From assembly GCA_021161835.1 (NCBI GenBank), contig JAGGZV010000029.1, positions 1 through 42,585 on the forward strand: a stretch of 42,585 nt of DNA. Direction: 5' to 3'. Origin of the DNA: Thermotogae bacterium. Lineage in GTDB: Bacteria > Thermotogota > Thermotogae > UBA12178. The first letter of the stretch is position 1; every line of letters begins with the position of its first letter. The notes under the pieces were generated by a model. The model made no database searches. It worked only from the letters and a program-made list of their open reading frames with translations, and had not been told where the DNA came from. Both the position numbers and the translations under genes were made by a program. Of the stretch, positions 1-42,585 are shown in pieces.

Positions 1-256
1 CAACCTTGACCACTTCCAAATCTTCTTCCGTTAGGGTATCAAGTATTTTCGTAAGTTCTTCGTTTTCCTCTTCATCACATGGAGGTACAGTAGTCATAAG
101 CTTGAAATATAAAGAGTTAAAACGATGACGCTTAAGATACTCGTTGACAGCTTCTTCAAGTATCTTGCTCACGCTTTTACCCATGATTCTTTTGAGTTCA
201 CTTAAGATTTTCCAAATCTCGTCATCCATCATGATATTATGACGTGCTTTACCCAT
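1..256 (-). CDS. Ribbon-helix-helix (CopG/antitoxin-like) protein, 3' end cut by window
   Basis: The visible 85 codons begin MGKARHNIMMDDEIWKIL and continue with two amphipathic helices (SELKRIMGKSVSKILEEAV, NEYLKRHR). This strand-helix-helix layout over about 45 residues is the ribbon-helix-helix DNA-binding fold. Known RHH proteins bind DNA as dimers through the short N-terminal strand (here ARHNIMM) and are often antitoxins or autoregulators. An acidic tail follows (CDEEENEELTKIL, TEEDLEVVKV), as in antitoxins whose C-terminus wraps a toxin. The start is ATG at 254-256, with AGGAGG eight to nine bases upstream. The gene runs off the left edge, so any toxin partner is not visible. It may equally be a stand-alone regulator. 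Confidence 0.75.
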   Translation of the reverse strand, partial: MGKARHNIMMDDEIWKILSELKRIMGKSVSKILEEAVNEYLKRHRFNSLYFKLMTTVPPCDEEENEELTKILDTLTEEDLEVVKV

Positions 257-297
257 GATTTCACTTTACCTCCTAAGTATGTATATACACACTTTTT

Positions 298-306
298 ATT
301 TTATCA
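298..306 (-). promoter_or_regulatory. Extended -10 promoter element for the RHH gene
   Basis: Read on the minus strand the site is TGATAAAAT, a TG-n-TAAAAT extended -10. It would start transcription near 291 and give a leader of about 35 bases with the AGGAGG ribosome site. No good -35 hexamer is seen. Confidence 0.4.
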
Positions 307-570
307 CGGTTAAAGGAAGGAGGTCTATCATAAGTTATTTTCACCCATGTCAATATACCTTCTCCCTTGCCCGCTATTCTTCGTTTATATTATATATATC
401 GTTACTGCAAGTCGTATCAGCGATCTTCCGTCCAGAAAAACTCCTACTACTCTGTTACGTCCTTCCAGTCCCTTGTTCACCTTTATACTTTTCCAATGCT
501 TTTTAGGAAACGATTGACAGTTGTACAAATCATGACGGTGATATAGGGCTCGTATCATCGCAAGGAAATA

Positions 571-579
571 TGGTATTAT
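571..579 (+). promoter_or_regulatory. Extended -10 promoter for secG-tyrS
   Basis: The site reads TGGTATTAT (TG-n-TATTAT). It would start transcription near 586, just before the GGAGGTGAG ribosome site at 601. The -35 position has no clear hexamer. A TTGACA at 514-519 is too far upstream to pair with it. Confidence 0.5.
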
Positions 580-615
580 ATCCACAAAAGTGGCAAATCA
601 GGAGGTGAGTCCACT

Positions 616-849
616 GTGCTCGCAACGATCATGATAATTGTACATGTCTGTGTGGCAGCCGCTCTCATTTACATGGTCATCACGCAGATGACCAGATTTT
701 CGGAACTTGGGGGTGCTTTTGGTTCAGGGGCTCTCCATACTGTCTTCGGAAGAAAAAAAGGTTTAGATACAGGTGGAAAGATAACTCTTGCACTGGGTGC
801 TGTGTTTTTTATAACCAGTATATTGACCGCTTACATCATGGTTAAATGA
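616..849 (+). CDS. secG: Preprotein translocase subunit SecG
   Basis: SecG is the small inner-membrane partner of SecY/SecE that assists protein export. The 77-residue product has two hydrophobic segments (about residues 3-22 and 55-75). They flank a Gly-rich loop with GGAFGSGA and the VFGRKKGLD stretch typical of SecG, where the loop is followed by a short basic turn. The start is GTG at 616, chosen because GGAGGTGAG lies seven bases upstream. The length matches the family. It is followed 21 bases later by tyrS, so the two are probably co-transcribed. Confidence 0.93.
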   Translation: MLATIMIIVHVCVAAALIYMVITQMTRFSELGGAFGSGALHTVFGRKKGLDTGGKITLALGAVFFITSILTAYIMVK

Positions 850-870
850 TCACACATCTGGAGTGGTAAG

Positions 871-2064
871 ATGCTGGATGCGGAAAAGCAGGTTGAAATA
901 CTCAAAAGAAATGTTGTGGATCTCGTGAGCGAGGAGGAGCTCCTGGAAAGGATAAAGAAGAAGGGCCGATTGAGGGTGAAACTCGGGGTCGATCCATCCA
1001 GACCCGATCTTCATCTTGGACATGCTGTAGTGTTGAGGAAATTACGGGAGTTTCAGAATTTTGGACATACCGTCATATTGATAATAGGCGATTTTACTGC
1101 ACGTATAGGTGATCCTTCAGGGCGCTCGAAAACGCGCCCAATGCTTTCCAAAGAGGAAGTGCAGAGAAACGCTCAAACTTATGCTGAGCAAGCCTTCAAA
1201 ATCCTGGATATTTCTAAAACGGAGTTGCGTTTCAACGGTGAGTGGCTTGATAAATTGAACTTCGAGGATGTAATAAGGTTGGCCGCACGTTACACGGTGA
1301 GTCGCATGTTGGAAAGAGATGACTTCTGGAAGCGATATCAGGCTGGTGAACCCATAAGCATTTCCGAGTTCCTTTACCCTCTGGCTCAGGGTTACGATTC
1401 CGTGGCTATCGAGGCTGACGTGGAGCTTGGGGGGACGGATCAGTACTTCAACTTGATCGTTGCACGTCATATACAGCAATCTTATGGTCAGGAACCCGAA
1501 ATAGTTATGACAATGCCGATAATCGAGGGAACGGATGGGCACCTCAAGATGAGTAAAAGTTACGGTAACTATGTTGCCTTCAACGATCCCCCGGAGGAGA
1601 TGTATGGTAAAATAATGTCAATCCCGGACCATTTGATATTAAAGTACATGAAGCTTTTGACAGATGTGGACGATAAAATTATCGAGGAATACAGGGCTAA
1701 GATAGAGAGAAGAGAAGTGAATCCACGAGATGTGAAGATGCATCTTGCGAGGGAAGTAGTGGCATCCTTTTACAATCGGGAGAAGGCTGTTGAAGCAGAG
1801 GAAAAGTTCGTGAAGGTTTTCAGAAAAAAAGAAGTTCCGGAGGATATTCCCGAGGTGGCCGTTGAAGCAGTTTTTAACCCCATCGATCTCCTAGTGGATG
1901 TGGGTGCCGCAAGTAGCAGGAGCGAAGCCAAAAGGTTGATAATGGGAGGTGGGGTAAAGCTGGATGGGGAAGTCATAAGAGATTTCAGCGATTGTAGAAT
2001 ACAGGGGCCATCCATTCTCAGAGTGGGAAAGAGAAGATTTTATAGATTGGTGCCAAAAACTTGA
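871..2064 (+). CDS. tyrS: Tyrosyl-tRNA synthetase
   Basis: The enzyme charges tRNA-Tyr with tyrosine in the cytoplasm. The 397-residue protein has the class I signature HLGH at residues 48-51 and the second signature KMSKS at 226-230. The intervening region carries the tyrosine-binding fold (FLYPLAQGYDS, GGTDQYFN). A C-terminal S4 RNA-binding domain spans about 333-397 (SRSEAKRLIMGGGVKLDG). Length and layout are those of the TyrZ-like branch, whose ATP-binding signature is HxGH. The ATG at 871 follows a weak GGAGTGG site. No T-box or other leader element is seen, and expression probably comes from the secG promoter. Confidence 0.97.
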   Translation: MLDAEKQVEILKRNVVDLVSEEELLERIKKKGRLRVKLGVDPSRPDLHLGHAVVLRKLREFQNFGHTVILIIGDFTARIGDPSGRSKTRPMLSKEEVQRNAQTYAEQAFKILDISKTELRFNGEWLDKLNFEDVIRLAARYTVSRMLERDDFWKRYQAGEPISISEFLYPLAQGYDSVAIEADVELGGTDQYFNLIVARHIQQSYGQEPEIVMTMPIIEGTDGHLKMSKSYGNYVAFNDPPEEMYGKIMSIPDHLILKYMKLLTDVDDKIIEEYRAKIERREVNPRDVKMHLAREVVASFYNREKAVEAEEKFVKVFRKKEVPEDIPEVAVEAVFNPIDLLVDVGAASSRSEAKRLIMGGGVKLDGEVIRDFSDCRIQGPSILRVGKRRFYRLVPKT

Positions 2065-2090
2065 ATTCTAATCTGAAAACGTGGTATAAT
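2061..2090 (+). promoter_or_regulatory. Strong sigma-70-type promoter for the toga genes
   Basis: TTGAAT at 2061-2066 and TATAAT at 2085-2090 are separated by 18 bases, with an extra TG at 2082-2083. The -35 box overlaps the end of tyrS. The near-perfect -10 fits the very high expression expected for a structural sheath protein. Confidence 0.88.
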
Positions 2091-2140
2091 CACCGCGGTA
2101 GATATTTATTATGAGGAAACAAGAAGGGAGGTATATGGTA

Positions 2141-3589
2141 ATGAAAAGAAGATTACTGCTAATTTTGGGGCTGCTTTTAGCGTCACTTCTGGTGGTCGCC
2201 CAGATGAAGGATGTCCCCAAGAATCACTGGGCATATGAAGCAGTCAAAATGCTGGTGGACAGAGGGATATTCACAGGTTACCCTGATGGCACATTTAAGG
2301 GCAATAGAACCTTAACAAGGTATGAATTTGCCGTGACTTTCTGGAGGACGGTGCAATACATTGACAGGATTGTCAAGGAAAAAGCTGAAGAATTGTCCAT
2401 GAACGCTGTATCTCCCGTCGATTTTGAGAGGTTGTCCATATACGTTGAGGCACTCGCCAACAAGGTGGCACAACTGGAAAAGGAGGCTGCTCTAAAAGGA
2501 GAATACGCTTATAAGGAAGATATTGAAAGACTCGATACTCTCGTTGAGACTCTTGCCAAGAAAGTGGGGGAGATCTACGGAGACCTCCAAGGTGTGAAAA
2601 GTGTGGTAACGGATGTTGAAACTTTGAAGGGAAGCGTTAAAGATTTGAGAGCTTCCATGGTGAGTCCCACCGATTTCGAGAAGCTTTCCATTTTTGTGGA
2701 GGCTTTGAAGTCGAAGGTTGGAGAAATCGAGGGCAAACTCAAAGAGATCGACGAGCTTTCGAACGAAGTAAAGACATTGAAGAAGGAAGTTGCCGGTAAG
2801 GCGGAGCTCGAAAGAACCAATGTGATCATCGATGTCCTTTCCAAGAAACTCGTGGACGTTGAGACTACACTGGCTGACAAGGCTGATAAATCTTACGTTG
2901 ATGAAAAGGTGAAGGGTATTGAGTCCAAACTGGGCGATTACATGACATCGGAAGAATATTACGATAACATCGACTACTTCTACAGTGAGCTGGACAATAT
3001 AAAGAGCAACGTTGATCTTCTCATGGAAGCTATAGACGTTCTCAGAGAAGACACCGAGGGTAAATTTTCCGAATACGATGTCGAACTGGCAGATCAGAAG
3101 GATACCAACGAGCTGTTCAACAACCGTATGAATGCTCTCGATATGATGATCAGGAAGCTGAAGGTTGATCTTAGAGGTGTCACCACGCGGGTGGATGATC
3201 TCGGCAGTACGGTAGATTCACTGAGCAGCGATGTTGAAAGTCTGAAGAGCGGCGTGGCTGAGCTCAAGAAGAATGTTGACGCCTTGACCTTCAATTCCAA
3301 TTTGCACGAGAAAGACATCACCGAGATATTCGATAGACTCGGCACCCTTGAAAACAAAGTGGAGTCCCTCAGTAAAGATCTCTACTATCTCAGCACCGAT
3401 CTCCAGGGCCAGATAGTGAAGGTAGATGCAAGAGTGACGACTGTGGAGCGCAACGCCAGCGAAACGGTTGCCGAGCTCAGCAAGAAGGTTGAGGCCAAAG
3501 CCGATCAATCCCTTGTGTGGATCAGCATGCTGCTTGGGATAGTTGGTATTGGTCTTGCTGCATTTGCAGCGTTGGGTGGAGGAGGATGA
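2141..3589 (+). CDS. Omp-alpha-like toga anchor: SLH domain plus long coiled coil
   Basis: This appears to be the rod-shaped spacer protein that links the Thermotogota outer sheath to the cell wall. Residues 1-20 form a signal peptide ending LLVVA-QM. Residues 23-75 are a single SLH domain (DVPKNHWAYEAV, GYPDGTF, TRYEFAV), which binds the wall. About 85-455 is continuous heptad-rich coiled coil, and the C-terminal 20 residues are a hydrophobic Ala/Gly-rich anchor for the outer membrane. Within the coil the unit DFExLSIxVEALxxKV recurs at about 91-113, 124-146, 175-197 and 219-241. ATG 2141 is preferred: GGGAGG at 2126-2131 is nine bases from it but only three from the in-frame ATG at 2135. 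The next gene is its probable barrel partner. Confidence 0.88.
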   Translation: MKRRLLLILGLLLASLLVVAQMKDVPKNHWAYEAVKMLVDRGIFTGYPDGTFKGNRTLTRYEFAVTFWRTVQYIDRIVKEKAEELSMNAVSPVDFERLSIYVEALANKVAQLEKEAALKGEYAYKEDIERLDTLVETLAKKVGEIYGDLQGVKSVVTDVETLKGSVKDLRASMVSPTDFEKLSIFVEALKSKVGEIEGKLKEIDELSNEVKTLKKEVAGKAELERTNVIIDVLSKKLVDVETTLADKADKSYVDEKVKGIESKLGDYMTSEEYYDNIDYFYSELDNIKSNVDLLMEAIDVLREDTEGKFSEYDVELADQKDTNELFNNRMNALDMMIRKLKVDLRGVTTRVDDLGSTVDSLSSDVESLKSGVAELKKNVDALTFNSNLHEKDITEIFDRLGTLENKVESLSKDLYYLSTDLQGQIVKVDARVTTVERNASETVAELSKKVEAKADQSLVWISMLLGIVGIGLAAFAALGGGG

Positions 3590-3632
3590 TGGTAATCTTG
3601 AAAAATTCTATTAAAGGGGAGGTTGGAAGTTT

Positions 3633-4766
3633 ATGAGAAAACTACTGCTTGCTGTTCTGATAGTGGCATCTTTGGCGGTGTGGGCCATTGCTGCCGATGT
3701 TAACATCAGTGTTTCGGGAAAGGCCAAGTTTTCTTTGACATTCAGTGGTGGTCCCGGTGGGAGTATTGACAGCACTTTTACTGATGGACCAAGCTGGAGT
3801 ATTACAGCAGACACTGGAGATCTTTCACTTAGCATATCGGCTATCGGCGGAGCTCCAAGTATTTCCTCTATAAGTGTGGAGAACGAAAAGTTCGGTTTTA
3901 CATTTGGAAGTCTCAATCCCAGCTATGATACCGACAATGGTGGAAAATGCTGGACCAATTACATCTACCCGAACTTGATCGATACTGCTCTGCTCCTGAA
4001 TTTCAAGGAGTTCAATCTCGATCTGGCCGTTGTCGATGTTGGGGATGCTACGAAGACATTCGATGATGCTGTGATTGGTCATCTTGTTCTAAGTGGTCTT
4101 GGAGAAGTGGCTTTCGACTATGCTGCCGATGTGCAGGGATTCGGTGCTGAAGCGAATATCACGGCCATTAGTGACCTCGATGTGAAACTGGGATTCGGTA
4201 AAGATGCTACTGCTACTGCCTACGCGGTTTACGCAAAGTACACTCTTCCATCGTTTGATCTTGGTGTCGCGGGGCTTGATGTTTCCGCTGCTTTAACCTA
4301 CACCAGTGGGCTGGCCACTCTATCATACGCCAGTGGTTCGGATAGTCAGGAAGTAGCTGTTGATGCTTCAGCTTACATGCACACCGGCGTGGATGCGCTC
4401 GAAGGTGCAACTGTTACCACGACCTTCACATACGGTTTCGATGGATCCATGAGCTTGCCTCTCACCGTTGATGTTGCTGGTGGAGTCGATCCTGTAAGCT
4501 ATTCTGTCAATGCCGAGTGGGCTGACCTTTTGACCTCCACAACTCAGGCAACTGTCACACTCGATGTGGGTGCTACACTGCCTTTGGGCATCGAAGTTCT
4601 CAGCGATCCATCTATCAGTTTCACCTTCCACTACTATCTGAAGGATGGTTCGTATGACTGGAGCTTGAGCGTTACGAGCGCACTCTACGGATTGCTCGAT
4701 ACTGCTTTCAGCATGGACGATACCATGAGCTGGAGCGTAACACTCAGCAAGGAAATCGAGTTCTGA
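3633..4766 (+). CDS. Beta-rich toga / outer-membrane barrel-like protein (OmpB-like)
   Basis: The 377-residue product has a clear signal peptide (residues 1-21, cleavage near AIAA-DV). The rest is acidic, rich in Gly, Ser, Thr, Asp and aromatics, and shows alternating hydrophobic/polar strands with almost no Lys/Arg helices. It ends KEIEF, and a terminal aromatic residue is the usual assembly signal of outer-membrane beta-barrels. In Thermotogota a beta-rich sheath protein is encoded next to Omp-alpha, and the position here matches: 43 bases after the SLH gene and in the same transcript. GGGGAGG at 3616-3622 supports the ATG. The assignment rests on context and composition, since this family diverges quickly. 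Confidence 0.75.
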   Translation: MRKLLLAVLIVASLAVWAIAADVNISVSGKAKFSLTFSGGPGGSIDSTFTDGPSWSITADTGDLSLSISAIGGAPSISSISVENEKFGFTFGSLNPSYDTDNGGKCWTNYIYPNLIDTALLLNFKEFNLDLAVVDVGDATKTFDDAVIGHLVLSGLGEVAFDYAADVQGFGAEANITAISDLDVKLGFGKDATATAYAVYAKYTLPSFDLGVAGLDVSAALTYTSGLATLSYASGSDSQEVAVDASAYMHTGVDALEGATVTTTFTYGFDGSMSLPLTVDVAGGVDPVSYSVNAEWADLLTSTTQATVTLDVGATLPLGIEVLSDPSISFTFHYYLKDGSYDWSLSVTSALYGLLDTAFSMDDTMSWSVTLSKEIEF

Positions 4767-4787
4767 TAAAGATGTGAAGAATAAAAA

Positions 4788-4815
4788 CCCCCGGCGTCCG
4801 TGCCGGGGGTTTTTT
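4788..4815. terminator. Bidirectional intrinsic terminator
   Basis: CCCCCGGC at 4788-4795 pairs with GCCGGGGG at 4802-4809 around a six-base loop. It is followed by six T on the plus strand and preceded by five A, which become a T tract on the minus strand. It can therefore end both the toga operon and the convergent small gene at 4830-5045. Confidence 0.93.
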
Positions 4816-4829
4816 AGTTGGGTGGTCCT

Positions 4830-5045
4830 TTACACCTCTAAGTCGATCTTTTGGCCTGCGTACAGTTCTCCGGCTATGCGTGCGAGTTTGAACGCCATAC
4901 CCGACTGATTGTAGATCATCATGTCGAAGAGTTTTTCCATCTCCTCCTTGGAAATGATGGGTGATCCTGACTGAACATTTGCAACGGTGCTGGTCGGTGT
5001 GTAGAGTGACGGATACCATCCAATGCCTACACCTTCAACCCTCAT
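4830..5045 (-). CDS. Small uncharacterised protein (71 aa)
   Basis: I do not recognise this family with certainty. The 71 residues begin MRVEGVGIGWYP, continue through a Ser/Thr/Val-rich stretch, and end in an amphipathic helix (ISKEEMEKLFDMMIYNQSGMAFKL) followed by GQKIDLEV. The layout is faintly like the short YjfB-type motility-associated proteins, but that is only a guess. The ATG at 5045 is chosen over an in-frame GTG at 5054 because AGGTGG lies at the correct spacing upstream of the ATG. It converges on the toga operon and shares its terminator. There is no signal peptide or membrane segment. Confidence 0.65.
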   Translation of the reverse strand: MRVEGVGIGWYPSLYTPTSTVANVQSGSPIISKEEMEKLFDMMIYNQSGMAFKLARIAGELYAGQKIDLEV

Positions 5046-5180
5046 GATAACCACCTCATATTATTTATCGTCATCGCAAGAAAAAGATGAAGAGAGATAC
5101 ACTTTTCACGTGGGCAGGATGGGGAAGAGGCGCCCCCGCCAAAACAGGTTGTAAAATTTTAGATGGTATCGATTCTGTAG

Positions 5181-7247
<2,067 letters not shown>

Positions 7248-7276
7248 GTCTTTTGAATATGAAAGGGGAGTGGAAA

Positions 7277-8164
7277 ATGCTGGAAGATATGGAAGATGTT
7301 TGTAATAGGATAGTGGCTTTTCTCAAAGAAGCGTGTGATAGATATGGAGTACATCATGCGGTTGTGGGAGTTTCAGGTGGAGTAGATTCGGCCGTTGTGC
7401 TCAAGTTACTGGTGAAAGCTTTAGGAAAAGATGGGGTACTGGCTGTTCTATTGCCTGAGAGTACCACTCCAAGACGTGCCATGCGTGATGCCAGAAGAAT
7501 CATAAGAGAATCGGGTGTGAAGTATGTCAAACACAGTATATCGCCAATGCTCATGGTTTTCGGTGCATATTTTAAGCTTGAAGCCATGGCCACCATATCA
7601 TCGAAATTCAACAAGTATTTGAGAAAGAAATTTGAGGCCGATATAGTTAAGGAAGATGTGTATCTGCACTCTTTGAAATACGAAAAGAACATATGGGTGG
7701 CTCGCGAAACATCCTTTTACAGAATGAAACATCGATTGAGAATGGTGAGTCTATATTATTACGCCGAACGGAATAACGCCATAGTGGTCGGTACAGCGAA
7801 CAGGAGTGAGTTTCTCACCGGATTTTTCGTAAAGTATGGTGACGGAGCAGCCGATGTTATGCCCATAATAGATCTCTATAAAACCGAAGTGTACAAGTTG
7901 GCAAGGTATCTGGGTGTGCCGGAGTCCATAATTGACAGATCACCGAGTCCCGATCTCATAAGGGGTGTAACCGATGAATATGCCATGGGAGTAAGTTATT
8001 TTATACTTGATAAGATACTGGAAGCTCTGGTGGATGAGAAGAAGAGCATCCAGGATGCGGCGGATAGTTTGAGAATACCGATTTCTCTGGTTAAAAAGGT
8101 GGATACGATGATGAAGTTGAGTGAACATATGCGGGTTCCTTTTTTATCTCCTGGATTGAGGTGA
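7277..8164 (+). CDS. nadE: NH3-dependent NAD+ synthetase
   Basis: NadE makes NAD+ from deamido-NAD+, ATP and ammonia, the last step of NAD synthesis. The 295-residue product has the PP-loop SGGVDS at residues 33-38, the VVGTANRSEFLTGFFVKYGDGAAD signature in two parts, and PIIDLYKTEV. It has no nitrilase-type glutaminase domain, so it should use free ammonia. The frame is open to a GTG at 7244 that overlaps the ligA stop. ATG 7277 is preferred because AAGGGGAG lies six bases before it. Placement after ligA puts the NAD+ supplier next to the NAD+-using ligase. Confidence 0.93.
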   Translation: MLEDMEDVCNRIVAFLKEACDRYGVHHAVVGVSGGVDSAVVLKLLVKALGKDGVLAVLLPESTTPRRAMRDARRIIRESGVKYVKHSISPMLMVFGAYFKLEAMATISSKFNKYLRKKFEADIVKEDVYLHSLKYEKNIWVARETSFYRMKHRLRMVSLYYYAERNNAIVVGTANRSEFLTGFFVKYGDGAADVMPIIDLYKTEVYKLARYLGVPESIIDRSPSPDLIRGVTDEYAMGVSYFILDKILEALVDEKKSIQDAADSLRIPISLVKKVDTMMKLSEHMRVPFLSPGLR

Positions 8165-8168
8165 TAAG

Positions 8169-9239
8169 GTGCTGGTCGTGTTGGGAGTGGTTATCGGATG
8201 TGTGGTATTGCTGGTCTGGTATTTTCGCAGGGTAATCGCAAAATCTATATGTTTTTTCCCGGGGTCCCTTCATTTGCTCAGATCGTACATGTACACCATA
8301 GTCGTGCGAACTCTAGGGAAGGAAAGAGATTTTCGGCGCATGGTAAAAGATGTGATAGTGTTGATGGTTAAATATATTGGAGCGGATTCGTGGAGTCTGC
8401 TTCTGACACCCAGAGACAGGAACTGGTACTTTTATGCCTGGTCAAAAGAGCTGGACTACCTGCCATTGGATGATGTAGCGGAGCACATAAGGAGTAAGGG
8501 GGTCAACATAGAAGCAGTCATAGAGCGCAAAGATGTTGTAGTTATAGAGGATACGAGAGCTTTTCCATTATGGCATGAATTTTCGCCGGTGATAACGTGG
8601 ATAGGTGTACCAATAATCGTGGGTGATGAGGTTGTGGCGGTGTTGAACCTGGATTGGTTTAAAAGAAAAAAGGTTACTAGGAAGTTGATCGGGAAAACCA
8701 GAATGTTTGGTAAGGAACTTTCTGAACTCATGGGTGCGGTCATGCATCTCAGAGAAATTCTTCTGGATTCTGAACTGGATCCCGTTACCGAGGTGAGCAA
8801 CAGAAACTACCTGTTGCGGAAACTGGGAGAGCTACAGCGTTCTTCGAACACCAACATCATCGTTCTTTTCCTGGATCTCGATGGTTTCAAAAGTGTGAAC
8901 GATGCACATGGGCATTTGGTAGGTGATCAGGTACTGAAGATAGTGGCACAAAGGATGAAAAGAGCTCTGAGAAGCAGCGACATCTTCTGCAGATATGGGG
9001 GAGACGAGTTCATAGTGGTTCTGACTGGTGTGTCTAAAGAGCGTGCCATCAACCTCGGCGAAAGATTGAGAAGGATAGTGGAAACTCCCATACATGTGGA
9101 TGAAAAGATCATAACTTTATCTGTGAGTTATGGAATAGCTGAGTATCCCGGTGAGTGTGAGGATATCCGGAAACTCATAGCTCTCGCCGACAGGAGGATG
9201 TACGAGTTCAAGAAAGAACGTGCAAAGGAAATGAGGTAA
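8169..9239 (+). CDS. Membrane-anchored GAF-GGDEF diguanylate cyclase
   Basis: The protein should make cyclic di-GMP from two GTP. It has one N-terminal membrane helix (about residues 2-18). A GAF-like sensor domain spans about 55-190 (ADSWSLLLTPRDR, WIGVPIIVGDEVVAVL). The GGDEF domain spans about 200-350, with intact GGDEF at 277-281. RSSD at 268-271 lies five residues upstream of GGDEF, which is the canonical allosteric I-site, so product inhibition is expected. The start is GTG 8169, five bases after the nadE stop and with its ribosome site inside the end of nadE, so the genes are coupled. The GAF ligand cannot be deduced. There is no EAL domain. Confidence 0.93.
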   Translation: MLVVLGVVIGCVVLLVWYFRRVIAKSICFFPGSLHLLRSYMYTIVVRTLGKERDFRRMVKDVIVLMVKYIGADSWSLLLTPRDRNWYFYAWSKELDYLPLDDVAEHIRSKGVNIEAVIERKDVVVIEDTRAFPLWHEFSPVITWIGVPIIVGDEVVAVLNLDWFKRKKVTRKLIGKTRMFGKELSELMGAVMHLREILLDSELDPVTEVSNRNYLLRKLGELQRSSNTNIIVLFLDLDGFKSVNDAHGHLVGDQVLKIVAQRMKRALRSSDIFCRYGGDEFIVVLTGVSKERAINLGERLRRIVETPIHVDEKIITLSVSYGIAEYPGECEDIRKLIALADRRMYEFKKERAKEMR

Positions 9240-9240
9240 A

Positions 9241-10884
9241 TCAAAGGGTAAAAACATCACGTAGTCTTTTGTAGACGTAGCGATCGTCTATCAGTTTTTC
9301 CACTTCACTCCAATCTTTGAAAGGACGTGCGAGTATCAATCGTTGTGCTCGCTTTTTTCCTACACCGGGAACAGCCTTTATTTCCTCGAATTCCGCAGTG
9401 TTCAGGGATCGGCCTTCGATGATGCCCATTACGGATCTCGCACTGTGGTCAACGATTTTCACGTCCACGATCTTACCATCTTTTTCTTTCCATCCCGCTA
9501 TTTTTACAAGTACGGGATACGATGCCAGTTGTCTGCCAGTGGTGAGTAAACCTTCTTTTCTTTCCACTACGACGTTCCTCAGGACTGATCCTGTGGGAAA
9601 AACCCTGCGCATCATGGGAAGATCTATCTCTTCTCTTACACGCATTTTAAAGTTTTTAAATTTCCTCTGATCTATGCTCGTATCGCTCTCTTCGAGCATC
9701 TTATGTAAAGGAGTTGAAGGGAAGACCATAACTTTCCTTATGTTTATACGTCTTATCAATAAATTTTCATCGAGTATTTTGCGAAGATAGGTGAAGTTGA
9801 TGTCGTAGGTTCGTCTGTTTTCTCCTGGAAGGCCAAAGAGCAGATTTATGCCCGGAAGCAGTTTGGGTACGCCATCCACTCTCTTGCCTCCAACTTCATT
9901 CACGATCCTTATGGCTTCGATCACTTCTTCAGGTGAAGACTGGATGTTGTTCCTCCTGATCACTTCTTCATCGAAGGATTCCACTCCGAATGAGAGAACA
10001 TCACCAGGTGTGTTGTGATGTACGATCGTTTCAAGGATTCTTAGAGTTTTCTGACGGTGCAGAACGAGGTAGTGTGGATTGGCATTATCGCAGTGCAACA
10101 CCTGTGGATTGAGAGAGGATATACCTGAAAATAGCTCTTCAAGTATCTCAGGCTGGGGTACACCGTTCTTTTCTCCATATGCCAGAATGTTGGCGCTTCT
10201 TCCAAGTCTGAAGGCCTTCACACCATGTTTCATGAGAGCCAAGATTTCTTCTATCACACCCTTCACAGATCTGTGTTTGAGCTTACCCCACAGGATTGGT
10301 TCCATACAGAAGGAGCAAAAACCATCTTTTCTCTCACATCCTCTGCTGAGCTCTACTTCACATATCACCAACGGGTAATCTGGATGCTGCTTCACTATTT
10401 CAGCTCCCAGAGGAGCCGCTTCATCAATGAGCTCATATTCGTCTCCTTCGAAAACTTTTCCTGTTAGATATTCGAACAATTTTCTGAAATTTCTCCCCAC
10501 CAGTGCCAGCTGTATATCGGGAAAATGCACCTTTATGGCTTTTTGCCCACCTTTCAGGGCGTATCCCCAAACTATAGGTCCCAGAAGGATCTTCGAAGGT
10601 CTGGTGTTGCAATCTAGAATTTTCCTCACTTCCTGAAGCGTCATGGGTGTTCCACCTCTGTATCTGCCGGGAACCGATAGACCGGCTATCATAATCAGAA
10701 AGTCGTATTCGTTCCCCATATCCCAGCTTTTTTTCTTCCTGATGGTGTCGATGGTCACATAACGGGTTTCGATCCCTACCATGTGGAATATTCCCGCGAC
10801 GTATCGTGGATAGGTGGATACGTAGGGAGGTACACCCAGAAGCGCTGGTTCATCGACATAGCCGTCCACGATGAGCGCCTTCAT
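9241..10884 (-). CDS. Radical SAM protein with C-terminal helix-hairpin-helix domain (COG1031-like)
   Basis: The 547-residue protein starts with a Rossmann-like, B12-binding-type region (MKALIVDGYVDEP). The radical SAM core has the cluster Cys at 183, 190 and 193 within SRGCERKDGFCSFC. This is C-x6-C-x2-C, not the usual C-x3-C-x2-C. The fold continues (FRLGRSANIL, SFGVESFDEEVIRRNN, GINLLFGLPGE). The C-terminus is a helix-hairpin-helix (VPGVGKKRAQRLI), suggesting nucleic-acid contact. This resembles the uncharacterised COG1031 group, and the reaction is unknown. The start is set by an ATGA overlap with the mnhB stop. A 14-codon longer frame would run into mnhB and is less likely. It is the last gene of the minus run. 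Confidence 0.85.
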   Translation of the reverse strand: MKALIVDGYVDEPALLGVPPYVSTYPRYVAGIFHMVGIETRYVTIDTIRKKKSWDMGNEYDFLIMIAGLSVPGRYRGGTPMTLQEVRKILDCNTRPSKILLGPIVWGYALKGGQKAIKVHFPDIQLALVGRNFRKLFEYLTGKVFEGDEYELIDEAAPLGAEIVKQHPDYPLVICEVELSRGCERKDGFCSFCMEPILWGKLKHRSVKGVIEEILALMKHGVKAFRLGRSANILAYGEKNGVPQPEILEELFSGISSLNPQVLHCDNANPHYLVLHRQKTLRILETIVHHNTPGDVLSFGVESFDEEVIRRNNIQSSPEEVIEAIRIVNEVGGKRVDGVPKLLPGINLLFGLPGENRRTYDINFTYLRKILDENLLIRRINIRKVMVFPSTPLHKMLEESDTSIDQRKFKNFKMRVREEIDLPMMRRVFPTGSVLRNVVVERKEGLLTTGRQLASYPVLVKIAGWKEKDGKIVDVKIVDHSARSVMGIIEGRSLNTAEFEEIKAVPGVGKKRAQRLILARPFKDWSEVEKLIDDRYVYKRLRDVFTL

Positions 10885-11519
10885 AGTATGCCACGGTGGC
10901 GCATGAATATGTAGGCCACCATCCACATCCCAACACTCACCTTGAGGAAGATCAAAATATTGAGTATGGGAATGGATACAGGTGGGTATTTAAATGGAAG
11001 GAAATTGGTAAATATTAGAACAATTATTGATGGGACAAGGAACTTTTCCAGTATTTCAACTCTGAAATCTCGAAGTCTTGCCTGTATGAGGTGTATATCG
11101 GATGTTATGGCGTACATCACCAGAGCAGTTCCACCTGCGACTCCCGCGGCGAATCCTCCACCGGGGGAAAGGTGCCCAAATGTCGCCAGGCTTATTCCTA
11201 CAACACCGGCCATGAGTGCGGCGAATCTCGCCACGGTAGTGGTGGATTCATCTGAAATTCCCACAAATTCCCTGGTTTCTTTTATTTGTGAAAGGTAGTG
11301 AACGGCAGCCATAATGGCCAGAGAAAAGATCAGAACTTCGAACATGGTGTCATATCCTCTGTTGTTCAGGTATATACCTGTCACTCCGTTGGGTACTCCG
11401 TTTTCCATAACTATCTTTTGAAGATGATCACTACCCCTTTTGTCTTCACCGTTCGTTTCCAGAAGAAGTATCGTCATGCACATCAACACAATGACAACAA
11501 CCAGTTTGATGTATTTCAC
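10881..11519 (-). CDS. mnhB: Mrp/Mnh antiporter subunit: MbhE-like segment fused to MnhB
   Basis: This is a membrane subunit of a multisubunit Na+(K+)/H+ antiporter. Residues 1-80 match the last part of MrpA (MbhE type), with GYDTMFEVLIFSLA. Residues 92-212 are MnhB, with the hallmark HLSPGGGFAAGV at 116-127 and further helices. In stand-alone Mrp systems the MbhE-like part ends the long MrpA chain, whereas here it leads MnhB. ATG 11519 overlaps the preceding stop by four bases, and the stop in turn overlaps the radical SAM start, so translation is probably coupled through all three genes. About five to six membrane helices are visible. Confidence 0.88.
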   Translation of the reverse strand: MKYIKLVVVIVLMCMTILLLETNGEDKRGSDHLQKIVMENGVPNGVTGIYLNNRGYDTMFEVLIFSLAIMAAVHYLSQIKETREFVGISDESTTTVARFAALMAGVVGISLATFGHLSPGGGFAAGVAGGTALVMYAITSDIHLIQARLRDFRVEILEKFLVPSIIVLIFTNFLPFKYPPVSIPILNILIFLKVSVGMWMVAYIFMRHRGIL

Positions 11520-12229
11520 TTGCCCATCCCTCCCATGTGTTCTTTAACTATGTTCCTCACTTCTTCTTGTTTCTCCTGAATGAAGTTGGTGAGTAATTCG
11601 TGAAGATACTCATTTTCTTTTGATACAACGAAAACATAGAAATCGTTTTCCACGATTTTCAGAAGGGACGGATGCAGTTTACCCATGATTACTTCGTATC
11701 TGGCGCGTACGAGATCCAGCATTCTTCCATCTTCCACTGTCAACCGCTTGGTTTCCAGGTAGGTTATCCTGAGATTTTTACCCGCTTCTGAAGTCAGAAT
11801 TCCTCCACAGGCAACGTCGATGAATCCATCTTTGAGCGCTTGAATGAGCTCACGCTGGTTTTCAAATTCGACCAACCGGTATTTTAGATGATGATGGGTA
11901 AAGAATCTCTTGAGTATTTCTGCCTCCACGCCCTGCATTTCGTCCTTTACCTTCTCCATGAGCATGTGCACTGGAACGAATCCTACACGCACTATACCGG
12001 ATGATTTTATCGCTATCACGTACAGCAACGTCACCAGTATGGCACCCATCAACGCTTCAGTAATGGCGACGTCAGGAGCTTTGAGATACATATATACGAG
12101 ACTCGCGGATATTCCAAATACCGCTCTGGATATCACCGCGTGCAGCAAACGCCTCTGTACGATCGTCATGATTGCCGTTATGGGAAGTAAAAGCACTATA
12201 GCTATTCCCACAACATCAATCTTTTCCAC
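11516..12229 (-). CDS. MbhD-like Mrp subunit fused to a solute-binding-protein-like domain
   Basis: Residues 1-76 hold three membrane helices and the DUF4040/MbhD hallmark YMYLKAPDVAITEALMGA, which in MrpA lies near the C-terminus. The remaining 160 residues are soluble and do not belong to any Mrp subunit. They read like a family 3 solute-binding protein lobe: VRVGFVPVH at 80-88, GVEAEILKRFF, ELIQALKDGFIDVACGGI at about 127-144, then SEAGKNLRITYLETKRL. A hinge-like KLHPSLLKIVENDFYVFVV and a helical end follow. With three helices the extra domain lies on the opposite side from the N-terminus, possibly outside the cytoplasm. The order after mnhG and before mnhB fits an Mbh/Mrp operon. The fusion is inferred from motif shape and needs a profile search. 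Confidence 0.78.
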   Translation of the reverse strand: MEKIDVVGIAIVLLLPITAIMTIVQRRLLHAVISRAVFGISASLVYMYLKAPDVAITEALMGAILVTLLYVIAIKSSGIVRVGFVPVHMLMEKVKDEMQGVEAEILKRFFTHHHLKYRLVEFENQRELIQALKDGFIDVACGGILTSEAGKNLRITYLETKRLTVEDGRMLDLVRARYEVIMGKLHPSLLKIVENDFYVFVVSKENEYLHELLTNFIQEKQEEVRNIVKEHMGGMGK

Positions 12230-12491
12230 TCTTTTGACCCCTTCCCATGTATCCTTTCGCCATCACATGTGGGAGGAACGTACCCCATACCACCAGCGCT
12301 CCCATACCCACGCCGATGTACATAAAAGCGGAGGGACTTCTCAAAAGGCATCCCAGCATGATCAATATGGATCCAAGGGTATCCGATATCCCAAGGAAAT
12401 GCAACTTCACCATGAAGCTCTTCACACGTATCAAACGCCATGTTCCCAGCACCCAGAGGGCGGTACCGGCCACTATGAGCACGGTACTCAT
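12216..12491 (-). CDS. mnhG: Mrp/Mnh antiporter subunit G
   Basis: MnhG is a small three-helix membrane subunit of the antiporter. The 91-residue product starts MSTVLIVAGTALWVLGTWRL and carries the typical VKLHFLGISDTLGSILIMLG, followed by a third helix (YIGVGMGALVVWGTFLP). The frame is open to 12665, but that part overlaps mnhF and reads like out-of-frame coding. The start at 12491 makes an ATGA overlap with the mnhF stop and is preceded by AAAGGAG. Length and motifs match the family. Confidence 0.88.
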   Translation of the reverse strand: MSTVLIVAGTALWVLGTWRLIRVKSFMVKLHFLGISDTLGSILIMLGCLLRSPSAFMYIGVGMGALVVWGTFLPHVMAKGYMGRGQKSGKD

Positions 12492-12736
12492 TCTCCTTTC
12501 CTCCCGCTCATGAAATGTGCCAGAAGCATGATACTTGCTCCACCTACTAGCATGTACACCACTGCAACGGACAGAATGAATTCGTATCCCATCACGGTCC
12601 CCAGGAACACAGCCATCACTCCCACTTTCGTTGAGAAGCTTGAAAACGCCAGCAACTTGTCCCATGGATCCTGCGATCTAAGCAGATATGCGACCATATA
12701 TATTGGTAAACTCATCAACACGATCACCCATCTCAT
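12488..12736 (-). CDS. mnhF: Mrp/Mnh antiporter subunit F
   Basis: MnhF is a short three-helix subunit. The 82-residue product, starting MRWVIVLMSLPIYMVAYLL, has the family pattern of three hydrophobic segments, with the DPWDKLLAFSSFSTKVGV loop between the first two. The usual family loop reads R-G-P-x-x-x-D-R. Here it is RSQDPWDKL, so Pro and Asp are kept. The longer open frame to 12844 overlaps mnhE. ATG 12736 overlaps the mnhE stop as ATGA, with GGTGAG upstream. It is translationally coupled to both neighbours. Confidence 0.85.
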   Translation of the reverse strand: MRWVIVLMSLPIYMVAYLLRSQDPWDKLLAFSSFSTKVGVMAVFLGTVMGYEFILSVAVVYMLVGGASIMLLAHFMSGRKGE

Positions 12737-13107
12737 CTTCTCACCACCAGTTTGTGACACAGAAGTATACCCTCTTCCTCTTTGTTGACCGCTATGCTTT
12801 CCGGTAAAAACGTTATCAGAATCACACGATCGAATACACTCCATGGTTTTTCGTTTTCCAACCTCTCGAGATAGTATTCTTCATGAAGCGTGCAGGATAT
12901 CATCAGCTTGATCGTCTGCACGAGTGCTCTGGGGAAGTTCATTACCACCAGGATCATCGTCTTCAGCGCTTCGACAAAACCGTGTCGGGGACGTATAAAG
13001 TATGCCATGAGTACTATAAAAGGCACACCGGCGATCATCTGTATGATTCCATATTCCATCGACATGGTCAACCACAGTATCATTGCAAGCAATGTTCCCA
13101 CCATCAT
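12733..13107 (-). CDS. mnhE: Mrp/Mnh antiporter subunit E
   Basis: The 124-residue product has two N-terminal hydrophobic segments (about 2-20 and 22-37). A RPRHGFVEALKTMILVVMNFPRALVQTIKLM region follows, then a soluble C-terminal part (ENEKPWSVFDRVILITFLPESIAVN). This corresponds to the MnhE pattern, in which a conserved end stretch on standard thermodynamic-turn residues (TLTPGT in many members) is replaced here by ITFLPES. MnhE is needed for assembly of the complex. The start overlaps the mnhD stop by four bases (ATGA); a second ATG follows one codon later. Confidence 0.83.
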   Translation of the reverse strand: MMVGTLLAMILWLTMSMEYGIIQMIAGVPFIVLMAYFIRPRHGFVEALKTMILVVMNFPRALVQTIKLMISCTLHEEYYLERLENEKPWSVFDRVILITFLPESIAVNKEEEGILLCHKLVVRR

Positions 13108-14537
13108 AGCAACACCCCCACCATCATCAGAACAACCAGTACAATTGCGATCGTGAGGATGTTGTCGAGATCTTCGAAAAGGTTGTGAAAGCGCGATTTG
13201 ATTGGTTTCATCAGCGAATACACCAAATAACCGGCGAACATCAGAATCATCGATTCAGTGAGATTTGGGAGAGTATACACCATCGGTTTTATACCCAGCA
13301 GTAACAGTGAAACTATGTACAATATGTCATACGTTTTGAACCCTCCGAATCTGGTTTGGCGTTTTACAGGGATGGAGATCAGTGAGAAGGAGTAGGCGGC
13401 TGTACACACGGCGGTTGATATCAAAAGCATCTTCACCCAACCGTATGAGTTGTTCAGAAGTTCCAGCTTTCCCACGAAACCACCCAGTCCCGGGGCAGCC
13501 ATCATACCGAGAGTTCCTATGAACAGTGGTATGTAGTCATTGACATGTATCCCTTCTTCGCGCAATCTATCCATGTTTCTCGTTTTGAGGTTTCCGGCGT
13601 GCAGGAAAAGCCATGATTTAAATAATCCGTGTGCCATCATGAAACCCAAACTGTATGGAGGAGCCGCCAAGATTGCTCCCGTGTGAGAGAGAGTCGAGAA
13701 AGCCAGAAGGCGCTTCGTGTCCCTTTCCAGCGTCGCGCAGACGGCACCGAATATAGCCCCCACGCTTCCGAGAACCTCTAGAAGAGGTTGTATATTCGGT
13801 AAAGCGCTGTACAGGCGGATCAAAGGAAAAATCCCAGTGTATATCACCACTCCCGACAGCAACGCTGATACAGGTGTTTCTGCTTCTGCGTGGGCATCGG
13901 GCAACCAGGTACCAAAGAGAAATATCGCAGCTTTGACGGCCAAACCGGCCACAATCAAAACGATCGGCAGTTTCATGGACGGTTCGATGACTCCAATGGA
14001 AAAGCTTCCCATGCGTTGATACAGGTTTATACATCCGAGAAGATAAAATATCATTCCAGTGTTGCCAACCATCAGGTACTTGATGGCACCCCAGATTTGA
14101 CGTGGTGTGAGCTCCAATCCCATGAGAATGAACGCTATTATGGTGGTGAGCTCCACTACCACGTATATGTTGAACAGGTCGTATGAGATGAAAGAAGCGT
14201 TGACAGTAGCGTGCAGGAATATAACGAGTGGATACAGAATTTCAGGGAAAGTTTTGCGATGTTTTTCCTTCATGAATAGAACTGTTCCCAGGGTTACCAA
14301 AGCGTTGGTCAGCATGAAAAATCCCGATACACGGTCGATGAGTATTTCGACCCCAAAGCTACCCTCGAAAGTATGGTGGATGGTTAAATCCCTGGTAATG
14401 ATAATGGTGGCGAGTACGGCGGTGGTGAACGATACCACGAGTGCGATGAAATATCTGGCTTTCCTGAATGTAAAGGAAACACTCCCCAGTATCATGGGAA
14501 GGAATACGCAGAGGAAAATGAAGATCATTTCTTCCAT
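13104..14537 (-). CDS. mnhD: Mrp/Mnh antiporter subunit D (NuoN/NuoL-like ion-pumping subunit)
   Basis: This is the only large proton-pumping-type subunit in the operon. The 477-residue product has about 14 membrane helices. The conserved Glu of helix 5 is present in IYVVVELTTIIAFILMG. The helix 7-8 region reads GLAVKAAIFLFGTWLPDAHAEAETPVSALLSG, which contains the conserved Lys and the LPDAH motif. The family is shared with complex I and membrane-bound hydrogenases; an isolated copy with MnhB, C and E-G points to a cation/proton antiporter. The start overlaps the end of mnhC by 13 bases. No NuoL-like MnhA gene is present in the window. Confidence 0.93.
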   Translation of the reverse strand: MEEMIFIFLCVFLPMILGSVSFTFRKARYFIALVVSFTTAVLATIIITRDLTIHHTFEGSFGVEILIDRVSGFFMLTNALVTLGTVLFMKEKHRKTFPEILYPLVIFLHATVNASFISYDLFNIYVVVELTTIIAFILMGLELTPRQIWGAIKYLMVGNTGMIFYLLGCINLYQRMGSFSIGVIEPSMKLPIVLIVAGLAVKAAIFLFGTWLPDAHAEAETPVSALLSGVVIYTGIFPLIRLYSALPNIQPLLEVLGSVGAIFGAVCATLERDTKRLLAFSTLSHTGAILAAPPYSLGFMMAHGLFKSWLFLHAGNLKTRNMDRLREEGIHVNDYIPLFIGTLGMMAAPGLGGFVGKLELLNNSYGWVKMLLISTAVCTAAYSFSLISIPVKRQTRFGGFKTYDILYIVSLLLLGIKPMVYTLPNLTESMILMFAGYLVYSLMKPIKSRFHNLFEDLDNILTIAIVLVVLMMVGVLL

Positions 14538-14854
14538 TTTCTCTCTATCCTCCGTACATCGAGTGTGGGAAAGTATTTTGCAAGCATCATCACGTAAACC
14601 AGCAGGATGGAGAGCACGGCAAAACCGATCACTATGGCTGTTAGAATAACAGCCTGAGGTACAGGATCCACATAGTCACTGATATTCGGCATCATTATAG
14701 GTGGATGTTTCCCTGTTTTGGAAGAAACGTAAACGAAGTAAGATACGACTCCTGTGGCCATGATATCCATGGAGATGATCTTGAGAATGAGATTCCTTTT
14801 CAGCAGTAATCCAAGCAAACCTATTCCAACTACCAGAAGAATAAGAACGCCCAC
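14525..14854 (-). CDS. mnhC: Mrp/Mnh antiporter subunit C (NuoK-like)
   Basis: MnhC is a three-helix NuoK-like subunit. The visible helices are VGVLILLVVGIGLLGLLL, LILKIISMDIMATGVVSYFVYVS and ILTAIVIGFAVLSILLVYVMMLA. A loop holds DPVPQAVILTAIVIG, the conserved MnhC/NuoK signature (DPxPQALVLTAIVI). The frame is open to ATG 14899. GTG 14854 is preferred because the strong AGGGAGG site (14868-14874) falls inside the longer frame, and because a promoter element overlaps the longer start. The 13-base spacing to GTG is rather long, so the exact start is uncertain. It heads the mnh operon. Confidence 0.87.
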   Translation of the reverse strand: MGVLILLVVGIGLLGLLLKRNLILKIISMDIMATGVVSYFVYVSSKTGKHPPIMMPNISDYVDPVPQAVILTAIVIGFAVLSILLVYVMMLAKYFPTLDVRRIERKWKK

Positions 14855-14889
14855 CGGTAACTCACATCCTCCCTGTGTCTCTTTAGAAG

Positions 14890-14898
14890 ATAATAACA
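14890..14898 (-). promoter_or_regulatory. Possible internal promoter of the mnh operon
   Basis: On the minus strand the site is TGTTATTAT, a TG-n-TATTAT extended -10 in the 80-base gap between the MazG-like gene and mnhC. This is the largest gap in the minus run. Transcription would start near 14883, downstream of the alternative ATG 14899. No good -35 is visible. Confidence 0.4.
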
Positions 14899-14934
14899 TG
14901 GGGAAATTGGAAAGAGGGTTGTGCGGGGAAGCAA

Positions 14935-15303
14935 TTAAAGATCGGTGTACTTCCTGTAGGACCCCTTACATTTAGCAATGGGATATTTTTCTTTGTTCTT
15001 CTTCAATTTCTCGAGTGCGACATCCAGAAGGTTGATCTGCAAAACATCTGCCAGGCTCAAAAGATAAAGGAGGATATCGGCCATTTCCTCTTCTACTTTT
15101 CTACGATTCTTCAGAGCCTCCTCGAAAGAATCGGTGTTTGAAACCCACTGGAATATTTCCATGAGTTCAGCAGTTTCCACAGCTAGAGCCATGGCCAGAT
15201 TTTTTGGATCGTGATATTTCTTCCAATCTCTTTCATCTCTGAATCTGGCCATTTCTTCTTGGAGAATTTTCAGGTCTTTTTCTTTTCCAGACACTTCTGA
15301 CAT
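14935..15303 (-). CDS. MazG-like nucleotide pyrophosphohydrolase (dCTPase/iMazG type)
   Basis: This family removes pyrophosphate from (deoxy)nucleotides to clean the nucleotide pool. The 122-residue product shows the all-alpha MazG metal motifs: E43-TA-E46 in VETAELMEIFQW and E73-MA-D76 in EEEMADILLYLLSLAD. FRDERDW at 21-27 is typical of the dCTPase/RS21-C6 subgroup. The end has KNKEKYP, also conserved there. Start 15303 overlaps perR by 34 bases. It is kept because the family normally has the helix LKILQEEMARF at this point, although the ribosome site is poorly spaced. An ATG at 15249 is the alternative. Confidence 0.88.
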   Translation of the reverse strand: MSEVSGKEKDLKILQEEMARFRDERDWKKYHDPKNLAMALAVETAELMEIFQWVSNTDSFEEALKNRRKVEEEMADILLYLLSLADVLQINLLDVALEKLKKNKEKYPIAKCKGSYRKYTDL

Positions 15304-15704
15304 ATCCCCTTCAGCTTTATTTCCTGTTTTTCAACCTTATGAGGGATCATATCGTAGTTTATGACTATAGTATCGGTGGGTAGATCGTAAATCTCGCCGC
15401 ATCGGGTACATATGAAATGGGGATGTCCATCGGTCACGGCGTCGAATCTCTTCACACCCGCTATTTCGATTTCATCGATCACACCGTGTTCCTGAAATGC
15501 ACGCACTATGTTGAAAACGCTGGGTCGTGAGATTTTGACTCCTTTTTTGACGAGTTCTCTGTATATCTCGTCTGCGGACATGTGAGTACCTCGGGCGTTA
15601 ACCAGGAGTTTCAACACGTGTAGGCGTTGCTTTGTAACGTACATTCCTTTTTGTTTCAACAAACCTGCGAGATCTTCAATTTTGGACTTTTTCAATCCAA
15701 TCAT
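15270..15704 (-). CDS. Fur-family metalloregulator, PerR-like
   Basis: The 144-residue protein has the Fur winged helix (TKQRLHVLKLL, SADEIYRELVKKG, SRPSVFNIVRAF) and a dimer domain. Structural zinc Cys pairs are C99-TR-C102 and C135-QK-C138. Regulatory metal ligands match PerR: His41, Asp88, His94, His96 and Asp107, the last being the Asp after the first Cys pair that marks PerR rather than Fur. It is therefore probably a peroxide-responsive Fe/Mn repressor. Its targets are unknown, and no Per-box-like repeat was found nearby. ATG 15704 overlaps the preceding ThiS-like stop (ATGA). Confidence 0.88.
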   Translation of the reverse strand: MIGLKKSKIEDLAGLLKQKGMYVTKQRLHVLKLLVNARGTHMSADEIYRELVKKGVKISRPSVFNIVRAFQEHGVIDEIEIAGVKRFDAVTDGHPHFICTRCGEIYDLPTDTIVINYDMIPHKVEKQEIKLKGICQKCLEKKKT

Positions 15705-15895
15705 CCCCCTGACACGACTTTGACGATCTTGACGGTGGCATCTTCATCCACCGTTTCATCTTCGGTTGCCAGTTTTCCATTCACCACCACCAGATGAGCT
15801 TCCGGGTTGAGATTCAATTCCTTCAATATTTCCCTGACCTTTTTGCTCCCTTTGATGTTCAGCGTTTTGTGTCCCACTTTTATCACCATCTTCAC
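15701..15895 (-). CDS. ThiS/MoaD-like ubiquitin-fold sulfur carrier
   Basis: The 64-residue protein has the size and pattern of a beta-grasp sulfur carrier (VREILKELNLNPEAHLVVVNGKL, then EDETVDEDATVKIVKVVSGG). It ends in Gly-Gly, the site where ThiS, MoaD and related proteins are adenylated and thiocarboxylated. No ThiF/MoeB activator, ThiG or thiolase gene is nearby, so it may serve a tRNA-thiolation or cofactor pathway whose other genes lie elsewhere. GTG 15895 overlaps the uvrC stop (GTGA), with GGAGGG five bases upstream. ATG 15889 is a possible alternative. Confidence 0.85.
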   Translation of the reverse strand: MKMVIKVGHKTLNIKGSKKVREILKELNLNPEAHLVVVNGKLATEDETVDEDATVKIVKVVSGG

Positions 15896-17595
15896 CTGAT
15901 CCCTCCCAAAACTTCCTTGATTTTGACAGCGAGCTTATGGCTTCCCAGTATCTCTGCTATTTCCTCCACCGATGCTTCTATTATACCCTCGACACCTCCC
16001 AATCTTTTCAGGAGCATCTTTTTGCGCTTTTCCCCTATTCCTTCTATTCCGTCGAGCATGGAGATGAGTTCCCTCTTGTCTCTCATCCTTCTATGAGTTT
16101 TTATGGCAAATCTATGTGCTTCATCCCTTATGTTTACAAGGAACCTTAGAACAGGATGCGAGTGAGGAAGTTCAACACGTGTAGATGGAGTTACAATGGT
16201 CTCGGACTTCTTTGCAAGTCCTATAATATCCACATCTTTTCCCATCTCGTCGAGGGTTTTCTTCGCTACCTGAACCTGCGGTTGTCCACCATCTATGAAA
16301 ATGAGATCTGGTGTGGGGTGTTTGGAGTAACGTCTTTTCAGTATTTCTCTGATGGATCCCATGTCGTCTCCTGGATGCTCGCGTATTCTGTAAAGTCGAT
16401 ATTTTTCTTTGAAAGGTCGTGCGTTTTCGAACCGAACCACGCTTGCATATGCTTCCCTACCAAAAGTGTGTGATACGTCTATCCCTTCCACGGTTTCCGG
16501 CAATCTTTTCAACCCTAACATCATCTTTAAATTCCTCAATATTTCCATGTTTGCATTGAAATGTTTCATCTCCTGTTCGAGGTTTTTCTCGCACAGCATG
16601 ATCAGCCTGCGTTCACCTTCTGTTTGTGGAATGTGAACGTTGAACCTTTCGATCATCTCACCGTCCAGAGATGAAAGGTCTTTCACGAGTACAACTTCTG
16701 GTAAGTCCAGCTCCTTTCTTTCGTATATTTCTTCGAGCAGCTCGTCCATACTGGTCATACCCGATACCTCGAAGGTGAGTTTGGATAACAACCTCCCACC
16801 AACAACTCTCATGAGTAGAACGAGTTCATCTGTGTAACATATGACGTCCATGTCTTTTCGTTCCTGGAATACCACTCCTTCTTCTGGAAATACTCTGTCG
16901 AGTTTATTCAGTATATTTCTCACACGTGCGGCACTCTCGAAAGCCAGTGCATTTGCGAAATGAGTCATCAGCTTCTGTAGCTCTTTTCGAGTTGCTTCAA
17001 TGTCGCCGTTCAGGAAATTCAATAATTTCTCAACGTTTTCGATGTATTCTTCTCTACTGACGAGTTGCGAGCATGGTGCCGAGCATCGCTTCAAATGATA
17101 TTCAAAACATGGCTTCGTAATTCTTTTCATGGATCGTGAACATGTACGTATCTTGAAGAGTTTCGTCACCAGCTCCACAATATCTCTGGCGAATCTGACG
17201 CTGGAATAAGGTCCGAAGTAATGACCTTTCAGCGTTCTATCTCTTACCACCGCTATCCGGGGTATTTCCTCCTCCGTCACGAGTATGTAGGGATAAAACT
17301 GCGAATCCTTCAACATAACGTTGTATTTTGGTTTATATTGTCTTATAAGATTCGCCTCGAGCATCAACGCATCATGCTCGTTTTCGACGAGTATGTAATC
17401 CACATCAGTGGCTTCCTGCATTATGAGCTGCGCTTTGTAATACCTCGACCAGGTGGAAGATCTTATGTAGGAAAGCAAGCGTTTTCTTAACGAATTCGCC
17501 TTTCCAATGTACACAATTGTGTCATCCGATTTGAAAATGTACACACCTGGAGCATCCGGTGCATTTCTTATCTTCTCCTGAAGTGTTTCAGACAC
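15892..17595 (-). CDS. uvrC: UvrABC excinuclease subunit C
   Basis: UvrC cuts on both sides of damaged DNA in nucleotide-excision repair. The 567-residue protein has the N-terminal GIY-YIG nuclease (GVY at 17-19, YIG at 29-31). A Cys-rich cluster follows (CSRSMKRITKPCFEYHLKRCSAPC), typical of the iron-sulfur UvrC form. A UVR domain comes next (about 200-235). The second nuclease (RNase H-like) region includes VEGIDVSHTFG and DLIFIDGGQPQVQVA. Tandem C-terminal helix-hairpin-helix motifs (LDGIEGIGEKRKKMLLKRLGG) complete it. The start is GTG 17595, nine bases after the upstream gene. It heads a tight group with the ThiS-like and PerR genes. Confidence 0.96.
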   Translation of the reverse strand: MSETLQEKIRNAPDAPGVYIFKSDDTIVYIGKANSLRKRLLSYIRSSTWSRYYKAQLIMQEATDVDYILVENEHDALMLEANLIRQYKPKYNVMLKDSQFYPYILVTEEEIPRIAVVRDRTLKGHYFGPYSSVRFARDIVELVTKLFKIRTCSRSMKRITKPCFEYHLKRCSAPCSQLVSREEYIENVEKLLNFLNGDIEATRKELQKLMTHFANALAFESAARVRNILNKLDRVFPEEGVVFQERKDMDVICYTDELVLLMRVVGGRLLSKLTFEVSGMTSMDELLEEIYERKELDLPEVVLVKDLSSLDGEMIERFNVHIPQTEGERRLIMLCEKNLEQEMKHFNANMEILRNLKMMLGLKRLPETVEGIDVSHTFGREAYASVVRFENARPFKEKYRLYRIREHPGDDMGSIREILKRRYSKHPTPDLIFIDGGQPQVQVAKKTLDEMGKDVDIIGLAKKSETIVTPSTRVELPHSHPVLRFLVNIRDEAHRFAIKTHRRMRDKRELISMLDGIEGIGEKRKKMLLKRLGGVEGIIEASVEEIAEILGSHKLAVKIKEVLGGIR

Positions 17596-17604
17596 CTTTC
17601 GATT

Positions 17605-18693
17605 TCATCTCCCTCTTTCGGGATTTATAAGCCCTTCTCTTATAGTGTACCCTACTTTTTCAGGTATGGTCAATTCCACCACGAGAGGGCCTCTCTTAAC
17701 GCTCACCCATCCGAGCCCGTACACGACCAATTCCTGATCTTTGTCTATCTGTAGTTCCACTCTTTTCCACTTTATTTGATTGGGATCGGTCCAACCGCAT
17801 GGTGGTGTGAGGAATCGACCAAACCATTCTTCAAAGCGTTCGTTCATTCGATTTTCGGACGTTTCATGGAGCTTCACATAAGGTGAGGCAAATATTTGAA
17901 ATATGGGTCTCAGCTCATCCACCTTCAGGATTTTCAACCTGCACATCCCACCAATGAAGATAATGCGTCCTTCTCCAGGTTTGAAAGTCAATCGGCTCAG
18001 CGTTCTCGCCATTTTCAGTTTCATCGCACATGAAGGATCCAGTAGGTCGGTGAGCCTGTCCCGGGTAGGTATGCCGGGAGTATCCACCAATATAGCTCCT
18101 CCAGGTGTTTTCAGTTTCAACATGCCCCGGGTGGTTCCTGGATAATCGCTTACACTGAGAAAATCATTCTCCGTCAGGCGTGATAAAATGCTGGATTTGC
18201 CAACATTGGTGCACCCTATCACCAGGGAAGGTTTCGATAGTTTTTCCAGAGATTCGCGTAATCTTCTCAACCCATAACCTGTCATGGCACTCACAGGGAA
18301 AAACCTGAGCGATCCAAGCCTGTTTTTCAGCCATTGTTTTATCTCGTCTATTGTCACGGCTCTGGGAAGGAGATCGATTTTATTCACCACCACCGTGACA
18401 GGTTTACCATGGAGAAGTTCCACCAACTCCTTTCTGTACGTCGCTTCAAAATCTGTTATGTCCACAATGAAGAGGATGTGCTGGTAGTTTGGCAGGGATT
18501 TTTTCAGGCGTTGCAGAGCATCCTTTACCGGTCCCACGCTGAGATCCTCACCGTAGTGGCGCAATCTGAAACATCTCTGACACAACAGTGGCGCTCTTTC
18601 TTGAAGGCGTCTGTCAAACACTTCTTTGGGTATGTATCCCGGTTTACCCGGTTTACTCCATTGAAGTCTTGCACCACAACCTTCACATTTCAT
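17605..18693 (-). CDS. Circularly permuted GTPase, YqeH-like
   Basis: YqeH/RbgA-type GTPases assist ribosome assembly. The 362-residue protein starts with a zinc finger (Cys3, Cys6, Cys38, Cys41; GCGARLQ). The GTP motifs then come in permuted order: G4 NKID at 104-107, G5 SAM at 135-137, G1 GCTNVGKSS at 160-168, G2 Thr near 187 and G3 DTPG at 204-207. This order is diagnostic for the YqeH/YlqF group. The C-terminal 150 residues form the family's own domain. ATG 18693 overlaps the upstream HAD stop (ATGA). In Firmicutes yqeG and yqeH are also neighbours, which supports both calls. Confidence 0.93.
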   Translation of the reverse strand: MKCEGCGARLQWSKPGKPGYIPKEVFDRRLQERAPLLCQRCFRLRHYGEDLSVGPVKDALQRLKKSLPNYQHILFIVDITDFEATYRKELVELLHGKPVTVVVNKIDLLPRAVTIDEIKQWLKNRLGSLRFFPVSAMTGYGLRRLRESLEKLSKPSLVIGCTNVGKSSILSRLTENDFLSVSDYPGTTRGMLKLKTPGGAILVDTPGIPTRDRLTDLLDPSCAMKLKMARTLSRLTFKPGEGRIIFIGGMCRLKILKVDELRPIFQIFASPYVKLHETSENRMNERFEEWFGRFLTPPCGWTDPNQIKWKRVELQIDKDQELVVYGLGWVSVKRGPLVVELTIPEKVGYTIREGLINPERGR

Positions 18694-19751
18694 TTCTTGA
18701 TCTTCTCCAGCGAAAATTTTTTTCTGTGTAGTTTTATCACCATCTTCTCCACCAGTCGGTTTATTTTGCTGACAAATGCTTCATCATCAGGATCCACAGG
18801 TTTGACTTTTATTGTGTACGCTCCCAATCTGGAGCCAAGTAGCACATCGGTCAACAGCTGATCACCTATTATAACCATCTCCGAAGGTTTGACGTTGAGA
18901 GATTTAAGGATCTTCTTTATCCTGCCAAGCAAAGGTTTCCTGGCACTTCCTGTGAGCAGTACACCTTCAGGGAAAAACCTTCTAAGTGTTCTTATTCGTG
19001 ATGTTCGTCCGTTTGAAACTATCAATACCTTCGCACCTCGTTCAAGCAGGTAATTCAGTAATTGCACAGCCCTAGGGTCTGGTTCGTTTCGCCATCTTCC
19101 CAGCGTGTTGTCGTAATCGAAAAGGAATACTCTGTAACCTTCTCTGAGTAGCAGATCGTAATCAACGTCCAGCACACTTTTCTTCCATTCATTTGGAGTG
19201 GCCAGATCCACGAACCTGAGAAACCAGCCGAGGGTGTAGTAAAAGGATAGGTAAAAGATCCTTGTGAGCACGGCCATTATCCTGTGGAGAAGGTTACGTA
19301 CTCCTATGACGTAGGGATTCACCAGTATGGTGTACATTCCCAACCTGTTTCCAGCTATGATATCAGTCACGAAGAGATCTCCCACTATTGCCGTGGTTTC
19401 CGGAGAAGACTGAAGGACTTTTAACACCGTCTTCAACTTCCGAATACCTGGTTTGAAGAGAGTGTGGAAGACCTTCACTTTTCCTCTGAATTCCTCCTGA
19501 ATGTGCCGGACCCTGTGATGCCCTGCATTGGTCACTATGGCTACTTTGAAACCGTCATCCAGAAGTTTGTATATGAATTCTTTCACTCTGTTATCGAGTT
19601 TTCTGGAACGCCAGGGTGCGAGTGTGTTGTCATAATCGAAGAGGATGGTATCGATGCGAAGTTTTTTAAGTCTATCCGCATCCAGATCCATGAACGTTTT
19701 GAGTTGTTCCTTCGGCAACGGTAATCTCAGGATATCTATTATCGACATCAT
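18690..19751 (-). CDS. Tandem YqeG-type HAD phosphatase (two HAD domains)
   Basis: The 353-residue product contains two complete HAD subfamily IIIA phosphatase domains in a row. Domain 1 has DYDNT at 39-43, VTN near 73-75, Lys100 and GDLFVTD at 124-130. Domain 2 has DYDNT at 212-216, SN at 246-247, Lys272 and GDQLLTD at 296-302. All four catalytic motifs are intact in both. YqeG proteins normally have one. The linker at about 154-181 is strongly hydrophobic and aromatic and could touch the membrane. Relatives (Gep4/YqeG) include phosphatidylglycerophosphate phosphatases, so a lipid-phosphate role is possible. The start at 19751 follows AAGGGG; a longer frame to 19826 overlaps the upstream gene. 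Confidence 0.88.
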   Translation of the reverse strand: MMSIIDILRLPLPKEQLKTFMDLDADRLKKLRIDTILFDYDNTLAPWRSRKLDNRVKEFIYKLLDDGFKVAIVTNAGHHRVRHIQEEFRGKVKVFHTLFKPGIRKLKTVLKVLQSSPETTAIVGDLFVTDIIAGNRLGMYTILVNPYVIGVRNLLHRIMAVLTRIFYLSFYYTLGWFLRFVDLATPNEWKKSVLDVDYDLLLREGYRVFLFDYDNTLGRWRNEPDPRAVQLLNYLLERGAKVLIVSNGRTSRIRTLRRFFPEGVLLTGSARKPLLGRIKKILKSLNVKPSEMVIIGDQLLTDVLLGSRLGAYTIKVKPVDPDDEAFVSKINRLVEKMVIKLHRKKFSLEKIKK

Positions 19752-19768
19752 CCACACCCCTTCAAATC

Positions 19769-20020
19769 TCACAGAGGAAAGGAAAAGGGCTTTATCTTTC
19801 TTATGTTTGCTCCCACATATTCGCACAGTACTTCCAATATATCCAATAACTCCTCAACTCTGTCTTTAGGTACTATTATGCGCACTGCGTTTTCGAGATC
19901 GGCGTGCCGTAGATTCGCGAGATTATCCCATCCTTCTAGTATGAAACCAAACAGGTGAATCCTGTCTTTGGGTATTTCAACTATCACATCGTACTCCAGT
20001 ATTTCCTCCGTTTCTACCAT
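19769..20020 (-). CDS. DUF4911-like small protein
   Basis: The 83-residue product has an alternating strand/helix pattern (EYDVIVEIPKDRIHLFGFILEGWDNLANL, then ENAVRIIVPKDRVEELLDILEVL). This resembles the small DUF4911 family, of unknown function, and also has an ACT-like look. There are no catalytic motifs or membrane segments. A TTG at 20038 would add six residues, but GGAGG lies 11 bases before ATG 20020 and inside the longer frame, so the shorter start is preferred. The start slightly overlaps the end of the upstream secreted-protein gene. Confidence 0.72.
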   Translation of the reverse strand: MVETEEILEYDVIVEIPKDRIHLFGFILEGWDNLANLRHADLENAVRIIVPKDRVEELLDILEVLCEYVGANIRKIKPFSFPL

Positions 20021-21354
20021 ATTACTCTCAACCTCCAATTGTCGATGTTCAGGGTTCTGGTGGTGAAACTCAATTCGATCTGGAGAGTCATGGAGTCGAG
20101 ATACAACGTTATCGTGTTACGGATACCATTCATATCGATGTCGTGTTCTATTATAGTATCTCCAAATATATGGGATATGATCAATCCCACCTGTCCATCT
20201 TTTATTGTGAAACCGATCTGGCCTTTTTTTAACCTCAGATAATCGAATGGTCGAAATTGCAGAGCAAGATCGCCATTTCGCACTTTCAGCGACGCGAAGC
20301 GACCGCTGGTGGGAAAATCCAGGTGTATCGTCCAATCATTTAGCATAAAGGTGTATTCCAATCCGGGAGAGAGCTCAAAGGACTTTCCAGATCTAAGAAA
20401 AGAAACTTTCCATGTTACGTTGTCAATCGTCCATTTCAACTCTATTCCTTTTTCCAAATCGCTACTGATCTCGAGATGTTCGGTGTTCAAGAAGAAACTT
20501 TTTATACCCCTGCCATCAACTGTCACCGTTCCCCATTCTGCTGAATATTTTAGAATACCAGGTTCCAGGGTTACCGAATGTACTTTCATGTTGCGCAAAT
20601 CACTGAATATGTGTGAAGACGGCGGAAAATCGCCAATAACTGGTTTACTTGAAGTTACTTTATGTTCTTTCCTTTCTATCATGAATGGAAAAGCTTTTAC
20701 TTCCTTCAAGCTGGCGAACCGCAACGATGACGGTTTTCTGAACTCCTTGCTTGGCTTGTGAGTTTTGCAGATGGGTTCAACTCCGGGAAGTGGGGAAGCA
20801 TAGGACACAGAAGCATAAATACCCTGAATCTGCATAGAGATTGTCGAAGGAACTTTCATATACACCACATGTTTCCGAGTTTTCAAGGATACTTTTTTGT
20901 GTACAGTACTTACGAATTCGGCCATTTCGGGGCTCTGGAAAGTGGAACGTTCCAGTGATGGAGCGGGTACAGCGTAAAAGTATGATGGGGTAAATACCTT
21001 CTCTCGTGTTATCCTTTGTGCTACCGTATACAGACTGTACTTTTTTTGTGAGGTTCGAAGGGGTGGTATACCTTCAATTTTCAGTTCCTTGTGGGATATC
21101 TGGATGTGCCAGCGACGTTCGTGAGGAAGAAAGCCTATCAATTCAATGCCTTCATGGAGATAAATATGATGCCGAAAGGAAAAAGGCTTGGAAACATGAT
21201 GTATACGTGGTGGATATTCCATGGGTTTTGTGATTGATGCTCTGGTGACACTCACCTCAAGATGTATCAATACTTCAATCTTTATTCTGATTTCCTGAGC
21301 TATGGCCAAGCATGAAACTGCCAGTACTGAAAGCATCAAGAGCAGATATTTCAC
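20014..21354 (-). CDS. Secreted protein of unknown function (446 aa)
   Basis: I do not recognise a family. Residues 1-19 are a signal peptide (MKYLLLMLSVLAVSCLAIA-QE). The mature protein is basic, rich in His, Ser, Lys and Pro over about 40-240, where it looks disordered or loosely repeated. It is strongly beta-patterned over about 260-446 (WTIHLDFPTSG, LQFRPFDYLRLKKGQIGFTIKDGQVGLII). It ends WRLRVIW, with a terminal aromatic residue as in outer-membrane proteins. A periplasmic or toga-associated role is possible. The Cys at 15 is not followed by a normal lipobox context. GTG 21354 overlaps the phoH stop (GTGA), so it is translationally coupled to a cytoplasmic ATPase gene. Confidence 0.8.
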   Translation of the reverse strand: MKYLLLMLSVLAVSCLAIAQEIRIKIEVLIHLEVSVTRASITKPMEYPPRIHHVSKPFSFRHHIYLHEGIELIGFLPHERRWHIQISHKELKIEGIPPLRTSQKKYSLYTVAQRITREKVFTPSYFYAVPAPSLERSTFQSPEMAEFVSTVHKKVSLKTRKHVVYMKVPSTISMQIQGIYASVSYASPLPGVEPICKTHKPSKEFRKPSSLRFASLKEVKAFPFMIERKEHKVTSSKPVIGDFPPSSHIFSDLRNMKVHSVTLEPGILKYSAEWGTVTVDGRGIKSFFLNTEHLEISSDLEKGIELKWTIDNVTWKVSFLRSGKSFELSPGLEYTFMLNDWTIHLDFPTSGRFASLKVRNGDLALQFRPFDYLRLKKGQIGFTIKDGQVGLIISHIFGDTIIEHDIDMNGIRNTITLYLDSMTLQIELSFTTRTLNIDNWRLRVIW

Positions 21355-22637
21355 AGAAGTTCCACCGCCTTGCTGGCCAACCTGGATCTTTCACCCTTCG
21401 TGAGCACTATGTGTCCTGCTATATTTTCAGGTATGAACTTACTGGCGACGTAAACCAGCCCGTTGCTCTGTGTATCAAGATAGGGACTATCTATTTGCCA
21501 CGGATCGCCCGTTATGACGATTTTGGTGCCTTCACCCGCACGTGTCACTATGGTTTTAACCTCATGTGGGGTGAGATTCTGGCCTTCGTCTATTATGACG
21601 AACTGTTCTGGAAGAGATCGTCCGCGTATGTAGCTTAAAGATTCTATTTCAAAAACGTCTCTTCTTTTCAGATACGATTGGAGATCTTTACCCCTGTTGC
21701 TGAAAATCAGTTCCAGATTGTCGAAGATAGGCCTCAACCACGGCCTCATTTTTTCCTCTTCTTTCCCTGGCAGAAAGCCTATGTCCCTGCCCATGGGAAC
21801 CAGCGGTCGAGTGACAGTCAAACGTCTATAAACACCTTCGTCGAAGACTTTTCTTAACCCTGCTGCCAGCGCGAGCAGGGTTTTACCCGTTCCCGCACCA
21901 CCTATAAGCGTCACCAGCTTTATGGAATCATCTAATAGTAGATCCATAGCAAATATCTGCTCCCGGTTGCGTGGTTTTATTCCCCAACAGCTGGTTTGAA
22001 AGTCTGAAGATATTTTCACGATCGCCTCATGTTCAGCCATGTATCTACCATAGACACCTCCAAAATCCAGGAACACGTTGGGAGTGAGATCAACGCCTAA
22101 TTCGGAGATCGGTAGTTTTCCTGTGTTTAAAAACTTCTCCAGCTTTTCGTCGTCCAGATCCATTTCTACAACACCCGAAAGAAGGCTTTCTATGTTCGTT
22201 TTATCGCTCAAATAATCCTGGGCCGGTATGCCCAAAGAGTCAGCTTTTATACGCATGTTTATATCCTTGGTCACAAGAAAGGTGGGCTCCTTGGAGTTTT
22301 TCCTGATCCATTCAGCGTATATCAGTATCCAATTGTCGGAATATCGATCTGATATAAATTTGGGGAGATCCACTTTTTCATCATGGAGTACCACCACCTT
22401 CAAAATCCCCCCACCTGGCAGGGGTACTCCCTCGTTCAAGGAGCCATGAGACCTGAGGTCATCCAGTATTCGATTGATTTCACGTGCGTTGTGCCCTATC
22501 TCACCTGGTCGTGACTTCAGTTTATCTATCTCCTCTAGGACTGGCAGTGGTATGATCACGTTGTTGTCTTCGAACTTGAAAATGCTCGCAGGATCGTGTA
22601 TCAACACATTAGTATCCAGGATGTAGTTCTTCACCAT
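21351..22637 (-). CDS. PIN domain - PhoH family ATPase (PhoH2-type)
   Basis: The protein combines an N-terminal PIN ribonuclease domain with a PhoH ATPase, an architecture linked to RNA unwinding and cleavage. PIN acidic residues include Asp8 (YILDTNVLIHD), Glu35 in LEEIDKLK and Asp in LVTKDINMRIKA. The ATPase has Walker A GGAGTGKT at 246-253 and Walker B FVIIDEGQNLT, followed by TGDPWQID. The start is ATG 22637, two bases after the exonuclease stop. The frame extends to 22658, but the GGAGGGG ribosome site lies inside that extension. It sits between an exonuclease and a secreted protein, with no obvious toxin-antitoxin partner. Confidence 0.92.
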   Translation of the reverse strand: MVKNYILDTNVLIHDPASIFKFEDNNVIIPLPVLEEIDKLKSRPGEIGHNAREINRILDDLRSHGSLNEGVPLPGGGILKVVVLHDEKVDLPKFISDRYSDNWILIYAEWIRKNSKEPTFLVTKDINMRIKADSLGIPAQDYLSDKTNIESLLSGVVEMDLDDEKLEKFLNTGKLPISELGVDLTPNVFLDFGGVYGRYMAEHEAIVKISSDFQTSCWGIKPRNREQIFAMDLLLDDSIKLVTLIGGAGTGKTLLALAAGLRKVFDEGVYRRLTVTRPLVPMGRDIGFLPGKEEEKMRPWLRPIFDNLELIFSNRGKDLQSYLKRRDVFEIESLSYIRGRSLPEQFVIIDEGQNLTPHEVKTIVTRAGEGTKIVITGDPWQIDSPYLDTQSNGLVYVASKFIPENIAGHIVLTKGERSRLASKAVELL

Positions 22638-22639
22638 TT

Positions 22640-23197
22640 CTATACACTTCCCCTCCATCTTCTGATGAATCTTCTGATATTCTTCTCTCCAAGTATGTCC
22701 ATAAATTTCACGAATATTCTTGCTGTAACCAATGCGTCCACCCTGGCTCTGTGAAAACGTTCCACTTTTATTCCGAACCTTCTGGCCAGGGATTTCAAGC
22801 TGTTGGAAGAATGAGGATAGAGATACTTAGCCACTTCAAGAGTGTCTATGAATCTGTTGGAAATGGGGAAAGTTCCTGTCTCCTTAGCAGCAAGATCCAG
22901 AAAATGTAAATCCACCGCTGCATTGTGGATGACGAGTATAGCACTTCCTATGTACTCCCTGAATCTTGGAAATATCGTATCCACACCAGGAAATTCCTCC
23001 AGATCCTCGTTTTTCAAACCGTGTATACCCGTCACATCTGCCGGAACGCGCACCATAGGATTCACCATGGAATAAAACGCGTGTTGTTCGTAAACCTTGC
23101 CATTGTATATGGGAATGGCTGCAATTTCAACGATTCTATCGCCTGCCTCTGGATTCAAACCCGTGGTTTCCGTATCGACGGCTATATAGAATTCCAT
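22640..23197 (-). CDS. DnaQ-like 3'-5' exonuclease (DEDDh)
   Basis: The 185-residue protein is a free-standing exonuclease domain of the DnaQ/RNase T superfamily. Motif I is D8-x-E10 in VDTETTGL. Motif II has HNAAVDLHFLD. Motif III is HRARVDALVTA, with the general-base His and the last Asp. It may be a proofreading subunit or a general DNA/RNA trimming enzyme; nothing distinguishes these here. ATG 23197 is chosen because GAGGTG lies six bases upstream; GTG 23206 would overlap that site. It is the first gene of the 18-gene minus run. Confidence 0.92.
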   Translation of the reverse strand: MEFYIAVDTETTGLNPEAGDRIVEIAAIPIYNGKVYEQHAFYSMVNPMVRVPADVTGIHGLKNEDLEEFPGVDTIFPRFREYIGSAILVIHNAAVDLHFLDLAAKETGTFPISNRFIDTLEVAKYLYPHSSNSLKSLARRFGIKVERFHRARVDALVTARIFVKFMDILGEKNIRRFIRRWRGSV

Positions 23198-23215
23198 TTT
23201 CAACACCTCAAAAGA

Positions 23216-23224
23216 AGTATATCA
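23216..23224 (-). promoter_or_regulatory. Extended -10 at the head of the minus-strand run
   Basis: On the minus strand the site reads TGATATACT (TG-n-TATACT). Transcription would start near 23209, leaving a very short leader with the GAGGTG site. No convincing -35 is seen. It could drive expression of the whole 23197-9241 run. Confidence 0.35.
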
Positions 23225-23284
23225 TCGAAAGAGTATTCAACCTGGAAGATCCAAAGAGTTCACCTGGTATCAAATGCGGATGAA

Positions 23285-23298
23285 TGTAAGCGATTACT
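23285..23298 (+). promoter_or_regulatory. Upstream LacI-type operator (O2)
   Basis: TGTAAGCGATTACT matches 12 of 14 bases of the perfect palindrome at 23422-23435. The centres are 137 bases apart, close to 13 helical turns, as expected if two repressor dimers loop the DNA. It lies upstream of the -35 of the sugar-cassette promoter and 87 bases upstream of the exonuclease start on the other strand. Confidence 0.55.
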
Positions 23299-23387
23299 TT
23301 GCGATATATACACGCATTATGGGATTCTTAACGGACGTTCCGACAGGATTATGCGGGTATATACGACATTTCCGCTTTTACTTCTTC

Positions 23388-23416
23388 TTGACAAACTTAC
23401 CAACGCGTGATATATT
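23388..23416 (+). promoter_or_regulatory. Consensus promoter of the sugar-uptake cassette
   Basis: TTGACA at 23388-23393 and TATATT at 23411-23416 have exactly 17 bases between them, and TG at 23408-23409 adds an extended -10. This is one of the best promoters in the window. Transcription should start near 23423, inside the operator. Confidence 0.92.
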
Positions 23417-23421
23417 TATTA

Positions 23422-23435
23422 TGTAAGCGCTTACA
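23422..23435 (+). promoter_or_regulatory. LacI-family operator (O1), perfect 14-bp palindrome
   Basis: TGTAAGCGCTTACA is a perfect inverted repeat with the central CG typical of LacI/GalR/CcpA operators. It covers the predicted transcription start, so a bound repressor should block initiation. The likely binders are the LacI-domain protein at 23449 or the full LacI at 27703. Confidence 0.88.
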
Positions 23436-23448
23436 AAGGGGGAAAACG

Positions 23449-23610
23449 ATGGCAACCATTGAAGATGTTGCACGTTTAGCGGGTGTTTCAACGGCAACTG
23501 TTTCGCGAGTAATAAATCGATTGGGACCTGTTTTAGAAAGGAAATTGCTTAAGTATTTGATGAGCGAAGAGTCAATTATAAATCTTTTGGATATCTTCAA
23601 AACTCTTTAA
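23449..23610 (+). CDS. Stand-alone LacI DNA-binding domain, no effector domain
   Basis: The 53-residue product starts MATIEDVARLAGVSTATVSRVIN, a complete LacI helix-turn-helix. The third helix region (LGPVLERKLLKYLMSEE) aligns with SGVVSERTKLKVLRVMKE of the full LacI at 27703. After that it ends with SIINLLDIFKTL, lacking the hinge helix and the whole sugar-binding domain. The stop is 15 bases before the next start, so this is not a frameshift of a longer gene. It has AAAGGGGG upstream of ATG 23449, sits directly behind a strong promoter and its own operator, and leads the transport operon. It may be a remnant or a small working regulator or competitor. Confidence 0.8.
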   Translation: MATIEDVARLAGVSTATVSRVINRLGPVLERKLLKYLMSEESIINLLDIFKTL

Positions 23611-23625
23611 AGGGGAGGCGGTATA

Positions 23626-24888
23626 GTGAAACGTTTGGTGGCATTCGCTGTAATGTGGGTGTTGATCGTGGGATTGGTGATGGGTGTGACGATCAAGTTC
23701 TGGACAGCCCCCAATCCTCTGCAGGAAGAGTTCTGGAAACCACTTGTAGAAGAGTGGAACGCCAAACACCCCGATATCCAAATCGAGTGGCGAACCATAC
23801 CAGCGGCCAGGAGTTCCGAAGAAGCCATATTAACGGCTATAGCTGCGGGAGAAGGGCCTGACATATGTACCAATATTTTCAGTGGATTCGCTGCGCAGCT
23901 CGCGGAACAGGATCAGCTTGTTGATTTTGCCAAGGAATTCGGCGTGGACTTCTGGATACTGGTTGGAGCACGGAGAATGGAGAACATTGTTGAAGGTTGG
24001 AAACTGGGAGATCACTATTATGTTATCCCTATCTATGCTAACCCCATGGTGCTGCGGCGGAGACAGGACAAGCTTCAGGAACTTGGCTTCAACAGACCGC
24101 CGAGAACATATGGGGAAATATACGAGCTGGCCAAGAAATACGCCAATCCACCCGAGAGATTCGCGATGATTGTGCTCAAAGGAAGAAACTGGTGGGATAG
24201 ATGGTTTGACTTCATCTCCTTCTACTATGCTGCCAGTGGAGGCAAACCCTACATAGACACCGCCGCTGGTAAAGCCGTGTTCAATAACGAGTATGGGAAG
24301 AAAGTGGCTGAATTCATCTACACTATGTTCAAGAACAAGTGGACAACATCCGATTGGGGCAAGGTCTTCCCGTTGGCCAACGGCAAGGCTCTGGGATCGT
24401 TGATGGGCCCCTGGTCATTGAATTGGGCCAAAGAAAATTATCCAGAAGTTTACAACAACCTGTGGATATCCCCGCTGCCTGTACCGGATGATTATCCGGA
24501 AGGTAAACCTGTGAAGACTTTCGCTGATACCAAAGGATTGGTCATGTTCAAGAGCTGCAAGTACAAGGAAGAGGCGTTCGAATTCATAAAGTGGGTTTTC
24601 ATGAATCCTGTCAACGACGCCAGGTGGATAGAGATAACGAAGATGCCCCCCGCAAGAGGAGATCTGGCAACCAACCCGCTCTTTGCCAAGTACATGGAGG
24701 AAGATCCTTACTTCGCTGCGTACGCCAGGGAAGTTGGTAATGCCGTACCTCCTGCTTTGATAACCAATACCATAGATGTGCAAGAGGCCATGACCACCTT
24801 CCTCACCGAACCGCTGATGTACTTGAAAGCCACGCCAGATGAAGCACTTGAAAAAGCTGTCAAGGAGATCAACAAGCTTCTCTGGTGA
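23626..24888 (+). CDS. Sugar ABC transporter solute-binding protein (family 1)
   Basis: This is the extracytoplasmic receptor of a carbohydrate importer. The 420-residue product has a signal peptide (residues 1-20, ending LVMG-VT) without a lipobox Cys. The family 1 pattern follows: TIKFWTAPNPLQEEFWKPLVEEWNAKHP, then AILTAIAAGEGPDICTN. Later segments (ANGKALGSLMGPWSLNW, KYKEEAFEFIKWVF) fit the sugar-binding fold. The start is GTG 23626, with AGGGGAGG upstream. A hairpin after the gene separates it from the permeases, which usually gives excess binding protein. The neighbouring GH130 enzyme suggests a mannoside-like ligand. Confidence 0.94.
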   Translation: MKRLVAFAVMWVLIVGLVMGVTIKFWTAPNPLQEEFWKPLVEEWNAKHPDIQIEWRTIPAARSSEEAILTAIAAGEGPDICTNIFSGFAAQLAEQDQLVDFAKEFGVDFWILVGARRMENIVEGWKLGDHYYVIPIYANPMVLRRRQDKLQELGFNRPPRTYGEIYELAKKYANPPERFAMIVLKGRNWWDRWFDFISFYYAASGGKPYIDTAAGKAVFNNEYGKKVAEFIYTMFKNKWTTSDWGKVFPLANGKALGSLMGPWSLNWAKENYPEVYNNLWISPLPVPDDYPEGKPVKTFADTKGLVMFKSCKYKEEAFEFIKWVFMNPVNDARWIEITKMPPARGDLATNPLFAKYMEEDPYFAAYAREVGNAVPPALITNTIDVQEAMTTFLTEPLMYLKATPDEALEKAVKEINKLLW

Positions 24889-24908
24889 GGAAGAAGCTCA
24901 TCTGAAAG

Positions 24909-24938
24909 GGAAGAGGGGAGGCGCCCCTCTTCCTTTTT
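24909..24938 (+). terminator. Hairpin with T tract between binding protein and permeases
   Basis: GGAAGAGGGG at 24909-24918 pairs with CCCCTCTTCC at 24924-24933, followed by five T. Within an operon, this arrangement gives partial termination and stabilises the upstream mRNA, raising binding protein above permease levels. Confidence 0.83.
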
Positions 24939-24959
24939 AATGCATGAGGGGGTGAAGAT

Positions 24960-25844
24960 TTGATCACGAGAAGACGGTTGAAATTGCGGGAAACACTTCT
25001 TGGCTGGCAATTTTCGGGAATATACCTCCTTTATGCGGCCATATTCTGGGGATATCCCTTCGTGTGGATGTTGATTCTGGCCTTTTCAAAATGGAATTAT
25101 TTCGGTAGTCCCCGTTTCATTGGTTTTCGCAATTTCACGCATATGATGCAGGATAGCATATTCTGGAGGGTATTCTTGAACACCATGAACTTCATGGCTT
25201 ATTTTATCCCCATGGTTATAACAGCCGCTTTCCTGTTTGCGTTGGCACTGATGAAGGTGAGAATATTTAGAACGTTTTTCACGTTGAGTTTTCTTGTTGC
25301 TTATGTTTCATCAGGTGTTGGGTATTCTATCCTATTTTCCAACCTGTTTTCAGAAACAGGACCGGTTAACAACTTGATATACAAATTCACGGGGAAGACG
25401 ATACCATGGTTCAGTGATCCACAACTTGCGCTGTTTTCTATAGCTTTGATGGTAACCTGGAAATTCGTTGGTTATTACGGATTGATACTCTTTGCTGGAT
25501 TACAGGCGATCCCCAAATCACTTTACGAAGCGGCTGAGCTCGATGGAGCAAACAATTGGGTGAAATTCTGGAAGATAACCTTACCACTTGTGAATCCTGC
25601 TTTGACCACAGTGCTGGTGTTTGCTATAAACCTGACATTCGGCATATTCACCGAGCCCTACATGATAACCGGAGGCGGTCCCATGAGACGAACCCTTACG
25701 TTCATGATGTACATGTATACAACAGCTTTTCAAAGAATGAAACCATCCTATGCATCGACACTGGCGATAGCCACTGGACTCATGAGTTATGGCCTGGTGG
25801 TTCTGGTGCGCAAGCTCATTGAAAGAGAGGTATCGTTGACATGA
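24960..25844 (+). CDS. Sugar ABC transporter permease 1 (MalF/UgpA type)
   Basis: This is an inner-membrane channel subunit of 294 residues with six visible hydrophobic segments. The EAA loop that docks the ATPase reads EAAELDGANNWVKFWKITLPL. The N-terminus is cytoplasmic and basic (ITRRRLKLRETLLGW). The start is TTG 24960, with GGGGGTG upstream. The end overlaps the next permease by four bases (ATGA). No ATPase gene accompanies the operon, so a shared MsmK/MalK-type ATPase from elsewhere in the genome is probably used. Confidence 0.94.
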   Translation: MITRRRLKLRETLLGWQFSGIYLLYAAIFWGYPFVWMLILAFSKWNYFGSPRFIGFRNFTHMMQDSIFWRVFLNTMNFMAYFIPMVITAAFLFALALMKVRIFRTFFTLSFLVAYVSSGVGYSILFSNLFSETGPVNNLIYKFTGKTIPWFSDPQLALFSIALMVTWKFVGYYGLILFAGLQAIPKSLYEAAELDGANNWVKFWKITLPLVNPALTTVLVFAINLTFGIFTEPYMITGGGPMRRTLTFMMYMYTTAFQRMKPSYASTLAIATGLMSYGLVVLVRKLIEREVSLT

Positions 25845-26674
25845 GAAGGAAAAAGAAAATTTCCATTTCTCTAATAATCCTTCATATAGTCATGGGCGTG
25901 CTTTCGATAATATGGATATATCCGTATGTGTGGTTGTTGCTGTCTTCTTTCAAACCTTCAGAGGAGATTTTCACCAGAACCATACCCACCCGGCTGACGA
26001 TAGACCACTATAAATTCATACTGATAATGGCCGGAAAAATGGAAAGACCATTCGTTCGAGCCTTGTTCAACAGTATATTCATTTCTTTCACGGTTACCTT
26101 CTCTGTGGTGATAAGCTCGGCATTCATAGGTTATGCCCTTTCCCGCTTGGAATTCAAGGGTAGAAACGCTATAGTGAACTTCATAATCTTTCAGATGCTG
26201 TTTCCAGGTTTCATGTTCATAGTACCACTTTTTGTGTTGATAAGGGCGCTGGGTTTAATAAACACCTATTCTGCTGTGATACTCCCATCTCTGATAAGTG
26301 CATGGGGTGTTTTCATGTTCACCCAGTCTTATAAGTCCATACCAAGGGATTACATAGAAGCGGCGAAGTTGGATGGAGCGAACACTTTTTGGATAATAAT
26401 GAGGTTGATGATGCCTTTGACGAGATCCACCGCCTCCATAGTGGGATTGTTCACTTTCATAGGTATATGGGATAACTTCATGTGGCCTCTGATAGTCATA
26501 AGGGATTACAACAAGATGCCTTTGGCAGTGTTGTTGGCGAGCTTCAATCACGAATACAGCAGTTACGTCGGTCCACTTCTTGCAGCGTCCGTTATACAGA
26601 CCATACCCATGGTGATCATATTCCTGATCTTGCGGAAGTATTTCCTTCAGGGTATATCACTATCTCTCAAGTAA
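25841..26674 (+). CDS. Sugar ABC transporter permease 2 (MalG/UgpE type)
   Basis: The second channel subunit has 277 residues, six membrane segments and the EAA loop EAAKLDGANTFWIIMRLMMPL. It ends ISLSLK, as MalG-type permeases often end in a short helical tail. ATG 25841 overlaps the first permease stop, so the pair should be made in equal amounts. The GH130 gene follows 17 bases later. Confidence 0.94.
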   Translation: MRRKKKISISLIILHIVMGVLSIIWIYPYVWLLLSSFKPSEEIFTRTIPTRLTIDHYKFILIMAGKMERPFVRALFNSIFISFTVTFSVVISSAFIGYALSRLEFKGRNAIVNFIIFQMLFPGFMFIVPLFVLIRALGLINTYSAVILPSLISAWGVFMFTQSYKSIPRDYIEAAKLDGANTFWIIMRLMMPLTRSTASIVGLFTFIGIWDNFMWPLIVIRDYNKMPLAVLLASFNHEYSSYVGPLLAASVIQTIPMVIIFLILRKYFLQGISLSLK

Positions 26675-26691
26675 AGGAGGCGGAGAAGAGC

Positions 26692-27579
26692 ATGGAACCG
26701 AGTTTAAAACGGCACCCCGCAAATCCGCTGCTATCACCAATACCATGGCATCACTGGGAAAGCCGGTTCGTTTTTAACCCCGCGGTGGTGTACGATGGGA
26801 AGTTGTTCCACATGTTGTATAGGGCACAGGGTGAGGACATGGTATCGCGTTTCGGATACGCTGTCAGCACGGATGGAGTGCACTGGAACAGGATGGAAAA
26901 ACCTGTTTTTGCCCCAGCCCGTCAGGAGGAGTTGTACGGTGTTGAGGATCCGCGAATAACGAAGCTGGGCGATGAATATTATGTGGTTTATACGGCATAC
27001 TCGCCGGGGAAAATACAGGTGGCGATGGCGAAGACGAAGAACTTCATAACCTACCAGAGGTTTGGTGTTGTGCTTCCGCAGAACCCCAATAAGGATGCTG
27101 CGCTCTTTCCAGAAAAGATAGACGGCAAGTACGTCATGCTTCACAGGATAGAGCCGGATATATGGTTGGCGTTCTCGGATGACCTGATACACTGGAGCGA
27201 TTTTGTTCCCATAGCGGGACCAAGGAGGGATTACTGGGATAACCTCAAGATAGGTGCAGGTGGACCGCCCATAAAAACGGAATACGGCTGGTTATTGCTC
27301 TATCATGGTGTGGAAAAAGCCAGTCGTCCAATATACAGATTGGGATTTATGTTGCTTGATCCTAAGGATCCGAGAAAGATTTTGAAGCGGTCGGAAGAGC
27401 CCATATTAGAGCCTGAAAAGGACTGGGAAATCTTCGGAGGCGTACCTAACGTGGTTTTCAGTGACAGCCTTGTTGAGTACGGAAAGTACTATTACATCCA
27501 TTATGGAGCGGCTGATAATTGTATAGCGTTAGCGTACATAGAAAAAGAAGAAGTTGAAAAGTGGATGAAGGGCAAGTGA
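26692..27579 (+). CDS. GH130-family beta-mannoside phosphorylase/hydrolase
   Basis: The 295-residue protein shows the five-bladed propeller pattern of GH130: NPAVVYDGKLFHMLYRAQG, then FGYAVSTDGVHW, then GVEDPRITKLGDEYYVVYTAY, and GAGGPPIKTEYGWLLLYHGV. The catalytic Asp of the family corresponds to Asp86 in EDPR. Many GH130 enzymes phosphorolyse beta-1,4-mannosyl bonds; others act by hydrolysis on mannosyl-GlcNAc-type bonds. No signal peptide is present, so it acts on imported sugar in the cytoplasm. The frame is open from 26482, but that part overlaps the permease; ATG 26692 follows AAAGGAGG and is taken as the start. The exact substrate cannot be told. Confidence 0.9.
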   Translation: MEPSLKRHPANPLLSPIPWHHWESRFVFNPAVVYDGKLFHMLYRAQGEDMVSRFGYAVSTDGVHWNRMEKPVFAPARQEELYGVEDPRITKLGDEYYVVYTAYSPGKIQVAMAKTKNFITYQRFGVVLPQNPNKDAALFPEKIDGKYVMLHRIEPDIWLAFSDDLIHWSDFVPIAGPRRDYWDNLKIGAGGPPIKTEYGWLLLYHGVEKASRPIYRLGFMLLDPKDPRKILKRSEEPILEPEKDWEIFGGVPNVVFSDSLVEYGKYYYIHYGAADNCIALAYIEKEEVEKWMKGK

Positions 27580-27582
27580 CCT

Positions 27583-27607
27583 AAGGCCCCCTGGAGAGGG
27601 GCCTTTT
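27583..27607 (+). terminator. Intrinsic terminator after the sugar cassette
   Basis: AAGGCCCC at 27583-27590 pairs with GGGGCCTT at 27598-27605 around a seven-base loop; the T run is short (27604-27607). It lies four bases after the GH130 stop. Confidence 0.85.
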
Positions 27608-27629
27608 GTCATTTTGTAGCATTAATTAC

Positions 27630-27658
27630 TTGACTTGTTTGCATTGGAGATCTATAAT
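27630..27658 (+). promoter_or_regulatory. Consensus promoter of the full-length LacI gene
   Basis: TTGACT at 27630-27635 and TATAAT at 27653-27658 have a 17-base spacer. The regulator thus has its own promoter. The 14-base operator seen upstream of the cassette is not found here, so strong autorepression through that sequence is not expected. Confidence 0.88.
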
Positions 27659-27702
27659 TTCTGTGAAATTCTGAATTAGTCAGGAAAGGAAGCGGTTTCG
27701 TC

Positions 27703-28665
27703 ATGGTGACGATAAAGGAAGTTGCGGAAAAAGCCGGTGTTTCGGTTGCCACCGTTTCGAGAGTTATAAACAATAGTGGTGTGGTTTCTGAACGTACGAA
27801 ATTGAAGGTATTAAGAGTGATGAAGGAGTTGGGTTACAATCCCCGGCCATGGGCAAAGTATCTTGCCTCATCGAGGAACCGTTTTACGGCGTATGTAGTC
27901 ATGACACCCAGAATCAGAAAATTCCTTGATGAAAGAGGTGGATTTTACTTTGACGTTTTCATGGGTATCGAAACGGTTGCCAAACAAAGCGGAGTGTTAC
28001 TGAAGATCGTTGATCCTGGCTATTTCGAAAAGGCCGATGGTTTTTTACTGATAGGAGCCGATTTCGATAAGGATGATATAGAAGCCTATAAAAAAACTGG
28101 TAAACCCGTGGTTCTTGTGGATCATTACATACCGGATATAAGGGTCGATGCTGTCGTAAGCGATGGATACGGTGGGGCATATGCGGTAATAAAAATGTTG
28201 ATAAACAGAGGGTATAAGAGGATAGTTCATATCCACAGTAACTTGAAACCGTACAGTTTCAGGGAAAGATACTCGGGTTATACCAACGCCATGATCGACC
28301 ATAATTTGATGCCCATATATTTTGAGTTCGACGAGTTTCATGACAACATGAACTCGGTTGTGGCGCTGATGTTGAGAAATTATGATCTACCGGAAGCGAT
28401 TTTTACATCAAATGATTTTTCCGCGGTAAGAGTTATAGAAGAACTTGAAAATAGGGGTATCAAAGTTCCTGATGATGTATCCGTAGTAGGTTTCGATGAT
28501 TCTATAGAAGCAGAAGAACAGGGAATAACCACCGTACGCGTCTATAAGCTGGAACTCGGTTCCTTTGCTATGAGGAGATTGTTAACCTTGATGATGGGTC
28601 AGGATATCCATCCCGCAAAGGTCTCATTGTTTACAAAGATAGTTGAGAGAAAAACAGTGAAGTGA
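27703..28665 (+). CDS. LacI-family transcriptional regulator
   Basis: The 320-residue protein has the full LacI layout: helix-turn-helix (TIKEVAEKAGVSVATVSRVIN, residues 3-23), hinge region (GYNPRPWAKYL) and a two-lobed sugar-binding domain ending with VPDDVSVVGFDDS, ITTVRV and a C-terminal strand. Its recognition helix (VATVSRVIN) differs in only one residue from that of the small LacI-domain protein at 23449 (TATVSRVIN), so both may read the same operator. It probably represses the sugar cassette until an imported sugar binds. It lies downstream of the cassette with its own promoter. Confidence 0.95.
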   Translation: MVTIKEVAEKAGVSVATVSRVINNSGVVSERTKLKVLRVMKELGYNPRPWAKYLASSRNRFTAYVVMTPRIRKFLDERGGFYFDVFMGIETVAKQSGVLLKIVDPGYFEKADGFLLIGADFDKDDIEAYKKTGKPVVLVDHYIPDIRVDAVVSDGYGGAYAVIKMLINRGYKRIVHIHSNLKPYSFRERYSGYTNAMIDHNLMPIYFEFDEFHDNMNSVVALMLRNYDLPEAIFTSNDFSAVRVIEELENRGIKVPDDVSVVGFDDSIEAEEQGITTVRVYKLELGSFAMRRLLTLMMGQDIHPAKVSLFTKIVERKTVK

Positions 28666-28781
28666 TTCTGCCACTTTGCCTCCATATTTTTATCCTGCTC
28701 TCTTCGGTCTTTAGCTATCAGTATCCCTCGATTTTTAAGTTTTTTCTCCATATGGTTCCAAGAATCTCGCAAGGTTTAGCA

Positions 28782-28790
28782 TGTTATAAT
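28782..28790 (+). promoter_or_regulatory. Extended -10 giving a near-leaderless transcript
   Basis: TGTTATAAT (TG-n-TATAAT) ends only eight bases before the ATG at 28799. The expected start point is about 28797, leaving almost no 5' leader. No Shine-Dalgarno site lies between the -10 and the ATG, consistent with a leaderless mRNA. Confidence 0.72.
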
Positions 28791-28798
28791 TTTTTGGC

Positions 28799-29104
28799 AT
28801 GAGAAGGGAGTTATTGGCGTTTCTGGGTATAGCGAGAAGAGCGGGAGCCATACTTATTGGAAGGGATGCGATAAAGTCTGGAATAAGGAGAGGTAAAGTC
28901 AGATTTCTAATCATAGCGGGGGACGCCAGCAAGCGTCTAGACAGGGATCTTGGTGTAGAATGTACGAAATATGGAGTGGAATGGAGAAGATTGAAGAGTG
29001 TAGGGAAGCGAGAGCTGGGGATGGCTATCGGGCGTTTCGAAGCAGCCGCCATTGCTCTTACCAATGAAAGGCTTGCTGAGAAGGTTAAGGAAATCGTGAG
29101 GTGA
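28799..29104 (+). CDS. L7Ae/L30e-family ribosomal-type protein (YlxQ-like)
   Basis: The 101-residue protein has the L7Ae/L30e fold pattern (ELLAFLGIARRAGAILIGRDAIKSGIRRGKVRFLIIAGDASKR). Such proteins bind kink-turn RNA. YlxQ-type members lie directly before infB in many bacteria, as here, where only five bases separate the genes. The usual nusA and ylxR genes are not next to it. It has no ribosome site and appears to be translated from a near-leaderless message. Confidence 0.9.
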   Translation: MRRELLAFLGIARRAGAILIGRDAIKSGIRRGKVRFLIIAGDASKRLDRDLGVECTKYGVEWRRLKSVGKRELGMAIGRFEAAAIALTNERLAEKVKEIVR

Positions 29105-29109
29105 TGTAA

Positions 29110-31146
29110 ATGGCCAGAAAAGTTCGAATCTATGAGCTAGCTCATAGGTTGGGAATAGATGCGAAGGAATTGATGGAAGAGCTCGAAAGTTGGGGAATAA
29201 CAGTTAAAAGTCACATGAGTACCCTGGATGATGAGACTGTGAATCTGATAGTGGAAGCTTTTGAAGAGGAAACAAAAGTAAAAAAGGCGACCAAGAAGAA
29301 AAAACAAGAAATGCAAGAAGAGGTTGTGGAAGAGGAAGAAATAAGAGAAGCCATCATTTCTAAAGACGAGTTGCGACTGGATTTGCTGGCTGCGAAATTG
29401 GGTGTTTCACAGAATCAGATAATAAAGGATATGTTCATGAAGGGCATGGTTCTAAAACCCGGTCAGGAGCTTACTCCTTCACAGGCAGAAGATATAGCAC
29501 TGAATTACAATGTGATTCTGGAGATAAAGGAAAAAGAGGAGGAAGAGAGGCCAGAACAGGAAGAGAAAATCGATGAACTCGAGCAATATTACAGGAAGCT
29601 GTACGAAGAGCATGATAAGGAGCTCGTTGAGAGACCCCCGGTTGTTACGGTGATGGGACATGTGGATCATGGGAAGACCACTCTGTTGGACAGGATAAGA
29701 AACACCAGGGTAGCTGAAAAAGAAGCAGGAGGCATAACCCAAACCATAGGAGCGTACCAGGTTGAAATAAAGGGGAAGAAAATAACTTTCATAGATACCC
29801 CTGGTCATGAAGCCTTTACTGCTATGCGAGCCAGAGGGGCGCAAGCAACCGATATAGTGGTGCTGGTGGTAGCAGCCGATGATGGTGTGATGCCTCAAAC
29901 CATAGAAGCGTACAATCATGCGAAGAGTGCTAACGTCCCGATAATAGTAGCCATAAACAAAATTGATAAGCCTAACGCCAACATAGAGCTCACAAAGCAA
30001 CAGCTGGTTTCAAAACTCGGGTTGGTTCCGGACGACTGGGGTGGGGATACTATAGTAGTACCCATATCAGCGAAAACGGGCGAGGGTGTCGATGATCTGC
30101 TGGAGATGATACTGATAGTTGCCGAAATGAATCCGATAAAGTGCTATCCCCAGGGACGCGCCCGAGGAGCCATAATAGAATCCAAGCTGGATAAGTTCCA
30201 GGGTCCCACTGCAACCGTTATAGTAAAAGATGGCGTTCTGAAAGTAGGAGATTATGTGGTGGCGGGCACTTCAATGGGACGGGTACGTGCGATGATAAAC
30301 GATAAGGGGAAGAACGTCAAGGAAGCTCACCCTTCTGATCCTGTTCAAGTCCTTGGATTCGAATCTGTACCTGATGTTCATTCCATGTTGTACGTGGTGG
30401 ATTCACTTGCAACAGCACGTGAAATAGTTGAGAGACGTAAGGAAGAACAGGAAAAGAAGATTGGAAGAAGGCATGTTAAACTTGAAGATTTTCTCAAGAT
30501 GATGAGCACCGAAGAGAAGAAGAAACTCAATTTGATCCTCAAAGCTGATTCTTTCGGGACGGTTGAAGCGCTGAAACAAGCCCTTTACAAATTGAAGGCC
30601 GAAGAGGTGGAAATAGAGATAGTGCATTCAGGAATAGGCAATATAAATTCCAGTGATGTTATGCTGGCCGAAGCTACCAATGCCGTCATCATTGGTTTCA
30701 GAGTGAAACCTGATAGTGCTGCCCGACGTGAAGCGGAGAAAGAAGATATACAGATTCGTGTATACGATGTCATATTCGACCTCATAGAGGACGTGAAACT
30801 GGCCATGGAAGGATTGCTTGAGCCAGAAGAAGTGGAGGAAGTAACAGGTAGAGGCGAAGTGCGCAAGGTGTTCAATATCTCGAAAGTTGGAAGAATAGCA
30901 GGTGTGGTGTTGATCGAGGGATATGTACGTAAAGACGGGCGTGTGCGTGTCTACAGAGGTTCAGAAGAAATTTTCGATGGTTCCATAGAGTCCCTAAAAC
31001 ATTACAAAGAAGAGGTGGAAAAGATAGAAGCTCCGCAGGAATGCGGAATAAAGATCGCCAGATTCGACGATGTAAAAGAGGGAGATGAGCTGGAATTCTA
31101 TGTTCTCAAGAAAGTGAAGAAGGAGCTGAGTTTTACAGAGCAATGA
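29110..31146 (+). CDS. infB: Translation initiation factor IF-2
   Basis: IF-2 brings fMet-tRNA to the 30S subunit. The 678-residue protein has an N-terminal IF2_N motif ([22 protein letters not shown]) followed by a charged linker and a second IF2_N-like stretch ([24 protein letters not shown]). The G domain has G1 GHVDHGKT at 183-190, DTPGHE and NKID. The beta-barrel domains and C-terminal fMet-tRNA-binding C2 domain ([12 protein letters not shown]) complete it. The protein is short for the family because the linker is short, as in other Thermotogota. The ATG follows GAGGTGATGTAA. Confidence 0.97.
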
Positions 31147-31154
31147 AAGATGGT

Positions 31155-31182
31155 GCGGGGAGACAGCATCGCGTCTCCCCGC
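31155..31182. terminator. GC-rich hairpin between convergent infB and flgE
   Basis: GCGGGGAGAC at 31155-31164 pairs perfectly with GTCTCCCCGC at 31173-31182 around an eight-base loop. It lies in the 42-base gap between convergent genes and could end both transcripts. Neither strand has a T tract right after the stem, so it may need Rho or act mainly as a 3' stabiliser. Confidence 0.6.
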
Positions 31183-31188
31183 TACTCA

Positions 31189-33678
31189 TTACCTCTTTAT
31201 ACCAACCAGTTCCCTGAGTATGTCATCTGAAGTAGTTATCACCCGTGCAACTGCCTGAAAACCTCTCTGTGCAACAATCATTTTGGTGAATTCTTCGGCA
31301 AGATCCACATTTGACATTTCCAGGGCTCCTGGTATCAACGTTCCACGTCCACCAACACCAGCTTCTCCGATCTGCGGAAGCCCACTGTTCGCTGATTGGG
31401 CGTAGAGAGAGTTTCCTATATCCCGAAGACCAGCAGGATTGTTGAATACCGCGAGTGCTATTTGTCCAAGTATATCTGTAAGGCCGTTACTGAAGGTTCC
31501 TATGATTTCACCCTGTTCGTTTATGGCAAAAGATTCTAGCGTTCCTTCAGCATGACCATTTTGTTCTACAACTGCCACTGAACTCGGTGCCACGAACTGG
31601 GTGACCTCGCCAAAGTTTATTTCCACTTTCACGGGCCCGGCAGCTGCTGCGGAGGAAGGATATACGCTTGTTTCCAGAGCGGATCCGACTTTCGCGGGAT
31701 CGTACCAGAATCCAACCGGATAGGGATTACCCACATTGGCGTTGTAGATGATGTTTCCCGCATCGTCCAGTGTCCAATCGGTAGCTGCAACGTTTCCGTT
31801 GGAGTCGAAAGCTATTACTCCCTCTGCCAGGTTATCGCTCGTGGAACCATCGGACATCAGTGCATACAACGGTCTGCCATCCGATGTTTCTGCTTTCCAG
31901 AACCATGTATTTTCCGCTATTTTCGTGAACTTTATGTATACGTTGGTCGGATTGCCCAGTGAATCGTACACGAGCACCGATGTTGTAACCGATGGATTCT
32001 CGTAATCGGCAATGGTGAAGTTGGATGGATTATCCGTTTCGTAGAATTTGCGTGAACCCTGGATGGGTGGTTGTACCGCGTTCAACACGGAGAGATAGGT
32101 GTAATCGTTGCCTCCAGTGTCCAATTCATCTGTGGAATTACCGTTGGTGATTCTCAAGCCAGAGATTCTGTAGCCGAAATCATTGGTTATTCCCTCGCTC
32201 ATCGCTGTGTTGAAATCTTCCCTTGTCAATGTAGAGGAATCTCCGTCGTAATCGTTGGGGATGGTGAAGGAAATGGATGTACCATCTTTCAAATACAACG
32301 TTATAGTACCGGTAGCTGTTGTGGAGTCGAAATTGAAGATTATCCTTCGAGGATCGTAATAGACAACTTCACCATCCGGTCCCGTCAGGTTCAGGCTTCC
32401 CGCAAAGGAAACATAATCTCCTCCTGCTCCTATTGTCATCTGTTGCTCGGATAAGAGAGGCGTCATGTTTCCTCTTATATCATAGAGTTTGACCACATCG
32501 TTGGACGTGGTGGAAATGGTTATTTGCCACGCTTCCGTATCCGATAAAGGAATATCCGAGAAAGAGGTGTTTTCACCCGCTATGAATTCGAGACCTTTGA
32601 AGGTTTCACTTCCCGATGTGACACCCGCTTTAAGCTCTTTATTCAATCCTGCGATCGTGCCATCGGTGGAAATTGTGAAGGTGTGTTGATCACCAGTGGT
32701 GGTGAAGTCGCCGTCCTCATCGACGACGAGGATGACGTCGTCGGGATTGGCAGAGTCTCTGTATATCTTTAAAGCTGAGAACGAAACGGGACTACCAGAT
32801 ACTAGAAGTGTTGGCTTACCTACAACGCGTATAGTCCATTCTGATGACGCGTTGCCTATATCCAGTCTTGCACCTGAGGAATTCCTTATTTCATGAGCAG
32901 GATCAAAGCTCCAGCGTATAACATTGCCGAAATCGTCCACTTCCACTATTCCCGAGGCCGAACCTGGATCAATCTCGTAGTAATCCGTCCCCATTACCTC
33001 CGCCTTCCAGCGGTAGACGTTCCTGTTTCGATATTCCAGGCTCATATCACGTTCGAAAGTGAAGCGAATGGGAACCTGATCGTTCGCGTTGGTGGTTATG
33101 ACGATGTTGGTTTCCTTTATGCCAACATCAGCGTTTATGTTGTGTGCAAGCTTTATGGCGGTGGTTTGCTTCGCGGCCATAACGAGTCCCGCCTGTATCT
33201 GAATGTCACCAATGGGTTCGTTGGTATCCACATATCGTTTACCGGTTTCGGAGAGTTTCGAGCTCCATCCCTGAAGTTTGAACCCTGTGGATGGATTCAC
33301 CAGGAAGCCGGATGAATCCAGTGCGAAGTTACCGGAGCGTGTGTAATAACGACTCACACCATCGGAGAGTATGAAAAAGCCATCACCCTGTATGGCCAGA
33401 TCAGTTTTTTTACCTGTATTCTGGAAACTTCCTTGATTCATTATCTTGTCGATACTGGCCACTCTGGTCCCAAGTCCAACCTGCATGGCGTTTATTCCGC
33501 CCCTGTTGTTCTGAGGAGCACGTGATGAACTCAGTGTCTGATAAAAAGTACTTTGAAAGGTGACACGTGAGGCCTTGTAACCGATGGTGTTGACGTTGGC
33601 TATATTGTTACCCACCACGTCCATGGATAGCTGGAAACCTTTAAGTCCTGTGACTCCACTGTACATCGATCGAAGCAC
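31189..33678 (-). CDS. flgE: Flagellar hook protein FlgE
   Basis: FlgE polymerises into the hook joining motor and filament. The N-terminal rod-type helix (LRSMYSGVTGLKGFQLSMDVVGNNIANVNTIGY, in parts) and the C-terminal helix (DLAEEFTKMIVAQRGFQAVARVI) form the conserved coiled-coil core. The middle, about residues 150-700, is Thr/Asp/Ser-rich and beta-patterned and would form outer hook domains. At 829 residues it is roughly twice the length of enteric FlgE. The start is GTG 33678, with AAAGGAGGTGA correctly spaced. It is the last gene of the minus flagellar operon. Confidence 0.94.
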   Translation of the reverse strand: MLRSMYSGVTGLKGFQLSMDVVGNNIANVNTIGYKASRVTFQSTFYQTLSSSRAPQNNRGGINAMQVGLGTRVASIDKIMNQGSFQNTGKKTDLAIQGDGFFILSDGVSRYYTRSGNFALDSSGFLVNPSTGFKLQGWSSKLSETGKRYVDTNEPIGDIQIQAGLVMAAKQTTAIKLAHNINADVGIKETNIVITTNANDQVPIRFTFERDMSLEYRNRNVYRWKAEVMGTDYYEIDPGSASGIVEVDDFGNVIRWSFDPAHEIRNSSGARLDIGNASSEWTIRVVGKPTLLVSGSPVSFSALKIYRDSANPDDVILVVDEDGDFTTTGDQHTFTISTDGTIAGLNKELKAGVTSGSETFKGLEFIAGENTSFSDIPLSDTEAWQITISTTSNDVVKLYDIRGNMTPLLSEQQMTIGAGGDYVSFAGSLNLTGPDGEVVYYDPRRIIFNFDSTTATGTITLYLKDGTSISFTIPNDYDGDSSTLTREDFNTAMSEGITNDFGYRISGLRITNGNSTDELDTGGNDYTYLSVLNAVQPPIQGSRKFYETDNPSNFTIADYENPSVTTSVLVYDSLGNPTNVYIKFTKIAENTWFWKAETSDGRPLYALMSDGSTSDNLAEGVIAFDSNGNVAATDWTLDDAGNIIYNANVGNPYPVGFWYDPAKVGSALETSVYPSSAAAAGPVKVEINFGEVTQFVAPSSVAVVEQNGHAEGTLESFAINEQGEIIGTFSNGLTDILGQIALAVFNNPAGLRDIGNSLYAQSANSGLPQIGEAGVGGRGTLIPGALEMSNVDLAEEFTKMIVAQRGFQAVARVITTSDDILRELVGIKR

Positions 33679-33695
33679 GCTCTCTCACCTCCTTT

Positions 33696-34364
33696 TCAAG
33701 CGGAGACTTCTATTATCGCTGAAATTGGATATTGCATGCCATTGACAACTATGTACACGTTACCATCCTGGAATTGTACCGCTTCCACTTTCCCGCCGTC
33801 CAGACCACCCAGTTCCACCTTTTCACCTTTTTCATCGATACCAAAGAGTTTGTAGGTGTACGTACCGTTGGGCATCATCACCCCTTCTTCGTTCCTTCCA
33901 TCCCAGACATATGAATGCATCCCTGCTTCAAGTGTACCCAGTGAGATCTGCCTGACCAGATTCTCGTTTTCATCGTATATCTCTATCTCCACCGGTGAGG
34001 CTTCATCCAGATTGAATACGATGGTATCGGCTGCACCGTCTTTCAGATTGATGTACTTCCCACTTACTACCACATTCTTACCCACGAGTGCTGCGGCCTG
34101 CAGTTTCGAAAGATTCATCTGAAGTTCTGTCAATTTCTGGAACGCTTTGCTCATATTGGTTATCTGCTCTAGAGTTGTGAGCTCTGACATCTGGGTTATG
34201 AACTTGGCGTTATCCATGGGTTCCAGTGGATCCTGATTCTTGAGTTGAGTTATTAGAAGTTGCAAGAATGCGTCTTTGTCCAGCTCTTTCGACGGTTTTC
34301 TATCCTTTTCCAGAGGTGGTTGTATATATTGAGGTGAAATCCAGTTGTTTACCCCGTTTATCAT
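33696..34364 (-). CDS. flgD: Flagellar hook capping protein FlgD
   Basis: FlgD caps the growing hook so that FlgE can assemble. The 222-residue product has the conserved N-terminal region (DKDAFLQLLITQLKNQDPLEPMDNAKFITQMSELTTLEQI, in parts) followed by a FLgD tudor-like/Ig-like pair (VGKNVVVSGKYINLKDG, HSYVWDGRNEEGVMMPNGTYTY). ATG 34364 has GAGGAGGTGA upstream. The start lies 65 bases inside the end of fliK in another frame, a long overlap that couples hook cap and length control. Confidence 0.93.
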   Translation of the reverse strand: MINGVNNWISPQYIQPPLEKDRKPSKELDKDAFLQLLITQLKNQDPLEPMDNAKFITQMSELTTLEQITNMSKAFQKLTELQMNLSKLQAAALVGKNVVVSGKYINLKDGAADTIVFNLDEASPVEIEIYDENENLVRQISLGTLEAGMHSYVWDGRNEEGVMMPNGTYTYKLFGIDEKGEKVELGGLDGGKVEAVQFQDGNVYIVVNGMQYPISAIIEVSA

Positions 34365-37083
34365 CGTCGTTCACCTCCTCGAGAAAGGTGGCGAAGTATC
34401 GCTTTTTCCACTGTCTCTGTTGCTGCTGGTGATTGGGTGTATCCCGGCGTTCTCCTTCCTCGTAACCTCGTTGTTCTTCCTGATCTCTTTGATGTACTTC
34501 GAAGCGTACGTCGTTTATTCCTTCGTCTTTGAGTCTTTCCCGTAACATAGGAATAACTTTTTCCAGTAAATCATGTGAATCCTTGCGCGTCACGTTGAAG
34601 ACCACTCTATATCCATGTTCGTCCCTGGTTATCTCCAGGTTCATTTCCCCCAGCTTCGGGGGATGCAATTGTATCTTCACAGTTATTATTTCGTTTTTCT
34701 TTATGTTCGTTCCTACGTCAATGAACTTTTCCACTATTTGTTTGACCAGAGTTTCAGGTTTTGTAGATTTTGAGAGGGTTGAATCTGTGGTGATAACGTC
34801 ATGTTTCATGCTTATTGTGGAACTCGCATCTCCATCTTCTTTCTTTCCATTGTCGATCACTTTGAGATTGTTGACCGGCTTTTTGATTTCTTCTTGTCGT
34901 TGGGGTTCATATCTGCTGGGATCGAGTATATTCTCTTTCGTGATGGTTTTGGTCATGCGTAGTGGCATTTCTCGATAGATTCGACCACCTTCGTTTCTGA
35001 TAATTTCAAGGTTTTTTCGTATGTGCGGAATGCGCACCATGTGATGTTCCACTTTTCTGATTCTCGAAAATGTTATCTTTTTGGAGTACATTGAGATCTT
35101 CTTCAGAGTCTTCAAAAGTGGTATTGTTCTGCCGTTATCTTTATCGATCATTTGCTGCGTTGTTTCATGTGTTGTCACATAGGAACCATCCTTCAAGGGA
35201 AGATTGGATTTTACGGTTATCATCGGTTCTGTCAGGCGTAAGGGTTGTTTCGTGGTGAAATTCGAAACCATGTGTTGCTGTGACGTTTTCTCGAATACGA
35301 TATTCCTTCTGTTGAAGTATGGTAAAGGCGGTTCTTCGGCAATTTCATGTTTCGAGGGTGAAGGACTCATCTTTATTCTGGAAACTTTCGATTCTTTCCA
35401 TGGCTTTTCAGGTGCTTTTCGCACTATCCTGGGGGGTATGGAAACTGTTTCCACGGCATCGGGTCGAGTTGGAATCTGCTCTTCATGGAAATTCTCGATG
35501 CGAGGATGCAGAATCTTTCTTATCACAGGTTTTCTGGTTGTATTCGAGCTTTTCGGTGAAAGTTCATTGTTCTTTTTCTCCACGGTTCCATGTGGGAAGT
35601 ATTCCTTCTCTTCATTTGGGTGGGTTATATGGATACCTGAAGGTTTCCATGTAGCATCGTTTTTCTGCCCGTTCCTCACAGGATATGTGGGAATTTCCGA
35701 ATGCTTTCCGCTTGAATTGAAATCGGTGATTGTTGCAATTGGTGATTCATGAGACATTCTGGTGCTGGGTCGATGCGTACTCTCTTCTCCATATTTGGGG
35801 ATGGTCTCCCATGTTTTGTGTGTTTCTGTGTCGATGATCGGATTCTTTTCCTGGAATTTTAAGGAGTGTTGTTCAATCTGGTTTGAGATCTTCAACCGAT
35901 CTTTCTGCTTTTCTGTCGAAGCGGGTTTGTTGTTGATCCTATCGTTTCTATCGATATTTACATGACTACTTTTTTCCACAAGATACACGGGATTATCTTC
36001 TGAGAGATATGCACCGGTTTTCCGATGATGCGGATTAAGATCTTTCACTTTTTCGAGTTTTGCCTTGTGTTCAATCGTGTCCCTTTCATCTTTTGAATCC
36101 ATTCGTTTGAGTGCTGTCGCTTCGGGTCCTCCTGTTTTTTCTGCTTTTATATTCAATAAAAGCTCTTGACTCCTGGCTTTTTTGGGGGTGTCCTGTCCAC
36201 CTGCTTTGACATTTGCATGAGCTCCCTTTTCCGTTTTCTCTGTCTTCATGATTTCTTGTGTGTTCATCCATGTGGGATTTAATTTCTCAACGTTTCTCGA
36301 TGTGCGACTGCCTGCATGAACCGCAGATGACGAGTTTTTTCTTTCCATATCTTTTGTATTTTTCACCCGTGTATTATCGTTTTTATCATGGTTTCCCAGC
36401 ATGGAACGTTCTGTGCTGGGGAGAATCTTTTCTGCTTTCTCTGGATACTTGCCCGATAAGGTGTGGTTGGATGGATTTCGAGTGATTCTTGCCTTTCCTG
36501 GAGCATGGGATGGTGTCATCATTTTTTTTGTTTCATCTATGATGAATGTTGATTCTTTCATCAATGTTGAAGCTTGCATTTTTATCTTCGCGTGGGAATT
36601 CTTCTGCATCACCTGTAGTTCGTGTTCTGTTGGTGTTTCTGCTTCAGATGTTATTTTCGAGTTATTTTTTCCTATATCGTTTCTGGAAGCAGGAAGATTG
36701 CCAGGACTTTCAGGATGTTTCGTATGAGAAACGGATTGTTGGTTTACCAGAGTCAATGTATTTTCTGCTATCTTCGTATTAACATGGCGGTGAGATTCAA
36801 GAGGAAACTTAATGCTGCTTTCCTGCTTGAAGGATTCCAGGCTTTTTTCGAATGTTTCGTTTTTTTTCATCACTTCCGTTAAAACAAGGTGGGAGGATGC
36901 AGAATTTTCTGTATCTTTGGGTATGTTTTTTGCTTTCAGTGGGATTTTCCTGAGTTTTTCAACGAGCAATTTGAAAAAGGTGGTTTTGCGAGCTTTCAAG
37001 ATGCTCGAAGAATCCGTTTTCTTCTTCGCAAGTATGGTTTTGTTTTTTATAACATTATTCGTTTTCAGGATAACGATTTTCAC
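34300..37083 (-). CDS. fliK: Very long flagellar hook-length control protein FliK
   Basis: FliK measures the hook and switches the export gate. The C-terminal Flg_hook domain is recognised by VKIQLHPPKLGEMNLEITRD and NVTRKDSHDLLEKVIPMLRERL, near residues 795-870. The preceding 790 residues are low in hydrophobics and rich in Lys, Ser, Thr, Glu, His and Asn, and look disordered, as expected for the secreted ruler part. At 927 residues it is about twice the usual length. The start is GTG 37083, two bases after the motE-like stop. The last 65 bases overlap flgD. It ends in a Gln/Glu/Arg-rich tail. Confidence 0.85.
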   Translation of the reverse strand: MKIVILKTNNVIKNKTILAKKKTDSSSILKARKTTFFKLLVEKLRKIPLKAKNIPKDTENSASSHLVLTEVMKKNETFEKSLESFKQESSIKFPLESHRHVNTKIAENTLTLVNQQSVSHTKHPESPGNLPASRNDIGKNNSKITSEAETPTEHELQVMQKNSHAKIKMQASTLMKESTFIIDETKKMMTPSHAPGKARITRNPSNHTLSGKYPEKAEKILPSTERSMLGNHDKNDNTRVKNTKDMERKNSSSAVHAGSRTSRNVEKLNPTWMNTQEIMKTEKTEKGAHANVKAGGQDTPKKARSQELLLNIKAEKTGGPEATALKRMDSKDERDTIEHKAKLEKVKDLNPHHRKTGAYLSEDNPVYLVEKSSHVNIDRNDRINNKPASTEKQKDRLKISNQIEQHSLKFQEKNPIIDTETHKTWETIPKYGEESTHRPSTRMSHESPIATITDFNSSGKHSEIPTYPVRNGQKNDATWKPSGIHITHPNEEKEYFPHGTVEKKNNELSPKSSNTTRKPVIRKILHPRIENFHEEQIPTRPDAVETVSIPPRIVRKAPEKPWKESKVSRIKMSPSPSKHEIAEEPPLPYFNRRNIVFEKTSQQHMVSNFTTKQPLRLTEPMITVKSNLPLKDGSYVTTHETTQQMIDKDNGRTIPLLKTLKKISMYSKKITFSRIRKVEHHMVRIPHIRKNLEIIRNEGGRIYREMPLRMTKTITKENILDPSRYEPQRQEEIKKPVNNLKVIDNGKKEDGDASSTISMKHDVITTDSTLSKSTKPETLVKQIVEKFIDVGTNIKKNEIITVKIQLHPPKLGEMNLEITRDEHGYRVVFNVTRKDSHDLLEKVIPMLRERLKDEGINDVRFEVHQRDQEEQRGYEEGERRDTPNHQQQQRQWKKRYFATFLEEVNDDDKRGKQLDFTSIYTTTSGKG

Positions 37084-37087
37084 CGGA

Positions 37088-37726
37088 TCATTCCCCCAGT
37101 TTGTTTATTATCCTTGCAGCCCTCTGCGGGTCTATCTGTGCCAGAGATTGAAGTATGCTTCCCACAACATCATCGGGTAACAACCTCAGAGCGTCGGTGA
37201 GGAGTTCTATCGAGACGACGGTCGAAGCCAGCGCTGGTGCTATTTGTGATGGTTCCGTCGCGGCCAACCAGTTTGAGAGAGTTTTCAAGCGATTGGTTCG
37301 ATCCTTCCATTCTTCTTCTTTCATCTTCAGTTCTTCTTCCCAGTGTTTTAAAGCTTCTTCTTTTCTTGCCAATTCCTGTTCCTTGCGTTTCAGTTCTTCT
37401 TCGCGGGTCATGAGTTCTTTCTCCCTGGCTCTCATTTCCTGTTCTTTTTCTTCCAGACCTTTCAATAAAGCTTCTATCTCCTCTCTATATACTTCAACTC
37501 CTCTTTTTACATCAAGTGGTTCATATTTGATATAACGTGAGATGAGGGGCAGGCTGCTCAATCTGTAGGAGGCATAACTTCGCCAATCCCGGAAAGGTTG
37601 TGCCCCCAGCAACGAGAGTTTCCTGTATTCGTATACAAGATAATCCGCAGCCAGCAAGAAGATGCTCAATATTATAACGAGTAGCACAACTTTAACCCAT
37701 CGCACTTTTCTTGGTTTCTCTGCCAT
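37088..37726 (-). CDS. Membrane-anchored coiled-coil flagellar protein, MotE/YlxF-like
   Basis: The 212-residue protein has one membrane helix (about 13-30), a long Glu/Lys coiled coil (about 75-150, with repeats of KEQELARKEE type) and a C-terminal MgtE-N-like end (LTDALRLLPDDVVGSILQSLAQIDPQRAARIINKLGE, in parts). This matches MotE/YlxF proteins. In several bacteria these lie just before fliK, and MotE stabilises the motor protein MotC in rhizobia. Its exact job here is unknown. It heads the minus flagellar operon. Confidence 0.85.
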   Translation of the reverse strand: MAEKPRKVRWVKVVLLVIILSIFLLAADYLVYEYRKLSLLGAQPFRDWRSYASYRLSSLPLISRYIKYEPLDVKRGVEVYREEIEALLKGLEEKEQEMRAREKELMTREEELKRKEQELARKEEALKHWEEELKMKEEEWKDRTNRLKTLSNWLAATEPSQIAPALASTVVSIELLTDALRLLPDDVVGSILQSLAQIDPQRAARIINKLGE

Positions 37727-37957
37727 CTTTTCTTACCCTCCATCACTTGAATCATTCTTTGGGAGCAAGGCAAGTTCCTAAAGGAGTAAAATTATTAGAT
37801 GGAGGAGATCTTTTAGGAGACGATAAACTGTGTAGGGAAAAGTGAAAAGGGGAGATGAATGTTGAAGAGGAAGTGCTGTCCATCCGGCGGAGGAGGTAAG
37901 GATAGGTTCGGTAGGATGCACGATCATGAAGATATAGGCGAATGGGGAGGCCCCGGG

Positions 37958-38155
37958 ATGATATGGTTAACGAATCTGAGAGGCGATGAATTCGTGTTGA
38001 ACGCCGAATTGATCGAATCTGTGGAATCGAGACCCGATACCACGATAACACTTGTCAACGGTCGAAGGTACATAGTAAAGGAAAGCGTGGAGGAGGTTGT
38101 AACGAGGGTGATAGAATACAAGCGTCGAATATTTGGTATTAAAGCAGGAGTGTGA
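37958..38155 (+). CDS. flbD: Flagellar protein FlbD
   Basis: FlbD is a small protein of unknown mechanism usually found with motA/motB. The 65-residue product (MIWLTNLRGDEFVLNAELIESVESRPDTTITLVNGRRYIV, in parts) matches the family from its first residue. ATG 37958 follows GGGGAGG by seven bases. The frame is open to ATG 37859, which also has AAGGGGAG upstream and would add a 33-residue Gly/His-rich extension not seen in FlbD; this longer form cannot be excluded. It overlaps motA slightly at its stop if the GTG start of motA is used. Confidence 0.9.
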   Translation: MIWLTNLRGDEFVLNAELIESVESRPDTTITLVNGRRYIVKESVEEVVTRVIEYKRRIFGIKAGV

Positions 38156-38160
38156 CCCTT

Positions 38161-38952
38161 ATGGATATATCCACACTCTTAGGTCTTGGTTTGCTGGTTA
38201 TCGTTGTTATATTCGGTATAGGCAGCTTTCAGTCACTAATGCAAGATTTCATACAGATGTCCTCCATATTCATAACGGTTCTCGGTACGATAGCTGCCGT
38301 TATGGTTGCACATCCAAAAGCTCGATCGTTTGGAATGTTTGGAATAATGATGAGCACTCTTAAAGAACCGAAAATTGACATGATAGGCACCCTTCAATCA
38401 CTGGTTACCTTCGCTGAAAAGGCCAGAAGAGAAGGATTGTTATCCCTCGAAGAGAACATAGAAGAAATAGATGACGCTTTCATGAAGAAGGGACTGCAGC
38501 TGGTCATTGATGGGACTGACCCTGATCTACTACGTGAAATGATGGAAGTCGAACTGGAGCTGATAGAAGAAGACTTCAAAGAACAGAGGGCTGTGATGGA
38601 TTCCTTTGGAGCCTATGCGCCGGCATTCGGTCTCATAGGTACTCTTATAGGTTTGATACAGATGCTGAAAGCTTTGAACAACCCGGACATGCTGGGCCCC
38701 GCCATGGCGAAATCGCTTCTGACAACACTGTACGGAGCTTTCCTTGCAAATGGTTTCGCGTTACCAATGGGCGAGAAAATAGCGGGGCGCGCGGGTAAGT
38801 TCCTCATGCAGAAACGCATGATACTTGAAGGTCTGCTTTCCATCCAGGCAGGCGACAACCCGAGATTGGTGGAGGAGAAACTGAAATCCTTCCTGCCGGA
38901 GAAGGAAAGGGAAGTTTATACTGCGAGCGTAACGGCCAGGGAGGCCGCATAA
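38161..38952 (+). CDS. motA: Flagellar stator protein MotA
   Basis: MotA forms the ion channel and torque ring with MotB. The 263-residue protein has four membrane helices, with the large cytoplasmic loop between helices 2 and 3 (about 55-150), and ends in a cytoplasmic tail (EEKLKSFLPEKER). Conserved stretches include YAPAFGLIGTLIGLIQML and GPAMAKSLLTTLYGAFLANGF. ATG 38161 is chosen because CAGGAG lies ten bases upstream; GTG 38152 is too close to it. motB follows immediately. Confidence 0.94.
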   Translation: MDISTLLGLGLLVIVVIFGIGSFQSLMQDFIQMSSIFITVLGTIAAVMVAHPKARSFGMFGIMMSTLKEPKIDMIGTLQSLVTFAEKARREGLLSLEENIEEIDDAFMKKGLQLVIDGTDPDLLREMMEVELELIEEDFKEQRAVMDSFGAYAPAFGLIGTLIGLIQMLKALNNPDMLGPAMAKSLLTTLYGAFLANGFALPMGEKIAGRAGKFLMQKRMILEGLLSIQAGDNPRLVEEKLKSFLPEKEREVYTASVTAREAA

Positions 38953-39834
38953 ATGGCGCGAAAAAAGAAGTGTCCCGAGTGTAAAGCTGGATCACCTCCA
39001 TGGATGACGACCTACGGCGATATGATGACACAACTCCTTGTCTTCTTCGTTGCCATGCTGGCGATGGCCACCATAAGTCCCGGTAAGTTCCAGCAGGTTG
39101 CGGCGGGTATACAGCAGGTATTCTCCGGCGAGCCTCCAAGTGTTCTTCTGGGTGGTAGGACATTGCAGGAGGAACCGATGATAACCAGAAATCCTGGCAT
39201 AAGACGGGAAATCTTGCGGGTGGTACAGGATGAGAAATATAAGGGTAAAATAACAGTGGAAGTAGAGGACAGGGGTACCAGGGTCATCCTGAAGGACATG
39301 GCTTTCTTCGAGGAAGGAAGCGCTATATTAACCAGGGAAGCCAAGGAATTGCTGGCAATAGTTGGGAGTGTAATAATAGAACACACCACAAACGTGCTGG
39401 AAATATACGGTTACACAGATGATAGACCTCTTCCACCAACATCCGTGTATCCTTCCAACTGGCATCTTGGATCCGCGCGTGCAGCAAGTGTGGCAAGATT
39501 CTTTACCGAGGAGTTGAAGAGGAAAAGAACCGTTGAGCGTTTAGCTGAGGTCAAATTGGGTACTTTCGATCCGGATTATTTCTATAATCCTGACAGATTT
39601 TATCCAATAGGGGTTGGTGATCGAGCTATAAAGAAAAAGATAGCAGCACTCGAGGCGGAGATTAATGCATCGAAAGCGCTTCTGGCGAAAAAGCTGGAAA
39701 ATGGGGAAATAACAAATGAGGAGTATCAAAAGCAGCTTACGAATCTGAGCAGGGAGTATAACGAGAGGTTGAACGAACTTCGGAGAGAGTACAGGAGGAT
39801 AGATATACTGATAGTCAACGAGCGTGTGAGGTGA
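38953..39834 (+). CDS. motB: Flagellar stator protein MotB with an unusual coiled-coil insertion
   Basis: MotB anchors the stator to peptidoglycan. Residues 1-16 hold a CPEC motif, and Asp23 in MTTYGDMMTQLL is the ion-carrying Asp on the single membrane helix (about 20-40). The OmpA-like domain follows, with the LEIYGYTDDRP and GSARAASVARFF motifs. Before its last strand (YRRIDILIV, near the C-terminus) there is an extra segment of about 65 residues, mostly helical and charged. It contains LLAKKLENGEITNEEYQKQL, which resembles a SHOCT motif. The ATG is preceded by GGGAGG. It lies in one operon with motA and fliL. Confidence 0.93.
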   Translation: MARKKKCPECKAGSPPWMTTYGDMMTQLLVFFVAMLAMATISPGKFQQVAAGIQQVFSGEPPSVLLGGRTLQEEPMITRNPGIRREILRVVQDEKYKGKITVEVEDRGTRVILKDMAFFEEGSAILTREAKELLAIVGSVIIEHTTNVLEIYGYTDDRPLPPTSVYPSNWHLGSARAASVARFFTEELKRKRTVERLAEVKLGTFDPDYFYNPDRFYPIGVGDRAIKKKIAALEAEINASKALLAKKLENGEITNEEYQKQLTNLSREYNERLNELRREYRRIDILIVNERVR

Positions 39835-39840
39835 TGAAAC

Positions 39841-40353
39841 GTGCCCAATGGAGAAGAACAGGTTGAAAAGAAAGGGCCATCGCTGATAGCTATAATGGTA
39901 ATAGCTGCGGTCATAGCTGGAGGATTGAGCTTCGGTGTCAGCTTCCTGCTGATAAAAATGATGGGTTCTAACACCCAGGAAACGGCTGCTCGGGAGGCCC
40001 AACAGTTACAACCTTCGTATATAAAGGCCACGTTCATACCTGAAGGGAGCAACACCATGTTCATGTTGAAAGGTGGAAAAGATGTTGTGGTTGTGGACGG
40101 ACTTTCTTTCATAGTTGGAAGTGATGGTTGCAGAGCCAATATAGCAAACTCGCGACTTGAAATAATGGATGCTCTGGAAACGTTGTTCCTAAGCAAGGAA
40201 AAAACCGAGTTAACTACTGTTGCAGGTAGAGAATTACTCAAGAAGCAGATAAAGGATATAGTGAACGAAATAACCGGATACATTGGTGAAAAAGAAAAAT
40301 TTGGTGTTTTGAAGGTGGCCATAAGAATAAAAGCAATCTCACGTGTGGATTGA
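39841..40353 (+). CDS. fliL: Flagellar basal-body-associated protein FliL
   Basis: FliL surrounds the stator and supports torque. The 170-residue product has a short cytoplasmic N-terminus, one membrane helix (about 14-38) and a periplasmic domain ending with the family features LLSKEKTEL-like helix and LKKQIKDIVNEITG, then VLKVAIRIKAISRVD. The start is GTG 39841, with GAGGTGATG upstream, six bases after motB. It is followed by fliM as in many flagellar operons. Confidence 0.88.
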   Translation: MPNGEEQVEKKGPSLIAIMVIAAVIAGGLSFGVSFLLIKMMGSNTQETAAREAQQLQPSYIKATFIPEGSNTMFMLKGGKDVVVVDGLSFIVGSDGCRANIANSRLEIMDALETLFLSKEKTELTTVAGRELLKKQIKDIVNEITGYIGEKEKFGVLKVAIRIKAISRVD

Positions 40354-40367
40354 TGGGGGGCTGAAAT

Positions 40368-41375
40368 ATGGCCGATGTTCTGAGTCAAGAAGAGATAGAC
40401 GCGTTGCTAAATGCCCTGAGTAAGGGCGAGTTGTCAGTCGAAGAGATAAAGGAAAGAGAAGAGAAAGAAAAGATAAAAGTATACGATTTCAGAAGACCCA
40501 GCAAGTTTTCTAAGGAACAGATAAGAACTTTCGATATGGTACACGAAAATTTCGGACGGGCTCTTTCTACCTATTTGTCTGGGCGATTGAGAACTTTTGT
40601 TAACGTTAGTATAGCGAGCATAGACCAGATAACATATGGCGAATTTCTCAGGTCTATTCCTTCCCCGACCTTTATAGTGGTTTTCTCCGCGCCGGAGTTC
40701 ACAGGAAACACCATACTCGAGATAAATCCTGAAATCATATACACAATAGTTGATAGATTGCTGGGTGGTCCCGGTATACCTGGAAACATAAATCGTGCTC
40801 CGACTGAAATAGAGATGAACGTCATGCGCAGAGAAGTTCAGGTGATTCTCAACTTGCTAAGTAACGCGTGGGAAAACATAATAAAGTTCACACCAGCTGT
40901 TGAAAGTATAGAAACCAATTCGCAGTTTGTCCAGGTAGCCCCGCAAAGTGAGATGTCGCTGCTGGTTACTATGCTTGTATCCATCGGGCAGATAGAAGCT
41001 TTTCTGAATATATGCTGGCTTTCTTCAACGCTGGAGCCATTTTCTGAGCGTTTATCCACGCAAACCTGGTTTGTCAGCAAGAAAACCGGACGTTCAGAAG
41101 ATACCAGGAGACTTCTGGAGGAATCTATAAAGGCTGTCAAAGTGGAGGTGGCTGCCGAGCTTGGTAGAAGCCAAATAACGTTGCGTGAATTCCTGACTCT
41201 GGATGTGGGAGATATCATTCGTCTCAATTCGAGAGTTGGGGATGATGCTCTGATAAGAGTACAGGGTAAGCCGCGCTTCTATGGAAAGCCTGGTAAATAC
41301 AGAGGGAAGAAAGCTATACGTATAACAGGAGTCATAGCTCCCGAGACGGTGGAAGAGGAGGGATTGTATGAGTGA
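40368..41375 (+). CDS. fliM: Flagellar motor switch protein FliM
   Basis: FliM binds CheY-P and sets rotation direction. The 335-residue protein starts with the CheY-binding motif LSQEEIDALL (residues 5-14). The middle CheC-like domain (about 45-225) follows with VHENFGRALSTYLSG and the GGPG loop. The C-terminal SpoA domain (about 240-325) has VKVEVAAELGRSQITLREFLTLDVGDIIRL. GGGGGG precedes ATG 40368. The end overlaps fliY by eight bases. Confidence 0.96.
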   Translation: MADVLSQEEIDALLNALSKGELSVEEIKEREEKEKIKVYDFRRPSKFSKEQIRTFDMVHENFGRALSTYLSGRLRTFVNVSIASIDQITYGEFLRSIPSPTFIVVFSAPEFTGNTILEINPEIIYTIVDRLLGGPGIPGNINRAPTEIEMNVMRREVQVILNLLSNAWENIIKFTPAVESIETNSQFVQVAPQSEMSLLVTMLVSIGQIEAFLNICWLSSTLEPFSERLSTQTWFVSKKTGRSEDTRRLLEESIKAVKVEVAAELGRSQITLREFLTLDVGDIIRLNSRVGDDALIRVQGKPRFYGKPGKYRGKKAIRITGVIAPETVEEEGLYE

Positions 41376-42393
41376 TGAATTCTTGAGTCAGGAAGAACTG
41401 GACGCGCTTTTAAAAGGTTTGGTATCTGATTCTGATGATCTTCCCCCTGAAATCGAAGAGTATTTGAAGTACATTGCCGATGGATTCAACAATGCCCTTA
41501 GTGCTATAACAGGTAAAGTCGTTAAAATCGGCTCTACGAAGGTTGAAAAAGTAACCGTAAGCGCGCTCAAGGATAAAATCCCCGAAAAGTTTGTGGTGAG
41601 TTCGGTGAACTTCACCGGAGGATTGAAAGGTGTAAATATCGTGCTGGTCAACGAGGAGGATGCTTCCAGAGTTTCCGATATGATGATGGGAGGAAGTGGG
41701 GAAGCCAGTGAAATGGACGATTTGAAGTTAAGTGCTTTTGTGGAAGTGTTGAGCCAGATGATGGGATCGGCTGCAACATCACTTGCAGAATATGTTGGTG
41801 GATCGGTGACTTTCGCACCACCTGAATCGAAAATTGCTCAACGTTCGATGGAGCAGATACCTTACATAAACGAATTGAAAGGCGATATCTTCCTTGGTTC
41901 CTTTTCTCTGGAATACGAGAAAAATGCAGCTTTAACCTTCAATTTCTTGATACCTAAAGATTTTGTTGAGCAACTGCCGAAGGAAGAGAAAGAAAAAGAG
42001 GTTGCTCAATCTGCGCCAATGGAAGCTGTCCAAACAGCACCATCTGAACCTCAACACGTAGAGAAAACACAGGTCAAGGTAAAGCCTGTAGAATTCGAAG
42101 AATTTGGGACTCCGAGCATTTCCAGAGAGGAAATGCAGAAACTGGAGTTGTTGTTGGATGTCCCACTTTCCGTATCCGTGGAGCTCGGTCGGACGAAGAT
42201 GACTTTGAAGCAGATACTCGAGTTAAATGAAGGCTCGATTGTGGAGCTTGATAAACTCACCGGTGAGCCTGTGGATATGCTTGTCAATGGTAAGATAGTG
42301 GCGAGAGGTGAAGTGGTAATAGTTGATGAGAATTTTGCTATAAGGATAACGGAAATCGTATCACCGAGAGAAAGGTTGTTATCGTTGCGATGA
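41368..42393 (+). CDS. fliY: Flagellar motor switch protein FliY (CheC-like domain plus FliN)
   Basis: FliY combines an N-terminal peptide (FLSQEELDALLKGL), a CheC/CheX-like domain (about 28-205), a Pro/Glu linker and a FliN SpoA domain (about 255-335; LLDVPLSVSVELGRTKMTLKQILELNEGSIVEL). In active FliY/CheC proteins two ExxN sites dephosphorylate CheY-P. Here the first site reads D-GF-N in IADGFNNALSAITG, and the second reads E-VL-S in FVEVLSQMMGSAATSL, so both differ from ExxN. Phosphatase activity may be reduced or lost, leaving a structural role. The gene overlaps fliM and the next gene. Confidence 0.93.
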   Translation: MSDEFLSQEELDALLKGLVSDSDDLPPEIEEYLKYIADGFNNALSAITGKVVKIGSTKVEKVTVSALKDKIPEKFVVSSVNFTGGLKGVNIVLVNEEDASRVSDMMMGGSGEASEMDDLKLSAFVEVLSQMMGSAATSLAEYVGGSVTFAPPESKIAQRSMEQIPYINELKGDIFLGSFSLEYEKNAALTFNFLIPKDFVEQLPKEEKEKEVAQSAPMEAVQTAPSEPQHVEKTQVKVKPVEFEEFGTPSISREEMQKLELLLDVPLSVSVELGRTKMTLKQILELNEGSIVELDKLTGEPVDMLVNGKIVARGEVVIVDENFAIRITEIVSPRERLLSLR

Positions 42394-42585
42394 GAAGGAC
42401 GCTTTCTCTTTTGGTGATGATCTTAATCATGGTTGGCCTTCTGGCCGATAGAATGGTATTACGCGATTTCAAGCAGCAATTGGTGGGACTCAGGAGTTAT
42501 TCTTTCACCGCAAAGGTTTTTCTGCATGTGAGAGATATAGAAGGCAATTATGTGGATACGAAATTGGTTGTCGATGTTGCAGTGA
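42390..42585 (+). CDS. Secreted or membrane-anchored protein, 3' end cut by window
   Basis: The visible 65 codons begin with MRRTLSLLVMILIMVGLLA, a signal peptide or anchor. They continue into a region with strand-like alternation (SYSFTAKVFLHVRDIEGNYVDTKLVVDVAV, in parts). The pattern recalls the start of LolA-like lipid-carrier proteins, but too little is present to be sure. ATG 42390 overlaps the fliY stop (ATGA), so it is translated with the flagellar operon. The role is unknown. Confidence 0.75.
   Translation, partial: MRRTLSLLVMILIMVGLLADRMVLRDFKQQLVGLRSYSFTAKVFLHVRDIEGNYVDTKLVVDVAV

Follow-up and report, generated by a model that had tools for sequence, protein, structure and literature searches.

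The window analyzed here, a 42,585-nucleotide stretch of DNA from a Thermotogae bacterium, contains a compact Mrp-type operon. Within it lies an intact open reading frame (ORF) of 237 amino acids (11516–12229, minus strand; GTG start codon, zero internal stops), flanked on the same strand by genes for MrpC, D, E, F, and G upstream and by an MbhE/MrpB gene downstream. The features of the operon, and the domains within the ORF, are as follows.

10881–11519, minus strand: MbhE-like plus MrpB subunit, the partner gene (Pfam MnhB, E 4.9e-13; NCBIfam PRK12567.1-3)
11519–12001, minus strand: domain derived from SBP_bac_3, residues 77–237, probably cytoplasmic (Pfam, hhalign, Foldseek); stop codon at 11516–11518
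11525–11716, minus strand: returning half of lobe 1, residues 172–235, with the hinge Asp D172, YVFVVS, and two C-terminal helices (tail HMM)
11717–11749, minus strand: 11-residue stub at the lobe 2 site, residues 161–171 (spacing series; deletion visible in alignments)
11750–11995, minus strand: first half of lobe 1, residues 79–160, with GVEAEILKRF, DVACGG, and YLET (tail HMM compared with a real SBP)
12002–12229, minus strand: MbhD (DUF4040) part, residues 1–76, with three transmembrane helices; APDVAITEA at residues 51–59
12216–12665, minus strand: MrpG, true start probably internal (Pfam PhaG_MnhG_YufB, E 1e-11)
12488–12844, minus strand: MrpF, true start probably internal (NCBIfam subunit F, E 1.7e-5; Pfam MrpF_PhaF, E 0.0033; both below cut-off)
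12733–13107, minus strand: MrpE, weak (NCBIfam subunit E, E 0.0024, below cut-off; operon position)
13104–14537, minus strand: MrpD (Pfam Proton_antipo_M, E 4e-40)
14525–14899, minus strand: MrpC (Pfam Oxidored_q2, E 4.6e-23; NCBIfam PRK07375.1-5, above cut-off)

Mrp subunits B, C, D, E, F, and G are thus all present, although the profile matches for E and F are weak. The operon genes covered by the Pfam scan include no MrpA N-terminal antiporter-like subunit, MrpD being the one Proton_antipo_M protein, and in this respect the Mrp module is arranged much as in the MBH type. From its gene content, the operon is predicted to encode a stand-alone Mrp-type cation/H+ antiporter with the order C-D-E-F-G-MbhD-B. 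Elsewhere in the window, a gene at 8169–9239 (plus strand), by eye a GAF-GGDEF diguanylate cyclase-like protein, is convergent with a radical-SAM-like gene at 9241–10926 (minus strand).

The initial annotation had read the first 76 residues of the ORF as the three-helix DUF4040/MbhD segment, and our analyses bear this out. Residues 13–76 match PF13244 (MbhD; E 1.6e-18, 67 bits against a cut-off of 27.2), and the AlphaFold model places helices at residues 6–24, 28–48, and 53–76, with the PDVA motif at the start of the third helix (TM3). By phmmer, this part matches MbhD of Pyrococcus furiosus (6cfw_D) and its MBS counterpart (6u8y_D), and TM3 aligns in ungapped register with MrpA (6z16_A). The Pyrococcus MBH and MBS subunits and the C-terminal transmembrane helices (TMH) 17–19 of MrpA share with our protein the three-helix fold, the APDVA motif, and the place in the Mrp module. 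They differ in what follows: the Pyrococcus chains, at 94–96 amino acids, end soon after TM3, whereas MrpA TMH19 continues into the MbhE part, and neither carries a solute-binding protein (SBP) domain.

The remaining ∼160 residues had been likened to a family 3 SBP, and here too Pfam, profile-profile comparison, and AlphaFold with Foldseek concur. Residues 85–227 match PF00497 (SBP_bac_3) by a small margin over the curated cut-off (E 2.7e-6, 27.6 bits against 26.4), with E 9.4e-7 when the tail domain is scanned alone. Among 17 diverse Thermotogota homologs, all 17 match both Pfam families (E≤0.01 for SBP), with a best SBP E value of 1.9e-18. A profile of 45 tails aligned to 23 real Thermotogota SBPs with an hhalign probability of 97.5% (E 6.7e-12), compared with 0.1%–0.2% for five column-shuffled controls. 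The lone tail sequence, in contrast, found only a weak phmmer match in the PDB (best E 0.045), so that a profile search was required to show the relation. The AlphaFold model of the whole protein has a pLDDT of 87.4, with the tail mostly above 90, and nearly all of its best 50 fold matches in the PDB are family 3 SBPs (best E 3e-8, probability 1.00), T. maritima ArgBP among them. The periplasmic-binding fold sought in residues 77–237 is therefore present, and a chance SBP match is ruled out by the nil result of the shuffled controls together with the matching of every homolog. Agreement among sequence profile, fold, and phylum-wide conservation supports a fusion of MbhD to an SBP family 3 fold.

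A survey for the same fusion across the heat-loving Thermotogota found it throughout the phylum. Some part of the protein is matched in 88 of 103 genomes, and a tailed match, extending beyond residue 120, occurs in 68 of the 103 (67 plus the window's own), representing all 11 families; the recurrence of this fusion in 68 genomes rules out an annotation or assembly artifact. Wherever such neighbors could be located, MrpG and MbhE/B flank the tailed gene on either side. One Thermotogota copy (G041:C13:225051-225383) has three in-frame stops, reflecting a broken gene or a poor assembly.

In 53 Thermotogota genomes the tailed gene is accompanied by a second, short MbhD gene, mostly encoding about 80–130 amino acids. 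Complex1_49kDa is the family of the complex-I/hydrogenase large subunit, and a gene of this family lies within 12 kb of 63 of 71 short MbhD paralogs and of none of the 67 tailed copies. The remaining eight short copies have no Complex1_49kDa gene on their contig, and the partition of tailed and short forms is without counterexample: the tail marks stand-alone Mrp operons. The two forms look like old paralogs, and for this reason the 67 tailed copies do not count as independent events. Unlike most of its relatives, the window's genome (86% complete) yielded neither a short MbhD paralog nor a Complex1_49kDa gene.

Alignment of the tail to real SBPs locates what has been lost. Positions 18–73 of the tail HMM align to residues 44–100 of one real SBP, and positions 116–158 align to residues 206–248. 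By this alignment, the two blocks correspond to the two halves of lobe 1, and the intervening stretch of the SBP corresponds to lobe 2. Between comparable landmarks, the gap spans 65–71 residues in the nine real SBPs measured (for which the landmarks differ slightly), 39–52 in homologs from Bipolaricaulota and Caldisericota, 27–37 in some Thermotogota, and ∼11 in most, including our ORF. This gradation looks like step-wise loss. With lobe 2 down to 11 residues, the tail lacks the two lobes and intervening cleft of an SBP.

Residues associated with ligand binding show a mixed picture. A regular expression for the T-x-x-R ligand-clamping motif, expected after strand 3, found it in none of the 45 Thermotogota tails, in seven of which the site was not located; this search is crude, detecting the motif in merely 10 of 23 real SBPs, and the hhalign alignment, a better comparison, sets the ITxxR stretch of SBPs against unrelated letters in the tails. 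Of 30 non-redundant sequences, 26 retain the hinge Asp, D172, and in this non-redundant set columns such as those of G100, D138, L158, and D172 are 87%–97% conserved. The most conserved tail residues look largely structural (G100, G142, L158, and Y198), and no conserved polar pocket beyond D172 was obvious in the non-redundant tail sequences. The loss of T-x-x-R disfavors an ordinary amino acid ligand.

Tails on MbhD are also found outside Thermotogota; our profile search of genome contigs gives a lower bound on this distribution, among the matches listed. These matches include a longer tailed form in Bipolaricaulota/Acetothermia and a Caldisericota bin (at least L056, L057, L066, L070, L071, L075, L078, L079, and L089), with an SBP-like tail of mostly ∼190–200 amino acids in which some of lobe 2 is apparently retained. 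The earlier view that the tail is foreign to Mrp subunits calls for a caveat: the NCBIfam families PRK07377.x, described as "hypothetical protein" (for example, in Synechococcus elongatus), already comprise MbhD plus a tail; our ORF scores below their cut-off (PRK07377.1-6; 99.7 bits against 149). Cyanobacterial tails are about 100–120 amino acids in most relatives examined, gave no Pfam SBP match among those scanned, and are only weakly related to that of Thermotogota (hhalign 71.7% over 64 columns). The plasmid collection yielded a single match, also cyanobacterial. An Acaryochloris plasmid (L052:900-8184) bears an Mrp operon with a tailed MbhD of 182 amino acids that adjoins a gene for a sodium-dependent bicarbonate transport family permease. 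A third group, again among the matches listed, carries an α/β tail of ∼110 amino acids in Clostridia, Spirochaetes, and others (L080–L082, L085, L086, L088, L090, and L094; further such loci are L098, L100, L104, L105, L110, L116, L120, and L128). For this group, the AlphaFold model of L086 (pLDDT 83) has a comparable order of elements, and its fold matches were to MbhD/NuoJ-type helices alone, with none significant for the tail and no significant SBP fold. That this is the same domain is unsupported by the fold search and by hhalign, which gave 0.2% to SBPs and 10.9% to the Thermotogota tail.

Homology to MrpA bears on which side of the membrane the tail occupies. D53 and T57 of our protein are in register with the PDLALT motif of MrpA by phmmer, and on the strength of this alignment TM3 appears to be the counterpart of TMH19. 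In B. pseudofirmus MrpA, D678 and T682 line a tunnel to the periplasm, E687 lies mid-path, and E707 lies at the cytosolic end (PMC9568556). If D53 is equated with D678, residue 82 takes the position of E707, and the tail would thus begin on the cytosolic side. Averaged over 45 homologs, net loop charge is +2.0 between TM1 and TM2, −0.9 between TM2 and TM3, and +3.2 after TM3. Homology to TMH19 and this charge distribution together place the tail probably on the cytoplasmic side. TMH19 lines the proposed sodium path; its Glu687 has been assigned a crucial part in transferring sodium, and rotation of the helix has been speculated to open the path (PMC9568556). In the proteins aligned here, an invariant Gly (G62) takes the place of Glu687.

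At slightly less than an even chance, we tentatively favor a reading in which the protein belongs to a stand-alone Mrp antiporter whose MbhD carries a cytoplasmic, SBP-derived domain without lobe 2 that acts as an allosteric module. Regulation by the tail, its ligand, and mechanical coupling are offered here purely as hypotheses. A cytosolic ligand or partner would bind the tail domain, and binding would alter TM3 and hence the rate of antiport. Only two to three residues separate the domain from TM3, and because its first strand (from residue 79) directly follows the end of the helix (residue 76), movement of the domain could pass to TM3. The absence of T-x-x-R and the largely structural character of the conserved residues weaken this allosteric reading. 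A more specific version, in which the Thermotogota Mrp is gated by a cytosolic metabolite, such as an amino acid or other amine, on a one-lobe SBP domain coupled to TM3, seems rather unlikely. Isolated type II SBP lobes can fold, and one lobe can bind ligand weakly alone, which makes ligand sensing by a single lobe possible (PMC10601554). The initial annotation went from a receptor-like domain to ligand-gated ion exchange; of that argument the SBP fold family stands, but lobe 2 and T-x-x-R are gone and the predicted topology is cytoplasmic.

A structural role accounts for the data nearly as well and is nearly as likely. The tail may be an assembly clamp on the cytoplasmic face that binds no ligand and either joins MbhD to MbhE/B and C or fills space taken up by other components in the hydrogenase-linked relatives, a distinct possibility given that lobe 2 and T-x-x-R are lost, that conservation is mainly structural, that the tail is limited to stand-alone Mrp operons, and that Clostridia and Spirochaetes bear α/β tails, unrelated or very distant, at the corresponding position. 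Such a clamp leaves unexplained why an SBP lobe was used and its hinge Asp kept; in many type II SBPs, the lobe retained here is the one that supplies the majority of the ligand residues (PMC10601554). The tail could instead offer a surface on which a soluble protein of the cytoplasm docks. The phylum-wide conservation of an exposed α/β domain fits this idea, as does the adjacency of the cyanobacterial operon to a sodium-dependent bicarbonate transporter, a system that has soluble regulators, but the neighbors, partly surveyed, revealed no conserved partner gene apart from those of Mrp itself, and we consider docking improbable. That the tail is a decaying, functionless relic is very doubtful: the graded reduction of lobe 2 and the interrupted G041 copy would suit it, but nearly every genome across the 11 families keeps the frame open, and tail columns such as those of G100 and D172 remain strongly conserved. 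The family 3 fold would equally suit a periplasmic, ligand-gated receptor domain of the kind first proposed, but we give this little credence, since homology and the positive-inside charge pattern both indicate the cytoplasm and only one lobe is present.

Should the allosteric reading hold, the closest analogy would be KefC, a cation/H+ antiporter with a cytoplasmic regulatory domain. KefC would work alike if the Thermotogota tail gates transport from the cytoplasm, but it belongs to an unrelated antiporter family (CPA2), and its domain is of an unrelated Rossmann type. Within the literature searched, the MbhD-SBP fusion is apparently undescribed: queries on DUF4040/SBP_bac_3, Mrp domains, and PRK07377 found no paper on it, in a search mostly outside the subscription literature. 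Mrp antiporters are related to the ancestors of complex I, and gating of their sodium path is debated. A conserved cytoplasmic domain on a helix implicated in gating, situated away from complex-I/hydrogenase modules, provides a natural way into how the Mrp module is regulated, and metabolite gating, if true, would make this a ligand-gated CPA3 antiporter with a natural single-lobe SBP sensor.

The domain also bears on the evolution of the periplasmic-binding fold, as a naturally occurring SBP pared down to a single lobe, for which forms of intermediate size can still be seen. It shares lobe 1 topology and the C-terminal helices with family 3 SBPs such as T. maritima ArgBP and E. coli GlnBP and differs from them in having one lobe, lacking both T-x-x-R and a secretion signal of its own, being fused to an antiporter subunit, and probably residing in the cytoplasm. 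Isolated lobe constructs of HisJ, LAO, and ArgBP are, like the tail, single lobes that fold alone (PMC10601554); those are engineered, whereas the Thermotogota tail is natural and phylum-wide. The tail profile also matched a 145-amino acid HisJ chain (6xks), which may be such an isolated-lobe construct.
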